NCBI RefSeq assembly: GCF_016907275.1
Contig: NZ_JAFBBP010000001.1
Coordinates: forward strand, 4,640,001-4,704,000
Source of the DNA: Micromonospora luteifusca
GTDB lineage: Bacteria > Actinomycetota > Actinomycetes > Mycobacteriales > Micromonosporaceae
DNA: 64,000 nucleotides
Direction of reading: 5' to 3'
Below are positions 1 to 64,000 of this stretch, one piece after another. Both the position numbers and the translations under genes were made by a program. The notes below the pieces were generated by a model that was given only the letters and a program-made list of their open reading frames with translations, did not search any database and was not told the DNA's origin. How positions within the stretch are numbered: position 1 is the first letter of the stretch; each line of letters begins with the position of its first letter.

Positions 1-1275
1 GCGGTGATCATGGCGGTTGCCATGACGGTGGTCTCCGGCAGCGTCGTGCCAGCGTTGTTCTTCGTCGGCACGATGGTGGTCTCCGGGTTGGCCGCGAGCC
101 TGTTCGGGCCGAGGTTGGAGCGTTCGGCACGGGCGACCGTGTCCGCGCGGGCCGCCTTCGCCACCGCGCTGGTGTCCGTGCTGTCCTCGGCCCGGACGGT
201 GAAGCTCGCCGGTGCGAGCGCGGCCGTGCTGCGTCACCTCGCCGACCTGGACGTGTTGCGCAGTGACCGCCAGCGCCGGGAGATCTCGGTGCAGGTGTGG
301 TCGCGTTCCACGCCGTCGCTGGCCAGCGGTCTGTTGCCGATCGGCGCGTGGGCGCTCTACCTGAACGGCTCGCTCTCCGCCGGGGCGGTGCTGGTGGCCG
401 TGTCCACGCTGGGCGCGGCCCGCTGGTTCGCCTGGACCACCGCCTCGCTGATCTCCCAGCTGCCCTCGGCGCGGGTCTGGACGCGGCGCACGGCGGCGAT
501 GACCGGAGTGGGCGCGTACTCCGCGGCGGTTTCGGCGGTGGACCTGGCCGCCGGGACGGCGCCCGCGCCGACGCCACCACCGCGGCATCCGCTGCGCCGG
601 CTGGAACTGCGCGGCTTCGGGGTGGTGCACTCCGACGGCATGGTGGCCGTCCGTGACGTGGACCTGACCGTGCAGCGGGGGCAGTTGGTGCTTGTCGTCG
701 GGCCGGTGGGATCGGGCAAGTCCTCGTTGCTGCGGGCGTTGGCGGGGATCGTGCACCACACCGGCGAGCTGACCTGGAACGGCGACCCGGTCACCGAGCC
801 GGAGCTGTTCCTGCGCCCCAACCAGGTCGGTTACGTCGGCCAGTTGCCTCGGGTGCTCTCCGGCACGGTGGCCGACAACATCGCGCTGGGCCACCAGGTG
901 GACGCGGCCGGGGCGGTCAGCACCGCCCAGCTCGACCATGACCTGGCGGCTGCCGGCGGTGGGTTGGGTCTGCTCATCGGGCACAAGGGCACCCGGCTCT
1001 CCGGCGGGCAGTTGCAGCGGTTGGCGTTGGCTCGGGCGTTGGCCCCGCGTACCGAACTGTTGGTCGCCGACGACGTGTCGTCGGCGCTGGACGTCACCAC
1101 CGAGCTGGCGCTGTGGCAGGCGTTGCGCGGGCACGGGGTGACCGTGGTCGGTTCCACCGCGAAGCGTGCCGCGCTGGTCCGCGCCGACCACGTGGTGGTG
1201 CTGCTCGGCGGCACGGTGGCGGCCCAGGGCACCTGGCAGGACCTGGAGGGCCGCTGGTCACACCTGGCGGGCTGA
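1..1275 (+). CDS. ABC exporter subunit, fused membrane and ATP-binding domains (5' end outside window)
   Basis: The frame is open to the window edge, so the N-terminus is missing. The visible part starts in a transmembrane domain (hydrophobic stretches over about the first 150 residues), then a nucleotide-binding domain from about residue 200 with Walker A GPVGSGKSS and signature LSGGQLQ. The Walker B region reads ELLVADDVSSALD, so the usual catalytic Glu is Asp, and the H-loop region reads VVGSTAKRAAL, where a His is expected. These changes are typical of the non-catalytic half of heterodimeric type-IV ABC exporters; the partner is probably upstream, outside the window. Substrate unknown. 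Family certain, degeneracy seen directly, heterodimer inferred. Confidence 0.85.
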   Translation, partial: AVIMAVAMTVVSGSVVPALFFVGTMVVSGLAASLFGPRLERSARATVSARAAFATALVSVLSSARTVKLAGASAAVLRHLADLDVLRSDRQRREISVQVWSRSTPSLASGLLPIGAWALYLNGSLSAGAVLVAVSTLGAARWFAWTTASLISQLPSARVWTRRTAAMTGVGAYSAAVSAVDLAAGTAPAPTPPPRHPLRRLELRGFGVVHSDGMVAVRDVDLTVQRGQLVLVVGPVGSGKSSLLRALAGIVHHTGELTWNGDPVTEPELFLRPNQVGYVGQLPRVLSGTVADNIALGHQVDAAGAVSTAQLDHDLAAAGGGLGLLIGHKGTRLSGGQLQRLALARALAPRTELLVADDVSSALDVTTELALWQALRGHGVTVVGSTAKRAALVRADHVVVLLGGTVAAQGTWQDLEGRWSHLAG

Positions 1276-1313
1276 CGGTCGGGCGGCTGCCGCACTGCGC
1301 AGCCGCCCGACCG
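1276..1313. terminator. Bidirectional terminator hairpin
   Basis: A perfect 15-bp GC-rich stem (1276-1290 with 1299-1313) with an 8-nt loop starts directly after the ABC gene stop and lies between it and the convergent oxidoreductase gene. No T-run follows on either strand, as is common in actinobacterial terminators. Confidence 0.75.
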
Positions 1314-1322
1314 ACCCGGAGA

Positions 1323-2390
1323 TCAGGCCGCGCGGGCGTACTGGGCGGGGCCGGAGTACGCGACGCCGAGCTTGGCGGCGGCCCGGCGCGGCCAGTACGG
1401 GTCGCGCAGCAGCTCCCGGCCGAGCAGCACCAGATCGGCCTCGCCGCTGGCGACGATCTGCTCGGCGTGCTCCGGTTCGACGATCAGGCCCACCGCGCCG
1501 GTGGGCACGCCCGCCTCGCGGCGGATCTGGGCGGCCAGCGGCACCTGGTAGCCGGGGCCGAGCGGAACGCGCTGGTCCACGCTCATTCCACCGGACGACG
1601 TGTCGACCAGGTCGACGCCGACACCGGCCAGCTCGCCGGCGAGCACCACGCTGTCCTCGATCGTCCAACCGCCCTCGACCCAGTCGGTGGCGGAGATCCG
1701 GGTCAGCACCGGCACGTCCTCGCCGACCGCGGCGCGCACCGCGCGGGCCACCTCCAGGGTGAGCCGCATCCGGGCGGTCCGGTCGCCGCCGTACGAGTCG
1801 GTGCGGTGGTTGGTCAGCGGCGAGAGGAACTCGTTGAGCAGGTAGCCGTGGGCGGCGTGGATCTCCACGGCGGCGAAGCCGGCGGCCAGCGCGCGTTCGG
1901 CGGCGGTCGCGAACGCCTCGACCACACCGGCGAGGCCGACCTCGTCGAGGGTGGTCGGCGTCCGGTAGCCGGCGGTGAACGGCTCCGAACCGGGGGCGAG
2001 TGGCGTCCAGCCACCCTCGGCGTCCGGCACACCGCCGCGCTCCGCTGCCCACGGCCGGTAGGTGGACGCCTTGAAACCGGCGTGCGCGAGCTGCACGGCC
2101 GGCACCGCGCCGTGGGCGGCGACGAACGCGGTCACCGGTCGCCACGCGTCGACGTGCGCGTCGGACCACAGCCCGGTGTCCTGCGGGCTGATCCGGCCCT
2201 CGGGAAGCACCGCGGTCGCCTCGGACAGCACCAGACCGGCACCGCCGACCGCGCGGCTGCCCAGGTGGATCAGGTGCCAGTCGGTGGGCAGGCCGTCCGG
2301 CCCGGCAGAGTACTGGCACATGGGTGCCATGGCGATCCGGTTGGGCAGGGTGACCGCGCGCAGCGCCAGCGGTGTGAACAGAGAACTCAT
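1323..2390 (-). CDS. NADH:flavin oxidoreductase, Old Yellow Enzyme family (YqjM-like)
   Basis: 355 residues, full length for the family. It is an FMN-dependent ene-reductase of the YqjM/thermophilic-like class: the N-terminus has MAPMCQYSA with the class-typical Cys (Cys25) that tunes the flavin, and HAAHGYLLNEFLSP carries the His pair that binds the substrate carbonyl. Such enzymes reduce the C=C bond of activated alkenes with NAD(P)H; the physiological substrate is unknown. The ATG has a GAGAGGA ribosome site 7 nt upstream. It follows the symporter gene on the same strand, but a strong hairpin at 2412-2446 separates them, so they are probably separate units. Confidence 0.93.
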   Translation of the reverse strand: MSSLFTPLALRAVTLPNRIAMAPMCQYSAGPDGLPTDWHLIHLGSRAVGGAGLVLSEATAVLPEGRISPQDTGLWSDAHVDAWRPVTAFVAAHGAVPAVQLAHAGFKASTYRPWAAERGGVPDAEGGWTPLAPGSEPFTAGYRTPTTLDEVGLAGVVEAFATAAERALAAGFAAVEIHAAHGYLLNEFLSPLTNHRTDSYGGDRTARMRLTLEVARAVRAAVGEDVPVLTRISATDWVEGGWTIEDSVVLAGELAGVGVDLVDTSSGGMSVDQRVPLGPGYQVPLAAQIRREAGVPTGAVGLIVEPEHAEQIVASGEADLVLLGRELLRDPYWPRRAAAKLGVAYSGPAQYARAA

Positions 2391-2411
2391 CCGGTGATCC
2401 TCTCGGAAACG

Positions 2412-2446
2412 GAGACTGGCCCCTCCGGGGGGGAGGGGCCAGTCTC
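2412..2446 (-). terminator. Terminator hairpin after the symporter gene
   Basis: A 15-bp perfect stem (2412-2426 with 2432-2446) with a GGGGG loop sits 16 nt beyond the stop codon of the symporter gene on the minus strand and before the start of the OYE gene. Confidence 0.75.
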
Positions 2447-2462
2447 TGTCGCGGTGAACTGG

Positions 2463-3767
2463 TCAGGCAGGCACGGGACTGAGCTCGGGCCGGGTCTCCG
2501 CGACCGGCTCCGGCTCGGTCAGGTCGCGCTGACCGGCGGACTCGTACGCGACCCGGTCGAGCGTGCCCTCGCGGGCGGACACCACGATCGGCACCAGCGC
2601 CTGTCCGGCCACGTTCGTGGCGGTGCGCATCATGTCCAGGATCGGGTCGATGGCCAGCAGCAGACCGGCACCCGCCAGCGGCAGGCCCAACGTGCTGAGG
2701 GTCAGGGTGAGCATCACGGTCGCGCCGGTCAGACCAGCGGTCGCCGCCGAGCCCACCACCGAGACGAACGCGATCAGCAGGTAGTCGCCGATGCCGAGGT
2801 GCACGCCGAAGACCTGGGCCACGAAGATCGCGGCCAGCGCCGGGTAGATGGCGGCGCAACCGTCCATCTTCGTGGTCGCGCCGAAGGGCACCGCGAACGA
2901 CGCGTACTCGCGGGGCACGCCGAGCCGCTCGACGGAGCGCTGGGTCACCGGCATGGTGCCGACCGAGGAGCGGGACACGAAGGCCAGCTCGATCGCCGGC
3001 CAGGCGCCGGCGAAGAAGCGCAGCGGGTTGAGGCGGCCGGCGAAGATCAGCACCAGCGGGTAGAGCACGAACAGCACGATGGCGCAGCCGATGTAGACGG
3101 CGGTGGTGAACTTCGCGAGGGGGGCCAGCAGGTCCCAGCCGTACGAGGCGACGGCGTTGCCGATCAGGCCGAGGGTGCCGATCGGGGCGAGGCGGATGAC
3201 CCACCAGAGCGCCTTCTGGACGATCGCCAGCAGGGAGCGGTTCAGCGCCACGAACGGCTCGGCGGCCTCACCGACCAGCAGGGCCGCGGCACCGAATACG
3301 AGAGCGAGGAAGACGATCTGGAGGACTTTGCCATCGGCGAACGCGCCGACCGGGTTGGTGGGCACGATGCCGGTGAGGAAGTCGGTCCACGAGCCGGTGG
3401 TCTTCGGCGGCGCCGCGCCACCCAGGTCGAGAGTCACTCCCTTACCCGGGTTGACGACCAGACCGAGGACGATGCCGATGCTCACCGAGATCAACGCGGT
3501 GATGCCGAACCACATCAGGGTCTTGAGCGCGAGCCGGGCGGCGTTGGCCACGCCGCGCAGGCTGACGACGCTGACCACGATGGCGGTGAAGACCAGCGGC
3601 GGCACGGCCAGCTTGAGCAGCTGGATGAAGAGGTTGCCGACAGTGTGCAGGGTGGTGGTCAGCCAGCTCACGTCGTTGGTGCGGGCCAGGAAGCCCAGCG
3701 CGACGCCGAGCACGAGGCCGAGCAGGATCTGCACGGAGAAGGGGATCTTGCGCAGGCTGAAAGGCAT
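2463..3767 (-). CDS. Dicarboxylate/amino acid:cation symporter (DAACS family, GltP/DctA-like)
   Basis: 434 residues from the ATG at 3767 (MPFSLRKIPFSVQILLG), a normal family length; an upstream in-frame extension is non-hydrophobic and looks like shadow coding. The protein is highly hydrophobic throughout. It shows the re-entrant hairpin motif SRSSVGTMPVT, and TKMDGCAAIYPAL in the region of the conserved NMDG-type substrate/Na+ site. It should import C4-dicarboxylates or glutamate/aspartate with Na+ or H+ at the cytoplasmic membrane; the exact substrate cannot be read from sequence. Monocistronic, ending in the hairpin at 2412-2446. Confidence 0.92.
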   Translation of the reverse strand: MPFSLRKIPFSVQILLGLVLGVALGFLARTNDVSWLTTTLHTVGNLFIQLLKLAVPPLVFTAIVVSVVSLRGVANAARLALKTLMWFGITALISVSIGIVLGLVVNPGKGVTLDLGGAAPPKTTGSWTDFLTGIVPTNPVGAFADGKVLQIVFLALVFGAAALLVGEAAEPFVALNRSLLAIVQKALWWVIRLAPIGTLGLIGNAVASYGWDLLAPLAKFTTAVYIGCAIVLFVLYPLVLIFAGRLNPLRFFAGAWPAIELAFVSRSSVGTMPVTQRSVERLGVPREYASFAVPFGATTKMDGCAAIYPALAAIFVAQVFGVHLGIGDYLLIAFVSVVGSAATAGLTGATVMLTLTLSTLGLPLAGAGLLLAIDPILDMMRTATNVAGQALVPIVVSAREGTLDRVAYESAGQRDLTEPEPVAETRPELSPVPA

Positions 3768-3814
3768 GGATGTATCCAATTGTCCGGTCTGATCAGGGCA
3801 GGCGTGGGAAACGC

Positions 3815-3841
3815 GGCTAGCCCGGACAGATGCCGCTAGCC
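3815..3841. repeat. Short inverted repeat upstream of the symporter gene
   Basis: GGCTAGC (3815-3821) and GCTAGCC (3835-3841) are 7-bp arms separated by 13 nt, about 50-75 nt upstream of the symporter start. It could be an operator; function unproven. Confidence 0.35.
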
Positions 3842-3953
3842 TGCAGTCGGAGATCGACATACAGGCGGACGGTGAGGCCCCAGACATTGGTCATCGCTCG
3901 CCGACACTACGCCGGCTGTGGTGGATCGCAAGGAATGCAACGCGTGAGGCTCC

Positions 3954-4643
3954 TTACAGACCGTCCAGCCGAACCCTGGAAGGGGGCCGCCGGTCCAGGG
4001 CGAGAGTGGTGGCGGTCACGAGGCCCCAGACGACGGCCAGCGCGAGGATCAGCCGCTCCAACACGCCCACCACCGCGCCCCGGCCGACGACGAGCATGGC
4101 CAGGCCGACCGTCGCGCAGAGCGGCAGGGCCAACGCGGCGGCCACGCGGGCCAGCCAGCGCACCGCCGGACCGGCCGGCCCGGAGACGGCGAGCGTGATC
4201 ATCGCGAAGACCACCGCCGCGGTCGCCGCGATGCTCGCGCCGCCGTGCACCAGATCCGCCGCCGTGGCCCGCTCGAACGGCGGCAGCGGGCAGCCGGCAG
4301 AGCAGGTCACCGCCCCGGACACGGCGGTGAACACGGCAGCGGTGGCGAGCAGCGCCGGCGTCGCCGTCCACACCCCGGGCGGCAGCGCCGCACCGACCAG
4401 CAGCAACGCGGCAGCCAGAGCGAGGATCCCGATCCGGTACGTCGCGGCGTGCCCACTGCCGGCAATGCCCGCCTCGCTGACGTACCCGGTGAACCCTGGA
4501 CCGGGACCGGCGACCACGGCGACGATCACCGCCACCGCACCGGCCAGCGCGCAGCCGGCGGCGGCGGACCCGGCGACCCGGCGAGCGACGTCCGAGCGGG
4601 CCTTCGGCGTGGTCGCCGTGCCGCGCGGACCCGGCTCAGCCAC
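3954..4643 (-). CDS. DUF998 family integral membrane protein
   Basis: 229 residues with about six hydrophobic helices and a short polar N-terminus; the pattern, including a loop with CSAGCPLPPFE between helices, matches DUF998 proteins of Actinobacteria. The function is unknown. Its start overlaps the end of the upstream Xi-class transferase gene by 8 bp, so the two are probably co-transcribed and translationally coupled. Confidence 0.8.
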   Translation of the reverse strand: MAEPGPRGTATTPKARSDVARRVAGSAAAGCALAGAVAVIVAVVAGPGPGFTGYVSEAGIAGSGHAATYRIGILALAAALLLVGAALPPGVWTATPALLATAAVFTAVSGAVTCSAGCPLPPFERATAADLVHGGASIAATAAVVFAMITLAVSGPAGPAVRWLARVAAALALPLCATVGLAMLVVGRGAVVGVLERLILALAVVWGLVTATTLALDRRPPSRVRLDGL

Positions 4644-5601
4644 GCCCGTGCGGCGTGCTCCAGCCGGACTCGTCAGGCCCGAGCGGCACGATGGCGCTCG
4701 GGTTGATCTGCCGATGGGTGCCGTAGTAGTGCCGCTTGATGTGGTCGAAGTCCACCGTCTCGCCGAAGCCCGGGGTCTGGAACAGGTCCCGGGCGTACGC
4801 CCAGAGCACCGGCATCTCGGTCAGCTTGTTGCGGTTGCACTTGAAGTGCCCGTGGTACGCGGCGTCGAAGCGGACGAGCGTGGTGAACAGTCGCACGTCG
4901 GCCTCGGTGATCGAGTCGCCCAGCAGGTAGCGCTGCCCGGCCAGCCGCTCGGACAGCGCGTCCAGTCGGGCGAAGAGAGCTCGGAACGCCTCGTCGTACG
5001 CCTCCTGTGAAGTGGCGAACCCACACCGGTAGACGCCGTTGTTGACGTCGGTGTGGATCTCGGCCATCAGCGCGTCCATCTCGGGGCGCAGCGCGACCGG
5101 GTACAGATCCGGCGCGTCGGGCGCGTGCAGCCGCCGCCACTCGGTGGAGAAATCGAGGGTGAGCTGCGGGTAGTCGTTGGTGACGACCCGGCCGGTCAGG
5201 GTGTCGACCAGCGCCGGCACGGTCACCCGGCCGGTGTAGTCCGGGTCGGTGGCCAGGTACGCCTCGGAGAGGAAGCTCACGCCGAGGACCGGGTCGAAGC
5301 CGTCCGGGTCGAGGGCGAACGCCCAGCCCCGTTCGTCCCGGATCGGGTCGACGGTGCCCAGCGAGATCGCGTCGTCCAGACCGAGCAGGCCGCGCACGAT
5401 CCTCGCCCGGTGCGCCCACGGGCAGGCGCGGCACCAGATCAGCCGGTACCGGCCGGCCTCCAACGGCCAGCGGCCCTGCTCGTCCGGCCCGCCACCGGGC
5501 GGCGAGGTCGAGTCGGCGGTGACCCGACCGGTGAACCGGTTGGGCTGGCGGACGAACGCGCCACCGCCGCTGGTCTCTGCGCTGAACTGGGCCCGGGTCA
5601 T
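4636..5601 (-). CDS. Xi-class glutathione S-transferase-like (glutathionyl-hydroquinone reductase family)
   Basis: 321 residues, matching YqjG/ECM4-type proteins. The thioredoxin-like N-terminal half carries the catalytic motif WCRACPWAHRARI (first Cys of CPWAHR is nucleophilic), and the helical C-terminal half ends with HYYGTHRQINPSAIVPLGP, characteristic of the family. Relatives reductively remove glutathione from glutathionyl-hydroquinones. Actinobacteria of this type use mycothiol, so the thiol partner here may differ (inference). The ATG is preceded 6 nt upstream by TAGGTT, a -10 box that would give a leaderless mRNA. First gene of a two-gene unit with the DUF998 gene. Confidence 0.9.
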   Translation of the reverse strand: MTRAQFSAETSGGGAFVRQPNRFTGRVTADSTSPPGGGPDEQGRWPLEAGRYRLIWCRACPWAHRARIVRGLLGLDDAISLGTVDPIRDERGWAFALDPDGFDPVLGVSFLSEAYLATDPDYTGRVTVPALVDTLTGRVVTNDYPQLTLDFSTEWRRLHAPDAPDLYPVALRPEMDALMAEIHTDVNNGVYRCGFATSQEAYDEAFRALFARLDALSERLAGQRYLLGDSITEADVRLFTTLVRFDAAYHGHFKCNRNKLTEMPVLWAYARDLFQTPGFGETVDFDHIKRHYYGTHRQINPSAIVPLGPDESGWSTPHGRG

Positions 5602-5607
5602 GCCGCC

Positions 5608-5613
5608 AACCTA
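5608..5613 (-). promoter_or_regulatory. -10 box TAGGTT, leaderless start of Xi-class GST gene
   Basis: TAGGTT on the minus strand lies 6 nt before the ATG at 5601, leaving no room for a ribosome site and placing the transcription start at or next to the ATG. Confidence 0.6.
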
Positions 5614-5707
5614 TCGGCTGCGAGCGCGGATATCCTGGCCCCTGGCAGCCCCCGCGACCCGGTGGGCGGCCCCCACCCCCGCCGTCTGCACCCCCTAAGG
5701 ACTCGCG

Positions 5708-6913
<1,206 letters not shown>

Positions 6914-7023
6914 AGTGGTCCACACCACACGACCCGCGGGTCGACCGGTGCTCATGCGTGCCCTCGGTGCGCCCCGACGCCGGTGTCGGCCCGCGCCGCG
7001 GCGATGAACTGGGGAGCAAGCTG

Positions 7024-7836
7024 ATGCCCGACGGACTGCCGACCGAGATCGATCTGACCAGGCCGAGCGCGGCCCGGGTGTACGACTATTTCCTGGGCGG
7101 GGCGCACAACTTCGAGATCGACCGGCAGTTGGCCGAGCAGATCGCCCGGATGACCCCGAATCTCGCCGCCACCATGCGCTCCGGCCGTGAGTTCCTCCGT
7201 CGGGCGGTGCGGGTGCTGCTCGACGCCGGCATCGACCAGTTTCTCGACATCGGTTCCGGAATTCCGACCGTGGGCAACGTGCACGAGGTCGCGCAGGGGC
7301 TGAACCCCAAGGCCCGGGTGGTGTATGTCGACATCGACCCGGTGGCGGTCGCGCACAGCCGGGAGTTGCTCGCCGGAAACGAGCTGACCGGTGTCATCCA
7401 CGCCGACCTGCGGGAGCCGGAGAAGATCCTCGCCGAGACCCGGCAGCTCGGGCTGATCGACTTCAACCGGCCGATGGGCATCCTGTTGGCCGGGGTGGTG
7501 CACTTCATCCCGGACGGCGACCGGCCGGAGGAGATCCTGGCCAGCCTGCGGGCCGCTGCCGCACCCGGCAGTTACCTGGTCGTCTCGCACTCCACCTTCG
7601 AGGACCAACCGCAGGAGATGCTGGACGCCCAGCGGCTGTCCGCGCGGACGGCCACCGAGATAACGCTGCGCTCCCGCGCCCAGGTCACCGGCTTCTTCGG
7701 CGACTGGACGGTCCTCGAGCCGGGCGTGGTGCACATGCCGCTCTGGCGTCCTGACTCGCCGTCCGACGTGGACGACCACCCGGAGCGGTTCGGCGCCTTC
7801 TGCGGTGTCGCCCGGTACGACCAGTCCGCCGGCTGA
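7024..7836 (+). CDS. DUF574 (SAV2177-type) SAM-dependent methyltransferase
   Basis: 270 residues from the ATG at 7024, which has GGGGAGC upstream. The N-terminus IDLTRPSAARVYDYFLGGAHNFEIDR is the family hallmark, followed by the SAM-binding glycine loop FLDIGSGIPTVGNVHE and acidic VYVDIDPVAVAHS. The family is abundant in Streptomyces and Micromonospora as multiple paralogues of unknown substrate. It ends 5 nt before the PAS-GGDEF-EAL gene, so the two are likely co-transcribed. A longer in-frame start exists upstream but lacks conserved sequence. Confidence 0.92.
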   Translation: MPDGLPTEIDLTRPSAARVYDYFLGGAHNFEIDRQLAEQIARMTPNLAATMRSGREFLRRAVRVLLDAGIDQFLDIGSGIPTVGNVHEVAQGLNPKARVVYVDIDPVAVAHSRELLAGNELTGVIHADLREPEKILAETRQLGLIDFNRPMGILLAGVVHFIPDGDRPEEILASLRAAAAPGSYLVVSHSTFEDQPQEMLDAQRLSARTATEITLRSRAQVTGFFGDWTVLEPGVVHMPLWRPDSPSDVDDHPERFGAFCGVARYDQSAG

Positions 7837-7841
7837 TCGGA

Positions 7842-10034
7842 ATGGCCGCCGCCCCGGACCCCGCCGGGGTCGGTGCTGGCCGGGACCCCGCCGGGGTCGA
7901 CGCCGGCCGGGCCGACGCCCAGGGGTACGCCGCCGACTGGGCCCGCGCGGTACGCCGTCTCGGGTTCGTGCCGCTCAGCGTGGCCGAGACCGAGCGGCTG
8001 CTGCTGGCGTACACGATCCGGCTGGCACAGGTGGTGCGGGCGGAGCCGTTCAGCGCCCGCCCTGCCGAGGACGTCGGGCGGGCGCTGGTGCAGGCGCACC
8101 TCACCGAGCCGCAGGCCCTGGCCTGGACGCTGCACGCCCTCGGTGCGGACTTCGCGCGCAGGGTGCTGGCCCCCGCCGACCGGCCGGCGGACCTCGCGGA
8201 ACGGATCGCGGCCGTGCAGGGCGGGCTGGCCGCCGGGTTTGCCCGCGCGCTGCGCGACCGCACCTTCAGCCAGCAGGAGCGGATCACCCGGTCCGCCTGG
8301 AAGGCGCGCGATGAGGTCGAGCAGGCGCTGCGCGACAGCGAGGCCCGGTTCCGGGCGATCTTCAGCGGTGCCGCGATCGGAATCGGCATCGCCGGCGTGG
8401 ACGGCCGGATCATCGATGTCAACCAGGCCTTCGCGGACATGCTCGGATACTCGATCGAGGAGTTGCGCGGCGCCAACGTGGCGGCGCTGTTCCACGCCGA
8501 CGACGCCGCCGGGATGTGGGAGCTCTACCGGGCGCTGATCGAGGGCAAGCACGACGCGGCCCGGGTGGAGAAGCGCTACCACCGCAAGGACGGCGCGATG
8601 GTGTGGACGGACCTGGCCGTCTCGCTGATCCGGCACGGCGACGGTCGGCCACGGTTCACCGTCGCGATGATCAAGGACATCACCCAGCGGTACGCACTCC
8701 AGCAGCGGCTGCGCTTCCAGGCGCTGCACGACCCGCTGACCGGGCTACCCAACCGGACGCTGTTCTTCGAGACGCTGGGTCAGGTCCTGGACACCGCAGC
8801 CGCCGGACACCGGGTCGGGGTGTGCTTCCTCGACCTGGACGGCTTCAAGGCCATCAACGACAGCCTCGGCCACGACCTCGGCGACCAACTGCTGGTGAAG
8901 ATCGGCCAGCGGCTGGCCGCCTGCGTGGCCGACCACGGCCATCTGGTCGCCCGGATGGGTGGCGACGAGTTCGTGATCCTCCTCGACGGAGGGGACGACA
9001 TCGACGACGCGGTGGCCGTCGCGGAGGCCGCGCTGGCCGCCGTCGCGGCCCCTGTGCACGTCGGTGAACACCAGTTGGCAGTGTCGGCCAGTGTGGGCAT
9101 CGTGCAGTGCCCGGCCGAGGAGACCACCGCGTCCGAGCTGATGAAGGCCGCCGACAGCACGCTCTACTGGGCCAAGGGTGCGGGCCGGGGTCAGTGGGCG
9201 GTCTACGACCCGGAGCGCGGCGCTCGCGACATCGCCCGGTCGGCGCTGGTCGCCGGGCTGCCGGCCGCACTCGACCGGGGCGAGTTCGTGGTGCACTACC
9301 AGCCGATCGTGTCGCTGCTGGAGGGCAACATGCTCGCGGTGGAGGCGCTGGTCCGGTGGGAGCACCCGGAGCTGGGCCTGATCGGGCCGGACCGGTTCAT
9401 CGGCCTGGCCGAGGAGACCGGCCTGATCGTCCGGCTCGGCGAGTGGGTGCTGCGGCGGGCCTGTCAGGACGCCGAGCAGTGGCGGCGGGAGTTCCCCGAC
9501 TCCAAGCTGGTGGTCAGCGTGAACCTGGCCGCGCGGCAGGCCGACGACCCGGCCATCGTGGACACCGTGGCCGACGCGCTGCACACCAGCGGGCTGCCCG
9601 CGGAACTGCTCCAACTGGAGCTGACCGAGAGTGCCGTGATGGGCAGCGCCGGTGAGCCCCTGCGCAGCCTGCACCGGCTCGCCGCGCTCGGCGTCCGGCT
9701 GGCCGTTGACGATTTCGGCACCGGTTACTCGAACCTCGCGTACCTGCGGCGACTGCCGATCCATTCCCTGAAGCTCGCCGGCCCGTTCGTCGAGGGCATC
9801 CGCGCCGACGGGACCGACGTCGCCGCCGACCACCGCGACGAACGGATCGTCGACGCGTTGGTCCGGTTGGCGCACGCCCTGGAGTTGTGGGTCACCGCCG
9901 AGGCGGTGGAGACCGGGGTGCAGGCGGAACGGTTGCGCGCGTTGCGTTGCGACACCGGGCAGGGTCGGTACTTCGGCGCCCCGGCCCCGGCCGACGCGAT
10001 CACCGCCCGGCTGCGCGGCGAGGGGGTGGCGTGA
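7842..10034 (+). CDS. PAS-GGDEF-EAL cyclic-di-GMP signalling protein
   Basis: 730 residues. A helical N-terminal region (about 1-155) precedes a PAS domain (about 165-285), a GGDEF domain with intact MGGDEF (about 370) and an EAL domain with VEALVRWEH (about 500). No RxxD inhibitory site is seen before GGDEF. In the EAL domain ELTES, DDFGTGYSNLAYL and AEAVE are present, but the usual LKIDRSF segment reads LKLAGPF, losing a conserved Asp. It may make c-di-GMP, with phosphodiesterase activity uncertain. The protein has no transmembrane segments, so it is probably cytosolic. The N-terminus contains a short DPAG(V)xAGR duplication. Confidence 0.93.
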   Translation: MAAAPDPAGVGAGRDPAGVDAGRADAQGYAADWARAVRRLGFVPLSVAETERLLLAYTIRLAQVVRAEPFSARPAEDVGRALVQAHLTEPQALAWTLHALGADFARRVLAPADRPADLAERIAAVQGGLAAGFARALRDRTFSQQERITRSAWKARDEVEQALRDSEARFRAIFSGAAIGIGIAGVDGRIIDVNQAFADMLGYSIEELRGANVAALFHADDAAGMWELYRALIEGKHDAARVEKRYHRKDGAMVWTDLAVSLIRHGDGRPRFTVAMIKDITQRYALQQRLRFQALHDPLTGLPNRTLFFETLGQVLDTAAAGHRVGVCFLDLDGFKAINDSLGHDLGDQLLVKIGQRLAACVADHGHLVARMGGDEFVILLDGGDDIDDAVAVAEAALAAVAAPVHVGEHQLAVSASVGIVQCPAEETTASELMKAADSTLYWAKGAGRGQWAVYDPERGARDIARSALVAGLPAALDRGEFVVHYQPIVSLLEGNMLAVEALVRWEHPELGLIGPDRFIGLAEETGLIVRLGEWVLRRACQDAEQWRREFPDSKLVVSVNLAARQADDPAIVDTVADALHTSGLPAELLQLELTESAVMGSAGEPLRSLHRLAALGVRLAVDDFGTGYSNLAYLRRLPIHSLKLAGPFVEGIRADGTDVAADHRDERIVDALVRLAHALELWVTAEAVETGVQAERLRALRCDTGQGRYFGAPAPADAITARLRGEGVA

Positions 10035-10093
10035 ACGGGGGTTCGGTGCGGCTCGGGCAGTCCCGACGGTGGCGACGGGAGGCGGCGGCGTGA
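10031..10093 (+). CDS. Possible 20-codon linking ORF
   Basis: A GTG at 10031 overlaps the stop of the GGDEF-EAL gene (GTGA), and the 20-residue reading frame (MNGGSVRLGQSRRWRREAAA) ends in a TGA that overlaps the GTG of the DUF456 gene in the same way. It may be a translational-coupling mini-ORF or chance; the peptide is basic and has no homology I recognise. Confidence 0.25.
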   Translation: MNGGSVRLGQSRRWRREAAA

Positions 10094-10590
10094 GCCTGAA
10101 CGACTCGCAGACGGTGGTGACGGTGGTGGCCGGGCTGGCCATCCTGGCCGGTCTGGCCGGCGTGGTCGTGCCCGGGCTGCCGGCGCTGCCGCTGTGCTGG
10201 GGTGGCGTGCTCGTCTGGGCCATCTTCGGCGGTGCGGGTGCGGGTGGCTGGGCTGTTTTCGCCGCCGCCACGCTGGTCGCCGCAGGTGGCACTGTGATCA
10301 AGTACGCGTGGCCCGGGCGGAACCTGAAGCGCACGGGTGTGCCGACGTCCACGTTGCTCGCCGGTGGGGTGCTCGGCATCGTCGGGTTCTTCGTGGTGCC
10401 GGTCGTCGGGCTGGTGCTCGGCTTCGTCGCCGGGGTGTGGGCGGCGGAGCGCCTGCGGTTGGGCAGCAACCAGCTCGCCTGGCCGTCCACCGTGCAGGCG
10501 CTCAAAGCCGCCGGCCTGTCGATGCTGGTGGAGTTCGGCGCAGGCCTGATAGTCGCGGCCCTCTGGCTAACCGGCCTCCTCCTAACCTGA
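10090..10590 (+). CDS. DUF456 family membrane protein
   Basis: 166 residues from the GTG at 10090 (GGGAGG about 5 nt upstream), with about four hydrophobic helices and the family motif LAGVVVPGLPALPLCWGGV near the N-terminus. DUF456 proteins are small inner-membrane proteins of unknown function. It is coupled to the preceding c-di-GMP gene through a short overlapping frame. An in-frame GTG at 10069 would add seven glycine-rich residues but lacks a ribosome site. Confidence 0.85.
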   Translation: MSLNDSQTVVTVVAGLAILAGLAGVVVPGLPALPLCWGGVLVWAIFGGAGAGGWAVFAAATLVAAGGTVIKYAWPGRNLKRTGVPTSTLLAGGVLGIVGFFVVPVVGLVLGFVAGVWAAERLRLGSNQLAWPSTVQALKAAGLSMLVEFGAGLIVAALWLTGLLLT

Positions 10591-10592
10591 CC

Positions 10593-10620
10593 CCCCGCCC
10601 CGGGGGGGGGAGGGGCGGGG
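10593..10620 (+). terminator. GC-rich terminator hairpin
   Basis: CCCCGCCCC (10593-10601) and GGGGCGGGG (10612-10620) form a 9-bp stem with a 10-nt G-rich loop just after the DUF456 gene. Confidence 0.6.
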
Positions 10621-10640
10621 CGGGAGAGGGGAGGGTGGGG

Positions 10641-10697
10641 GCGCGGGGCACTTTGGGGTACGGGCTTGCCGTACGGAGAGAGAGGCGTGCCCCGCGC
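10641..10697 (+). other. Nested hairpin element in the 317-bp gap before the amine-utilisation cluster
   Basis: An 11-bp perfect outer stem, GCGCGGGGCAC (10641-10651) with GTGCCCCGCGC (10687-10697), encloses a second perfect 6-bp hairpin GTACGG-GCTTG-CCGTAC (10658-10674). The arrangement resembles a small structured RNA or a protein-binding DNA element. It lies about 210 nt upstream of the permease start and upstream of the candidate promoter, so it may belong to a separate transcript. The rest of the gap holds a terminator (10593-10620), the promoter (10838-10867) and no gene. Confidence 0.5.
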
Positions 10698-10837
10698 CGC
10701 CGCGGTTCGGGCGGTCCGAGCGCCCGAGGGTGGCCCGTCGAGATCGGGCTTGGTCACGGGGTCAAGGATGGGGCCCGGGTCGGCTCGATGGCAACGTAAT
10801 TAGCCGCGACGGCGGTGAGATTCCCACCGTCATCGTA

Positions 10838-10867
10838 TTGACCACCTTGATCGGCCGGGACGACACT
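10838..10867 (+). promoter_or_regulatory. Candidate promoter of the permease cluster
   Basis: TTGACC (10838-10843) and GACACT (10862-10867) are separated by 18 nt and lie about 40 nt before the permease start, a reasonable housekeeping-sigma promoter. Confidence 0.5.
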
Positions 10868-10907
10868 TTGCGCACTCGCACGCGGAACCACCTCAGGGAG
10901 GTGTGCA

Positions 10908-12494
10908 GTGGCAACGACCCCCGTGCCAACCGCCGAGCAACCGATGGACGACGACGCCCGACGGCTCGCCGAACTCGGCTACAAACAGGAGTTGCGCCGC
11001 AAGTGGAGCGGCTTCTCCAACTTCGCCATCTCGTTCTCGATCATCTCGATCCTGGCCGGCTGCTTCACCACCTTCGGTCAGGCGTGGAACAACGGCGGGC
11101 CGGTCGCCATCTCCTGGGGCTGGCCGCTGATCTCGCTGTTCATCCTGATCATCGGCTTCTGCATGGCGGAGCTGGTGTCGGCGTACCCGACCGCGGGCGG
11201 GATCTACTGGTGGGCGGCCACCATGGGTCGCCCGGTGCACGGGTGGTTCACCGGCTGGCTGAACCTGATCGGGCTGGTGGCGGTCACCGCCTCGGTCGAC
11301 TACGGCTGCGCGACGTTTCTCAACCTCACCCTGTCGGCGCTCTTCGACGGCTGGGCCGGGACACTGCGTCAGGCATTCGTCCTGTTCGTGATCATCCTGG
11401 CGCTGCACGGAATGATCAACATCTTCGGGCACCGGATCATCGACGTACTCCAGAACGTCTCGGTCTGGTGGCACGTGGCCGGCGCGGCCGTCGTGGTGGC
11501 CATCCTGGTCTTCGTGCCGGACAACCACCAGAGTTTCCAGTTCGTGTTCACCGAGCGGTTCAACAACTCCGGCTTCGGTGACGGGGACATCGGCGGGCTG
11601 ACGTTCTGGTTCTACGTGTTGCCGCTGGGCTTCCTGCTGACCCAGTACACGATCACCGGCTTCGACGCCTGCGCACACGTCTCCGAGGAGACCCGGGGCG
11701 CCTCGCAGGCCGCCGCCCGCGGGCTCTGGCAGTCGATCTTCTACTCGGCGATCGGTGGCTGGATCCTGCTGCTGGCGTTCCTCTTCGCGGCCACCGACGT
11801 CGAGGCGGTCAACGCCGCGGGCGGGTTCTCCGGTGCCATCTTCGAGTCCGCGCTGACCCCGGTCTTCTTCAAGGTCGTCATCATCATCTCCACCATCGGC
11901 CAGTTCTTCTGCGGAATGAGTTGCGTGACGTCGATGAGCCGCATGGCGTACGCGTTCAGCCGCGACCGGGCGGTGCCCGGCTGGCGGCTCTGGTCGAAGG
12001 TCGACCGCAACGGCACCCCGGTCAACGCGATCATCGGCGCCACCCTGGCGGGCCTCGTGCTCACCCTGCCGGCCCTCTACGAGAGCTCGGCCGGCATCCC
12101 GATCGCCTTCTACGCGGTGGTCTCCGTCGCGGTGCTCGGGCTCTACCTGTCCTTCCTCATCCCGATCGCGCTACGACTACGGATGGGTGACAGGTTCGTT
12201 CCGGGGCCGTGGACGCTGGGGCGGAAGTACAAACTGCTCGGCTGGATCGCGGTCGTCGAGATCGCGGTCATCGCGGTCTACTTCGTGCTGCCGATCGTGC
12301 CCGCCGGGGTGCCCGGCAACGACGGGTTCACCTGGTCGGCCGTCAACTACGCGCCGCTGGCTGTCGGCGGGGTGCTGCTGGTGGTCGCCGTCTGGTGGTA
12401 TGCCTCGGCTCGCAGGTGGTTCACCGGCCCGGTCCGTACCGTCGAGGAGCCGGCCGCCAGGTCAGAGCCTGTGGCGGTCGACGGGTCCGATTGA
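10908..12494 (+). CDS. APC-family amino acid/amine permease
   Basis: 528 residues from a GTG with GGGAGG 7 nt upstream. About twelve hydrophobic helices follow a polar N-terminus (ARRLAELGYKQELRRKWSGFSNFAISFSIISI), which with ELVSAYPTAGGIYWWAA and ITGFDACAHVSEETRGAS is characteristic of the APC subgroup that imports GABA, polyamines or ethanolamine-type amines by proton symport. Being first in a cluster with a glutamine-synthetase-like ligase suggests it brings in the amine that the ligase glutamylates. Transmembrane and family assignment sure; substrate inferred. Confidence 0.92.
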   Translation: MATTPVPTAEQPMDDDARRLAELGYKQELRRKWSGFSNFAISFSIISILAGCFTTFGQAWNNGGPVAISWGWPLISLFILIIGFCMAELVSAYPTAGGIYWWAATMGRPVHGWFTGWLNLIGLVAVTASVDYGCATFLNLTLSALFDGWAGTLRQAFVLFVIILALHGMINIFGHRIIDVLQNVSVWWHVAGAAVVVAILVFVPDNHQSFQFVFTERFNNSGFGDGDIGGLTFWFYVLPLGFLLTQYTITGFDACAHVSEETRGASQAAARGLWQSIFYSAIGGWILLLAFLFAATDVEAVNAAGGFSGAIFESALTPVFFKVVIIISTIGQFFCGMSCVTSMSRMAYAFSRDRAVPGWRLWSKVDRNGTPVNAIIGATLAGLVLTLPALYESSAGIPIAFYAVVSVAVLGLYLSFLIPIALRLRMGDRFVPGPWTLGRKYKLLGWIAVVEIAVIAVYFVLPIVPAGVPGNDGFTWSAVNYAPLAVGGVLLVVAVWWYASARRWFTGPVRTVEEPAARSEPVAVDGSD

Positions 12495-12599
12495 CCCGTG
12501 CCCGGCCGGGGTCAGGGCTGCGTGGTTTGCCGTCGGCTGGGCCGGGGGCATTGACGGTGATCCGGATTACCAGTAGACCTTGGTGATGGAGGCCCGCTG

Positions 12600-13964
12600 A
12601 TGAGCAGAACGCCGTTTTCGCTGGAAGAGTTGCGGGTCGCCGTCCAGGCCGGTGAGATCGACACCGTGGTGCTGGCCCTCGTCGACATGCAGGGCCGCCT
12701 GCAGGGCAAACGGTTCCACGCGCCCTACTTCCTCGACGAGGTGGCCGTCAACGGCAGCGAGGGTTGCAACTATCTGCTCGCCGTCGACGTCGACATGAAC
12801 ACCGTCGACGGGTACGCGATGTCGAGCTGGGAGCGCGGCTACGGCGACTTCGCGATGGTGCCGGATTTCGGCACGTTGCGCCGGATGCCCTGGCAACCGG
12901 GCTCCGCGTTGCTGCTGGCCGACCTGGCCTGGCTCGACGGGTCGGGTGACGTGGTCGCCTCACCCCGGCAGATCCTGCGTCGGCAGCTGGACCGGCTGGC
13001 CGAGCACGGGCTGACCGCGTACGCCGGCACCGAACTGGAGTTCGTGCTGTTCCGCGACTCGTACGAGGATGCCTGGCGGCGCGGCTACCGCGACCTCACC
13101 CCGGCCAACCAGTACAACGTGGATTACTCGCTGCTCGGCACCGCCCGGGTGGAGCCGCTACTGCGCCGGATCCGCACCGAGATGGCCGGCGCCGGGCTCA
13201 CGCCGGAGAGCGCCAAGGGTGAGTGCAACCTCGGCCAGCACGAGATCGCCTTCCGCTACGACGAGGCGGTCGCCTGCGCCGACCACCACGTGATCTACAA
13301 GAACGGGGCCAAGGAGATCGCCGCCCAGGAGGGCATGGCGATCACCTTCATGGCCAAGCCGAACGAGCGGGAGGGCAACTCCTGCCACATCCACTTCTCG
13401 CTGCGCGACACCACTGGGGCCTCGGCGATGCTCGGCGACGGGCCGGCGCACCTGTCGCAGACCGGGCAGCGGGTGCTCGCCGGGCTGCTCGCCACCATGC
13501 GGGAGTTCAGCCTGCTCTTCGCGCCGAACATCAACTCCTACAAGCGCTACCAGCCGGGCTCGTTCGCTCCGACCGCGCTGCGCTGGGGTGTGGACAACCG
13601 CACCTGCGCGTTGCGGGTGGTGGGGCACGGGCAGGGCATGCGGGTGGAGAACCGGGTGCCCGGCGCTGACGTCAACCCGTACCTGGCGATCGCCGGGCTG
13701 GTCGCGGGCGCGCTGCACGGCATCGGCGGGGAGCTCGACCTGGGGGAGGAGTGCACCGGCAACGCGTACGACGACCCGGAGGCCGAGCGGGTCCCCGGCA
13801 CCCTGCGCGACGCACTGGCCCTGTGGGAGGGCTCCACGGTGGCCAGGGAGGCGTTCGGCCCCGAGGTGGTGGCCCACTACGCCAACCAGGCGAAGGTGGA
13901 ACTAGCGGCCTTCGACGCCGCGGTGACGGACTGGGAGCTGACCCGTGGCTTCGAACGCCTCTAG
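12600..13964 (+). CDS. Glutamine-synthetase-like gamma-glutamyl amine ligase (GlnA3/GlnA4/PuuA type)
   Basis: 454 residues, a single GS fold with N-terminal beta-grasp (LALVDMQGRLQGKRFHAPYFL) and catalytic barrel (GTELEFVLFRD, ESAKGECNLGQHEIAFRYDEA, GNSCHIHFSL, NINSYKRYQPGSFAPTALRWG, VENRVPGADVNPYLAIAG). It lacks the adenylylation loop of assimilatory GSI and resembles Streptomyces GlnA3 (polyamines) and GlnA4 (ethanolamine), which ligate glutamate to an amine using ATP. GGAGG lies 7 nt before the ATG. The context (permease before; aldehyde dehydrogenase, SDR and PuuD-like hydrolase after) supports catabolic glutamylation rather than nitrogen assimilation. Confidence 0.92.
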   Translation: MSRTPFSLEELRVAVQAGEIDTVVLALVDMQGRLQGKRFHAPYFLDEVAVNGSEGCNYLLAVDVDMNTVDGYAMSSWERGYGDFAMVPDFGTLRRMPWQPGSALLLADLAWLDGSGDVVASPRQILRRQLDRLAEHGLTAYAGTELEFVLFRDSYEDAWRRGYRDLTPANQYNVDYSLLGTARVEPLLRRIRTEMAGAGLTPESAKGECNLGQHEIAFRYDEAVACADHHVIYKNGAKEIAAQEGMAITFMAKPNEREGNSCHIHFSLRDTTGASAMLGDGPAHLSQTGQRVLAGLLATMREFSLLFAPNINSYKRYQPGSFAPTALRWGVDNRTCALRVVGHGQGMRVENRVPGADVNPYLAIAGLVAGALHGIGGELDLGEECTGNAYDDPEAERVPGTLRDALALWEGSTVAREAFGPEVVAHYANQAKVELAAFDAAVTDWELTRGFERL

Positions 13965-13976
13965 AACCCCCACCTC

Positions 13977-14050
13977 CGCGATCTTGCACTTTGTGTCGTC
14001 GATCTGTGGGGAATCGTCGCCCATGTCGGGGCAGCAACTGCAAGATCGCG
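13977..14050. repeat. Inverted-repeat element between ligase and aldehyde dehydrogenase genes
   Basis: CGCGATCTTGCA (13977-13988) and TGCAAGATCGCG (14039-14050) are perfect 12-bp inverted arms separated by 50 nt, filling nearly the whole 108-bp gap between two co-directional genes. The GATCTTG core recurs in other gaps of this window (49078, 61107), so it looks like a dispersed REP-like extragenic element. Confidence 0.65.
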
Positions 14051-14072
14051 CGGAGGAAGGGCGGGTCAGGGC

Positions 14073-15428
14073 GTGACTGTCGTGGTGGATCCGGCTTCCG
14101 GGGTTGGGTTTCGGGACGTTCTGGGGGCCTCTGTTGACGAGGTCGACGCGGCGATCGCGCGAGCCGCGAAAGCCTTCGAGACGTGGCGGGGCGTGGCCCC
14201 GGGGGATCGGGCGCGACTCCTGCGGCGGTTCGCCGCTGTCGTCGACGCGCATCTGGACGAGCTGGCCGCGCTGGAGGTCCGCAACGCAGGTCACACCATC
14301 GGCAACGCCCGGTGGGAGGCCGGCAACGTCCGCGACGTCCTGGATTACTACGCCGGGGCGCCGGAGCGGCTGACCGGAAGGCAGATCCCGGTGCCCGGCG
14401 GGCTGGACGTCACCTTCCACGAGCCACTCGGCGTGGTCGGGGTGATCGTGCCGTGGAACTTCCCGATGCCGATCGCCGCCTGGGGGTTCGTCCCGGCCCT
14501 CGCTGCCGGCAACACCGTGGTGCTCAAACCCGCCGAGTTGACCCCGCTCACCGCGCTGCGGCTGGCCGAGTTGGCCGGCGAGGCGGGCCTGCCCGCCGAC
14601 GTGTTCATCGTCGTACCGGGTGAGGGTGGGGTGGTAGGGGAGCGGTTCGTCAGCCACCCGGCGGTTCGCAAGATCTGCTTCACCGGCTCCACCGAGGTCG
14701 GCACCCGGATCATGGCTGGCTGCGCCGCCCAGGTGAAGCGACTCACCCTGGAGTTGGGCGGCAAGAGCGCGAACATCGTGTTCGCCGACGCCGACCTGGA
14801 ACGCGCCGCCGCGACCGCGCCGGGCGCGGTCTTCGACAACGCCGGCCAGGACTGCTGCGCACGGTCGCGGATCCTGGTCCAACGTCCGGTGTACGACCGC
14901 TTCCTGGCACTACTCGAACCAGCGGTACGCGCGGTGCGGGTGGAGGACCCGTCCCGGGAGACCGCCGAGATGGGCCCCCTGATCTCCGCGGCTCACCGGG
15001 ACCGGGTCGCCGGCTACCTGGCCGACGCGACGGTCGCCTTCACCGGCTCGTGCCCCGACGGCCCCGGCTTCTGGCACGCGCCCACGGTGCTGCTGGCCGA
15101 CTCGCCGGCCGACCGGCACTGGCGGGAGGAGGTCTTCGGCCCGGTGGTCTCGGTGCTGCCGTTCGACGACGAGGCCGACGCGGTCCGGCTCGCCAACGAC
15201 ACCGAGTACGGGCTCTCCGGCTCGATCTGGACCCGGGACGTGGGTCGCGCCCTCCGCCTGGCCCGCGCCGTCGAGTCGGGCAACCTCAGCGTCAACTCGC
15301 ACTCGTCGGTGCGCTACTGGACCCCGTTCGGCGGGATGAAGCGCTCCGGGCTCGGCCGCGAACTGGGCCCGGACGCGCTGCACTCCTTCACGGACGTCAA
15401 GAACGTGTTCATCGCGACGGAGGAGTGA
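14073..15428 (+). CDS. NAD(P)-dependent aldehyde dehydrogenase
   Basis: 451 residues, slightly shorter than the usual 480-500 because the N-terminus is compact. Key motifs: VPWNFPMPIAAWG (cofactor), FTGSTEVGT, LELGGKSANIVF (general base Glu) and GQDCCARSRI with the nucleophilic Cys near residue 258; the C-terminal PFGGMKRSGLGRELGP is present. It oxidises an aldehyde to the acid. In this cluster the likely substrate is a gamma-glutamyl aldehyde (the PuuC-like step). GTG start with AGGAAGGGCGG upstream. The SDR gene begins 6 nt after its stop. Confidence 0.93.
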   Translation: MTVVVDPASGVGFRDVLGASVDEVDAAIARAAKAFETWRGVAPGDRARLLRRFAAVVDAHLDELAALEVRNAGHTIGNARWEAGNVRDVLDYYAGAPERLTGRQIPVPGGLDVTFHEPLGVVGVIVPWNFPMPIAAWGFVPALAAGNTVVLKPAELTPLTALRLAELAGEAGLPADVFIVVPGEGGVVGERFVSHPAVRKICFTGSTEVGTRIMAGCAAQVKRLTLELGGKSANIVFADADLERAAATAPGAVFDNAGQDCCARSRILVQRPVYDRFLALLEPAVRAVRVEDPSRETAEMGPLISAAHRDRVAGYLADATVAFTGSCPDGPGFWHAPTVLLADSPADRHWREEVFGPVVSVLPFDDEADAVRLANDTEYGLSGSIWTRDVGRALRLARAVESGNLSVNSHSSVRYWTPFGGMKRSGLGRELGPDALHSFTDVKNVFIATEE

Positions 15429-15433
15429 CGCCA

Positions 15434-16201
15434 GTGCAGGGTCGTTTGCAGGACCGGGTGGCCGTGGTCACCGGGGCGGGCAGCGGGATCGGGTTGGCCA
15501 CCGTGCGGCGATTCGCCGCCGAGGGGGCCCGGGTGGTCTGCGTGGACATCGACACGGCCGCCGGCGAGAAGGCCGCCGAGGAGTGCGGCGGCGAGTTCGT
15601 GGCCACCGACGTCGCCGACGAATCAGCGGTACGCGACCTGTTCGACGGGGTGGCCGACCGGCACGGGCGGGTCGACATCGCGTTCAACAACGCCGGCATC
15701 TCCCCACCGGACGACGACTCCATCCTGGACACCGGTCTCGACGCCTGGGAACGGGTGCTGCGGGTCAACACCACGAGCGTCTACCTCTGCTGCAAGTACG
15801 CCATACCGCACATGCGCCGTCAGGGCAGAGGGTCGATCATCAACACCGCCTCGTTCGTGGCGTTGATGGGTGCCGCCACGTCACAGATCGCGTACACCGC
15901 CAGCAAGGGCGGCGTGCTGGCGATGACCCGGGAGCTGGGCGTGCAGTTCGCCCGCGAGGGCATCCGGGTCAACGCGCTCTGCCCCGGCCCGGTGGCCACC
16001 CCATTGCTGCTGGAACTGTTCGCCGCCGACCCGGAGCGGGCGGCCCGTCGACTGGTGCACGTGCCGATGGGTCGGTTCGGGCAACCGGAGGAGATCGCCG
16101 CCGCGGTGGCGTTCCTGGCCAGCGACGACGCCTCGTTCATGACCGCCGCGCAGTTCGTGGTCGACGGCGGCATCACGGGCGCGTACGTCACCCCGCTGTG
16201 A
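15434..16201 (+). CDS. Short-chain dehydrogenase/reductase (SDR)
   Basis: 255 residues from the GTG at 15434, with AGGAG 8 nt upstream inside the end of the ALDH gene. Classical SDR motifs: TGAGSGIG (NAD(P) loop), VDIDTA (acidic end of beta-2, favouring NAD), NNAG, and YTASKGG with catalytic Tyr near residue 153. It interconverts an alcohol and carbonyl. Within the cluster it could oxidise a gamma-glutamyl amino alcohol to the aldehyde used by the ALDH (inference). Its stop codon lies inside the first unit of a 59-bp tandem repeat. Confidence 0.92.
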   Translation: MQGRLQDRVAVVTGAGSGIGLATVRRFAAEGARVVCVDIDTAAGEKAAEECGGEFVATDVADESAVRDLFDGVADRHGRVDIAFNNAGISPPDDDSILDTGLDAWERVLRVNTTSVYLCCKYAIPHMRRQGRGSIINTASFVALMGAATSQIAYTASKGGVLAMTRELGVQFAREGIRVNALCPGPVATPLLLELFAADPERAARRLVHVPMGRFGQPEEIAAAVAFLASDDASFMTAAQFVVDGGITGAYVTPL

Positions 16202-16375
16202 GCGCGAGAAGTGAGCCGGTTCTGCGAGCCCCGCAGTCGCGAACGGTGCCGGCCCTGTGAGCGCGAGAAGTGAGCCGGTTCTGCGAGCCCCGCAGTCGCG
16301 AACGGTGCCGGCCCTGTGAGCGCGAGGAGTGAGCCGGTTCTGCGAGCCCCGCAGTCGCGAACGGTGCCGGTCCTG
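16198..16375 (+). repeat. Three tandem 59-bp repeats between SDR and hydrolase genes
   Basis: Units begin at 16198, 16257 and 16316, each starting GTGAGCGCGAG(A/G)AGTGAGCC and containing CTGCGAGCCCCGCAG, a 5-bp hairpin, then TCGCGAACGG. Units 1 and 2 are identical; unit 3 has two visible changes. The same repeat core occurs in opposite orientation at 24315-24507. Unit 1 supplies the SDR stop and unit 3 supplies an in-frame GTG leading into the next gene. Confidence 0.95.
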
Positions 16376-17125
16376 AGGCGCCGGCCGCTGATCGGGATCA
16401 GCGCGTACGTCGAGCCCGCCGACTGGGCGGTCTGGCGGGGCGTGCCGGCGGTGCTGGTGCCCGAGGCGTATGTGCGGGCGGTCACGGTCGCGGGGGGCCG
16501 GGCGGTGGTCCTGCCGCCGGACGACGAGGACGGCGACGTGCTGGCCGTCCTCGACGGGCTGCTCCTGGCCGGTGGCGCCGATGTGGGCCCGGGACGGTAC
16601 GGGCAGCCACCGCACCCGCGGACCGAGGACCGGCCGGACCGGGATGCCGGTGAGCTGACCCTGCTGGCCGCCGCGCTCGCCGCAGAGCTGCCGCTGCTGG
16701 GCGTGTGCCGGGGTATGCAACTGCTCGCCGTGGCCTACGGCGGCACCCTGCACCAGCACCTGCCCGACGTGGTCGGTCACGACGAGCACCGTCCGGCGCC
16801 CGGCGTCTACGGCTCCCACGCGGTGCGGTTCGCGGCGGGCAGCCTCGCGGCGACGGTGTTGGCCGGGGTGCACCGGGTCAACTCGTACCACCACCAGGCG
16901 GTCGCCGATGCGGGCCGGCTCGCCGTCACCGGTTGGGCCGAGGACGGCGTGATCGAGGCGGTGGAGGACCGGGCCCTGCCGTTCGTGCTCGGCGTGCAGT
17001 GGCATCCGGAAAACGAGCCGGACCCGCGTCCCATCACGGCGCTGGTCGAGGCGGCTGCTCGGCGCCCGCCGGTCGTCGCGGCCCGGGACGAAGCCGTACG
17101 TCTCGCCCGGCGTCACCGAGTGTGA
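16364..17125 (+). CDS. Class I glutamine-amidotransferase-like hydrolase (gamma-glutamyl amide hydrolase, PuuD-like)
   Basis: 253 residues from the GTG at 16364. The nucleophile elbow GVCRGMQLL (Cys near 113), VNSYHHQAV and the C-terminal VQWHPENE (His/Glu of the triad) identify a peptidase C26-type hydrolase. PuuD releases glutamate from gamma-glutamyl-GABA; here it would cleave the final gamma-glutamyl amide of the pathway. An upstream in-frame GTG at 16316 would add 16 residues encoded entirely by the tandem repeat, which I regard as artefactual, although the repeat may have displaced the native ribosome site. Confidence 0.88.
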   Translation: MPVLRRRPLIGISAYVEPADWAVWRGVPAVLVPEAYVRAVTVAGGRAVVLPPDDEDGDVLAVLDGLLLAGGADVGPGRYGQPPHPRTEDRPDRDAGELTLLAAALAAELPLLGVCRGMQLLAVAYGGTLHQHLPDVVGHDEHRPAPGVYGSHAVRFAAGSLAATVLAGVHRVNSYHHQAVADAGRLAVTGWAEDGVIEAVEDRALPFVLGVQWHPENEPDPRPITALVEAAARRPPVVAARDEAVRLARRHRV

Positions 17126-17172
17126 CGCACATCGCACCCGCTGGGTGGGCGGGCCGGTGGGAGGATCGCCGC

Positions 17173-17724
17173 ATGGGGAAGGTCTATCCGGAGATCGACG
17201 GTCGACTGCGCGACTTCATCCTGGGCCAGCCGGTCTTCTTCGTGGCCACCGCGCCGTCCGGCGCCGAGGGGCACGTCAATGTCTCACCGAAGGGCATGCG
17301 GGGCACGTTCGTGCTTCTCAACCCGCACCGCGTGGCCTACCTCGACTATCACGGCAGCGGGGCGGAGACCATCGCCCACCTGCGGGACAACGGTCGGATC
17401 ACGGTGATGTTCTGTGCCTTCGACGGGCCACCGAAGATCGTCCGGTTGCAGGGCCGGGGCAGCAGCGTCGCGGTGACCGAGGAGACCTTCGCCGAGCGGA
17501 TCGCCGAGTTTCCCGCACCGCCGGACGTGCACGCCGTCCGGGCTGTGATCACCGTCGAGGTGGACCGGGTCAGCGACTCCTGCGGCTACGGCGTGCCACT
17601 GATGGACTTCCGCGCCGAACGCGACCTGTTGCTCACCGCGCACTCCCGACGTACCGCCGACGACCTGGCGGTCTATCGGGCCACCAGGAACGCGGCGAGC
17701 ATCGACGGACTGCCGGTCTTCTGA
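17173..17724 (+). CDS. Pyridoxamine 5'-phosphate oxidase-like flavin/F420-fold protein
   Basis: 183 residues from the ATG at 17173 (GGGAGG 8 nt upstream). The N-terminal half has the split-barrel pattern FILGQPVFFVATAPSGAEGHVNVSPKGM and VAYLDYHGSGAETIAHLRDNGRITVMFCAF typical of PNPOx-like proteins; the C-terminal part includes a CGYGVPLMDF motif found in a subgroup of these proteins. Cofactor may be FMN or F420; reaction unknown. It follows the PuuD-like gene by 47 nt and may be the last gene of the cluster, but no functional link is evident. Confidence 0.85.
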   Translation: MGKVYPEIDGRLRDFILGQPVFFVATAPSGAEGHVNVSPKGMRGTFVLLNPHRVAYLDYHGSGAETIAHLRDNGRITVMFCAFDGPPKIVRLQGRGSSVAVTEETFAERIAEFPAPPDVHAVRAVITVEVDRVSDSCGYGVPLMDFRAERDLLLTAHSRRTADDLAVYRATRNAASIDGLPVF

Positions 17725-17830
17725 CCTGTCATGGTGCACCGGCGACCGCTGCTCGACACCGGTGCGCACCCGCACTGTCCGGTGCCCGACTGCCCAGGCG
17801 TACGTAACCAGCGTCCAGCGCTCGCGATGC

Positions 17831-17856
17831 GTTACGTTGCGGGTCCGCCGGGGTAC
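17831..17856 (+). promoter_or_regulatory. Candidate SigB-type promoter upstream of the hybrid kinase gene
   Basis: GTTA (17831-17834), 16 nt, then GGGTAC (17851-17856) fits the actinobacterial SigB-family pattern GNNT-N14-16-GGGTA(C/T). It lies about 62 nt upstream of the ATG. The 193-bp gap holds no gene. Confidence 0.45.
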
Positions 17857-17917
17857 AAGTCGAAGCACAGCGGGTGAAGATCAACGGTCGCGGGGTACGG
17901 CCGGAGCGGGAGGCTGC

Positions 17918-20900
17918 ATGAGCTCGGCCCAGGGGGGTGCGGACTTCGGGCATTCCGTCGCGCCCGGCCGGGAGACCCCCCCGATGCTGGCGGCCGCGTT
18001 CGCGGCCGGTGGCGAGATGGGCGGACGGCTCAGCCGCTTCGACTGGTCCACCGGCCCGCTGGGCGAGCCCGGTCGTTGGCCGACGGCGCTCTCCAACGCG
18101 GTCGGCATGATGCTCGCTTCCAGCGCGCAGATCGTCATGTTCTGGGGCGACGAGCAGCTCGCCTTCTACAACGACGCCTACCGGCCGACCATCGGCAGCA
18201 AACATCCGGAGGTGCTCGGCCAGCCGGCCCGTCAGCACTGGGCGGAGACCTGGGCGGTGCTCGGCCCGCTGCTCGACGGCGTCCGGAGCACCGGACGCTC
18301 CTATCGTGGCGACGACCACCCTTTCCTGCTGGACCGGCACGGCTTTGTCGAACAGACCTACTTCAACGTCTCGTACGACCCGATCCGGGGTGACGACGGC
18401 TCGGTCGGTGGCGTCTACTGCATCGTCAACGAGACCACCGGGCGGGTGCTCGGCGAGCGCCGGCTGCGGGCACTGGCCGAACTGGGTGCCGAACTGAGCG
18501 ACATGGGCAGTGCGGTCGAGCTCGGTCGGGCCACCGCCGGGGTGCTCGGCCGGCACCGTGAGGACGTGCCCTTCGCGTTGATCTACCTGGCCGACGAGAA
18601 CGGTCGTCTCAACCTGGCCGGGTCCACCGGCACCGCCCCGGCCGCCGTCGGCGACAGTGCCGAGCTGCTCGCCCGGGCTACCGTCGACGCCGCGTCCGCC
18701 ACTGTCGACGTCGCCGACCTGCTCGACCCGCCGCCGGTCGACGCCGCCGACCAGGCCCTCGTGCTGCCCCTCATGGCGAGCAACCACAGGGTCGGCGCGC
18801 TGGTCGTCGGCGTGGCCCGCCAGTTGCCGCTCAACGACGACTACCGCAACTTCCTCGAGTTGGTCGCCGCCCAGATCTCCCGTGCGGTCGGCACGCAGCG
18901 GGCCTACGAGCATGAGCGGGCCCGCGCCGTCGAGCTGGCCGCGCTGGATCTGGCGAAGACCAACTTCTTCGCCAACGTCAGCCACGAGTTCCGCACGCCG
19001 CTGACCCTGGTGCTCGGCCCGCTGGAGGACATGCTGGCCGACCCGGCACTACCCGCGGACGAGACCGACCGGCTCACCATGATGCACCGCAACGCGCTGC
19101 GCCTGCTCAAACTGGTCAACACCGTGCTGGACTTCTCCCGCTTGGAGTCCGGTCGGCTCGCCGCCCGCTACCAGCCCACCGACCTCGCCGGCTACACCGC
19201 CCGGCTGGCCAGCACCTTTCGCTCGGCCACCGACCGGGCCGGGTTGCGGCTGGTGGTGGACTGTCCGCCGCTGCCGGCGCCGGTCTTCGTCGACCGGGAC
19301 ATGTGGGAGAAGATCGTCCTCAATCTGGTGTCGAACGCGGTCAAGTTCACGTTCGACGGTGAGATCCGGGTGCGGGTCCGGGCCGTCGACGGCGTGGCCC
19401 GGCTGGAGGTGACGGACACCGGTATCGGGATCGTGCCGGACGAGCTGCCGTACGTCTTCGAACGGTTCCACCGGGTGCCCGGGGTGCGTGCGCGCACGCA
19501 CGAGGGCACCGGCATCGGCCTGGCTCTGGTCCGGGAGCTGGTCGAGATGCACGGCGGCGAGGTCGGGCTGACCAGTCAGGTCGACGAGGGCAGCACCTTC
19601 ACGGTGACCGTGCCGTTCGGGTCGGCCCACCTGCCCACGGACCGGGTGGCGGCGTTCGGCCCGCTGCCCGCGGACGAGCCCGAGCAGGCCCGGCTCTACG
19701 TGGCGGAGACCGCGCTGTGGACCGGTGTCGAGCCGGCACCCGAGTTCGACGGCCGGTCGATGAAGGGCGTGCCGGCCGGTCGGATCCTCGTCGTCGACGA
19801 CAATGTGGACCTGCGCGAGCACGTCACCCGGCTGCTCTCCCCAACCTGGGAAGTGGTCACCGCGAGCGACGGGTTGGTCGCCCTGCAACTGGCCCGTGAG
19901 GGCGGGTTCGATCTGGTGCTCACCGACGTCATGATGCCCCGGCTGGACGGCTTCGGGCTGGTGAGCGCGCTGCGAGCGGACCCGCGTACCCGGCATGTGC
20001 CGATCGTGATGCTCTCGGCCCGGGCCGGCTCCGCGGAGGCCGTCGCCGGCCTCGCCGCCGGTGCCGACGACTACCTCACCAAGCCCTTCTCCGGCCAGGA
20101 GTTGATCGCCCGGGTCCGGGCCAACGTCGAGCTGGGCCAGCTCCGTGGGCAGATCATCCGTCGGCTCCGGGCACTGGCCGACGCGGCGGTGGCCGTGAAC
20201 ACCGCCCGCTCCACCGGCGACGTGCTCCAGGTCGCCGCCCGGCACGCGCTGAGCCTCGCCGAGGCCGCGCGGGTGGTGGTCACCGCGTCCGGGGCCCGGT
20301 CGGAGGCGGACGGCGGCGGCGCCACCGCCACCGATCCGTCCTTCGTCGCCGAGCTGACCGGCACCACCGGCGACGCGCTCGGCGAGATGCGGGTCTGGCG
20401 GCCGGCCGGCGACGACGCGCAGGCCGACGAGGCGGCGTTGACCCAGCTGGCCCGTCTGGTCGGGGTGCGCCTGGAGAACGCCCAGCTCTACGAGGCCGAA
20501 CACCGCATCGCCACCACGCTGCAGCACAGCCTGCTGCCACGGTCGCTCCCGCAGTTGCCCGGAGCGGTGTTGGCCAGCCGCTACCTGCCCGGCAGCGCCG
20601 ACGTCGAGGTTGGCGGCGACTGGTACGACGCGATCGTCCTCTCCGACGACGACCTGGTGCTGGTCATCGGGGACGTGGTCGGCAAGGGCGTCCAGGCCGC
20701 CGCGGCGATGGGGCAACTGCGCAACGCGCTGCGGGCGTACCTGCTGGAGGGCTACGACCCGGGTGAGTCGCTGACCCGGCTCAACCGGCTGGTCGGGTCC
20801 ACCGAACACGGCTCCTTCGCAACGGTGGTCTGTCTGCTGTTCAACCCGCGCACCGGCCGGCTGCGGTACGCGAGTGCCGGTCACCCGTCCCCGCTGCTGA

Positions 20901-21577
20901 TCACAGGAGGTGACGTGGCGTTCCTGCACGACCGTGCGCTCGGCCCACCGATCGGCGCCATCCCGGGCGCGACGTACGAAGCGGTCGAGGGGGAGTTGGC
21001 CGCCGGCAGCCGACTGCTGCTCTACACCGACGGGCTGATCGAGGACCGTCAGGTCGGCATCGACGTCGCGCTGGCCCAACTGCGCGTCGACGCGGCGACC
21101 CCCGGTGAGCACGTGGCTGACCTGATCGACGCGGTCGTCGAGCGGATCGACGCGCGACCGCGCCGCGACGACGTGGCGCTGCTCGCCCTCGAGGCGGCCG
21201 AGCTGAACCGTTTCGCGTTGCGGCTACCGGCGGACCCGACCCGGCTGAGCGTGCTGCGCAAGCGCCTGGAGGACTTCCTGGTCGCGCACGCGGTCGACGA
21301 GACGGACGTGTTCGACCTGACCGTCGCGGTCTCCGAGGCCGCGGCGAACGCCATCGAGCATCCGGTCCACCCCGCCGAGGCCGTGATCAGCGTGGAGGTG
21401 GCCATCGAGGATCGGACGGTGACGGCCACCGTGCGCGACAGCGGGCAGTGGCGTGAGTCGACCGGCGCCGGATTCCGCGGGCGTGGCCTGGCCCTGATCA
21501 GGGCGTTGGGCGACCTGACGGTGCAGCGTACCGATGAGGGCACCGAGGTGACGCTGCGCCGGCAGCTGCGGGGCTGA
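17918..21577 (+). CDS. Hybrid histidine kinase - receiver - SpoIIE phosphatase - RsbW-like anti-sigma kinase
   Basis: 1219 residues from the ATG at 17918 (GGGAGG upstream). Domains in order: PAS-like sensor (about 20-145), GAF-like (about 155-325), HisKA with SHEFRTPL (His near 354), HATPase (NLVSNAVKF near 467; GTGIGLALV), receiver with DD, TDVMM (Asp near 668) and TKPF (Lys near 719), a second GAF-like part (about 740-860), SpoIIE/PP2C phosphatase (GGDWYDA near 899; GDVVGKG), and a C-terminal RsbW-type HATPase (EAAANAIEHP near 1144). No transmembrane helices, so cytosolic. It should join phosphorelay input to partner switching: the phosphatase activates and the kinase inactivates a STAS protein. 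The convergent STAS gene is the obvious partner. Confidence 0.93.
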   Translation: MSSAQGGADFGHSVAPGRETPPMLAAAFAAGGEMGGRLSRFDWSTGPLGEPGRWPTALSNAVGMMLASSAQIVMFWGDEQLAFYNDAYRPTIGSKHPEVLGQPARQHWAETWAVLGPLLDGVRSTGRSYRGDDHPFLLDRHGFVEQTYFNVSYDPIRGDDGSVGGVYCIVNETTGRVLGERRLRALAELGAELSDMGSAVELGRATAGVLGRHREDVPFALIYLADENGRLNLAGSTGTAPAAVGDSAELLARATVDAASATVDVADLLDPPPVDAADQALVLPLMASNHRVGALVVGVARQLPLNDDYRNFLELVAAQISRAVGTQRAYEHERARAVELAALDLAKTNFFANVSHEFRTPLTLVLGPLEDMLADPALPADETDRLTMMHRNALRLLKLVNTVLDFSRLESGRLAARYQPTDLAGYTARLASTFRSATDRAGLRLVVDCPPLPAPVFVDRDMWEKIVLNLVSNAVKFTFDGEIRVRVRAVDGVARLEVTDTGIGIVPDELPYVFERFHRVPGVRARTHEGTGIGLALVRELVEMHGGEVGLTSQVDEGSTFTVTVPFGSAHLPTDRVAAFGPLPADEPEQARLYVAETALWTGVEPAPEFDGRSMKGVPAGRILVVDDNVDLREHVTRLLSPTWEVVTASDGLVALQLAREGGFDLVLTDVMMPRLDGFGLVSALRADPRTRHVPIVMLSARAGSAEAVAGLAAGADDYLTKPFSGQELIARVRANVELGQLRGQIIRRLRALADAAVAVNTARSTGDVLQVAARHALSLAEAARVVVTASGARSEADGGGATATDPSFVAELTGTTGDALGEMRVWRPAGDDAQADEAALTQLARLVGVRLENAQLYEAEHRIATTLQHSLLPRSLPQLPGAVLASRYLPGSADVEVGGDWYDAIVLSDDDLVLVIGDVVGKGVQAAAAMGQLRNALRAYLLEGYDPGESLTRLNRLVGSTEHGSFATVVCLLFNPRTGRLRYASAGHPSPLLITGGDVAFLHDRALGPPIGAIPGATYEAVEGELAAGSRLLLYTDGLIEDRQVGIDVALAQLRVDAATPGEHVADLIDAVVERIDARPRRDDVALLALEAAELNRFALRLPADPTRLSVLRKRLEDFLVAHAVDETDVFDLTVAVSEAAANAIEHPVHPAEAVISVEVAIEDRTVTATVRDSGQWRESTGAGFRGRGLALIRALGDLTVQRTDEGTEVTLRRQLRG

Positions 21578-21604
21578 CCGCGCGCCCGACGGCGTCGGAG
21601 CGGC

Positions 21605-21919
21605 TCAGGCCGGGCCGAGCCAGCTCTGCTCGCCCAGGCCGGAGATCTCCAGCACCCGGCGGACCTGCCGCGACGGCAGGACGGTGAGCACGCCCGGAAA
21701 TTGCTGGGCGAGCCGGACCAGGGCGTGGATGGCGGCCGAGTCGAAGAAGGTGACGGCACTCAGATCGAGGGTGATCCGCTTGGCGGGCTCGCGGAGCGCG
21801 GTCTGGAGCATGGTGTCGGCGGTCGCCATGTCGACCTCACCGGCCACCCTCACCTGGAGGTGGTCGCCGTCGATCTCCGCGCTGGCAGAGAAGACGGGCG
21901 GTGCTCCCCCTTGATCCAC
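21605..21919 (-). CDS. STAS-domain anti-anti-sigma factor
   Basis: 104 residues, the full length of a lone STAS domain (RsbV/SpoIIAA type). The phospho-acceptor segment LDLSAVTFFDSAAIHAL contains the conserved Ser after Asp. When dephosphorylated such proteins bind the RsbW-like kinase and free a sigma factor. It is convergent with and 27 nt from the hybrid protein that carries both a SpoIIE phosphatase and an RsbW-like kinase. GTG start; the ribosome site is weak. No sigma factor gene is nearby. Confidence 0.92.
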   Translation of the reverse strand: MDQGGAPPVFSASAEIDGDHLQVRVAGEVDMATADTMLQTALREPAKRITLDLSAVTFFDSAAIHALVRLAQQFPGVLTVLPSRQVRRVLEISGLGEQSWLGPA

Positions 21920-22002
21920 GCTGCCACCATGGCACAGCCGACCTGGCAGGGCAACAACCCCTCCGGAGCGCCCGTGGCGCGGGTCACCAGCGGCCCCGGC
22001 GA

Positions 22003-22008
22003 TAGGCT
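22003..22008 (+). promoter_or_regulatory. -10 box TAGGCT, leaderless start of map
   Basis: TAGGCT ends 6 nt before the ATG of map; no ribosome site is present. Confidence 0.6.
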
Positions 22009-22014
22009 GGTGTC

Positions 22015-22872
22015 ATGACCGTCCGTCCGCCTCTGACGCCAGGCGCGCTCTCCCCGATGCGACCGGTGCCACCCCAGATCGCCCGACCGGAGTACGTGGG
22101 CAAGAAGCGCCCACAGGAGTGGCGCGGCTCGCACGTGCAGACGCCGGAAACCATCGAGAAGATGCGGATCGCGAGCCGGCTCGCCGCCCAGGCGACCCAG
22201 CTCGCCGGCGAGCACTGCAAGCCCGGAGTGACCACCGACGAGATCGACAAGGTGGTGCACGAGTTCCTCTGCGACCACGGCGCGTACCCGTCGACGCTGG
22301 GCTACAAGGGCTTCCCCAAGTCCTGCTGCACCAGCCTCAACGAGGTCGTCTGCCACGGCATCCCGGACTCCACCGTCCTGACCGACGGCGACATCATCAA
22401 CGTCGACGTGACCGCGTACATCGGCGGGGTGCACGGTGACACCGATGCCACCTTCTGCGTCGGCGAGGTCAGCGAGGAGGCCCGGCTGCTGGTCGAGCGG
22501 ACCCACGAGGCCATGATGCGCGGCATCCGCGCGGTCGCCCCGGGTCGGCAGATCAACGTGGTGGGCCGGGTCATCGAGTCGTACGCCAAGCGGTTCGGCT
22601 ACGGCGTGGTCCGCGACTTCACCGGCCACGGCATCGGCGAGACCTTCCACAGCGGGCTCTACGTGCCGCACTACGACAGCCCGCGCCCCACGGACATCAT
22701 GGAGCCGGGGATGACGTTCACCATCGAGCCGATGATCACGCTCGGCACCTACCAGTACGACATGTGGGACGACGGGTGGACCGTGGTCACGAAGGACCGG
22801 AAGTGGACAGCCCAGTTCGAGCACACCATCGTGGTGACTGACGATGGTCACGAAATCCTGACCCTGCCGTGA
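22015..22872 (+). CDS. map: Methionine aminopeptidase, type I
   Basis: 285 residues. The pita-bread fold metal ligands are all visible: Asp in [11 protein letters not shown], Asp in GDTDATF, His in [11 protein letters not shown], Glu in FTIEPM and Glu in QFEHTIVV. About 40 residues precede the catalytic domain ([15 protein letters not shown] linker), as in the actinobacterial type Ic enzymes such as M. tuberculosis MapB. It removes the initiator Met from nascent proteins. The GTG of the next gene overlaps its stop (GTGA), so the two are translationally coupled. Probably one of two map paralogues in the genome (inference). Confidence 0.95.
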
Positions 22873-23582
22873 CGGAAACCCCGGCGGCGCTGCGCGAGGC
22901 GCACCACGCGGACGTCTCGGGCGGCTGGCTGCGCCCGGCCGTCTTCGGCGCGATGGACGGACTGGTCACCAACATCGCCCTGATCGCCGGTGTCGGCGGT
23001 GGCGGGGTGTCGCCACGCAGCATCGTGCTCACCGGCACGGCCGGGCTGGTGGCCGGTGCGATCTCGATGGGGCTCGGCGAGTACACCAGCGTGCGCTCCG
23101 CCAACGAGCAGGTCGCCGCCGAGGTGGCCAAGGAGCGCCGGGAGCTGGAGCGGCACCCCGAGGCGGAGGCCCGGGAGCTGGCCGACGCCTGGGTCGCGCG
23201 AGGCCTGCCGCGGGACCTCGCCACCCAGGTCGCCGAGGCGGTGCGGCGCGACCCGGAGGAGGCGCTGCGGGTGCACGTCCGCGAGGAGTTGGGCGTCGAC
23301 CCCGACGACCAGCCCAGCCCCTGGGCCGCGGCGATCTCGTCGTTCCTGTTCTTCTCGGTAGGCGCGTTGGTCCCGCTGCTGACGTACCTGTTCGGCGCCA
23401 CCGAGCTGTGGCTGGCACTCGCCGTCGGTGGGCTCGGCCTGTTCGCCGCCGGTGCGGTGGTAGCTCGCTTCACCCAGCGGCCCTGGTGGACCAGCGGGCT
23501 GCGCCAACTGCTGCTCGGCGCGGCGGCGGCCGGCGCCACCTACCTGATCGGGTCGCTGATCGGCGTACAGAGCGGGCTGTGA
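22869..23582 (+). CDS. VIT1/CCC1-family transporter (iron/manganese type)
   Basis: 237 residues. The N-terminus [25 protein letters not shown] and [24 protein letters not shown] are the family signatures including the metal-lining Asp, Glu and Met; a charged cytosolic helical segment (about 75-140) follows and three helices end the protein. Relatives move Fe2+ or Mn2+ across membranes, usually by proton antiport. The start overlaps map by 4 bp. Confidence 0.92.
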
Positions 23583-23588
23583 CACCGC

Positions 23589-24326
23589 TCAAAGGGTGAG
23601 CAGCTCGTCGACCGTGCCGTCGACCGCCCGACCCCGGGCGGCCAACTCCTCGGCCTGCCGGCCCAGCACCACACCCACCTCGGTCATGTCCGCGCCGGCC
23701 AACCCGGTGCGCCGTACCGCGTCCCCGGGGTCCCGGAAGTACGTGCGGCTCAGCAGTCCGGACACCGTGGCCGCCGCCAGCCGGGCCTCACCGAGCATCA
23801 GCAGGGCCTGGTCGGTCTCGTACCACTCGGCGAGCCGGGCGGCCCGGGCGTGCGCCGCGCTGCCCCGATACCAGGCCTGCCGGGCCGCGGTGCTGAACTC
23901 CGCCGGCCGGGCCCGGGCCAGCCGACCGAGATGCTCGTCGCGCAGCGTCCGCAACCAGCCGGTCGGATCGTGCAACGCCTGGGTGGTGACATACCGGTCC
24001 GCGGTCAACGGCCACAACGGGGAGAGCACCCGGGCCTGCGCCAGATAGTCCTCGGCGGAGGCCACGGTCAGGTCGACCAGCACCCCGTCCACCCGCCGGG
24101 TCGCCGGTCGCGGACCCGAACCGGGCCGGTAGGTGACCACCAGCAGACCCGCCTCGCGGTCCCCACCGCCGTCATCGTCGCCATGAGCCAGCGGCCCATG
24201 CACCGCGACCGCGAGCACATCGGCCGGGAACCGCCGCTGAACCGCCTCGGCGACCCGTTCCGCGACCATCCAGCGTGGATCGTCGAAACCTCGGCCGACA
24301 CCGGCCTCTCCGCTGCTCGCGCTCAC
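23589..24326 (-). CDS. Nucleotidyltransferase-like protein
   Basis: 245 residues. The early strand-turn VLAVAVHGPLAHGDDD with later DREAGLLVV and VLVDLTV resembles the GS-x-D-x-D arrangement of a minimal nucleotidyltransferase domain, followed by a helical region (about 120-245), as in aminoglycoside-adenylyltransferase-like proteins. Substrate unknown. The GTG start and first codons (GTG AGC GCG AGC) coincide with the end unit of the 60-bp tandem repeat array directly upstream, so the true start is uncertain; a later start would shorten it by about 15 residues. Convergent with the VIT1-like gene, 6 nt apart. Confidence 0.65.
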   Translation of the reverse strand: MSASSGEAGVGRGFDDPRWMVAERVAEAVQRRFPADVLAVAVHGPLAHGDDDGGGDREAGLLVVTYRPGSGPRPATRRVDGVLVDLTVASAEDYLAQARVLSPLWPLTADRYVTTQALHDPTGWLRTLRDEHLGRLARARPAEFSTAARQAWYRGSAAHARAARLAEWYETDQALLMLGEARLAAATVSGLLSRTYFRDPGDAVRRTGLAGADMTEVGVVLGRQAEELAARGRAVDGTVDELLTL

Positions 24327-24507
24327 GGCAGTGCCTTTGTTCGCGACTGCGGGGCTTGCAACCCCGGCTCACTCCTCGCGCTCACGGTGCCGGCTTTTGT
24401 TCGCGACTGCGGGGCTCGCAACCCCGGCTCACTCCTCGCGCTCACGGTGCCGGCTTTTGTTCGCGGCTGCGGGGCTCGCAACCCCGGCTCACTCCTCGCG
24501 CTCACGG
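24315..24507 (-). repeat. Three tandem 60-bp repeats, same family as at 16.2 kb
   Basis: On the minus strand, units repeat every 60 bp with GTGAGCGCGAGGAGTGAGCC, then GGTTGCGAGCCCCGCAGTCG and CGAAC; complete units lie at 24340-24399 and 24400-24459, a partial one at 24460-24507, and a partial end unit at 24315-24339 runs into the start of the nucleotidyltransferase-like gene. The core matches the array at 16198-16375; the last about 12 bp of each unit differ between loci. Confidence 0.93.
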
Positions 24508-24539
24508 GTAACCCGCCTTTTGTTGGCGACCGGGCCAGC

Positions 24540-25040
24540 CTAGCCAGCCGACGGCGGACCGGCCGGCGCGCCGCGCCCGGTCGGCACGAGCCGGAAGATG
24601 CGGATCTCCCGGCCGCCGGCCCGCTGCACGTACGTGCGGTACGCGGGCCATTCGGTGACAAGTAGCTGCCACAACCGGTCCCGTTCGGTGCCGGTGGCCG
24701 GTTCGGCCCGCACCGGGACCCGCCGACCCTTGACGTACACCTCCGCGGCGGGATCGGCCAGCAGATTCATCGCCCAGCCGGGGTGCTGGGTCTGCCCCCA
24801 GTTGGACCCGATCACCACGTACGCGTCGTCGTCGGGCACGTAGAGCAGCGGATTGCTGCGTGGCTTGCCGGAGCGGCGACCGGTCGTGGTGATCACCAGG
24901 GACGGGATCAGGCCGAGCGCGACCACCCGGCCCCGGGTGAGTCGACCGACCACCCGGTCGGCGGGGACCAGCAGACGTGCGGCGGCGCCGAACCAGCGAT
25001 GATGACCGACTCGACGGGTGAGGGTTCCCAGCACTGACAC
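24540..25040 (-). CDS. Ddn-like F420-dependent nitroreductase/quinone reductase family protein
   Basis: 166 residues of the split-barrel Ddn fold: ITTTGRRSGKPRSNPLLYVPDDDAYVVIGSNWGQTQHPGWAMNLLADPAAEVYVKGRRV is the family-defining block (GRRSGK binds the deazaflavin phosphate region; the HPGW Trp is conserved). Members use reduced F420 to reduce quinones or nitro compounds at the membrane. Physiological substrate unknown. GTG start. Transcribed towards the repeat array; separated by 42 nt from the ABC permease stop. Confidence 0.9.
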   Translation of the reverse strand: MSVLGTLTRRVGHHRWFGAAARLLVPADRVVGRLTRGRVVALGLIPSLVITTTGRRSGKPRSNPLLYVPDDDAYVVIGSNWGQTQHPGWAMNLLADPAAEVYVKGRRVPVRAEPATGTERDRLWQLLVTEWPAYRTYVQRAGGREIRIFRLVPTGRGAPAGPPSAG

Positions 25041-25082
25041 GCGGATCAGTGTGGCGGCTGCCAGCCCGGTATGCCACCGGCG

Positions 25083-27863
25083 TCAGTCGAGCTGCCGCTC
25101 GATCGGCAGTCGGGCGCGGGTGAACAGGCCCGCCCCGAGCATCGACACCACCGGCACCAGCACCAGGACCCCGAGCGCGGGCCACGGCACCAGATAGGGG
25201 TACGGATCGGGGACCGGCCAGCTGGTCGCGTACTGCCGGTTGACCGAGAACAGCACGATCGCGGCGGTGCCCAGCCCGGCCACGATGCCGAGCACCGAAC
25301 CCAGCCCGGCGATGACCCCGGCCTGGCAGATCGCCAACATCCGGCGTACCGCCGGTGCCGCGCCGACGGCCGCGAGGGTGGTCAGCTCGGCGCGTCCCTC
25401 AGCGGCGGCGAGCGCGGTGGCGATCCCGGCCGCACCCATCGTGATCACCCCGGCGGCCGCCGCGAGCAGCAGGAGCAGCGGTGAGATGTCGCGGGGGCCA
25501 CCGCCGTACTCCACATGTAACGAGAACGTGCCGAAGTTCCGCAACGCGGCGGTGAACCGTTCCTGCCGATGCCGGTCCGGCGTTGTCGAGGTGCCGATCA
25601 CCCAGCCGGACGGTGACCAACTCAGGCCGAGTTGCCGGGCCGCGGACGGTGAGAGCAACAGGTGGGGCTGGCCGATCGGTGCCGGCAGCGCGTACCCGGG
25701 GAGGTCGGCGGCAGCGGATGGCCGATCCGTCCCGGAACCCGCCTGGTTCACCCGTACGGTCACCAGGCCGTCGTGCAGGTAGCGCGGGTCGGTCACCACC
25801 ACGCCCCCGGCGCGCAGCACCGCCGTGGCGGCTGCGGTGGCGGCCGGGTCCGCGCCGGTGATCAGCGGCAACGAGCTTCCGTCGTCCACCCCGGTCTGCA
25901 CGTAGGCGTCGTAGTAGTCCGTCTCGCGGATCCGGCAGCGCGGGTCGGCCCGAGCCTGCCGGCGGTGCGTCGCGGAGAGGTTGTCCCCGGGCTGCCAGGG
26001 GCAGGTCTGCTCCGGCGGCAGCGCCGGCGCGACTTCGCAGTAGCCCGTGCCGGGCGGCGCGCAGGCGACCGTGTGCAGCGGGGCGACCGCGTCGGTACCC
26101 AACTGGTCCCGGGCCGCGGTGGCGACCTGGGCCAGCGTGGGCTGCCGAGCCGGATCGTGGGCGTAGACCAGCATGTGGCCCGCCGGCAGCATCGGCTGGT
26201 AGGCGCGCGCCTCGCGTGCTCCGTTGCTCGCCAGGTACCCGCCGAGCGCCACACTGCTGGCGACGGCGGCCATCACGGCGCAGATGGCGGGTGCGGCGGA
26301 TGCCCGGTTCCGGCTGGCGTCGCGCAACGCGATGCGCGGCGCCAACGGCAACACCCGGCCGAGCCGGGCGAGTGCGCCGATCAGCGTGGGTGTGCAGCAC
26401 ACCAGGCCCAACTCGCCGAGGATCAGACCGGTGAGGATCACCGCCGGGGAGGTGCGGGCGGCCCCGAAGGCCGCCAGACCCGCCCCGCCGGCCACCAGCG
26501 ACAGCCCGAAGGCCAACCAACGGGTCCGGGACGCCGGTGGGGTACGTCGACCGGCGAGCCCGGCGCTGACGTCCTGCCGGGCGGCGGTCCAGGCCGGTGC
26601 CAGCGCGGCGAGCACCCCGGCCAGCACCGCGACCCCGCCGAGCAGCACCAGCGCGGCCGGCCAGCAGCGGTACCCACCGAAGCGGGCGCCGAAGACGTAC
26701 TGCTCCACCAGCGGACGACCGACGAACGCCGCGCCGACGCCGACCAGCAGGCCAGCGGCGGCGCCCAGCACACCCAGCACCACGCCGTCCGCCAGCACGA
26801 CCCGACGAAGCTGGGCGGCGTCCCCGCCGGCCACCGCGACGAGCGCCAGATCCCGGCGGCGGCGACGGACGCCGACCGCGAAGGCCGGCCCGACCAGCAG
26901 CACCACCTCCAGCAGCCCGAGGCCGGCGATCAGCACTCCGATGCTCAGGTCGTTGGTGGCGCTCGGGTCGAAGGAGCCGAGCCACATCCGCGTCCGTTCG
27001 GCCGTCGAGTCGACCGGAGGGCGGGTGGCCACCACCACGCCCTGGTCGTTGAGTCGGGACACCAGTGCGGCATCGACGGTGCCGGGCACGTCCGCCAGCC
27101 AGATGCTCTCCGGCCCGGGACCGCTCCGTGGCGCGGCCCCCGGGTGCAGCGCCACCACCGTGCCGAGATCGTCGGGAAACTCGACCACCCCGACCACGGT
27201 GTACGCCCGGCTCCCGTCCGCGAGGGCCACGGCGTGACCGAGGCGCAGGTCCAGGCGCCGTAGCGCCGCGGGGCTCACCGCGACCTCGCCGGGCTGCTGC
27301 GGTGCCCGGCCGGCCCGGAACCGCACCAGTCCACGGGCCAACGGGTCGCCGAGGTCCAGCACCCGCCCCTCCACGTCCTCGTCGCGGTGCGGACCGCGGA
27401 GCATCAGCGGGATTCGGCGAACCTCGGTGGCCCGGCTGCCCGGCCCGAGCAGCGCGGTCACCTGAGCGGCGGTGACCTGGGCGGTGCGTTGCCGCTCACC
27501 CTCTCGCGTGTACCAGCTCTCACCCCACTCGTCCTGTCCCACCGGTGCGTCGCCGACCCAGCGCAGCTCCGCGTCGGCCACCCCGAGCCGGCGGTCCATC
27601 CGTTCCTGCGGGGTCAGCTCGGCCATGTCGTAGCTGGCCGCCAGGAAGGCCAGCGCGGCCACCGGGAGGGCGATCATCGCGAGCACCAGGGCGGTCCTTC
27701 GCCGGGCCCGTCGGGACTCCCGCCGGGCGATCCGCAACGCCGCCCGCCAGGAGCCGGTCAGCTCGGCGATCCGCCGCCGGCCGACGCGGGCGGGTGACGC
27801 GATCGGCGGCGCCACGGCGGTGTCGGCCCGGCCCGGGGCCGGCTTCGTACGGCGGGTGGTCAC
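25083..27863 (-). CDS. FtsX-like ABC transporter permease
   Basis: 926 residues. A transmembrane helix near residues 55-75 (TALVLAMIALPVAALAFLA) is followed by a large extracytoplasmic domain, then groups of helices near 310-480 and near 830-910, the duplicated FtsX/MacB-type layout. Such permeases work with LolD-like ATPases in export of lipids or antimicrobials, or in sensing, not in classical import. The GTG start overlaps the ATPase stop (GTGA), giving coupled translation. Substrate unknown; PadR control suggests response to a xenobiotic or phenolic compound (inference). Confidence 0.9.
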   Translation of the reverse strand: MTTRRTKPAPGRADTAVAPPIASPARVGRRRIAELTGSWRAALRIARRESRRARRRTALVLAMIALPVAALAFLAASYDMAELTPQERMDRRLGVADAELRWVGDAPVGQDEWGESWYTREGERQRTAQVTAAQVTALLGPGSRATEVRRIPLMLRGPHRDEDVEGRVLDLGDPLARGLVRFRAGRAPQQPGEVAVSPAALRRLDLRLGHAVALADGSRAYTVVGVVEFPDDLGTVVALHPGAAPRSGPGPESIWLADVPGTVDAALVSRLNDQGVVVATRPPVDSTAERTRMWLGSFDPSATNDLSIGVLIAGLGLLEVVLLVGPAFAVGVRRRRRDLALVAVAGGDAAQLRRVVLADGVVLGVLGAAAGLLVGVGAAFVGRPLVEQYVFGARFGGYRCWPAALVLLGGVAVLAGVLAALAPAWTAARQDVSAGLAGRRTPPASRTRWLAFGLSLVAGGAGLAAFGAARTSPAVILTGLILGELGLVCCTPTLIGALARLGRVLPLAPRIALRDASRNRASAAPAICAVMAAVASSVALGGYLASNGAREARAYQPMLPAGHMLVYAHDPARQPTLAQVATAARDQLGTDAVAPLHTVACAPPGTGYCEVAPALPPEQTCPWQPGDNLSATHRRQARADPRCRIRETDYYDAYVQTGVDDGSSLPLITGADPAATAAATAVLRAGGVVVTDPRYLHDGLVTVRVNQAGSGTDRPSAAADLPGYALPAPIGQPHLLLSPSAARQLGLSWSPSGWVIGTSTTPDRHRQERFTAALRNFGTFSLHVEYGGGPRDISPLLLLLAAAAGVITMGAAGIATALAAAEGRAELTTLAAVGAAPAVRRMLAICQAGVIAGLGSVLGIVAGLGTAAIVLFSVNRQYATSWPVPDPYPYLVPWPALGVLVLVPVVSMLGAGLFTRARLPIERQLD

Positions 27864-28594
27864 CGCTCGCTGCCGGACAGCAGCTGTTCGACGCTGCCCA
27901 GGGGGGCCGTTGTGTCGACCAGCACGCCGTCGCGGAGGAACACCACCCGGTCGGCCCAGCCGGCGTGTCGCGCCTCGTGCGTGACCAGCACCCCGGCGGC
28001 ACCCGCGTCGATCCGGCGGCGCAGGAGGTGCAGCACCGCCTCGCCGGTCTGCGAGTCCAGTGCCCCGGTGGGCTCGTCGGCGAGCACCAGCCGCCGCTCG
28101 CCGACGAGCGCGCGGGCGATGGCCACCCGCTGCTGCTGCCCGCCGGAGAGCTGGTCGGGGAAGCGGTCACCCAGCGCGGGCAGGCCGACCTCGGTGAGCG
28201 CGGCCAGGGCCAGCGCGCGGGCCCGGCGTCCGCTGGCGCCGTCGAGCTCCAGTGGGAGCGCCACGTTCTCCAGTGCGCTGAGGCTGCCCAGCAGGTTGAG
28301 TTGCTGGAAGATGTAGCCGATCCGGCGGCGGCGCAGCTGGGCCAGCCCGCGACGGTCCAACTCCCCCAGCGGTTGGCCCTCGACCCGGACCTCGCCGCCG
28401 GTCGGGCGGTCCAGCCCACCGGCGAGGGCCAGCAACGTCGACTTGCCGGAGCCGGACGGGCCCATCACGGCGACCAGTTCGCCGGGCCGAACGACCAGGC
28501 TGACGCCGCGCAACGCCTGGACCGCCGCGGGTCCGGTCCCGTGGGTGCGGTGGACGGCGCGTAGCTCCAGCACCGCGTCGTCCGATCCGCTCAC
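27860..28594 (-). CDS. ABC transporter ATP-binding protein (LolD/MacB type)
   Basis: 244 residues from the GTG at 28594, which overlaps the PadR gene stop (GTGA). All catalytic motifs are intact: Walker A GPSGSGKSTLL, Q-loop IFQQLNLLGSLSALENV, signature LSGGQQQRVAIARAL, Walker B LVLADEPTGALD and H-loop VTHEARHAG. It powers the FtsX-like permease encoded next. A further in-frame start at 28618 lies inside the PadR gene and has no conserved sequence. Confidence 0.93.
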   Translation of the reverse strand: MSGSDDAVLELRAVHRTHGTGPAAVQALRGVSLVVRPGELVAVMGPSGSGKSTLLALAGGLDRPTGGEVRVEGQPLGELDRRGLAQLRRRRIGYIFQQLNLLGSLSALENVALPLELDGASGRRARALALAALTEVGLPALGDRFPDQLSGGQQQRVAIARALVGERRLVLADEPTGALDSQTGEAVLHLLRRRIDAGAAGVLVTHEARHAGWADRVVFLRDGVLVDTTAPLGSVEQLLSGSER

Positions 28595-29193
28595 CGTCGT
28601 GCCTCCTCGCCGGCCCATCGCGCCGCGTCCAGCGCGTCGGCGTCCGCCGGGAGGGGAGGGGGAGGGCCCGGGTCGCTGGGCTGGTGCCGGACCAGACTGG
28701 TCTCGCAGTGGTCCAGCCAGCGCACCTCAGCCTCGGCCTGGAACACCATCGAGTCCAGCACCAGGCGCCAGGGAAGGTCCTGCGGTCGGTTGCTGCCGTA
28801 CTTCAACCTGGTCAGCTCCTGCAGCGCCCGGATCGTCGCGCTGCGCTGGGCCTGCACCACCGAGCGGACGTCCACCCCGGGTGTGGTCAGCGCCAACGCC
28901 AGCTTGATCGCCAGCTCGTCACGGGGTCGGTCGGTACGGCTGACCGGAGTGGTGAACCACAGCGTCAGATCCGCCCGGCCGGCGTCGGTGATCTCGTACG
29001 GGCGCTGCCCGGCCTCACTCTCCGGCAGCGGGCGCACCAGACCGTCCCGTTCCAACCGGGACAATGTGGTGTAGACCTGCCCGATGTTCAGCGGCCAGGT
29101 CGAGCCGGTCGACTCCTCGAACGCGGCCCGCAGCTGGTAGCCGTACATCTGGCCCCGTTCGAGCAGGGCGAGCAAGCCGTGACGGATGGACAT
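28591..29193 (-). CDS. PadR-family transcriptional regulator
   Basis: 200 residues: N-terminal winged helix (about 1-85: SIRHGLLALLERGQMYGYQLRAAF, TWPLNIGQVYTTLSRLERDGLV) and a C-terminal helical dimer/ligand domain (PadR subfamily with Vir_act_alpha_C-like tail). First gene of a three-gene operon PadR-ATPase-permease with GTGA overlaps throughout. A perfect 15-bp palindrome at 29207-29221 just upstream is its probable autoregulatory operator; loss of binding on ligand would induce the pump. Confidence 0.93.
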   Translation of the reverse strand: MSIRHGLLALLERGQMYGYQLRAAFEESTGSTWPLNIGQVYTTLSRLERDGLVRPLPESEAGQRPYEITDAGRADLTLWFTTPVSRTDRPRDELAIKLALALTTPGVDVRSVVQAQRSATIRALQELTRLKYGSNRPQDLPWRLVLDSMVFQAEAEVRWLDHCETSLVRHQPSDPGPPPPLPADADALDAARWAGEEARR

Positions 29194-29206
29194 GGCAACG
29201 GAGTAT

Positions 29207-29221
29207 GCATACCTGGTATGC
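29207..29221. promoter_or_regulatory. PadR operator palindrome
   Basis: GCATACC-T-GGTATGC is a perfect 7-bp inverted repeat with a one-base centre, 14 nt before the PadR gene ATG. On the minus strand it overlaps a TATGCATACT sequence that could serve as the -10 region, so binding would block transcription. Confidence 0.7.
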
Positions 29222-29245
29222 GCACCGCAACCGGAGCGGGCCGGT

Positions 29246-29683
29246 TCAGGTCGGACGACCGGGAAACGGGACAGTCAGCGGGGTCAGCCCGGCCATCTTG
29301 CGCCACCGGGTGGCCCGTACCGCGTACTCGACGAGGGCAGCCAGCGCCTGGTCCCGGTCGGCGCCGGTGGTGGACGCCAGCGCTGCCCGCCAGTGCGCGG
29401 CCGTGCGCTCCTCCACCTCCGCGGCGAGTCGTAGCGCGCTGGCCCGGTCCGTGACCGGGAACGGCAGCGCGTACCCGGCGCGGTCCGGCGGCACGACGCC
29501 ACCGGCCGTACTCAGCTGCACCACCAGCGTGTCGCGTCGGCTTCGGTGGGCGGCCTCGGCCTGTTGCGCGGCGTCCCGCGCCGCCCCGGTGAGCCGGACG
29601 CCGATCCGCCCGTAGGCGTAGATGGCCGCGTACTCGGCGGACAGGGCGGCGGCGAGCGCCTCCCCGGCGGACGGCTGCCTCAC
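29246..29683 (-). CDS. DUF4439 ferritin-like protein
   Basis: 145 residues, almost wholly helical, with [17 protein letters not shown] near the N-terminus and [14 protein letters not shown] later, placing Glu/His residues as in a ferritin-like four-helix bundle. DUF4439 proteins are actinobacterial and uncharacterised; metal binding is inferred. Its ATG overlaps the stop of the upstream Tat-lipoprotein gene (ATGA), so the pair is coupled. No signal peptide. Confidence 0.88.
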
Positions 29684-30207
29684 TTCAGTGCCTCCTGGTG
29701 GGTGGCTCGGGCCGCGGTGATCGACCCGAGCAGTGCGGCCCGTTCCGCGGGTGCCGCCGCGCAGGCGGCGGTGGCGGACTGCTGGGCGGTCTTCTCGAGC
29801 CTGCGCAGGGCGGCGAGCGCACCTGCCGGGTCGGTGGCCGGCTCGGCGCTGGGGGCGGCGGCGACCGTCGACGGCAGGGCGACGCCGATCACCCGGGCCA
29901 GCTCGGTGGCGTGTGCGGTGTGCGCCTCGGCGATCGGGCCGAGCCGGTCGGCCAGTTCGGGATGCGCGGTCGCGCTCGTCCGGTACGCGGCGGCCAGCGC
30001 GAGTGACTCGTCGACCATCGGCCGTAGCGGGTCCGGTGGTGGCGCTGGTTGGTCGTCACGGTCGAAAAGATCACAGCCGGTCAACGGCACCGCGGCGCCG
30101 CCGAGCGCCAGCAGTGCCCCGGCGCGCAGGAGCTTTCGCCGGGAATGTCCGGATGCTTGGTCGCGCTGTGTCGTTCTGCCGGTCCCCACCGGACAAGTCA
30201 ACACCAT
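29680..30207 (-). CDS. Putative Tat-exported lipoprotein with helical (ferritin-like) domain
   Basis: 175 residues from the ATG at 30207; a GTG at 30189 is also possible. The N-terminus has a twin-arginine signal [24 protein letters not shown] ending in a lipobox with Cys near residue 45, then a Pro-rich linker and a helical domain ([29 protein letters not shown]) rich in His and Glu, comparable to DUF4439-linked proteins. It is predicted to be anchored outside the membrane after folding, possibly with a metal cofactor. Coupled by ATGA to the ferritin-like gene. Divergent from rimP. Confidence 0.75.
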
Positions 30208-30270
30208 CCGCGCCGGTGCGGGGGCCACCGACGTCGGTGCGCCGCCCGGTCCGCCGCCGGGCAGGCGCGT

Positions 30271-30276
30271 TACGCT
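30271..30276 (+). promoter_or_regulatory. Candidate -10 box of the rimP operon
   Basis: TACGCT fits TANNNT and lies about 85 nt before rimP; a 7-bp hairpin (30285-30291 with 30302-30308) follows in the predicted leader. No clear -35 is seen. Confidence 0.35.
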
Positions 30277-30361
30277 CTGCGCAGCCACCGGCGCGTCCGC
30301 TCCGGTGGCGTGCCGGCATGGCGGGAAGACCGATCGCCGTCGACCAGAGAGAGGTGCGGAG

Positions 30362-31051
30362 ATGACGCAGCGTGGCCGTGCCACCAGCTCGACAGGTCGA
30401 CCCCGCGATGGTGCGGGCCCCCGCGGCGGTGATCTCGCCGCGCGGCGTGCCCGGCTGCGGACCGTGATCGAGCCCGTGGTCAACGATGCCGGCTACGACC
30501 TGGAGGACCTGTCGGTTTCTCGGGCTGGCCGCCGGCACGTGGTGCGGGTGATGGTGGACAAGGACGGCGGGATCGACCTGGACGCGGTCGCGGACGTCTC
30601 CCGTGCGGTGTCGACCGCGCTGGACGCCGCGGAGGAGACCGGTGGCGACATCGTCGCCGGGGAATACCAGCTCGAGGTCAGCTCGCCGGGCGTCGACCGG
30701 CCACTCACCCTGCCCCGCCACTGGCGGCGCAACGTGAGTCGGCTGGTCAAGGTCACTGTCCGGGGCGCGACCTCGCTGCCCGGCCAGCGTGGTGAGCAGC
30801 CCGCCGGTGACCGTCAGCTGACCGGTCGGGTGGTCGCGGCCGATGACGAGGGCGTGCAGCTGGAGACCGAGAGTGGTCGCGCTTCCCTGGCGTACGCCCA
30901 GCTCGGCCCGGGTCGCGTGCAGGTCGAGTTCACCCGGCTCGCCGAACTCGGCGAGCCGGACGAAGAGTTCGACGACGCGGACGATTCAGACGAGATCGAC
31001 GATTCAGACGACATCGACGACGAAGATGATGTGGAGGACGAGGAGAGGTGA
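30362..31051 (+). CDS. rimP: Ribosome maturation factor RimP
   Basis: 229 residues from the ATG at 30362 (GAGAGGTGCGGAG upstream). The N-terminal alpha/beta domain ([55 protein letters not shown]) and [15 protein letters not shown] are diagnostic; a C-terminal SH3-like domain follows. RimP acts in 30S subunit maturation. The last about 30 residues are an Asp/Glu-rich tail ([19 protein letters not shown]) made by short codon repeats. The long open frame upstream of this ATG is not conserved. Its stop overlaps nusA (GTGA). Confidence 0.96.
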
Positions 31052-32091
31052 ACATCGACCTCGCGGCGCTGCGCGCACTCGAGCGCGAGCGGGAGATCCC
31101 GTTCGACACGATTCTCGCGGCGATCGAGACCGCGCTGCTGACCGCCTACCGGCACACCGACGGCGCAGAACCGCACGCCCGGGTGGAGATCGACCGCAAG
31201 TCGGGCGCCGCCCTGGTGTACGCGCAGGAGATGGACTCCGACGGCAGCCTGGTGCGGGAGTGGGACGACACCCCGCACGACTTCGGTCGGATCGCCGCCA
31301 TGACCGCCAAGCAGGTGATCCTCCAGCGCCTGCGGGAGGCCACCGACGAGGTGCACTTCGGTGAGTACGTGGGTCGCGAGGGCGACCTGGTCACCGGCGT
31401 GGTGCAGGCGCACGAGACGCGCACCGAGAAGGGCATCGTCAGCGTCGACCTCGGCAAGCTGGAGGGCGTGCTGCCGCAGTCCGAGCAGGTGCCCGGCGAG
31501 CGGTACGCGCACGGCGAGCGGGTCCGCTGCGTCGTGGTGCACGTCGCCAAGGGCATGCGCGGCCCGCAGATCACCCTGTCCCGGTCGCACCCGGCGCTGG
31601 TCAAGAAGCTGTTCGCGCTGGAGGTGCCGGAGATCGCCGACGGCACGGTGGAGATCGGCGCGATCGCCCGTGAGGCAGGTCACCGCACGAAGATCGCCGT
31701 ACGCTCCACCACCCCCGGAGTGAACGCCAAGGGCGCCTGCATCGGCCCGATGGGCCAGCGGGTGCGCGCCGTGATGAGTGAGCTGCACGGTGAGAAGATC
31801 GACATTATCGACTGGTCGGACGACCCGGCCACCTTCGTCGGCAACGCGTTGTCGCCGGCCAAGGCGCTGCGGGTCGAGGTGGTCGACCTGGCTGGTCGAG
31901 CCGCCCGGGTGACCGTTCCGGACTTCCAGTTGTCGCTCGCGATCGGTCGGGAGGGGCAGAATGCCCGACTCGCGGCCCGACTGACCGGTTGGCGGATCGA
32001 CATTCGGTCCGACGCGGAGCAGACCGCCCCGGCCGCGCGTGAGGCAGCTGATCACGTGCGGGAGCCGGGCGGCGCGATCTCGGGCAGCTAG
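31048..32091 (+). CDS. nusA: Transcription termination/antitermination factor NusA
   Basis: 347 residues, the short actinobacterial form without C-terminal repeats. N-terminal RNA-polymerase-binding domain (about 1-105), S1 domain (about 110-180: [32 protein letters not shown]), and two KH domains ([52 protein letters not shown]). It controls pausing, termination and antitermination. GTG start within the end of rimP. Confidence 0.97.
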
Positions 32092-32094
32092 GGG

Positions 32095-32100
32095 TAGACT
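32095..32100 (+). promoter_or_regulatory. -10 box TAGACT, leaderless internal start of ylxR
   Basis: TAGACT lies 7 nt before the GTG of ylxR, just after the nusA stop, with no purine-rich ribosome site between. It predicts an internal leaderless promoter in the operon. Confidence 0.5.
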
Positions 32101-32107
32101 TCCTCCA

Positions 32108-32440
32108 GTGGTACGACGCGCAACGCCGGAACGCACCTGTGTGGGTTGTCGGCAACGTGCGCCGGCCAGCGAATTGCTGCGGGTCATCGCGGTCAGGGAC
32201 GAGGCTGGTCTCAGTCTCCGGCCTGATCCGCGCCGCAGGCTGCCGGGTCGGGGAGCGAACATGCACCCGGATCCGGCCTGCTTCGCGCTGGCGGTGCGTC
32301 GCCGCGCCTTCGGGCGCGCGCTGCGCATCACCGAGGTTCTCGACCACGGTTTGCTGGCAGAGCACGTCGATGCGCCAACCACTACGTCCGGTCAGCCCGA
32401 CCGGGCGAGGGTCGCTAGCAGGGTAGGACGACCGACATGA
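32108..32440 (+). CDS. ylxR: YlxR/RnpM family RNA-binding protein
   Basis: 110 residues from GTG 32108. The start PERTCVGCRQRAPASELLRVIAV with GRGANMHPDPACFALAVRRRAFGRAL is the YlxR fold. Homologues bind RNA and in Bacillus modulate RNase P. The position between nusA and infB is invariant in Actinobacteria. The C-terminal about 30 residues are variable. Confidence 0.93.
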   Translation: MVRRATPERTCVGCRQRAPASELLRVIAVRDEAGLSLRPDPRRRLPGRGANMHPDPACFALAVRRRAFGRALRITEVLDHGLLAEHVDAPTTTSGQPDRARVASRVGRPT

Positions 32441-32486
32441 GCACACGATGAAGTCCCTGAAATGACCAGGCTTCAAGTGCACGAGT

Positions 32487-32518
32487 GAGGTCGCTGCGGG
32501 TGCTGCCCGCACGACCTC
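32487..32518 (+). promoter_or_regulatory. Leader hairpin directly before infB
   Basis: GAGGTCG (32487-32493) pairs with CGACCTC (32512-32518), and after one bulged C, TGCGGG (32495-32500) pairs with CCCGCA (32506-32511), giving a 13-bp stem with a 5-nt loop. It ends just before the GAGGAG ribosome site of infB and could be an attenuator or a translational control element. Confidence 0.6.
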
Positions 32519-32533
32519 GGAGTGAGGAGTGCA

Positions 32534-35500
32534 GTGGCAGGCAAGGCCCGCGTACACGAGCTTGCAAAAGAGCTCGGGGTCGAGAGTAAGACCGTTCTCG
32601 CCAAGCTGAAGGAAATGGGCGAGTTCGTGAAGTCCGCGTCCAGCACCGTCGAGGCGCCCGTCGCCCGGCGGCTGCGTAACGCATTCGTCGCGTCCGCCGG
32701 TGCTCCGGCACCGGCCGCCCCGTCGGCGCCTGCGTCGACGCCGGCTTCGAATCCGACCCCGACGCTGTCCCCGACCCCGGGCGCGCCCCGGGTCTCGGCC
32801 AAGCCGATGCCGCCTCGGCGGCCGGCCGCGCCGGCACCCGGTCCGAAGCCCAAGGGTCCGGTGCCCGGTGCGCCGCAACCGGCGGCCCCGGTCGCCAAGC
32901 CGGCGAGTGCCCACGACATCGAGGTGGCGGCCGCGGAGGCGCGTGCCGCCGCGCTGAAGGCTGAGCAGGAGGCCGCGGTCAAGGCCGCGCAGGCCGCCCG
33001 CCAGCAGCAGCGGGACAACCCCGTTCGCCGGGAGCCTCCGGCAGAGGGCAACCGCCCCGGTCCCGGCCCTCGGCCGGGTCCCGCCGCGATGCCCCCCCGT
33101 CCCGGTTCACCGGCTGCTCGTCCGAGCACGCCGGCTCCGGGTCCGGGTGCCCGGCCGGGCGGTCGCCCGCCGGCGCGCGGCGCCGGTAACAACCCGTTCG
33201 GCATCCAGGGTGGCCAGCAGCAGCGGCCCCCGGCCGCCGGCGCGGGTGGCCCTCGGCCCAACACCCCGGCGGGCATGCCGCCGCGGCCGAGCCCGAACTC
33301 CATGCCGCCGCGGCCCAGCCCGGCGTCCATGCCGAGTCAGCGTCCGGCTGCCGGTCGCCCCGGTCCCGGTGGCGCTGGTCGCCCCGGTGGCGGTGGCGCT
33401 GGTCGTCCCGGTGGCGGCGGCGGTGGTTTCCGTGGCGGTCCCGGCGGTGGCGCCGGTGGCGGTGGCGGTTACCGCGGCGGCCCTGGTGGCGGCGCGGGTG
33501 CCGGCGGTGGCGGTGGCTACCGTGGCGGTCCCGGCGGCGGTGGCGGTGCTCCCGGTGGCGGTTTCCGTCCGGGTGCTCCGTCCGGCGGCGGCGGTCGTCC
33601 GGGTGCGGGTGGTCGTGGCCGTGGCGGCGGCGCCGCGGGTGCCTTCGGGCGTCCGGGTGGCCGGCCGACGCGCGGTCGCAAGTCCAAGAAGCAGCGCAGA
33701 CAGGAGTTCGACAACCTGTCGGCTCCGACCATGAGCTCGGGTGCTCCCCGGGGTCAGGGTCAGGTCGTCCGGCTTTCCCGTGGCGCCTCTCTGTCCGACT
33801 TCGCCGACAAGATCAACGCCAACCCGGGTTCGCTGGTCCAGGAGATGTTCAACCTGGGCGAGATGGTCACCGCGACCCAGTCCTGCTCTGACGACACCCT
33901 GCAGCTGCTGGGTGAGCACCTGGGCTTCGACATCCAGATCGTCAGCCCGGAGGACGAGGACCGCGAGCTGCTCGCGCAGTTCAACATCGACCTCGACGCG
34001 GAGGTGGCCGAGGAGCGTCTGGTCAGCCGTGCGCCGGTGGTGACCGTCATGGGTCACGTCGACCACGGTAAGACCAAGCTGCTCGACGCGATCCGTAAGG
34101 CGAACGTCGTTGCCGGTGAGGCGGGTGGCATCACCCAGCACATCGGTGCGTACCAGGTGCACGTTCCGCACGATGGTGTGGACCGCGCGGTGACCTTCAT
34201 CGACACCCCGGGTCACGAGGCGTTCACCGCCATGCGTGCTCGTGGTGCCCAGGTGACGGACATCGTGATCCTGGTGGTCGCGGCCGACGACGGCGTGATG
34301 CCGCAGACCATCGAGGCGTTGAACCACGCCAAGGCGGCCGACGTGCCGATCGTGGTCGCGGTCAACAAGGTCGACAAGCCCGAGGCGAACCCGGACAAGG
34401 TCCGCCAGCAGCTCACCGAGTACGGCCTGGTCGCCGAGGAGTACGGCGGCGAGACCATGTTCGTCAACGTGGCAGCCAAGCCGGGCATCGGCATCGAGGA
34501 GTTGCTCGAGGCTGTCCTGCTGACCGCCGACGCGTCGCTGGAGCTGACCGCTCCGATCGACGGGCCGGCGCAGGGTGTGGCCATCGAGGCGCACCTGGAC
34601 AAGGGTCGCGGTGCGGTGGCGACGGTGCTCGTGCAGAAGGGCACCCTGCGGGCAGGCGACTCGATCGTCGCCGGCGGGGCGCACGGCCGGGTCCGGGCCA
34701 TGCTCGACGAGAACGGCAACCAGCTCTCCGAGGCTGGGCCGGCCCGTCCGGTCATGGTTCTGGGTCTGACCGCGCCGCCCGGTGCGGGTGACACGTTCCT
34801 CGCCGCGGCGGATGACCGCACGGTGCGGCAGATCGCCGAGCAGCGGCAGGCACGGCGGCGGGCGGCGGCATTCGCCAACTCCCGTGGTCGGGCCACCCTT
34901 GAGACGCTCATGGAGCAGCTCAAGGAGGGCGAGAAGACGTCGCTCAACCTCATCCTCAAGGGCGATGTCTCTGGTTCTGTGGAGGCCCTGGAGGACGCGC
35001 TGTTCAACCTCGACATTCCCGAGGAGGTCCAGCTCAAGGTCCTCGACCGGGGTGTCGGCGCGATCACCGAGAGCAACGTCATGCTCGCGAGTGCCTCGTC
35101 CGAGCCGGTCACGATCATCGGCTTCAACGTGCGGGCCTCGAACAAGGTCCGTGAGATGGCCGACCGCGAGGGCGTGGAGATCCGGTACTACACCGTCATC
35201 TACCAGGCCATCGAGGAGATCGAGGCAGCGCTCAAGGGCCTGCTCAAGCCGGAGTACGAGGAGGTCGAGCTGGGCAGCGCGGAGATCCGCGACGTCTTCC
35301 GCTCGTCCAAGATCGGCAACATCTCCGGTTGTATCGTCCGGTCGGGCATCATCCGACGCAACGCGAAGGCTCGCCTGCTTCGGGACGGGACGGTCGTGGC
35401 GGACAACCTCACGATCACCTCGCTCAAGCGGTTCAAGGACGACGCCACCGAGGTCCGCGAGGGCTTCGAGTGTGGTCTGACCCTGGGTGGTTACAACAAC

Positions 35501-35557
35501 GTCCAGGTCGGCGACGTCATCGAGACCTTCGAGATGCGGGAGAAGGTTCGCGCCTGA
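32534..35557 (+). CDS. infB: Translation initiation factor IF-2
   Basis: 1007 residues from the GTG at 32534 (GAGGAG 4 nt upstream; [22 protein letters not shown]). An N-terminal IF2N helix region is followed by about 340 residues rich in Pro, Ala, Gly and Arg (long GG-rich runs around 290-380), a second IF2N part, then the GTPase domain with GHVDHGKT near 505, DTPGHEAF and NKVDKPE, and domains II-IV. It brings initiator tRNA to the 30S subunit. The in-frame GTG at 32522 has no ribosome site and adds four residues only. Confidence 0.97.
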
Positions 35558-35573
35558 TCCGGCAGTGACACGC

Positions 35574-35615
35574 TGATCAAGGGGTTTACGCCGAATGGCG
35601 TAAACCCCTTGATCA
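35574..35615. terminator. Perfect 19-bp palindrome between infB and ylxP
   Basis: TGATCAAGGGGTTTACGCC (35574-35592), loop GAAT, then the exact complement (35597-35615). There is no T-run after it. It lies 16 nt beyond the infB stop and 33 nt before the ylxP ATG, suiting a bidirectional or I-type terminator. Confidence 0.75.
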
Positions 35616-35633
35616 TGCGGGGCGGGTTGGCGG

Positions 35634-35639
35634 TATCGT
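35634..35639 (+). promoter_or_regulatory. -10 box TATCGT, leaderless start of ylxP
   Basis: TATCGT lies 8 nt before the ATG of ylxP, directly after the palindromic terminator, suggesting a new leaderless transcript begins here. Confidence 0.5.
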
Positions 35640-35647
35640 CCGAGGCG

Positions 35648-35944
35648 ATGTTCACCGGAACCGCGGTCTTCGACCTGCTGCTGCCGGGCGACTCACGGTC
35701 GCTCAAAGCCAAGAGATCATATGTACGGCCGATCGTGGCGGCGCTGCGCCGCTTCGAGGTGTCGGCCGCCGAGGTGGGTGCGCTCGACCTGCATGGTCGA
35801 GCGCAGATAGCGGTGGCCGTGGTGGCCGCCGAGACGGGGCACGTCCGCGAGGTGCTCGACTCCTGTGAGCGTCTGGTGGCCGGCCGCCCCGAGGTCGAGT
35901 TGCTGTCGGTGCGGCGGCGGCTGTACGGCGTGGACGACGACTGA
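35648..35944 (+). CDS. ylxP: DUF503 family protein (YlxP)
   Basis: 98 residues, the complete DUF503 domain: VFDLLLPGDSRSLKAKRSYVRPIVAALRRFEVSAAEVG is diagnostic. Found almost always between infB and rbfA in Gram-positive bacteria; a role near ribosome assembly is inferred from that. ATG at 35648 has no ribosome site, consistent with leaderless initiation. Confidence 0.93.
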   Translation: MFTGTAVFDLLLPGDSRSLKAKRSYVRPIVAALRRFEVSAAEVGALDLHGRAQIAVAVVAAETGHVREVLDSCERLVAGRPEVELLSVRRRLYGVDDD

Positions 35945-36070
35945 CCACGGTGCCGGCTGTGCCGGGCGACCGGTGCGGCCGCGAAGGTAATGTTCGAGAT
36001 GTTGGCCGGTCGGCCGGCGACCTCCGGGTCGTCGGGTCGGCCGGGAGCAGGACGCCGTGGAGGTGGCGAG

Positions 36071-36571
36071 ATGTCTGATCCGGCCAAGGTACGCCGGCAC
36101 GCGGAACGGGTGCGTGAGCTGGTCGCGTCGGTGGTGCGGAGCCAGATCAAGGACCCGCGGCTCGGGATGATCACCATCACCGACGCCCGGATCACCGCGG
36201 ACCTGCGTGACGCGACGGTCTTCTACACCGTGCTCGGTGACGCGGTGGCCCAGGCGGACACCGCCGCGGCGCTGGAGAGCGCCAAGGGGCTGTTGCGCAG
36301 CACGGTCGGCAAGGCGCTCGGGTTGCGGCACTCGCCGACCCTCACGTTCGTCCTGGACGACGTGCAGGACCAGGTCAAGCACATCGACGACCTGCTCGCC
36401 GCCGCCCGCAACGCCGACGCCGAGGTGCAGCGGCTCGCCGCCCAGGCGGAGTACGCGGGCGAAGCGCAGCCGTACCGGGTGGATGACGAGACGGATGAGG
36501 CCGACGAGACGGCCGAGGCCGAGGAGGCCACTGGCGCCGAGGGCACCCCGCGGGGTGGGGAAACGCGGTGA
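36071..36571 (+). CDS. rbfA: Ribosome-binding factor A
   Basis: 166 residues from the ATG at 36071 (GGAGGTGGCGAG upstream). KH-like fold RVRELVASVVRSQIKDPRLGMITITDARITADLRDATVFYTVLG and FVLDDVQDQVKHIDDLL are typical; the last about 45 residues are acidic and variable. RbfA assists 16S rRNA 5'-end maturation in the 30S subunit. Overlaps the next gene by GTGA. Confidence 0.96.
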   Translation: MSDPAKVRRHAERVRELVASVVRSQIKDPRLGMITITDARITADLRDATVFYTVLGDAVAQADTAAALESAKGLLRSTVGKALGLRHSPTLTFVLDDVQDQVKHIDDLLAAARNADAEVQRLAAQAEYAGEAQPYRVDDETDEADETAEAEEATGAEGTPRGGETR

Positions 36572-37626
36572 CCAGCACCGCCAGCGTCCCGCTCGCCGGG
36601 GCGGCCGGGTTTGCTCCCGCCGAGACGGACTGGGCCGCGGCCGAGGCGCTGGTGCGGGCTCTCCCGCCGAGCGGTCGGGTGCTGCTGATCTGTCACGTCA
36701 ACCCGGACGGCGACGCGCTGGGCAGCATGCTCGGCTTCGGTCTGGGGCTGCGGCAGTTCGGCGTACGCGAGGTGCAGGCGACTTTTCCCGGGCCGCCGGA
36801 GGTGCCCGAGCCGTTCCGGGGGCTGCCCGGGCTCGATCTGCTGGTTCCGGCGAGCGCTGCGGACCCGGCACCTGACCTGGTGATCTGCTTCGACGCGGCG
36901 AGCGAGTCACGCCTCGGTGAGCTGGCCGGGCGGTTGTCGTCCGCTCCTGCGGCGCTGGTGCTCGATCACCACGCCTCCAACCTCGGCTTCGGCACGGTCA
37001 ACCTGGTCGACCCGGGTGCCGCGGCGACCTCGGTGGTGGCTGAGCAACTGCTGGCCCGGCTCGGGGTCGTGGTGGATCCGGCCATCGCCGAGTGCCTCTA
37101 CGTGGCCCTGACCACGGATACTGGTTCGTTCCGGTTCGAGGCGACCACCCCGGCGGTCCACCAGATGGCCGCCCGGTTGCTGGCGACCGGCATCTCGCCC
37201 GGTGACATCTCCCGGCGGGTCTTCGACACCCGGCCCTTCGGTGCGGTGCGTCTCTTCGGTGAGGTGCTCGGCCGAGCGCAGTTGGAGCCGGCCGCTGCTG
37301 GTGGCCGAGGGCTGGTCTGGACCTTTGCCACCCTGGACGACCTGGCCCGGCACGACCAGCGGCCGTACGTGCTGGAGGCGCTGATCGACTCGGTGCGGTG
37401 CACCGCCGAGGCGGATGTGAGCTGCGTGTTGAAGCAGACCACGCCCGGCGAGTGGGCGGTGTCGATGCGCAGCAAGGGCGCGGTGGACGTCAGCCGGGTC
37501 GCGGTGACGCTCGGCGGTGGTGGTCACCGGTTCGCGGCCGGGTTCACCGGTCGGGGCAGCGCCGAGCAGGTGGTCGAGTCGATCCGCGGCCAACTGGGCG
37601 CCGCACTGATCCGCCCCGGCGGCTGA
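36568..37626 (+). CDS. DHH/DHHA1 phosphoesterase (NrnA-like oligoribonuclease / pAp phosphatase)
   Basis: 352 residues. DHH domain with HVNPDGDALGS (near 47) and LVLDHHASN (near 132), then a DHHA1 domain with the C-terminal GGGGHRFAAGF. NrnA-type enzymes degrade short RNAs and dephosphorylate 3'-phosphoadenosine 5'-phosphate; the M. tuberculosis homologue sits in the same place after rbfA and also cleaves cyclic dinucleotide products. Start coupled to rbfA. Confidence 0.94.
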   Translation: MTSTASVPLAGAAGFAPAETDWAAAEALVRALPPSGRVLLICHVNPDGDALGSMLGFGLGLRQFGVREVQATFPGPPEVPEPFRGLPGLDLLVPASAADPAPDLVICFDAASESRLGELAGRLSSAPAALVLDHHASNLGFGTVNLVDPGAAATSVVAEQLLARLGVVVDPAIAECLYVALTTDTGSFRFEATTPAVHQMAARLLATGISPGDISRRVFDTRPFGAVRLFGEVLGRAQLEPAAAGGRGLVWTFATLDDLARHDQRPYVLEALIDSVRCTAEADVSCVLKQTTPGEWAVSMRSKGAVDVSRVAVTLGGGGHRFAAGFTGRGSAEQVVESIRGQLGAALIRPGG

Positions 37627-37734
37627 CACCGGCGAACGTAATCGTCGCCGTCGATCGATTGGCCGAGAAGATCAGGGTCAGTTCCGGGGAGTGTTGGTCT
37701 TCCCGCGCTCCGTGAGACCGGGAAGAATTGCGGG

Positions 37735-38142
37735 ATGGAGCAGCCGCACGACCTCACCGTGGAGGCCCCCCGCGCCTGGGATCGGCCCGCCGTCTCCGTT
37801 CCCGTCCTCGTCTGCCTGTCGCTAGTCGGTGGTCGGTTCGTGTCGTTCTCCACCGAGGCGAATCTGTTCACCCTTGGCACCGGCGGGGTGCTGATCTGGC
37901 TCGGTCTGAGCAATCGGGTGCCCCGCCGACCGGCGCCGCGCCGGCTGGGCGCGGGGGCGGTCTGGTGGGCGGTGCCGGTGGTGGTCTTCGGGGTCTTCGA
38001 GGGCGTGACCTTCGTGCTGGCGGCTGGCGATGAGTTCCCCACCTTCTCCCGACTGGCCGATCCTCTCCTGGAAGATCACCTGACCCGGTCGGCGGCGTGG
38101 TTCGCCTGGCTGGCCGCCTTCTGGGGGCTGGTGCGGCGATGA
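37735..38142 (+). CDS. Small membrane protein of unknown function
   Basis: 135 residues with about four hydrophobic helices (VSVPVLVCLSLVGGRF; NLFTLGTGGVLIWLGL; WWAVPVVVFGVFEGVTFVLAA; SAAWFAWLAAFWGLV). I do not recognise the family. It ends in ATGA overlap with another small membrane gene, so the two are probably partners. Confidence 0.75.
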   Translation: MEQPHDLTVEAPRAWDRPAVSVPVLVCLSLVGGRFVSFSTEANLFTLGTGGVLIWLGLSNRVPRRPAPRRLGAGAVWWAVPVVVFGVFEGVTFVLAAGDEFPTFSRLADPLLEDHLTRSAAWFAWLAAFWGLVRR

Positions 38143-38351
38143 TGCGAGCGCTCGCGATCGGCGGCTTTCTCACCGCGCTGGCCCTCTTCGCGGTGGTGGA
38201 GTGGATGGCCCGGCGGGAGGGCTCCCGGATCCCCACCCTGGGCGAGGTCTGCGCGTACGTGATGCGCTACGAGGTTGGCCCGGTGCCGGTGGGCCGGATC
38301 GGTCTGTTCGGGTTCTGGTGGTGGCTGGGCTGGCACTTCCTGGCCCGCTGA
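38139..38351 (+). CDS. Small two-helix membrane protein (DUF6186-like)
   Basis: 70 residues from the ATG at 38139 overlapping the previous stop. Helix one ALAIGGFLTALALFAVVEWMA, a short loop REGSRIPTLGEVCAYVMRYEVG, and helix two RIGLFGFWWWLGWHFLAR. This layout is common in Actinobacteria; function unknown. Coupled to the preceding membrane gene. Confidence 0.75.
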   Translation: MMRALAIGGFLTALALFAVVEWMARREGSRIPTLGEVCAYVMRYEVGPVPVGRIGLFGFWWWLGWHFLAR

Positions 38352-38621
38352 ACCGGGTTGCCGCCTGTCCATATGGCGGGAACCGTAAGCAGCATGTGGA
38401 CCTGAACGATAACTTGGGAGACGGGCCGGTGCCGCGTGGCGGCGCAGGTCATGGGTGGTGGTGCCACACCTCGTGCCGCCTCCCTCCAGGGTCGGACCGA
38501 CCCGGGCTCACGCTGCCCAGCCGGCTGCTCCGGTAACCCCGGACTGCCGTGGGGCGCTCAGCACGACCGCCCGCGAGGGCCGCCGCGTGCCGGCGGCTCG
38601 CGCCCTGGAAGGAGCGCCACC

Positions 38622-38711
38622 ATGCCGAACAAGCCCAAGCCCGAGACCACCGACGACGCCCGCGAGCAGGCCCGCCGCGCCCTGCAGACGTCGATGGACA
38701 CCCGTCAGTGA
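38622..38711 (+). CDS. 29-residue microprotein
   Basis: ATG with GGAAGGAG 7 nt upstream, the best ribosome site in the 547-bp gap between the small membrane gene and the MATE gene. The product (MPNKPKPETTDDAREQARRA...) is charged and helical near the C-terminus. No family recognised. The rest of the gap (38352-38621 and 38712-38898) shows no other gene. Confidence 0.5.
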   Translation: MPNKPKPETTDDAREQARRALQTSMDTRQ

Positions 38712-38898
38712 TCCGACCCGTCCGGCGGTGACGTCGCCGACGGCCTCCGTCGACCGCGTCGCCGCCTGACCGGCCACCCCGCCCGGGCGGACAGGCCCAC
38801 CGGTCCGTCAACCGTTGGCCGGGGCAACCCCAGAGTCGCCCCGGTAAGTGCTGCCGGCTCTTGCGATCCTTACTCCGGCCGTGACAGGATCGCCGACG

Positions 38899-40212
38899 AT
38901 GAACACCAGCACCCTCGTCGCGTCCCCCCGGCGGATCGCCAGCCTCGCCCTACCGGCTCTCGTGGTGCTCGCCGCCGAGCCGCTCTACGTGCTTGTCGAC
39001 ACAGCCGTGGTCGGTCACCTCGGCCGGGTGCCACTCGCCGCGCTCGCCGTCGGCGGCACGGTGATGACCCTCACCGCATGGGTCGGCACCGTGGTCGCGT
39101 ACGGCACCACCGGGCGCGCGGCCCGCCGCTTCGGCGCAGGCGACCGCGCCGCCGCGGTGGCCGAGGGCGTCCAGTCGTCCTGGCTGGCGTTCGGTGTCGG
39201 CCTGCTGATCGCGATCGGCATGCAGTTCGGCGGGGGCGCGCTCGCGCGTACCCTCGTCGGTGGAACTGGCGACGTGGCCGACGCCGCCGCGCACTGGCTG
39301 CGGATCGCGGCCCTCGGCGCCCCCGGCCTGTTGCTCGCCGCCGCCGGCAACGGCTGGCTGCGCGGTGTGCAGGACACTCGCCGACCGCTGGTCTTCGTGC
39401 TCGGCCCCAACCTGCTCTCCGCGCTGCTCTGCCCGCTGCTGGTCTACCCCGGCGGGCTGGGCCTGGTCGGTTCGGCGGTGGCCAATGTCGTCGCGCAGAC
39501 GCTCTGCGGGACGCTCTTCGCCGCGGCGCTGGTCGCCGAGCGGGTGTCGCTGCGGCCCCGGCCCCGCGTGATCCGCCAGCAGTTGGTGCTCAGCCGGGAC
39601 CTGCTGATCCGAGGGGTGGCGTTCCAGGCCAGCTTCCTCTCCGCGACAGCCGTCGCCGCCCGCTTCGGCGCCGCCGCCGTCGGTGCCCACCAGATCGCCC
39701 TGCAACTCTGGTTCTTCACCGCGTTGGTGCTCGACGCCCTAGCGATCGCCGCGCAGTCCCTGGTCGGCGCCGCGCTCGGCGCCGGCGACGACGCGGGCGC
39801 CCGGGCGCTGGCCCGCCGGATCGGGCTGCTCGGCGGCGTCTGCGGCGTCGGCTTCGCGCTGGTCGTCGCCGCCGGCGCCGGCGTCGTGCCGTCGTGGTTC
39901 AGCTCCGATGCGGGGGTACGCGCACAGGCCATGACGGCCTGGCCGTGGTTCGTCGCCATGCTGCCACTGGCCGGGGTGGTGTTCGCCCTCGACGGCGTGC
40001 TGATCGGCGCGGGCGACGTGCGGTACCTGCGCAACCTCACCATCGTGGCGGCGCTCGGGGGCTTCCTGCCGGCCATCTGGCTGACCTACGGGTTCGACCT
40101 CGGGCTGGGCGGCATCTGGGCCGGGCTCACCCTGTTCGTGGTGATCCGGCTGGTCGCGCTGCTGCTGCGTCTGCGCAACGGCAGTTGGGCGGTGACCGGC
40201 GCGGTCCGCTGA
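38899..40212 (+). CDS. MATE-family multidrug/cation antiporter (DinF-like)
   Basis: 437 residues from ATG 38899, twelve hydrophobic helices in two halves. The start IASLALPALVVLAAEPLYVLVDTAVVGHLG is the MATE/DinF signature. It should export drugs or metabolites using an ion gradient. Conserved between the DHH phosphoesterase and truB in many Actinobacteria. CAGGAT 8 nt before the ATG may be a weak leaderless -10 box. A start at 38848 is in frame but not conserved. Confidence 0.93.
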   Translation: MNTSTLVASPRRIASLALPALVVLAAEPLYVLVDTAVVGHLGRVPLAALAVGGTVMTLTAWVGTVVAYGTTGRAARRFGAGDRAAAVAEGVQSSWLAFGVGLLIAIGMQFGGGALARTLVGGTGDVADAAAHWLRIAALGAPGLLLAAAGNGWLRGVQDTRRPLVFVLGPNLLSALLCPLLVYPGGLGLVGSAVANVVAQTLCGTLFAAALVAERVSLRPRPRVIRQQLVLSRDLLIRGVAFQASFLSATAVAARFGAAAVGAHQIALQLWFFTALVLDALAIAAQSLVGAALGAGDDAGARALARRIGLLGGVCGVGFALVVAAGAGVVPSWFSSDAGVRAQAMTAWPWFVAMLPLAGVVFALDGVLIGAGDVRYLRNLTIVAALGGFLPAIWLTYGFDLGLGGIWAGLTLFVVIRLVALLLRLRNGSWAVTGAVR

Positions 40213-40229
40213 CGCCGCCGCCCCGCCGG

Positions 40230-41234
40230 TCAGCAGCGCGTGGTCGTCGGCGCGGGCGCCTCGAGGTCGAAGATCGTGCCCGGGTCACCCGCGGGAATCC
40301 GGTCCCGGTGCACGTCGGCCACCCAGAACTGCTCGTGTACCCAACCGTCCCGCAGCGCGTCACAGTCCGCGTTCCAGGTCACGGCATCTGCCGAGGTGAT
40401 CCAGAGGCCTCGGGCGGAGGCCGGCACGTCGTCCGGGTGCGGCACCTGCCACACCACGCGGTCGCGCAGCGCCACCACGCTGGCACCGGCGGGCGCCCGC
40501 AGGTCCACGTCGAACGGGTACGCCCAGACGAACTCCGTGGAGACCTCCAGTACCCGGATGCCGTTCGCCTTGGTGGCCCGGTAGCTGATCCGGCCGTCGG
40601 CGCGGGCACCAGGCTCCCACTCCGACGGCGACGCCATCCGGGTCGCGTACCGCAGGAAGCTGTTGTTGGAGAAGTCCGCCCGGATCTGCTCGCGGGTGTC
40701 CGGGGCGAGCAACGCGAGGAACGGCTCCGGGTCGCCCATGAACATCGAGATGTCGATCCGGCTCTCGACCAGTGCCTTGCGCACCGATTCCAGCGCGGTC
40801 CGCACCTGGGTCTCGGTGAACGGCCCGGTCCCCTTGGCCGCCGGCATCCGCACGGCCTCCTCGGCTGGCGCGAAGGAGGCCGCGGGCGACCCGGCGAACA
40901 GGTCCCGTGGCTCGCCGACCCTGCTCAGCGGTGGCGTCGGGCTCGCTGTGGGGCTCGCCGAGGCGGACGCGCCGCCACCACCGGTGATCCGGCCGACAAG
41001 CACCACGCCGCCGACGACCATCAGCAGTGCCAGCACCAGCCCGAGGCCGACCAGCAGTGCCCCGTTGTGCCGGGCCGAGAAGAAGCGGACGCGGTCCCAT
41101 CCGGTGGGTTGGTGCTCGGTCTGCGAGGACCGCATCCACTCCGGTAGCTGCACCGGGTTGACCTGCGCGACCGCGGCCGGTGGCGGCTCGACCGGGTCCG
41201 TCGGCGTGGGCTCGTTCGGCGACGTGTGTTCCAT
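40230..41234 (-). CDS. Membrane-anchored protein with LPEWMR motif
   Basis: 334 residues from ATG 41234, preceded by GGAGGAACG. A proline-rich cytosolic start contains VQLPEWMRSS, then one transmembrane helix (GALLVGLGLVLALLMVVGGVVLVG, about 60-85), a Ser/Thr/Pro linker and a large extracytoplasmic domain (about 110-334) without a family I recognise. The neighbouring upstream gene encodes the same LPEWMR motif with a membrane helix, and the two are spaced 10 nt apart, so they likely act together. Confidence 0.8.
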   Translation of the reverse strand: MEHTSPNEPTPTDPVEPPPAAVAQVNPVQLPEWMRSSQTEHQPTGWDRVRFFSARHNGALLVGLGLVLALLMVVGGVVLVGRITGGGGASASASPTASPTPPLSRVGEPRDLFAGSPAASFAPAEEAVRMPAAKGTGPFTETQVRTALESVRKALVESRIDISMFMGDPEPFLALLAPDTREQIRADFSNNSFLRYATRMASPSEWEPGARADGRISYRATKANGIRVLEVSTEFVWAYPFDVDLRAPAGASVVALRDRVVWQVPHPDDVPASARGLWITSADAVTWNADCDALRDGWVHEQFWVADVHRDRIPAGDPGTIFDLEAPAPTTTRC

Positions 41235-41244
41235 CGTTCCTCCG

Positions 41245-41547
41245 TCAGTATTCGCCGCTGGTGGCCAGCGCAAGCAGGTAGTAGGCGCCGGTCACCAACA
41301 CGGTCCCGAGGACGGCGGCCACGACGAACGACAGCACGGCGACGAGGTTCGGATGCGATTCGCTCCACCGGGTCCGGTCGCGCCAGTGCCACACGGCCCG
41401 GCGCACGGTCCGCAGCGCCGGCCAGCTCTCGATCAGGTCGTCGACGTAGCGCGCCGGGGTCCATCGCCTCGGCGCCGGATGCCGCATCCACTCCGGCAGG
41501 TCGACCCTCGCGCGGTGGTGATGGGCCGGACGGCGGTCGGGGCTCAT
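41245..41547 (-). CDS. Small membrane protein with LPEWMR motif
   Basis: 100 residues from ATG 41547. VDLPEWMRHPAPRRWTPARYVDDLIE precedes one C-terminal helix (VAVLSFVVAAVLGTVLVTGAYYLLAL). The cytosolic motif LPEWMR matches that of the next gene (40230-41234) at the same position before the membrane helix. Unknown function. Confidence 0.75.
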   Translation of the reverse strand: MSPDRRPAHHHRARVDLPEWMRHPAPRRWTPARYVDDLIESWPALRTVRRAVWHWRDRTRWSESHPNLVAVLSFVVAAVLGTVLVTGAYYLLALATSGEY

Positions 41548-41746
41548 CGGCGGTCCGATCTTGGGTCGACGGCAGCGGGCGGATGATCTTCGCACCCGCA
41601 GGGGTCGGCCGGATGCCCTGCCTGACAAACCGCCTGATCGACGCCTCGTCCCGACAAAGCCGCTCAGCCCGCAGGGCGGAGGCTCGGGTCACGCCGGGCG
41701 TGCCCAGGCACTGCGGGGTACGGGCCATCTGGCAGGCTTGGCCGAC

Positions 41747-42631
41747 GTGAGCACCGATGGTCTGATCGTGGTCGACAAGCCCGGCGGCATGACGTCGCAC
41801 GACGTGGTGGCGCGGATCCGCCGACTGGCGAAGACCCGGCGGGTCGGTCACGGCGGCACCCTCGACCCGATGGCCACCGGTGTGCTGGTGATCGGCGTGG
41901 GCCGGGCCACCCGCCTGCTGACGTACGTCATCGGCGCGGGCAAGAGCTACACCGGCACCATCCGGCTCGGTCAGGCCACGGTCACCGACGACGCCGAGGG
42001 CGACGTGATCGCCACCGCGCCGACCGGCCAGGTCACCGACGAGGCGATCCGGTCGGCGCTGGGCGCGCTGAGCGGCGAGGTCGACCAGGTGCCGAGCGCG
42101 GTCAGCGCCATCAAGATCGACGGGCAGCGGGCGTACAAGCGGGTCCGCGACGGAGAGAGCGTCGAACTGCCCGCCCGGCGGGTCACCATCTCCCGGCTGG
42201 ACGTGCTGGCCATCCGCCGCACCGAGCCGGACGTGGTGGACGTGGACGTCGACGTGACCTGCTCCTCCGGCACGTACATCCGGGCCATCGCCCGGGACGC
42301 GGGCCTGGCGCTCGGTGTCGGTGGGCACCTGACGGCGTTGCGGCGGACCGCGGTGGGTGGCTTCGCCCTCGCCGAGGCGGCGACCCTCGACGAGTTGGAG
42401 CAGCGCGCCCCGGACGTGGTGAACCTGCCGCTGGACGCGGCGGCCGACCGGTTCTTCCCGCGCCGGGAGGCCACGCCCGACGAGGCCCGGGTGCTCGCCC
42501 ACGGCGGCCCGCTCGACCCGGCGGGACTCACCGGCCCGTACGCCGTCTTCGGACCGACGGGCGGGCTCATCGCTATCGTCAGCGAGCGGGACGGACGGGC
42601 TCGCGCGGAGATCGTGCTCGCCCCGGCCTGA
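41747..42631 (+). CDS. truB: tRNA pseudouridine(55) synthase
   Basis: 294 residues from GTG 41747. LIVVDKPGGMTSHDVVARIRR and GHGGTLDPMATGVLVIG (catalytic Asp near 42) are the TruB signature; SAIKIDGQRAYKRVRDGE and CSSGTYIRAIARDAG follow, and a PUA-like C-terminus ends it. It isomerises U55 of tRNAs. Ribosome site is weak. Upstream, the 199-bp gap holds no other gene. Confidence 0.96.
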   Translation: MSTDGLIVVDKPGGMTSHDVVARIRRLAKTRRVGHGGTLDPMATGVLVIGVGRATRLLTYVIGAGKSYTGTIRLGQATVTDDAEGDVIATAPTGQVTDEAIRSALGALSGEVDQVPSAVSAIKIDGQRAYKRVRDGESVELPARRVTISRLDVLAIRRTEPDVVDVDVDVTCSSGTYIRAIARDAGLALGVGGHLTALRRTAVGGFALAEAATLDELEQRAPDVVNLPLDAAADRFFPRREATPDEARVLAHGGPLDPAGLTGPYAVFGPTGGLIAIVSERDGRARAEIVLAPA

Positions 42632-42707
42632 CGGCGGGGCGCAGGTCCGTCGGCCCAGGGCCGACGGTGTCGACCCGCCGGCCGGTGGGACAGCAGGGAG
42701 GAACGGC

Positions 42708-43637
42708 ATGCAGCGGTGGCGGGGGTACGACGCGGCGCCCGGTGGGTGGGGGCGCTCGGTCGTCACCATCGGTGTCTTCGACGGCGTACACAAGGGGCAC
42801 CAGGCGACCATCGGACACGCCGTGGCCCGGGCCCGGGAACTGGGAGTGCAGTCGGTGGTGGTCACCTTCGACCCGCACCCGGCCGAGGTGGTTCGCCCCG
42901 GTTCGCATCCGGCGGTGCTCACCGAGCCGGCCCGCAAGGCGGAGCTGATCGAGGCGCTCGGCGTGGACGTGCTCTGCGTGGTGCCGTTCACGCCGGAATT
43001 CTCCCGGCTGCCGGCCGAGCAGTTCGTGCACGACGTCCTGGTCGAGCACCTGCACGGCGCGTTGGTGGTGGTCGGCGGCAACTTCCGCTTCGGGCACCGG
43101 GCGGCCGGCGACGTGGCACTGCTGGAGCGCCTCGGTCAGACCTTCGGCTTCAGCGTCGAGGGCAGCCCGCTGGTCGCCGAGGACGGCACCGTCTTCTCCT
43201 CCACGTACATCCGCTCCTGCGTCGACGCGGGTGACGTCGGCGCGGCCGCCGCCGCGCTGGGCCGCCCACACCGGCTGGAGGGCGTCGTGGTCCGTGGCGA
43301 CCAGCGGGGACGGGAGCTGGGCTTCCCCACCGCCAACCTGCTCTGCCACCGCTACGCGGCGGTCCCGGCCGACGGGGTGTACGCGGCCCGGCTGATCCGT
43401 CGCGGGCAGCACGAGCCGCTGATGGCCGCGGTGTCGGTGGGCACCAACCCGACCTTCTCCGGCCGGGAGCGGCGGGTGGAGGCGTACGCGCTCGACTTCT
43501 CCGGCGACCTCTACGGCGAGCGGCTGGCCCTGGACTTCGTGGCCCACCTGCGCGGTCAGATCCGGTACGACTCGATCGAGCCGTTGATCGCCCAGATGGA
43601 CCAGGACGTCGCGCGTACCCGAAGCGCTCTGGCCTGA
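42708..43637 (+). CDS. ribF: Bifunctional riboflavin kinase/FMN adenylyltransferase
   Basis: 309 residues. N-terminal adenylyltransferase: VVTIGVFDGVHKGHQATIGHAV (nucleotide motif) and FSSTYIRSCVDAGDV; C-terminal flavokinase: GVVVRGDQRGRELGFPTANL and ADGVYAARL. It makes FMN and FAD from riboflavin. AGGGAGG precedes the ATG. I see no FMN riboswitch upstream, as expected for ribF outside biosynthesis operons. Order truB-ribF-rpsO is conserved. Confidence 0.96.
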   Translation: MQRWRGYDAAPGGWGRSVVTIGVFDGVHKGHQATIGHAVARARELGVQSVVVTFDPHPAEVVRPGSHPAVLTEPARKAELIEALGVDVLCVVPFTPEFSRLPAEQFVHDVLVEHLHGALVVVGGNFRFGHRAAGDVALLERLGQTFGFSVEGSPLVAEDGTVFSSTYIRSCVDAGDVGAAAAALGRPHRLEGVVVRGDQRGRELGFPTANLLCHRYAAVPADGVYAARLIRRGQHEPLMAAVSVGTNPTFSGRERRVEAYALDFSGDLYGERLALDFVAHLRGQIRYDSIEPLIAQMDQDVARTRSALA

Positions 43638-43699
43638 TCATCGCGGGGGTGACGTGGCCCCTCCGAGGCCCTTGGCCGGGTGTTACCGGCGAGTGCTGG

Positions 43700-43705
43700 T
43701 AGTCT
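43700..43705 (+). promoter_or_regulatory. Candidate -10 box for rpsO
   Basis: TAGTCT fits TANNNT and would give a leader of about 120 nt containing the hairpin at 43774-43803. No good -35 at the usual spacing. Confidence 0.3.
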
Positions 43706-43773
43706 TGCCGAGACGTCGGGTGACCGGCGTGGGGCCTCGCGTGCCTGCTCGACGCCGCGGGTGCGAGGTACCG

Positions 43774-43803
43774 GTCCGTTCCCGGTCCACCGGGACGACG
43801 GAC
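43774..43803 (+). promoter_or_regulatory. rpsO leader hairpin, possible S15 autoregulatory site
   Basis: GTCCGT (43774-43779) pairs with ACGGAC (43798-43803) and TCCCG (43780-43784) with CGGGA (43791-43795), leaving a 6-nt loop and a 2-nt bulge. It lies 33 nt before rpsO. Ribosomal protein S15 binds its own mRNA leader in many bacteria; whether this hairpin is that site is inference. Confidence 0.5.
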
Positions 43804-43836
43804 ACCTACTGATCAACCCACCGAAACAGGGAGAAC

Positions 43837-44106
43837 ATGGCGCTCGATCAAGAAGCCAAGGCCAGCATCCGTGCCGAGTACGCGACCGTCGAGGGCGACA
43901 CCGGTTCGCCGGAGGTCCAGGTCGCGGTCCTCACCAAGCGGATCGCCGAGCTGACCGAGCACCTGAAGGTGCACAAGCACGACCACCACAGCCGTCGTGG
44001 TCTGCTGCTGCTGGTCGGCCGGCGCCGTCGGCTGCTCAACTACGTCCAGAAGAAGGACATTGCCCGCTACCGGTCGCTCATCGAGCGGCTCGGCCTGCGC
44101 CGGTGA
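43837..44106 (+). CDS. rpsO: 30S ribosomal protein S15
   Basis: 89 residues, complete: [53 protein letters not shown] is diagnostic. It binds 16S rRNA early in assembly. CAGGGAG precedes the ATG. Confidence 0.98.
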
Positions 44107-44110
44107 CGTG

Positions 44111-44143
44111 ACGGGGGAGTGGCCGAGGAGGCTGCTCCCCCGT
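44111..44143 (+). terminator. Hairpin after rpsO
   Basis: ACGGGGGAG (44111-44119) pairs with CTCCCCCGT (44135-44143) with a 15-nt loop, right after the rpsO stop. It may terminate or attenuate transcription into pnp. The rest of the 226-bp gap contains a 12-bp palindrome CTTCGATCGAAG (44259-44270). Confidence 0.6.
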
Positions 44144-44332
44144 ACGGCGTCCCACCTGAAGAAAACGGGCCGCGCGACCACCCGAGAGGGAGCCGGTCAG
44201 CGTACCGGTCTCCGGTAGTGGCCCCCGGGAACCCGGCATTCTGCCGACCACCCGGGCGCTTCGATCGAAGACCGGCCGGCTGAGCAGCTCCCCGATGTCG
44301 TGGGCCCACGACGCGAAGGAGCACGACAGCAC

Positions 44333-46726
44333 ATGACCGAGACCAAACTCGGCACCGAATCCCGTACCGCCGTGATCGACAACGGGTCCTTCGGCACCCG
44401 CGAGATCACCTTCTCCACCGGTCGGCTGGCTCGCCAGGCCGCCGGTTCCGTCATCGCCCAGCTGGGCGAGACGGTCGTTCTCTCCGCCACCACGGCCGGT
44501 AAGCACCCGAAGGAGCAGTTCGACTTCTTCCCGCTGACCGTCGACGTCGAGGAGCGGATGTACGCCGCGGGCCGCATCCCCGGCTCGTTCTTCCGCCGTG
44601 AGGGGCGGCCGAGCGAGGACGCGATCCTCACCTGCCGCCTGATCGACCGGCCGCTGCGCCCGTCCTTCGTCAAGGGCCTGCGCAACGAGGTCCAGGTCGT
44701 CGAGACCATCCTCGCGCTCGACCCGCAGCACCCGTACGACGTCGTGGCGATCAACGCCGCCTCGATGTCGACCAAGCTCTCCGGCCTGCCGTTCTCCGGC
44801 CCGATCGGTGCGACCCGCGTCGCACACATCGACGGCCAGTGGGTTGCCTTCCCGACCCTGGAGGAGCTGGCCCGGGCCACCTTCGACATGGTCGTGGCCG
44901 GCCGCACGCTCGAAGACGGCGACGTCGCGATCATGATGGTCGAGGCCGAGGCCACCCCGAACGCCGTCGCCCTGATCTCGGCCGGCGCCACCGCGCCGAC
45001 CGAGGAGGTCGTGGCCAGCGGCCTGGAGGCCGCCAAGCCGGCGATCCGTGAGCTGTGCCGCGCGCAGAGCGAGCTGGCCGAGGTTGCCGCCAAGCCGGTC
45101 AGCGAGTTCCCGGTCTTCCTGGACTACCAGGACGACGTGTACGACGCCGTCGCCGAGCTGGCCCGCACCGAGGTGGCCGAGGCGATCACCATCGCCGGCA
45201 AGGCCGACCGCGAGGAGGCCCTGGACCGGGTCAAGGCCCGCGTCGCCGAGGAGCTGGGTGGTCGGTTCGAGGGCCGGGAGAAGGAGCTCAGCGCTGCCTT
45301 CCGGTCGGTGACCAAGTCCGAGGTGCGCAACCGCGTGCTGCGCGAGCAGGTCCGCATGGACGGACGTGGCCCGCGTGACATCCGGGCGCTGACCGCCGAG
45401 GTCGGCGTGCTGCCCCGGGTGCACGGTTCGGCGCTGTTCGAGCGGGGCGAGACCCAGATCCTGGGCGTCACCACGCTGAACATGCTCCGCATGGAGCAGA
45501 TGGTGGACACGCTGTCCCCCGAGAACCGCAAGCGCTACATGCACAACTACAACTTCCCGCCGTACTCGACCGGTGAGACCGGCCGGGTCGGCTCGCCGAA
45601 GCGTCGCGAGATCGGCCACGGTGCTCTCGCCGAGCGTGCGCTGATCCCGGTGCTGCCGTCGCGCGAGGAGTTCCCGTACGCCATCCGGCAGGTGTCGGAG
45701 GCGCTCGGCTCCAACGGCTCGACCTCGATGGGTTCGGTCTGCGCGTCGACGCTGGGCCTGCTCTCCGCGGGTGTCCCGCTGAAGGCGCCGGTCGCCGGCA
45801 TCGCGATGGGGCTCATCTCCGACGAGGTGGACGGCAAGACCCAGTACGTGACGCTGACCGACATCCTCGGTGCCGAGGACGCGTTCGGTGACATGGACTT
45901 CAAGGTCGCCGGCACGCCGGAGTTCGTCACCGCGCTCCAGCTCGACACCAAGCTCAACGGCATCCCGTCGGACGTGCTCGCCGCCGCGCTGCAGCAGGCG
46001 AACGAGGCCCGGCAGGTCATCCTCGGGGTCATGAAGGCGGCGATCGAGGCTCCGGCCGAGATGTCGGACTACGCCCCGCGGGTCACCACCGTCAAGATCC
46101 CGGTGGACAAGATCGGCATGGTGATCGGCCCGAAGGGTCAGACCATCAACGCGATCCAGGACGAGACCGGCGCCGAGATCTCCATCGAGGACGACGGCAC
46201 GATCTACGTCGGCGCCACCAACGGCCCGTCGGCCCAGGCGGCTGTCGACCGGATCAACGGGATCGCCAACCCGACTCTGCCCAAGCAGGGCGAGCGCTTC
46301 CTCGGCACGGTGGTCAAGACCGCCGCGTTCGGCGCGTTCATCTCCCTGCTGCCGGGCCGCGACGGCCTGCTGCACATCTCCAAGGTGGGCGACGGCAAGC
46401 GGGTCGAGCGCGTCGAGGACTTCCTCAACGTCGGCGACCGGGTCGAGGTCGAGATCGCGGACATCGACGCCCGCGGCAAGATCTACCTCGACAAGGTCCG
46501 CCCGGAGGGCGCCGAGGCGCCGGCCGCCGGTGAGGCCGCCGGTGGCGACCGGCCGGCTGGTCGGGACCGGGGCGACCGGGGCCCGCGTGACCGCGGTGAC
46601 CGCGGCGGCGACCGGGGCGCACGTGGCCCGGAGCGCGGCAACGGTGGCGGCGAGGGCGGCAACGGCGGCGGCGGCGAGGGTGGCGAGGGCGGCGAGCGTC
46701 CGCGCCGCCGGACCCGGCACAGCTGA
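44333..46726 (+). CDS. pnp: Polynucleotide phosphorylase / guanosine pentaphosphate synthetase
   Basis: 797 residues from the ATG at 44333 (AAGGAG 11 nt upstream). Two RNase PH domains (about 15-240 and 335-560, [49 protein letters not shown]), a helical linker, KH domain ([17 protein letters not shown] near 595) and S1 domain (near 652-720). The last about 60 residues are an Arg/Gly/Asp-rich tail with [16 protein letters not shown] repeats, likely RNA-binding. 3'-5' phosphorolytic exonuclease; actinobacterial forms also make pppGpp. Confidence 0.97.
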
Positions 46727-46773
46727 TCGTCGTACATCGCATCACCCACCCCTCGTCGAACCGGGAGCACTAC

Positions 46774-49043
<2,270 letters not shown>

Positions 49044-49072
49044 CCGGCCCATTCCTCCCACCCATCGCGGCA

Positions 49073-49128
49073 CTGCAGATCTTGGACGGTTTCCGTTCCG
49101 CGCTGACGGAAGTATCCAAGGTCTGCAG
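49073..49128. repeat. 56-bp imperfect inverted repeat
   Basis: CTGCAGATCTTGGA (49073-49086) faces TCCAAGGTCTGCAG (49115-49128) with one mismatch, with a second matching block TTCCGT/ACGGAA inside. It fills the gap between dapB and a GNAT gene and shares AGATCTTGGAC with 61107. Confidence 0.65.
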
Positions 49129-49140
49129 GCGCGGGCCGGG

Positions 49141-49146
49141 TAGCAT
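49141..49146 (+). promoter_or_regulatory. -10 box TAGCAT, leaderless start of GNAT gene
   Basis: TAGCAT lies 7 nt before the ATG at 49154, adjoining the inverted repeat. Confidence 0.5.
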
Positions 49147-49153
49147 CCGCCGG

Positions 49154-49624
49154 ATGATCGATGCGGGACACCTGGACCGGCGCGGGCGGCGAGTGACGCT
49201 GCGGCCGGTCGACGACGACAACTGGCGTGCGGTGGCCGACGTCGCCCCGCGTGATGACCAGCGCCGGTTCGTGGCCGCGTTGGGTGCGCGTTACCTGCTG
49301 CTCAGCAGCCGCTCCGAGGTGTGGACCTCGCTGGCCGTGTACGCCGACGAGACCGTCGTCGGCCACGTCATGTGGGGCGTGGACGACGACGGCTCGCACT
49401 GGATCGGCGGAATGCTCATCGACGCCGCCGAGCAGAAGCGCGGCGTAGGCAGAGCGACAGTGCGGACCCTGGCCGCCTGGCTGGGTGCCAAGGACGGCAA
49501 CCCCCCGGTCCGCCTCTCGTACCACCCCGACAACCTCCAGGCCGCCGCCCTCTACACGTCCCTTGGCTTCCACCCCACCGGCGCAATGGACGACGAAGAA
49601 CTGATAGCCGAACAAACCCTCTAG
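49154..49624 (+). CDS. GNAT-family N-acetyltransferase
   Basis: 156 residues: VTLRPVDDDNWRAVADV at the start, acetyl-CoA loop QKRGVGRATVRTLAAWL and C-terminal NLQAAALYTSLGFHPTG are GNAT-typical. Similar to spermidine/diamine-type acetyltransferases in length and ending, but the substrate is unknown. Single gene. Confidence 0.9.
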   Translation: MIDAGHLDRRGRRVTLRPVDDDNWRAVADVAPRDDQRRFVAALGARYLLLSSRSEVWTSLAVYADETVVGHVMWGVDDDGSHWIGGMLIDAAEQKRGVGRATVRTLAAWLGAKDGNPPVRLSYHPDNLQAAALYTSLGFHPTGAMDDEELIAEQTL

Positions 49625-49776
49625 CCCCCGAGATCGACCAAGCCCTGTCCCCGTCCCGCGCGACTTGGCCGGGTCGGCTCGTCTTGGCCTAGCCCCACGC
49701 GTCCCAACCTGCCCTAGGCCGTTTCGTCCCGTCTTGGGGGCGTCTCCTCCCGGCCCGGCCGCTGCGGCCGGCGAAT

Positions 49777-49850
49777 GATCCACTCCATGTCGCCGATATT
49801 GCGCTGTCCGGCCGTTGGGATACCGCCATGTCGCCGACATGGAGTCGATC
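49777..49850. repeat. 74-bp inverted repeat in the gap after the GNAT gene
   Basis: GATCCACTCCATGTCG (49777-49792) and CGACATGGAGTCGATC (49835-49850) are 16-bp arms with one mismatch; CCATGTCGCCGA occurs twice as a direct repeat inside. The 254-bp gap contains no gene. Confidence 0.7.
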
Positions 49851-49878
49851 ACGATCGGCTGATCAGTGCGGGTTGGGG

Positions 49879-51981
49879 TTAGTGGGGTTGGGGGATTGGG
49901 TGGCGGCGTTGGGTGGGGAGGGTTGGGGTCAGGGGGGCGGGGAGGCCGGTTGCGGTGGCTTGGCCGGTGCGGTCGACCGCGACGTGGACCGGGGTGTTGG
50001 CGACGCGGAGGCCGTGGGCGCTGACTGCGCCTAGCTCGGCTCCGGCAAGCGGGGCCAGCCGGACCGTCCCGCCCGGCACGTCCGGGTAGAGGCCGGTCGC
50101 GGCCTGGAGCAGGAGCACCGCGCCCGCCGCGGCCCACGCCTGGGGCCGGCACGCGGCCGGGTACGGCACCGGACGGTTCACCAGCGCCCGGTCGTCGCCG
50201 CCGTACAGCTCCGGCATCCGGTAGTCGAACGCCTCGGCCGCGGTGAGCAGCCCGTCGGCCAGACCGAGCGCGGCCTCGCGGTGCCCGGCGCGGGCCAGCC
50301 CCCCGAGCACGATCGCGGTGTCATGGGTCCAGATCGAGCCACAGTGGTACGACAGCGGGCTGAAGCCGGCGTCGTCGCTGGACATGGTGCGTAGCCCGAA
50401 CCCGGCGGCCATCGTGTCGGTGGTGAGCAGGTGTGCGACCTGGGCCTCCTCGTCGAGGTCGAGCAGGCCGGTGCCGAGCAGGTGGCCGATATTGCTGGTC
50501 AGCGAGTCGACCGGGCGCTTGTCGCGGTCGAGGGCCAGCGCGGGTTGCGGGCCGTGGCGACCGTCGACCCAGAAGCTTCTGCGGAACCGGCCGACCAGAG
50601 CGGCGGCGTGCTCGCGCCAGCGGTCGGCGTCCGGTCGCCCGAAGGCGTCCAGCAGGGCGGCGCCGTTCACGGCGGCTTCGTGCGCGTACCCCTGCACCTC
50701 GGCCAGCACGATCGGCGCGGTGGCCAGGGACCCGTCGTGGAAGCGGACGGCGTCGCCGGAGTCCTTCCAGCCCTGGTTGGACAGGCCGTGTCCGGTGGTG
50801 TCGACGTACTCGACCAGGCCGTCACCGTCCGGGTCGGCGTGCTCGCCGAGCCAGCGCAGCGCCGCCTCCAGGTGCGGCAGCAGGGGCTCGATCTGCTCGG
50901 CGGGCATTCCCCAACGCCATGCGTCGTGCAGCAGGTTGACCCAGAGCATGGTGGCGTCGACGGTGCCGTAGTACGCCGGTGGAAGGCGCAGCCCGTGGTC
51001 GGGCAGCGCTAGCTCATGGCGGCGAAGCTCGTGCAGGATCTTGCCAGGGGCCTCGCCGGTCGTCGGGTCGAAGCGGGTGCCCTGCCGGCGGGCCAGTACG
51101 CGCAGGGTGCCGGCGGCCAGGTCGGTGCCGAGCGGCAGCATCATCCGGGCGGCCCAGAGGCTGTCCCGGCCGAACAGGGTGAGGAACCAGGGCACCCCGG
51201 CGCCGAGGAACACGTCCCCGGGTGCGCCGGTCTCGGCCAGTCGGAGGCCGCGCAGGTCGTCCAGGCTGCGGTCGAGCAGTCGGACGAGGCGCCGGTCGTC
51301 GGCGGCCACCTCGGGTCGGGACCACTCGGGCTCGCCGACCGGGCCGACGACAACGGCGCGCGGGTCGTCGACGGTCAACTGCCAGCGCAGCACCATCTCG
51401 CCGCCGGGGGGCAGGTCGACCGGCCAGACCAGCCGGGGCGTGATGGCCCGCTCGCCGCCGGCGAGCACGTCGGCGCCCGGCGCGGTGACGGTGACGGTGA
51501 TCCCGGTGCCTGACCAGGTGAGCATGCCCGGTTGGCCGGTCTTGGCCTCCAGCGCGGCGGCGGCGCCACCGGACTTGACGACCTCGATGGGTGCCAGGTC
51601 GCAGCCGAGGTCGATGGTGACGGTGGCCCGTACGCCGACCGTGGCGGTGGAGACGATCCGCAGCTCCTCGGTGAGGCCGTTGCGGGTGGCCCGCCGGAGC
51701 CGGTCGACGCGGACGGTGGGGTCGGGCGTGGGGTCACCGAGCCAGCGGGCCAGGCTCACGAAGTGTGCGCCGTGCGGGCCGTCGTCGCCGCGGGTCAGCC
51801 CTTCGAGCTCCCGCTCGTCGATCCGCAGCTCGGCGCGGGAGAGCACCCGGGCATCGGCGTGGAAGACGCCCTGGACGCCGGTCGGGCGGATCTGCCCGGT
51901 CGCGTCCCCCAGCGCGCTGGTGGGGGCGAAGACCACCCCGACCAACTCGTGCAGGAGGGGTTGCAGCTGGCGTTCGATCAC
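49879..51981 (-). CDS. Amylo-alpha-1,6-glucosidase-like glycogen-debranching protein
   Basis: 700 residues from the GTG at 51981 (GGAG 7 nt upstream); a TTG at 52026 would extend it. An N-terminal beta-rich domain (about 1-230) precedes an (alpha/alpha)6 barrel with GVPWFLTLFGRDSLWAARM, DATMLWVNLLHDAW and QGWKDSGDAVRFHDG, family GH63/GH133-like. It is likely cytosolic and cleaves branched or alpha-1,6-linked oligosaccharides. Divergent from a LacI-sugar transporter operon and sharing its promoter region, which suggests common control. Confidence 0.9.
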   Translation of the reverse strand: MIERQLQPLLHELVGVVFAPTSALGDATGQIRPTGVQGVFHADARVLSRAELRIDERELEGLTRGDDGPHGAHFVSLARWLGDPTPDPTVRVDRLRRATRNGLTEELRIVSTATVGVRATVTIDLGCDLAPIEVVKSGGAAAALEAKTGQPGMLTWSGTGITVTVTAPGADVLAGGERAITPRLVWPVDLPPGGEMVLRWQLTVDDPRAVVVGPVGEPEWSRPEVAADDRRLVRLLDRSLDDLRGLRLAETGAPGDVFLGAGVPWFLTLFGRDSLWAARMMLPLGTDLAAGTLRVLARRQGTRFDPTTGEAPGKILHELRRHELALPDHGLRLPPAYYGTVDATMLWVNLLHDAWRWGMPAEQIEPLLPHLEAALRWLGEHADPDGDGLVEYVDTTGHGLSNQGWKDSGDAVRFHDGSLATAPIVLAEVQGYAHEAAVNGAALLDAFGRPDADRWREHAAALVGRFRRSFWVDGRHGPQPALALDRDKRPVDSLTSNIGHLLGTGLLDLDEEAQVAHLLTTDTMAAGFGLRTMSSDDAGFSPLSYHCGSIWTHDTAIVLGGLARAGHREAALGLADGLLTAAEAFDYRMPELYGGDDRALVNRPVPYPAACRPQAWAAAGAVLLLQAATGLYPDVPGGTVRLAPLAGAELGAVSAHGLRVANTPVHVAVDRTGQATATGLPAPLTPTLPTQRRHPIPQPH

Positions 51982-52065
51982 GGTGTAGCTCCAGATCCTC
52001 GGGGTGCGGGGCGGCCATCTTGACAACGCGCCCCTGGCGGTGCAAAGTGCGAAACATTCCAGAAA

Positions 52066-52109
52066 CTTGAACGATCTAATCCTGCACTATCCGAATTGGA
52101 TCGTTCAAG
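52066..52109. promoter_or_regulatory. Divergent promoter/operator with 11-bp inverted repeat
   Basis: CTTGAACGATC (52066-52076) and GATCGTTCAAG (52099-52109) are perfect inverted copies 22 nt apart in the gap between the debranching gene and the LacI gene. Each contains TTGAAC, which could act as -35 for one of the divergent transcripts (on the minus strand followed 18 nt later by CAGGAT). LacI binding here would control both directions. Confidence 0.65.
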
Positions 52110-52126
52110 ATGGCGAGAGGGATTAA

Positions 52127-53116
52127 GTGGCCGAAAAGGTGACCATCGCGACGGTGGCCCGGCACGCCCGAGTCAGCCGGCAGACGGTGTCCAACGTGCT
52201 CAACAGCCCGCACATCGTGCGGCAGGAAACCCGTCAGCGGGTCGAGGACGCGATCAACGCGCTCGGCTACCGGGCCAACCAGGCCGCCCGGCAGATGCGC
52301 ACCGGCCGGTCCCGCCTCATCGCCGCCCGGATCGACCCGACCCGCGACGGCATCAACGGCTCCGTGCTCGACCGCTTCCTGCACGGCCTCACCGAGACCG
52401 CCGACGCCGCCGGCTACCGGGTGCTGCTCTACACCGCCACCGACGACGAGCGCGAAATCGCCACGTACGACGACCTGCTCGGCACGTACGAGCTGGATGC
52501 GTTCGTACTCGTCGGCACGAAGTACGGCGACCCGCGTACCGCCTGGCTTGCCGAGCGGGACGTGCCGTTCGTGACCTTCGGCCGTCCCTGGGACGCCCTC
52601 GACGCGCACCCGTGGGTGGACGTGGACGGCGCCGCCGGCACCGCCGGAGCCACCCGGCACCTGCTGGCGGCCGGGCACCGACGGATCGCGTTCATCGGCT
52701 GGCCGGCCGGTTCGGGCGTCGGCGACGACCGGCGCGCCGGCTGGCGCGACGCGCTGCACGAGGCCGGTGTCGACCCGACCGGGCTGCACCGCGAGACCGA
52801 GGACGGCATCGCCGAGGGCGAACGCCTGATGCACGACCTGCTCGACACCGTGGCGCCGAGCGCCGTGGTCTGCGCCAGCGACTCACTCGCCCTCGGCGCC
52901 CTCCAGGCGATTCGCGGCGTCGACCCGCCCGTGGCGGTGATCGGCTTCGACGACACGCCGGTGGCCGCCGCGGTCGGGCTGACCAGCGTCAGCCAACCGC
53001 TCGGCGAGGCCGCCGCCCGCTGCGTGGACCTGCTCACCGGGGTCCTCGACGGCGACCACGAGACCCCCACCCCCGTGCTGCTCCAGCCCTCGTTGGCACT
53101 GCGGCACACCGCGTAG
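52127..53116 (+). CDS. LacI-family transcriptional regulator
   Basis: 329 residues from a GTG. N-terminal helix-turn-helix VTIATVARHARVSRQTVSNVLNSP with hinge helix RANQAARQMRTGRS, then a periplasmic-binding-protein-like domain (60-329). It should sense a sugar and repress the adjoining ABC importer genes and the divergent debranching gene through the inverted repeat at 52066-52109. Confidence 0.95.
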   Translation: MAEKVTIATVARHARVSRQTVSNVLNSPHIVRQETRQRVEDAINALGYRANQAARQMRTGRSRLIAARIDPTRDGINGSVLDRFLHGLTETADAAGYRVLLYTATDDEREIATYDDLLGTYELDAFVLVGTKYGDPRTAWLAERDVPFVTFGRPWDALDAHPWVDVDGAAGTAGATRHLLAAGHRRIAFIGWPAGSGVGDDRRAGWRDALHEAGVDPTGLHRETEDGIAEGERLMHDLLDTVAPSAVVCASDSLALGALQAIRGVDPPVAVIGFDDTPVAAAVGLTSVSQPLGEAAARCVDLLTGVLDGDHETPTPVLLQPSLALRHTA

Positions 53117-53140
53117 TCCCACCCCCCACCAGGAGAAACC

Positions 53141-54391
53141 ATGGCACCCCGAACAATCACCCGGGCAGCGGTGGCCGGCCTCGCGGCCGTCGCCCTCCTC
53201 GGCTCCGCCGCCTGCGGCAGCGGCTTCGACGACTCCTCCGGCGACACCGCCCAGTCCAGCGGCCCCGCCAGCCTGCAGATCCTGATCGGCTCGTCCGGCG
53301 AGGCCGAGACCAAGGCCGTGCAGGACGCCGCCGCGAAGTGGGCCAGCAGCTCCGGCAACACCGCGACGGTCACCCCGGCGCAGGACCTCACCCAGCAGCT
53401 CGGTCAGGCCCTCGCCGGCGGCACCCCGCCGGACGTCTTCTACGTGGACGCGGCCCAGTTCGCCAACTACGCCAGCGTCGGAGCCCTGGAGCCGTACGGC
53501 GACAAGATCAGCAACTCGGGCGACTTCTACGAGAGCCTGCGCACCACCTTCACGTACGACGGCAAGCTCTACTGCGCGCCCAAGGACTTCTCGACCCTGG
53601 CCCTGCAGATCAACACCGACCTGTGGAGCAAGGCCGGGCTGACCGACGCCGACGTGCCGACGACCTGGGAGCAGCTCACCGCCGCCGCCCAGAAGATCAA
53701 GGCCAAGGGGCAGGTTGCGCTGGCCCTCGGTGACACCCGGGACCGGGTCGGCGCCTTCATGGTGCAGAACGGCGGCTGGCTGGTGAGCAAGGACGGCAAG
53801 CAGCCGACCGCCGACACCCCGGAGAACCTCGCCGCCCTCCAGTACGTCAAGACCATGCTCGGCACCGGCCTGGCCAAGTACCCGAAGCAGCTCGACGCCG
53901 GCTGGTCCGGTGAGGCGTTCGGCAAGGGCAAGGCCGTGATGACCATCGAGGGCAACTGGATCAAGGGTGCTCTGCAGAACGACTTCCCGAACGTGAAGTA
54001 CAAGGTCGTGGCGCTGCCGGCCGGCCCCAAGGGGCAGGGCACCCTCTCCTTCACCCAGTGCTGGGGCATCGCCGCGAAGAGCAAGTACAAGGATCAGGCG
54101 ATCAAGTTCGTCGAGGCGATGACGAGCGGCGAGCAGCAGCTGACCTTCGCCAAGGCGGTCGGCGTGATGCCGTCCCGGCAGTCCGTGCGCGACCAGTACA
54201 CCGCGGCCAACCCCGAGGACAAGCCGTTCATCGACGGCGCCGCGTACGCCCAGGGTCCGGTGAACGCCCCGAAGATGGACAGCGTCCTCAAGGACCTCGA
54301 CACCGGCCTGCAGGCGCTGGCCAACGGCGACCCGAAGACCGTGCTGCAGAACTTCGACAAGAACGCCAAGGCGGCGCTCGGCGGCAGCTGA
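53141..54391 (+). CDS. Sugar-binding lipoprotein of an ABC importer (family 1 SBP)
   Basis: 416 residues with a lipoprotein signal VAGLAAVALLGSAACGSG (lipid-modified Cys near 24). The body has LTQQLGQALAGGTPPDVFYVDAAQFANYA, AALQYVKTMLGTG and GEAFGKGKAVMTIEGNW, typical of maltose/oligosaccharide-binding proteins. Membrane-anchored outside, it delivers an oligosaccharide to the two permeases that follow. AGGAGA precedes the ATG. Confidence 0.95.
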   Translation: MAPRTITRAAVAGLAAVALLGSAACGSGFDDSSGDTAQSSGPASLQILIGSSGEAETKAVQDAAAKWASSSGNTATVTPAQDLTQQLGQALAGGTPPDVFYVDAAQFANYASVGALEPYGDKISNSGDFYESLRTTFTYDGKLYCAPKDFSTLALQINTDLWSKAGLTDADVPTTWEQLTAAAQKIKAKGQVALALGDTRDRVGAFMVQNGGWLVSKDGKQPTADTPENLAALQYVKTMLGTGLAKYPKQLDAGWSGEAFGKGKAVMTIEGNWIKGALQNDFPNVKYKVVALPAGPKGQGTLSFTQCWGIAAKSKYKDQAIKFVEAMTSGEQQLTFAKAVGVMPSRQSVRDQYTAANPEDKPFIDGAAYAQGPVNAPKMDSVLKDLDTGLQALANGDPKTVLQNFDKNAKAALGGS

Positions 54392-54398
54392 GGTGATG

Positions 54399-54430
54399 GC
54401 GGGGGCCCCGGCCAGCACCGGGGTCCCCGC
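54399..54430 (+). terminator. Intercistronic hairpin after the binding-protein gene
   Basis: GCGGGGGCCCCGG (54399-54411) pairs with CCGGGGTCCCCGC (54418-54430) with one mismatch and a 6-nt loop. Such hairpins stabilise the binding-protein message or lower downstream expression. Confidence 0.6.
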
Positions 54431-54463
54431 CGCACGTCGGCCGGAGAGAGGAAGGGAGGGAAG

Positions 54464-55585
54464 ATGGCAACCGAGACACTGACCGCCGTGGCGACCGCGG
54501 GCGGGGCCGGCACCCGCCGAGGCAGGGGCGGCATCCGGAGCAACGAGAACCTCGCCGGCTGGCTCTTCGTTGCGCCGGTGATCGTCATCCTGGGGCTGTT
54601 CCTGCTGCTGCCCATCCTGATGGCGCTCTGGGTCAGCCTGACCGACTGGAACGGCCAGGGCAGCCCCTTCACCGGCGACGTCCCGTTCGTCGGCGCGCAC
54701 AACTACACCCAGTTGTTCACCGAGGACGGGCTGGCCCGCCGCGACTTCATGACCAGCATCCGCAACAACATCTACTACGTGGCGATCGTGGTGCCGACGC
54801 AGACCGTGCTCGCGCTCGGGCTGGCGTTGGTCGTCAACAACCGGATGCTCAAGGGCAAGAGCTTCTTCCGCAGCGCCTTCTACTTCCCCTCGGTCACCAG
54901 CTCGGTCGCGATCAGCGTGGTGTTCCTGTTCCTCTTCGCCAATTCCGGCGCGGTCAACGCGCTGCTCGGCTTCGTCGGGATCGACGGCCCGGAGTGGTTC
55001 GCCGATTCCCGGGGTGTGCTGCACCTGCTGTTCGGCGTGGTCGGCGTCGACTCGCCGCCAGCGGCACTGGCCGACGGTGGCCCGTTCGGACTGACCTGGT
55101 GGGACTGGTTGGCCGGCCCGAGCGTCGCGATGATCTCGATCATCACGTTGGTCGTCTGGACCACCTCCGGCACCTTCATGCTGATGTTCCTGGCCGGGCT
55201 GCAGAACGTGCCGGTCACGCTGGACGAGGCGAGCACCCTCGACGGCGCGTCCCGGTGGCAGCGCTTCCGGTACGTCACCCTGCCGATGATCAGGCCCACC
55301 ACCTTCCTGGTGCTCACCCTCGGCATGATCGGCTCCTGGCAGGTCTTCGACCAGGTGTACGTGATGAGCCAGGGCGACCCGGCCAAGACCACGCTCACCC
55401 CGGCCTACCTGTCGTACCGGACCGCCTTCCGGGACTTCGACTACGGCTCCGGCGCGGCGATCTCGTTCGTCCTGTTCCTGATCATCATCGTGTTCACCCT
55501 GATCCAGCGTCGAGCGCTGGCCGAGCGGGACACCGACCGGCCGCGCCGCGGCTGGTGGCGTCGGCGCGTACCGGAAAGGTCCTGA
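54464..55585 (+). CDS. Sugar ABC transporter permease (MalF-like)
   Basis: 373 residues, about six to seven helices; the cytosolic EAA loop DEASTLDGASRWQRFRYVTLPMIRPT contacts the ATPase. An insertion of about 45 residues (SPPAALADGGPFGLTWWDW) sits between helices, as in some MalF subgroups. GGAGAGAGGAAGGGAGG upstream. Pairs with the next permease. Confidence 0.94.
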   Translation: MATETLTAVATAGGAGTRRGRGGIRSNENLAGWLFVAPVIVILGLFLLLPILMALWVSLTDWNGQGSPFTGDVPFVGAHNYTQLFTEDGLARRDFMTSIRNNIYYVAIVVPTQTVLALGLALVVNNRMLKGKSFFRSAFYFPSVTSSVAISVVFLFLFANSGAVNALLGFVGIDGPEWFADSRGVLHLLFGVVGVDSPPAALADGGPFGLTWWDWLAGPSVAMISIITLVVWTTSGTFMLMFLAGLQNVPVTLDEASTLDGASRWQRFRYVTLPMIRPTTFLVLTLGMIGSWQVFDQVYVMSQGDPAKTTLTPAYLSYRTAFRDFDYGSGAAISFVLFLIIIVFTLIQRRALAERDTDRPRRGWWRRRVPERS

Positions 55586-55586
55586 G

Positions 55587-56474
55587 ATGGCCGTGCTCAC
55601 CGACCGCCCGGCGGCGACGCCCGCGCGGCGACACCAGCGCGCGGCCCGCACCCTGGCCACCCGCTTCCTGGGGTACGCCACGCTGGTCTTCTTCGGGCTG
55701 GTGTTCCTCTACCCCTTCGTCATCCAGATCGGCAACGCGCTCAAGACCGAGCCCGACGCGGCGGCGAACCCGCTGTCACCGTTTCCGGACCCGCTCACGC
55801 TGGCCGGCTTCGAACGGATCTTCGCCGGCACCAACTTCCCCCTGTGGCTGGGCAACTCGTTGCTGGTGACGGTGCTGGTCACCATCGGCCGGGTCTTCTT
55901 CGACTCGCTCGCCGGGTACGCGCTGGCCCGGCTGCGGTTCCGGGGCCGGGGCGGGCTGTTCGCCGCCGTCATCGCGGTGATGGCGGTGCCCGGAGTGGTG
56001 CTGCTGATCCCGAAGTTCCTGGTGCTCAACCAGCTCGGCCTCTACAACAGCTACGCCGGGCTGGTGGTGCCGCTGCTGGCTGACGCGGCGGGCGTGTTCA
56101 TCATGAAACAGTTCTTCGAGTCGATCCCGGTGAGTGTCGAGGAGGCCGCCCGGATAGACGGGGCAAGCATCTTCCGTACCTTCTGGTCGGTGGTGCTGCC
56201 AATGGCGAAGCCGGCGCTGATCACCCTCACCATCCTGTCGTTCCAGGGCTCCTGGAACGAGTTCCCGCACAGCCTGGTGTCGGTGCAGGACCCCGACCTG
56301 TTCACCCTGCCGCGCGGGTTGGCCGACCTGGTCAGCGGCTCGCTCGGCAAGGGCACCCAGTACCCGCTCAAGCTCGGCGCCGCGCTGCTGGCCACCATCC
56401 CGGTAGCGATCATCTTCGTGGTGTTCCAGCGGTACTTCGTCCGCGACGCCAACGACGGCTCGGACAAGGGCTGA
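55587..56474 (+). CDS. Sugar ABC transporter permease (MalG-like)
   Basis: 295 residues, six helices, EAA loop EEAARIDGASIFRTFWSVVLPMAKPALI. Starts one base after the MalF-like stop. No ATPase gene follows; a shared MsiK-type ATPase elsewhere is likely. The operon ends with a strong hairpin. Confidence 0.95.
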   Translation: MAVLTDRPAATPARRHQRAARTLATRFLGYATLVFFGLVFLYPFVIQIGNALKTEPDAAANPLSPFPDPLTLAGFERIFAGTNFPLWLGNSLLVTVLVTIGRVFFDSLAGYALARLRFRGRGGLFAAVIAVMAVPGVVLLIPKFLVLNQLGLYNSYAGLVVPLLADAAGVFIMKQFFESIPVSVEEAARIDGASIFRTFWSVVLPMAKPALITLTILSFQGSWNEFPHSLVSVQDPDLFTLPRGLADLVSGSLGKGTQYPLKLGAALLATIPVAIIFVVFQRYFVRDANDGSDKG

Positions 56475-56481
56475 CGGCCCG

Positions 56482-56510
56482 GTGTGGCGGCCCTGCCGGG
56501 GCCGCCACAC
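56482..56510. terminator. Bidirectional terminator
   Basis: GTGTGGCGGCCC (56482-56493) pairs perfectly with GGGCCGCCACAC (56499-56510) with a 5-nt loop between the convergent permease and GNAT genes. Confidence 0.8.
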
Positions 56511-56516
56511 ACCGGT

Positions 56517-57098
56517 TCACTCGGCCGGTACCTTCTCGGTCGGCACGCCCACGTGCAGACGCACCTGGGGCACCAGCATGTCGTCGACGTCCAGCGCCCG
56601 GGCCGCGCCGTCGAGCTCCCAGCCCGTGCTGGTGAGGAACTTGCGAGTCGCCTCGTCACCGTCGAACGCCCAGGCCACCGCGCGACTCAGGCCGTCCTCC
56701 CGCCACAGGTCGACGGCGGCGGCGAGCAGTCGGCTGCCGTGCCCACGCCGACCCCAGCGCGGCTCCACCAGCAGGTCGGTCACCGCGGCCACGTCCGGGC
56801 CGAGTGCGTCGGCCGGCTCACCCGGGGCCAGCGCCTCGCCGTCGGCCGGCCCGGAGGCGGCGAACCCCACCAGATACGATTGCTCGGCCTGTTCGACGGC
56901 GACCAGCACCCGGTGCGCGGCTGAGGGCGGCTCCAGCACCGCCGCGCTCCACCGCCGGGCGAGGAACGCCTCGTCCAGGTTGTCGAGCACGTGCCGAGGC
57001 AGGATCCGGCGGTACGCAACCCGCCAGGTTGCGAGCTGGATGCGTGCGATCTCGCCGGCGTCCTCGGGACGCGCCGGGCGGACGTACCCGAGAGCCAT
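56517..57098 (-). CDS. GNAT-family N-acetyltransferase
   Basis: 193 residues. YVRPARPEDAGEIARIQLATWRVAYRRILP and WGRRGHGSRLLAAAVDLW (acetyl-CoA loop) then KFLTSTGWELDGAARALDVDDM are typical. Substrate unknown. A TAGGCT box lies 8 nt before the ATG, predicting leaderless translation; divergent from the GT87 gene. Confidence 0.92.
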   Translation of the reverse strand: MALGYVRPARPEDAGEIARIQLATWRVAYRRILPRHVLDNLDEAFLARRWSAAVLEPPSAAHRVLVAVEQAEQSYLVGFAASGPADGEALAPGEPADALGPDVAAVTDLLVEPRWGRRGHGSRLLAAAVDLWREDGLSRAVAWAFDGDEATRKFLTSTGWELDGAARALDVDDMLVPQVRLHVGVPTEKVPAE

Positions 57099-57106
57099 GG
57101 GACGGA

Positions 57107-57112
57107 AGCCTA
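57107..57112 (-). promoter_or_regulatory. -10 box TAGGCT, leaderless start of GNAT gene
   Basis: TAGGCT on the minus strand is 8 nt before the ATG at 57098; it lies in the 35-bp divergent gap. Confidence 0.55.
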
Positions 57113-57133
57113 CGCAGGGCGAGGGAGGCGACG

Positions 57134-58411
57134 GTGGCGCAGGGTGCCAACAGGACGACCGCGCAGGTCGTCGGGGTGGTGGTGCTCGCCGCGGCGGTCG
57201 CCGCGTTCCTCGCCGTCGCCGCCGTACGGCACGGCTTCTTCGACCTGAAGGTCTACTACGGCGCGTTGACCTGGTGGGTGCACGACGGCGGGGAGATCTA
57301 CGACTACCTCAAACCCAACACCCAGTACGGCTTCACCTATCCGCCGTTCGCCGCGCTGGTCATGCTGCCGATGGCGTACCTGCCGTGGTCGGCCGCGATC
57401 CCGGTGAGCGTGCTGGCGAGCGTCGTCACCACGGCGGTGCTGATCTGGTGGCTGGTCGACCCGATCGCCCGCCGCGCCGGCTGGACCAGGTGGTTCGCCC
57501 TCGCCGTGGCGCTCTGTCTGGCCGCCGCGTTCGAGCCGATGCGCGAGACCGTCAACTTCGGCCAGGTCAACACGTTGCTGCTCTTCCTGGTGGCGGTGGA
57601 TCTGCTGCGGCTGCTACCGGCTGGCAACCGCTGGGCCGGGGTGGGCATCGGGCTCGCCACCGCGATCAAACTGACCCCGGGCGTCTTCATCGTCTACCTG
57701 TTGCTGACCGGGCGATGGCGGGCGGCTCTCACCGCCAGCGGCACGGCCGCCGGGGTGTCGCTGCTGGCCGGCGCGCTCTTCCCGGACGCGTCCCGGGAAT
57801 TCTGGACCGAGGCCCTGTGGAACACCGGACGGGTGGGCGAGTTGGCCTTCGTCTCCAACCAGTCGTTGCGCGGGGTGGTCGCCCGGCTCGACCCGCAGCA
57901 CCCGAGCACCCTGCTGTGGCTGCTGCTGGTGCTCGGCACCCTGGCGCTGTGGGCCTGGCGATCCCGGGCCGCCGTCGCGGTGGGCGACGAGGCGACGGGG
58001 CTGGCGCTGACCGGCGCGGTCATGTGCCTGGTCAGCCCGGTCACGTGGGTGCACCACCTGGTCTGGCTGCTGCCCGCGCTGATCCTGGTGGTCGACAACG
58101 CGATGGCCGCGCCGGCCGGCCGTCGACGGTGGGTCCTGCTGGTCGCCGCGACCATCGGGTACGTGCTGCTGATCAGCCGGACCGTCTGGTTCTGGGAGAA
58201 GGACTTCACCGGCGTCGACGGTTTCCTGGGCAGCAACGCCTACGTGTGGATCAGCTTGGCGCTGCTGGCTTTCCTGCCGATCCGCCGCTGGCTGTCTCCG
58301 CCGCACGGGTCAGTGGTCGATGCGTCCGGCGTACCGCAGCTCGACCAGCCCGACCGGCCCACTCCCGCCGGCGAGCGGCACCTGATAGGTCGACTGCTCA
58401 CCGTCCGCTGA
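57134..58411 (+). CDS. GT87-family polyprenol-phosphate mannosyltransferase-like protein
   Basis: 425 residues with about nine or ten transmembrane helices. DLKVYYGALTWWVHDGGEIYDYL followed by YGFTYPPFAALVMLPMAYL is the DUF2029/GT87 signature with acidic catalytic residue, and WVHHLVWLLPALILV is conserved. Mycobacterial members add mannose from polyprenyl-phosphate-mannose to phosphatidylinositol mannosides or arabinomannan at the outer membrane face. GTG start with GGGAGGCG. Its last 34 codons overlap the convergent GNAT gene. Confidence 0.92.
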   Translation: MAQGANRTTAQVVGVVVLAAAVAAFLAVAAVRHGFFDLKVYYGALTWWVHDGGEIYDYLKPNTQYGFTYPPFAALVMLPMAYLPWSAAIPVSVLASVVTTAVLIWWLVDPIARRAGWTRWFALAVALCLAAAFEPMRETVNFGQVNTLLLFLVAVDLLRLLPAGNRWAGVGIGLATAIKLTPGVFIVYLLLTGRWRAALTASGTAAGVSLLAGALFPDASREFWTEALWNTGRVGELAFVSNQSLRGVVARLDPQHPSTLLWLLLVLGTLALWAWRSRAAVAVGDEATGLALTGAVMCLVSPVTWVHHLVWLLPALILVVDNAMAAPAGRRRWVLLVAATIGYVLLISRTVWFWEKDFTGVDGFLGSNAYVWISLALLAFLPIRRWLSPPHGSVVDASGVPQLDQPDRPTPAGERHLIGRLLTVR

Positions 58412-58861
58412 CAGTCCGGCCCGTTCGCAGAACCGACGGGCCCGTCGGTTGTCCGCCAGCACCCACGCCCGGAACCCGGTCCAGCCCCGCTCGCTGAGCC
58501 CGGCTCGGGCGGCGGCCAGGAGCGCGGTGGCGGTCCCGTCACCCCAGCACGAAGGCTCGACGTAGAGCGCCACCACCTCGCCGACCGTCGGGTCCAGGTC
58601 GTCGCGGTCCTGGTTGCGGCGGTACGGCCCGAACGTGGTGAAGCCGACGACCAGCCCGTCCACCTCGGCGAGCAGGGTGGTGAACGGATGCTCCGGGTCG
58701 GCGGTGCCGACGTCCCGGCGGCGCTGCGCCCAGGCCGTCACGTTCAGCCGTCCGAGCACCTCGTCCGGCATGAAGCCGGCGTAGCCCGCCTGCCAGCCGT
58801 GCACGTGCACCCGGGCGACCGCCTCAGCGTCGTCCGGCTCCTCTCGGCGGATGGTCAGCAT
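58310..58861 (-). CDS. GNAT-family N-acetyltransferase
   Basis: 183 residues: LTIRREEPDDAEAVARVHVHGWQAGYAGFMPDEVL, VEPSCWGDGTATALLAAARAGL and NRRARRFCERAGLSADG. Unknown substrate. The 3' end overlaps the convergent GT87 gene by 102 bp. TAGAAC lies 6 nt before the ATG. Confidence 0.9.
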   Translation of the reverse strand: MLTIRREEPDDAEAVARVHVHGWQAGYAGFMPDEVLGRLNVTAWAQRRRDVGTADPEHPFTTLLAEVDGLVVGFTTFGPYRRNQDRDDLDPTVGEVVALYVEPSCWGDGTATALLAAARAGLSERGWTGFRAWVLADNRRARRFCERAGLSADGEQSTYQVPLAGGSGPVGLVELRYAGRIDH

Positions 58862-58867
58862 TGCACC

Positions 58868-58873
58868 GTTCTA
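58868..58873 (-). promoter_or_regulatory. -10 box TAGAAC, leaderless start of GNAT gene
   Basis: TAGAAC on the minus strand lies 6 nt before the ATG at 58861; the last base departs from the TANNNT pattern. Confidence 0.4.
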
Positions 58874-58926
58874 TGCCCCGTTGGTCGTCGCGTCCAGCTT
58901 CCCGCACCGACGTCGTACCGATGAAT

Positions 58927-58932
58927 TAAGGT
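58927..58932 (+). promoter_or_regulatory. -10 box TAAGGT, leaderless start of winged-helix gene
   Basis: TAAGGT lies 8 nt before the ATG at 58941. Confidence 0.5.
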
Positions 58933-58940
58933 CGCCGACG

Positions 58941-60170
58941 ATGGCCGCACCGGAATCACTCTCGCTCGCCCAGGCTCGGCGGGTGGCGCTCGCCGCTCAG
59001 GGCTTCACCGACCCGGCGCCGGTCGGCGTGCCCACGCGCCGGCACCTGCGCCGGGTGCTCGACCGGGTCGGGTTGATCCAGATGGACTCGGTCAACGTGC
59101 TGCAACGCGCGCACTATCTACCGCTGTTCAGCCGGCTCGGGCCCTACCCGACCACGCTGCTCGACCAGGCCGCCTACCGGCGCCCGCGTGAGCTGTTCGA
59201 ATACTGGGGCCACGAGGCGTCGTTGGTCCCGGTGGCGTTGCACCCGATGCTGCGCTGGCGGATGGCCCGGGCGCAGAGCGAAGCCTGGGGCGGGATGCGG
59301 CGGATCGCCCAGGAGCAGCCCGAACTGGTCGCCTGGGTCCGCGGCGAGGTGGCCGCCCGAGGTCCGCTGACCGCTGCCGAGATCGAGCACGACGCGCCTC
59401 GGGAGACCGGCAACTGGGGGTGGAACTGGTCGGCGGTCAAGCGGGCCTTGGAGTTCCTCTTCTGGGCTGGAGAGGTGGCCGCCGCCGAGCGCAGTACCTC
59501 CTTCGCCCGCCGCTACGACCTGCCCGAACGGGTGCTGCCCGCGGCGGTGCTGGCCGCGCCCACCCCGACCGACGCCGAGGCGTACCGCACGCTGGTGGCT
59601 CTTGCCGCGCGGTCCCTCGGCGTGGCCGCCGAGCCGGAGCTGCGCGACTACTTCCGACTGCCGCTGGCCGGTGCCCGGCAGGCCGTCGCGGAGCTGGCCG
59701 AGGCCGGTGAGCTGGTGCCGGTCAGGGTTGCGGGCTGGCGCCAGCCGGCGTGGCTGCACGCGTCCGCCCGACTGCCCCGTTGGGTTCGAGGCAACACACT
59801 GGTCAGCCCTTTCGACCCGCTGATCTGGGAACGTGCCCGCACCGAGCGGCTGTTCGACTTCAGCTACCGGATCGAGATCTACGTTCCCGCGCCACAGCGG
59901 GTCTACGGCTACTACGTGTTGCCCTTCCTGCAGGGCGACCGGTTCACGGCCCGGGTCGACCTGAAGGCCGACCGCAAGGCCGGGGTGTTGCTGGTGCCGG
60001 CCGCCTGGATCGAGCCCGGCGCCGACCCGGGGGAGACCGCGGTGGCGCTCGCCGCCGAGCTGTACCGGCTCGCCGGCTGGCTCGGCCTGGACGCGGTGGC
60101 ACCGCCGCTGGCCGGCGACCTGGCCGGTCCGCTCACCGCCGCGTTGGCCAGCTTGTCCGGTGTACCGTGA
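58941..60170 (+). CDS. Winged-helix DNA-binding protein of the YcaQ/AlkX (HTH_42) family
   Basis: 409 residues, normal for the family of tandem winged-helix DNA glycosylases. LIQMDSVNVLQRAHYLPLFSRLG carries the catalytic-region QxD (Gln-Met-Asp) seen in YcaQ/AlkX proteins, in contrast to QxQ in AlkZ, and YWGHEASLVP and LLSPFDPLIW-like VSPFDPLIWERARTERLFDF are conserved. E. coli YcaQ unhooks DNA interstrand crosslinks. Role here inferred from family: repair of alkylated or crosslinked DNA. Confidence 0.9.
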   Translation: MAAPESLSLAQARRVALAAQGFTDPAPVGVPTRRHLRRVLDRVGLIQMDSVNVLQRAHYLPLFSRLGPYPTTLLDQAAYRRPRELFEYWGHEASLVPVALHPMLRWRMARAQSEAWGGMRRIAQEQPELVAWVRGEVAARGPLTAAEIEHDAPRETGNWGWNWSAVKRALEFLFWAGEVAAAERSTSFARRYDLPERVLPAAVLAAPTPTDAEAYRTLVALAARSLGVAAEPELRDYFRLPLAGARQAVAELAEAGELVPVRVAGWRQPAWLHASARLPRWVRGNTLVSPFDPLIWERARTERLFDFSYRIEIYVPAPQRVYGYYVLPFLQGDRFTARVDLKADRKAGVLLVPAAWIEPGADPGETAVALAAELYRLAGWLGLDAVAPPLAGDLAGPLTAALASLSGVP

Positions 60171-60174
60171 GCGC

Positions 60175-60771
60175 GTGACGAGCGCTCCCGGTCCGGTCGA
60201 CCAGCCGCAGCCCGCCCCCGGGGCGGTCCACACGGTGCCGACCGATGCGGCTGCCGCAGGTCCGGCCAACGCGGGTCCGGTCGGTTGGCCGACGACCCCG
60301 CCGGCTGGCTACCCGACCCCCGAGCCGGACCGGATCACCCGGTTCGTGCTACGGCTCTACGAGCGTTCGCCGCGCTGGGCGGTGCCGCTGGCCGCGGTCG
60401 GCTGCGTCGCCGCCGGCATGGGCTACGCGCTGATCAGCGACCCGGCCGACGCCAACCCAGACGCCGCGCCCACCTGTCTGCTCAAGCTGACCACCGGTCT
60501 GGACTGCCCAGGCTGCGGCGGCACCCGCGCACTCTGGTACGTGCTGCACGGCGACCTGCCAGCCGCCGCCCGGCACCACTTCCTGTTCGTCTTCGCGCTG
60601 CCGTTCCTCGCGTACCTCTTCGTGGCCTGGGCGGGCAACCAGGCGTTCGGTTGGCGACTGCCCGAGCTGCGGATCAGCTCGAAGGTCATCGGCGGCTTCC
60701 TGGCCGCGTGGCTCGCCTTCTCGGTGCTGCGCAACCTGCCCTGGGCGCCGTTCACCTCGCTCTACGTCTGA
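60175..60771 (+). CDS. DUF2752 membrane protein
   Basis: 198 residues from GTG 60175 (an in-frame GTG at 60160 inside the previous gene is possible). About 60 Pro/Ala-rich N-terminal residues precede three helices; GLDCPGCGGTRALWYVLHGDLPAA is the DUF2752 core with the Cys pair. Function unknown. The GTG is 4 nt from the preceding stop, so co-transcribed. Short 21-22 bp repeats of the stop-codon region follow (60758-60822). Confidence 0.88.
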   Translation: MTSAPGPVDQPQPAPGAVHTVPTDAAAAGPANAGPVGWPTTPPAGYPTPEPDRITRFVLRLYERSPRWAVPLAAVGCVAAGMGYALISDPADANPDAAPTCLLKLTTGLDCPGCGGTRALWYVLHGDLPAAARHHFLFVFALPFLAYLFVAWAGNQAFGWRLPELRISSKVIGGFLAAWLAFSVLRNLPWAPFTSLYV

Positions 60772-60822
60772 CCCCGGCCGCTCCCCGTCTGACCCACCGC
60801 CGCTCTACGTCTGACCTGCCCG
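60758..60822 (+). repeat. Three degenerate 21-22 bp tandem copies of the gene end
   Basis: CGCTCTACGTCTGACC recurs at 60758, as CGCTCCCCGTCTGACC at 60779 and again at 60801, duplicating the last codons and stop of the DUF2752 gene. Confidence 0.7.
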
Positions 60823-60910
60823 CGCTGCGGGCTCTCGACGGCCGGAAGCGCGGGTGGTGGTGAAGCGTCAGTGTGGCTCGTCCAGCCCGAGGCAGGGCCT
60901 TGCGGTGTCC

Positions 60911-61059
60911 CTGTAGAGCTGCCCCGTGTGCGGGGCAGCGGCCCGGGGCGTGGGGTGCGGGGAGGGTGCTCAGAGGTGGAGCGCGGGGCGGGCCGGCTTG
61001 TCGCTGGGGACTCGGCCGGACCACGCAGCGCCTGCCCCACATCTGGGGCAGCTCTACAG
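60911..61059. repeat. REPIN-like inverted doublet in the 458-bp gap before thyX
   Basis: CTGTAGAGCTGCCCC (60911-60925) and GGGGCAGCTCTACAG (61045-61059) are 15-bp perfect inverted arms. Each arm also forms its own hairpin: GCTGCCCCG-TGTG-CGGGGCAGC on the left and TGCCCC-ACATCT-GGGGCA on the right. Beyond it at 61107 lies GATCTTGGAC, shared with the repeat at 49078. No gene is visible in 60772-61229. Confidence 0.75.
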
Positions 61060-61216
61060 GCAACCGGGGAGGTGTCAGGGGTCGGCGGTGGTCGGCGAGA
61101 TTGTCGAGATCTTGGACACCTCTGGCCCCTGCTGATGCGGGAGGCGTCGGTAATTTGCCGGTAGCTGGGCGGTTTCTGCACCGCGAGCCCGAGTTGGGCT
61201 CGGGACCGCCGACCAC

Positions 61217-61222
61217 TACAGT
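61217..61222 (+). promoter_or_regulatory. -10 box TACAGT, leaderless start of thyX
   Basis: TACAGT lies 7 nt before the ATG of thyX. Confidence 0.5.
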
Positions 61223-61229
61223 CCCAGGA

Positions 61230-61979
61230 ATGCCGGAGATGGTGCAGCCCCAGGTCAAGTTGATCGCGTGGACCCAGTTCGCGGCCCCGGACGACGTGCC
61301 GTGGTCGACCGACGCCGAGGGGGGCCAGGCGCTCGCCGAGTTCGCCGGCCGGGCCTGCTACCAGTCGTGGAAGAAGCCGAACCCGGCCACCGCCACCAAC
61401 GCCGGCTACCTGGCGCACATCCTCGACGTCGGGCACCTCTCGGTGCTGGAGCACGGGTCGGTGACCTTCTACTTCACCGGGGTGTCCCGCTCCTTCACCC
61501 ACGAGTTGATTCGGCACCGGCACTTCTCGTACTCCCAGCTTTCGCAGCGCTACGTCCCGGAGCGGGACGCGGCCATGGTCGAGCCGGCGGTCATCGCCGA
61601 CGACCCGGAGCTGCACAAGAAGTTCGTGGAGGCCGCTGAGGCGAGCGTTCGGGCGTACACCGAGTTGCTGGAGGGCCTCGAGCAGCGCTTCTCCGACGAG
61701 CCGAACCCGACGCTGCGCCGCAAGCAGGCGCGGCAGGCGGCCCGAGCGGTGCTGCCCAACGCCACCGAGACCCGGATCGTGGTCAGCGGCAACTACCGGG
61801 CCTGGCGGCACTTCATCGCGATGCGGGCCACCGAGCACGCCGACGTGGAGATCCGCGAGCTGGCCGTGGAGTGCCTGCGTCAGCTGCAGGGGGTCGCCCC
61901 CAACGTGTTCGCCGACTTCGTGATCTCCACGTTGCCGGACGGCACCGAGGTGGCGGCCAGCCCGCACGAGGCGTCCTGA
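61230..61979 (+). CDS. thyX: Flavin-dependent thymidylate synthase
   Basis: 249 residues from ATG 61230. The ThyX motif [14 protein letters not shown] (near 95) and [25 protein letters not shown] are complete. It makes dTMP from dUMP using FAD, NADPH and methylene-tetrahydrofolate. Order thyX-dapA-rnj matches M. tuberculosis Rv2754c-Rv2753c-Rv2752c. The long frame upstream of this ATG is not conserved. Confidence 0.97.
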
Positions 61980-62013
61980 GCCCTTCCCTGGCGGGCCCCG
62001 GCTGGTCGTCCGC

Positions 62014-62019
62014 TAGGTT
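62014..62019 (+). promoter_or_regulatory. -10 box TAGGTT, leaderless start of dapA
   Basis: TAGGTT lies 7 nt before the ATG at 62027; a GGGGGG stretch between is too close to serve as a ribosome site. Confidence 0.6.
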
Positions 62020-62026
62020 GGGGGGT

Positions 62027-62953
62027 ATGACGCACGACCACCTCGACACCGCTGACCGACCGGTGTCCCGCCCCTTCGGCCGGCTGCTCACCGCCATGGT
62101 GAGCCCGTTTGCTCCCGACGGCTCCCTCGACCTCGACGGTGCCGCCCGGCTGGCGAGCCACCTGGTCGACGAGCAGGGCAACGATGCGGTGGTCGTCAAC
62201 GGCACCACCGGCGAGTCGCCGACCACCACCGACGCGGAGAAGGAACACCTGATTCGGGCCGTGGTGGAGGCTGTCGGTGACCGCGCCAAGGTGGTCGCCG
62301 GGGTCGGCACCAACGACACCCGGCACACCATCGAGTTGGCCGCCGCCGCCGAGAAGGCCGGCGCACACGGACTGCTCGTGGTCACCCCCTATTACAACAA
62401 GCCACCGCAGAGCGGGTTGCTGCGGCACTTCACCGCGGTGGCCGACGCCACCGGCCTGCCGGTGATGCTGTACGACATCCCACACCGCTCGGGCGTGCCG
62501 ATCGAGACCGAAACGCTGGTCCGGCTCGCCGAGCACGGCCGAATCGTCGCGGTCAAGGACGCCAAGGGCGACCTGACCGCCACCAGCTGGGTGACCAGCC
62601 GGACCGCCCTCGCCTTCTACTGCGGCGAGGACGCACTCACCCTGCCGGCGCTGGCCGTCGGCAGCGTGGGCCTGGTCGGCACCTCGACGCACTTCGTCGG
62701 GGCGCTGACCGCACAAATGATCGAGGCGTTCGACGCGGGGAACATGCCGGCCGCGCTTGCCCTGCACCGGCGGCTGCTGCCGCTGTTCACTGGCATCTTC
62801 CGCACCCAGGGCACCATCCTGGTGAAGGCGGGCCTGGCGTCGCTGGGCCTGCCGGCCGGCCCGGTGCGACCCCCACTGGTGGACGCCACCGACGACGAGA
62901 TCGCCCAGCTGCGCGCGGACTTCGCGGCAGTGGGCCTGGAGCTGCCCGAATGA
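62027..62953 (+). CDS. dapA: 4-hydroxy-tetrahydrodipicolinate synthase
   Basis: 308 residues. NGTTGESPTTTDAEKEHL, TPYYNKPPQSGLL (proton-relay Tyr near 121) and VAVKDAKGDL (Schiff-base Lys near 175) are present. It condenses pyruvate with aspartate semialdehyde for lysine and diaminopimelate. Own leaderless promoter likely; 52 nt before rnj. Confidence 0.97.
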   Translation: MTHDHLDTADRPVSRPFGRLLTAMVSPFAPDGSLDLDGAARLASHLVDEQGNDAVVVNGTTGESPTTTDAEKEHLIRAVVEAVGDRAKVVAGVGTNDTRHTIELAAAAEKAGAHGLLVVTPYYNKPPQSGLLRHFTAVADATGLPVMLYDIPHRSGVPIETETLVRLAEHGRIVAVKDAKGDLTATSWVTSRTALAFYCGEDALTLPALAVGSVGLVGTSTHFVGALTAQMIEAFDAGNMPAALALHRRLLPLFTGIFRTQGTILVKAGLASLGLPAGPVRPPLVDATDDEIAQLRADFAAVGLELPE

Positions 62954-63005
62954 TCGAACGACACGATGGGCGCCGGGTTACGGCGTCGCAGAATGAGGTG
63001 GACGC

Positions 63006-64000
<995 letters not shown>

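Follow-up and report, generated by a model that had tools for sequence, protein, structure and literature searches.

A gene set around glnA4 (SCO1610-SCO1615) was described in Streptomyces in 2019, with the same later steps predicted as are considered here, and GlnA4 of S. coelicolor was found to make gamma-glutamylethanolamide in vitro (PMC6529630). The same gene set and its four steps were reviewed in 2022 (PMC9397018), and in 2023 the same four predicted steps were described, with proteomics, for an operon of Phaeobacter sp. MED193; that study also cites Chromohalobacter salexigens and Agrobacterium tumefaciens as related for the eto (ethanolamine gamma-glutamylase) operon (PMC10132767). 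A sequence-only reading of the locus analysed here had stated that only the first step of such a route is well established, and this holds for the actinobacterial literature considered, in which enzyme-level proof concerns step 1, by GlnA4 only, and steps 2-4 are predicted (PMC6529630, PMC9397018). The four-step chemistry of that reading stands as the best interpretation, but the novelty it implied does not, given the publications of 2019, 2022 and 2023.

We analysed a 64,000-nucleotide stretch of the Micromonospora luteifusca genome (the window), which very likely carries, in a Micromonospora version, the glnA4-type cluster for ethanolamine utilisation described in actinobacteria. ORF coordinates and Pfam domains confirm five genes on the plus strand in the order proposed earlier: an APC-superfamily permease (10908..12494; PF13520, AA_permease_2, 194 bits), a glutamine-synthetase-like ligase predicted to be a GlnA4-type gamma-glutamylethanolamide synthetase (12600..13964; PF00120, Gln-synt_C, 324 bits), an aldehyde dehydrogenase (ALDH) predicted to act on gamma-glutamylacetaldehyde (14073..15428; PF00171, Aldedh, 513 bits), a short-chain dehydrogenase (SDR) predicted to be an NAD-dependent gamma-glutamylethanolamide dehydrogenase (15434..16201; adh_short_C2, 234 bits) and a PuuD-like Peptidase C26 hydrolase, the predicted gamma-glutamylglycine amidohydrolase (16316..17125; PF07722, 202 bits). 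The Pfam scores of all five proteins lie well above the curated cut-offs. While the gene set stands, the left edge formerly placed at 10838 falls 70 nt upstream of the permease start, a GTG at position 10908 preceded by GGGAGGTG. A gap of 105 nt lies upstream of the ligase.

The cluster shares with that of Streptomyces a GlnA4-type ligase, an ALDH, an SDR, a glutamine-amidotransferase-type hydrolase (C26 in the compared loci), a permease in several species and the same four predicted steps. The hydrolase gene is downstream and on the same strand in the window, whereas in the Streptomyces glnA4 cluster it is upstream and on the opposite strand. To link sequences to the published genes, qPCR primers were mapped onto 13 of 33 loci titled Streptomyces, which identified the ligase, the GntR regulator and the ALDH. 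The SCO1613 reverse, SCO1614 reverse and 1612dw primers fell in the expected gene in 13/13 loci with at most two, three and one mismatches, respectively, and the remaining three did so in 8/13, 11/13 and 10/13. Proteins of these 13 loci are 70-72% (ligase), 66-72% (ALDH) and 76-79% (SDR) identical to those of the window. The window cluster is thus an ordinary but well-preserved example of a route described in Streptomyces and marine bacteria.

In the proposed route, the permease would import ethanolamine, a common nitrogen compound, which the ligase, using ATP, would couple to the gamma-carboxyl group of glutamate, giving gamma-glutamylethanolamide (step 1). The NAD-dependent SDR would then oxidise the alcohol to gamma-glutamylacetaldehyde (step 2), the ALDH would convert this to gamma-glutamylglycine (step 3) and the C26 hydrolase would release glycine and glutamate (step 4). 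Glutamate would be recycled, and neither free acetaldehyde nor a compartment would be required. The evidence consists of gene content, orthology and conserved catalytic residues; from these we infer the substrate in M. luteifusca, the cofactor and steps 2-4. This chemistry is the best reading because the ligase is orthologous to glnA4, no EutB or EutC was found, Puu models fail and sister clusters carry ethanolamine-type permeases. The Eut ammonia-lyase pathway, which shares the proposed substrate, was rejected: a search of the window's genome recovered neither EutB nor EutC, whereas E. coli, searched as a control, gave matches.

Assignment of the ligase is based on comparison with the published GlnA4 residues. 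All 13 of the fixed catalytic positions match, with one two-residue length difference, although most of these residues mark the glutamine synthetase (GS) fold common to GS-type enzymes and are not ethanolamine-specific. At the flap position, F331 of GlnA4 corresponds to F322 of the window protein, so that the ammonia-flap Glu is replaced by Phe in both. Of four model-dependent GlnA4 pocket positions, D81 and D186 match at the same offset and D69 and V189 do not. The closest PDB chains are 11zs (398 bits) and 5dm3 (382 bits). Together with its identity to the ligases of the 13 Streptomyces loci, the matching residues mark the window protein as orthologous to GlnA4, the ethanolamine ligase. That it could instead be an ordinary GS lying beside unrelated catabolic genes, as its Gln-synt_C domain would allow, is a reading to which we give hardly any credence: the protein scores below cut-off against the GlnA equivalog (196/429 bits) and the type III GS model (222/470 bits), its flap residue is that of GlnA4, its partner genes are conserved, and the same genome encodes three further proteins with a GS domain, at 27-29% identity to the ligase. 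Glutamine synthetase proper was rejected on the GlnA score and the missing ammonia-flap Glu.

The ALDH carries ELGG at 227 and GQDC at 258, motifs that we take to be catalytic, and its best NCBIfam model is PRK13473 (442 bits, below the cut-off of 615). The SDR exceeds the cut-off of NF004713 PRK06057 (478.5 against 404 bits), matches 4wec with 369 bits and contains TGAGSGIG, D38, S140 and Y154xxxK158, which by general SDR rules presumably fulfil the usual roles and confer NAD preference. In the hydrolase we found GVCRG at 129 and WHPE at 229, again presumed to be catalytic; gamma-glutamylglycine is its predicted substrate. Its C26 identity was upheld, but the ORF start at 16316 was not: this position sits inside a repeat copy (see below), and the true start is probably GTG 16364.

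The same overall logic (glutamylate, oxidise, oxidise, hydrolyse) and related ligase, ALDH and hydrolase folds are found in the PuuABCD pathway of E. coli, which, unlike the window cluster, uses a PuuB-type oxidase. The PuuD-like hydrolase and the ALDH are common to the Puu route, as would be expected if the cluster served gamma-glutamylation of a polyamine (putrescine or spermidine) of the GlnA2/GlnA3/Puu kind with an oxidase encoded elsewhere. We judge this to be highly improbable. All three equivalog models fail (PuuA 189/650, PuuC 329/850 and PuuD 94/266 bits), no oxidase is encoded in the window's cluster, and 36/40 loci from the same family have an SDR that shares at least 50% identity with the window's. 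The window's genome was searched with Pfam DAO, Amino_oxidase and Cu_amine_oxid, with DAO and Amino_oxidase matches kept at E 1e-20 or better. No amine oxidase was found among the six window proteins scanned with Pfam, neither DAO nor Amino_oxidase matched the window at this threshold, and no copper amine oxidase was found in the genome. The DAO-domain genes recovered have other identities, namely ThiO, a carotenoid desaturase and a glycerol-3-phosphate-dehydrogenase-like protein that scores below its cut-off, and the N-methyltryptophan oxidase model NF008425 gave weak matches only. In favour of a distant oxidase, the genome encodes three Amino_oxidase-domain proteins outside the window (L091, L093 and L095) that no NCBIfam model assigns above its cut-off. 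The Puu pathway was rejected on the model scores and the lack of an oxidase in the cluster.

In uptake and control the locus differs from the Streptomyces cluster. The window permease, probably an importer of amines or amino alcohols, is of another kind: it scores 324 bits against TIGR00907 (cut-off 598) and only 37 bits against the ethanolamine permease model TIGR00908 (cut-off 382), which indicates another APC type. Permeases at least 40% identical to it occur at 19/40 family loci, and ethanolamine-permease-type transporters at 0/40. Among 80 named loci, however, 29 have an ethanolamine-type permease within 3.1 kb of the ligase, and 3/5 scanned permeases from these 29 pass the TIGR00908 cut-off. 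The permease of Thermomicrobium, in which ligase, SDR (57%) and 'eat' are consecutive, likewise scores above it. The Streptomyces cluster also has an EpuRI-type GntR regulator, whereas none was found in the window cluster or its genome at E 1e-10, a search in which G031 (the query source) and G024 gave matches as controls; across the genus, 0/8 genomes had one. Regulators in four annotated proteobacterial clusters are of the RpiR or DeoR type, so EpuRI does not define the cluster type.

These differences, together with a specificity that is not readable from sequence and with Micromonospora loci that have no hydrolase or permease of the window's type nearby (L099-L101), would fit a different or broader amino alcohol as the natural substrate in Micromonospora, handled by the same logic. 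Candidates are 3-amino-1-propanol, 2-amino-1-propanol and 1-amino-2-propanol, from which the SDR and ALDH would yield gamma-glutamyl-beta-alanine, gamma-glutamylalanine or a ketone. We consider this quite unlikely, given the orthology of the ligase to GlnA4 and the ethanolamine-type permeases in the 29 named clusters; moreover, oxidation of 1-amino-2-propanol gives a ketone, which would leave the ALDH no role. Ethanolamine is the more probable substrate.

The gene set was compared across 40 longer loci from the same family and the 80 named loci. Ligase, ALDH and SDR occur together at 35/40 family loci, and at 31/40 the C26 hydrolase is present as well; the ALDH and SDR genes are on the ligase's strand at 35/40 family and 71/80 named loci. 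Counting partial matches gave tallies of 73 and 63/80 for the named loci, which became 71 and 61/80, the numbers used here, when 70% of each gene had to be matched. Ligase relatives (E 1e-60 or better) were found in 89/121 searched genomes of the family, including the window's own. Because these relatives are widespread and keep their ALDH and SDR partners, the cluster is no chance neighbourhood, and the gene set published for Streptomyces is spread across much of the genus and family. Exceptions are three family loci of one genus (L035-L037; ligase 52-54% identical), in which the ligase stands without ALDH, SDR or hydrolase, L038, which lacks the ALDH, and L044 (37% ligase), which lacks ALDH and SDR. 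In the named locus L101 of Micromonospora radicis, the ALDH is matched by short pieces only.

The Phaeobacter eto operon has the same proposed intermediates (PMC10132767), and the sequence comparison covered the annotated relatives L058-L060 and L062. The Paracoccus denitrificans operon L059 has the eto gene order and a ligase 48% identical to that of the window. In these relatives, an iron-containing alcohol dehydrogenase takes the place of the window's SDR at step 2 and an N-formylglutamate amidohydrolase that of its C26 hydrolase at step 4, and their ALDH is only 32-35% identical to the window's. In four proteobacterial clusters whose ligases belong to this family, the iron-containing alcohol dehydrogenase adjoins the ALDH, so that unrelated alcohol dehydrogenases occupy the same step, and the contrast between SDR with C26 and iron alcohol dehydrogenase with N-formylglutamate-type hydrolase independently argues for an alcohol oxidation at step 2. 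It is conceivable, though unlikely, that the route arose on two or more occasions around a single ligase family (SDR and C26 in actinobacteria, iron alcohol dehydrogenase and N-formylglutamate-type amidohydrolase in proteobacteria), and that Micromonospora, with the ethanolamine-type permease replaced in its family and the EpuRI repressor gone from its genus, may regulate the route differently and use it for another amino alcohol. The window offers a compact gene set for proving steps 2-4, so far predicted in actinobacteria.

Downstream of the hydrolase, a PPOX-type flavoprotein gene (17173..17724, plus strand; PF01243, 39.7 bits, cut-off 28.1) may be an accessory gene; it is present in 9/40 family loci and only 1/80 named loci. 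Between ligase and ALDH lies a strong inverted repeat (13976..14050), a possible intercistronic hairpin with arms at 13978-13995 (plus) and 14032-14049 (minus, two mismatches to the pattern); the 113-nt stretch 13961-14073 folds with a z score of -3.7, and 0/200 shuffles folded as well. No known RNA was found near the operon, and the only Rfam match in the window above the gathering score lies elsewhere.

Wedged between the SDR and the hydrolase are three tandem units of a 59-nt repeat (16196..16375, plus strand). The array is not a part of the pathway. The repeat core has 31 copies in the window's genome, the repeat is found in 40/41 genomes of the genus, and at 15/20 sites it supplies the stop codon of the upstream gene, making it a more unusual observation than the pathway genes themselves.

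The sequence-only reading had placed genes for an APC permease, a glutamine-synthetase-like ligase, an aldehyde dehydrogenase (ALDH), a short-chain dehydrogenase (SDR) and a Peptidase_C26 hydrolase (C26) in this order on the + strand of the window, and this arrangement was borne out, the Pfam families being matched well over their cut-offs. The source genome consists of a single contig of 7.16 Mb, in which the window spans 4,640,001–4,704,000. The ALDH and SDR genes are spaced by 5 nt and the ligase and ALDH genes by 108 nt, the latter spacer containing a strong inverted repeat, GCGATCTTGCA...TGCAAGATCGC (13976–14050; fold z −3.7). Scores above the PRK06057 equivalog cut-off (404 bits) were obtained for the window SDR (478.5) and for the SDRs in L108 from Streptomyces (507) and L165 from a MAG (432), but not for the Thermomicrobium SDR (353); the model name, 3-oxoacyl-ACP reductase, is an annotation label, and the function of the window SDR stays predicted. 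The ALDH and hydrolase matches are at fold level: no NCBIfam cut-off was reached by the ALDH among the matches listed (25 of 43), nor by the hydrolase in any of its 23 of 23 matches. A PPOX-type flavoprotein gene (17173–17724) follows the cluster and is present in 9 of 40 longer Micromonosporaceae loci (family loci) and 1 of 80 GTDB loci (named loci).

The ligase harbors a Gln-synt_C domain, yet scores well under the cut-offs of three NCBIfam models, those of GlnA, type III GS and gamma-glutamylputrescine synthetase. Its nearest relative among the best 80 named loci is from Micromonospora parva (94%), and among solved structures the ligase comes closest to 11zs and 5dm3, the latter presumably the C. 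salexigens enzyme. The catalytic positions of S. coelicolor GlnA4 published in PMC6529630 (excerpt) were mapped onto the window ligase, with all offsets from −40 to +40 tried. All 13 fixed positions match, with an offset of −11 up to position 276 and −9 beyond. They include Phe331 (residue 322 in the window ligase), which stands in place of the flap Glu of true glutamine synthetases. Four other positions depend on the model in that paper; two of them, D81 and D186, are shared by the window ligase, and the other two, D69 and V189, are not. Of the 13 fixed positions, 11 are invariant across 11 aligned relatives (actinobacterial, thermomicrobial and proteobacterial), and they are therefore markers of the kind of ligase and not of ethanolamine.

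The Streptomyces cluster, as described in the excerpted PMC6529630, comprises a membrane protein, SDR, ALDH, glnA4, a regulator, a putative ethanolamine transporter and a glutamine amidotransferase; GlnA4 was shown to make gamma-glutamylethanolamide, and SCO1611, SCO1612 and SCO1615 were predicted to carry out the next three steps. The same four steps are restated in PMC9397018 (excerpt). To link this cluster to sequence, we placed the qPCR primers of PMC6529630 (excerpt) on 13 of 33 loci titled Streptomyces. In all 13, the glnA4 reverse primer lies inside the ligase gene (0–2 mismatches), the SCO1614 reverse primer inside the GntR gene (0–3) and the SCO1612 "dw" primer inside the ALDH gene (0–1); the remaining primers fall at the expected place in 8/13 (glnA4 forward), 11/13 (1614F) and 10/13 (1612up). 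Identities to the window genes in these loci are 70–72% for the ligase, 66–72% for the ALDH and 76–79% for the SDR. It follows that the GntR gene very probably encodes EpuRI, the published cluster regulator, and that the window genes are orthologues of the published ones. The novelty implied for the route did not stand: the Micromonospora cluster is a further case of a published pathway and gene set and not new in kind, because both are in print for Streptomyces (PMC6529630 and PMC9397018, excerpts), and the route also for Phaeobacter (PMC10132767, excerpt). A literature search that included Micromonospora, by title and abstract start, found no description of the cluster in that genus.

Of 121 family genomes searched, 89, the window's own counted, encode a relative of the ligase at E 1e-60 or better. 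The 40 family loci are listed places fetched with ~6 kb of flank and picked for spread and contig size; the short L001–L034 were left out of the counts. Using identity thresholds of 50% for SDR and ALDH, 40% for C26 and permease and 45% for PPOX (a stricter tally adds 70% of gene length), the SDR is present in 36 of the 40 and ALDH plus SDR in 35, on the strand of the ligase in 35/35; C26 joins them in 31, and a permease at least 40% identical in addition in 17. The loci that miss ALDH plus SDR are L035–L037 from one genus, with the ligase alone, L038 without ALDH, and L044 (37% ligase) with C26 only. The ligase relatives of L035–L037 are 52–54% identical. Around L035, 28 ORFs are listed; the 10 of them searched with Pfam include a lysine/ornithine monooxygenase, and none is an ALDH, an SDR, a hydrolase or an amine oxidase. 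The named loci are the best 80 of more, many ending at a contig boundary; ALDH and SDR are found in 71 and C26 too in 61, and for those of at least 15 kb (n = 50) the counts are 47 and 43. A Micromonospora radicis locus (L101) is among those without ALDH plus SDR: only short fragments of the ALDH match there (8368–8588, flanked by the ligase and SDR genes), which looks like an ALDH deletion.

That ethanolamine is the substrate has no proof from sequence alone; the case is indirect and has three parts: permeases, a Thermomicrobium gene row and proteobacterial clusters. A permease related to Thermomicrobium "eat" lies within 3.1 kb of the ligase in 29 of the best 80 named loci, and five of these 29 were scanned against the ethanolamine-permease model TIGR00908 (cut-off 381.75), three scoring over (494, 538 and 545) and two under (344 and 351). 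Thermomicrobium roseum has three genes in a row, for the ligase, an SDR with 57% identity to the window SDR, and "eat"; this "eat" permease also passes the cut-off (436). In contrast, the window permease differs in type from that of the TIGR00908 clusters, and the ethanolamine type was found in 0 of 40 family loci, which speaks against simple transfer of the substrate from relatives. That no EpuRI-like regulator was found likewise counts against it. Close to the ligase, 52 of the best 80 named loci and 10 of the 40 family loci carry a FadR/GntR-type regulator, probably EpuRI (in L072 at 7442–8212); the window has a gap before the ligase (12495–12599). No EpuRI-like regulator was found in eight same-genus genomes (the window's own and seven others) or in the genome G001, while G031, the source of the query, and G024 match.

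Two Paracoccus, one Ruegeria and one Sinorhizobium locus (L058, L059, L060 and L062) combine the same ligase family and an ALDH with an iron-containing alcohol dehydrogenase and an N-formylglutamate amidohydrolase. The Phaeobacter operon has the same gene order as P. denitrificans; in the excerpt of PMC10132767 its proteins increase on phosphorylethanolamine and a TRAP binding protein binds ethanolamine at 7.9 uM. The enzyme families at steps 2 and 4 in these four loci are unrelated to those of actinobacteria, and the use of unrelated alcohol dehydrogenases at the same step speaks for an amino-alcohol substrate. In Paracoccus pantotrophus (L060, 7151–15131) the four-gene cluster is directly followed by bhcBCD, annotated as glyoxylate catabolism. 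Glycine is a substrate of the bhc cycle, and this adjacency agrees with glycine as the pathway product.

As to other routes, EutB and EutC were not found in the genome by a search in which the E. coli control matched. The expectation that no PuuB occurs elsewhere held in part. No copper amine oxidase was found in the genome, and the genes with a DAO domain at E 1e-20 or better are ThiO, a glycerol-3-phosphate-dehydrogenase-like gene (under its cut-off) and a phytoene-desaturase-family gene. Six matches carry an Amino_oxidase domain. Three of them pass a cut-off: L092 as protoporphyrinogen oxidase, L094 as a member of the phytoene-desaturase family and L096 as a member of a family of unknown function. 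The expectation is weakened because L091, L093 and L095 are under every cut-off and may or may not be amine oxidases.

Three tandem units of a 59-nt repeat (16196–16375) intervene between the SDR and hydrolase genes. This interspersed, often tandem element, which is not part of the pathway, recurs at 24399–24432 (− strand) and at L177–L194; its 34-nt core has 31 genome copies at 20 sites when up to 3 mismatches are allowed (backward control, 0), and 40 of 41 genus genomes, including the window's own, have a 47-nt form within the same mismatch limit (control, 0). A single unit folds no better than shuffles, and a literature search found no published account of the repeat. An upstream frame, taken as one open for 150 codons with the highest GC at codon position 3, terminates exactly at the TGA near the unit start at 15 of 20 sites; 5/20 sites fail. 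For 19 of the 20, a lax test places a candidate start codon of a following open frame no more than 60 nt away. Two relatives, L065 and L069, lack the repeat at this junction, their SDR stop and hydrolase start overlapping, and the M. parva junction (L097) has one variant copy. In the window, hydrolase and SDR have probably become uncoupled through the repeat. Elsewhere in the window, an Actino-pnp cis-regulatory RNA lies at 44204–44276 on the + strand.
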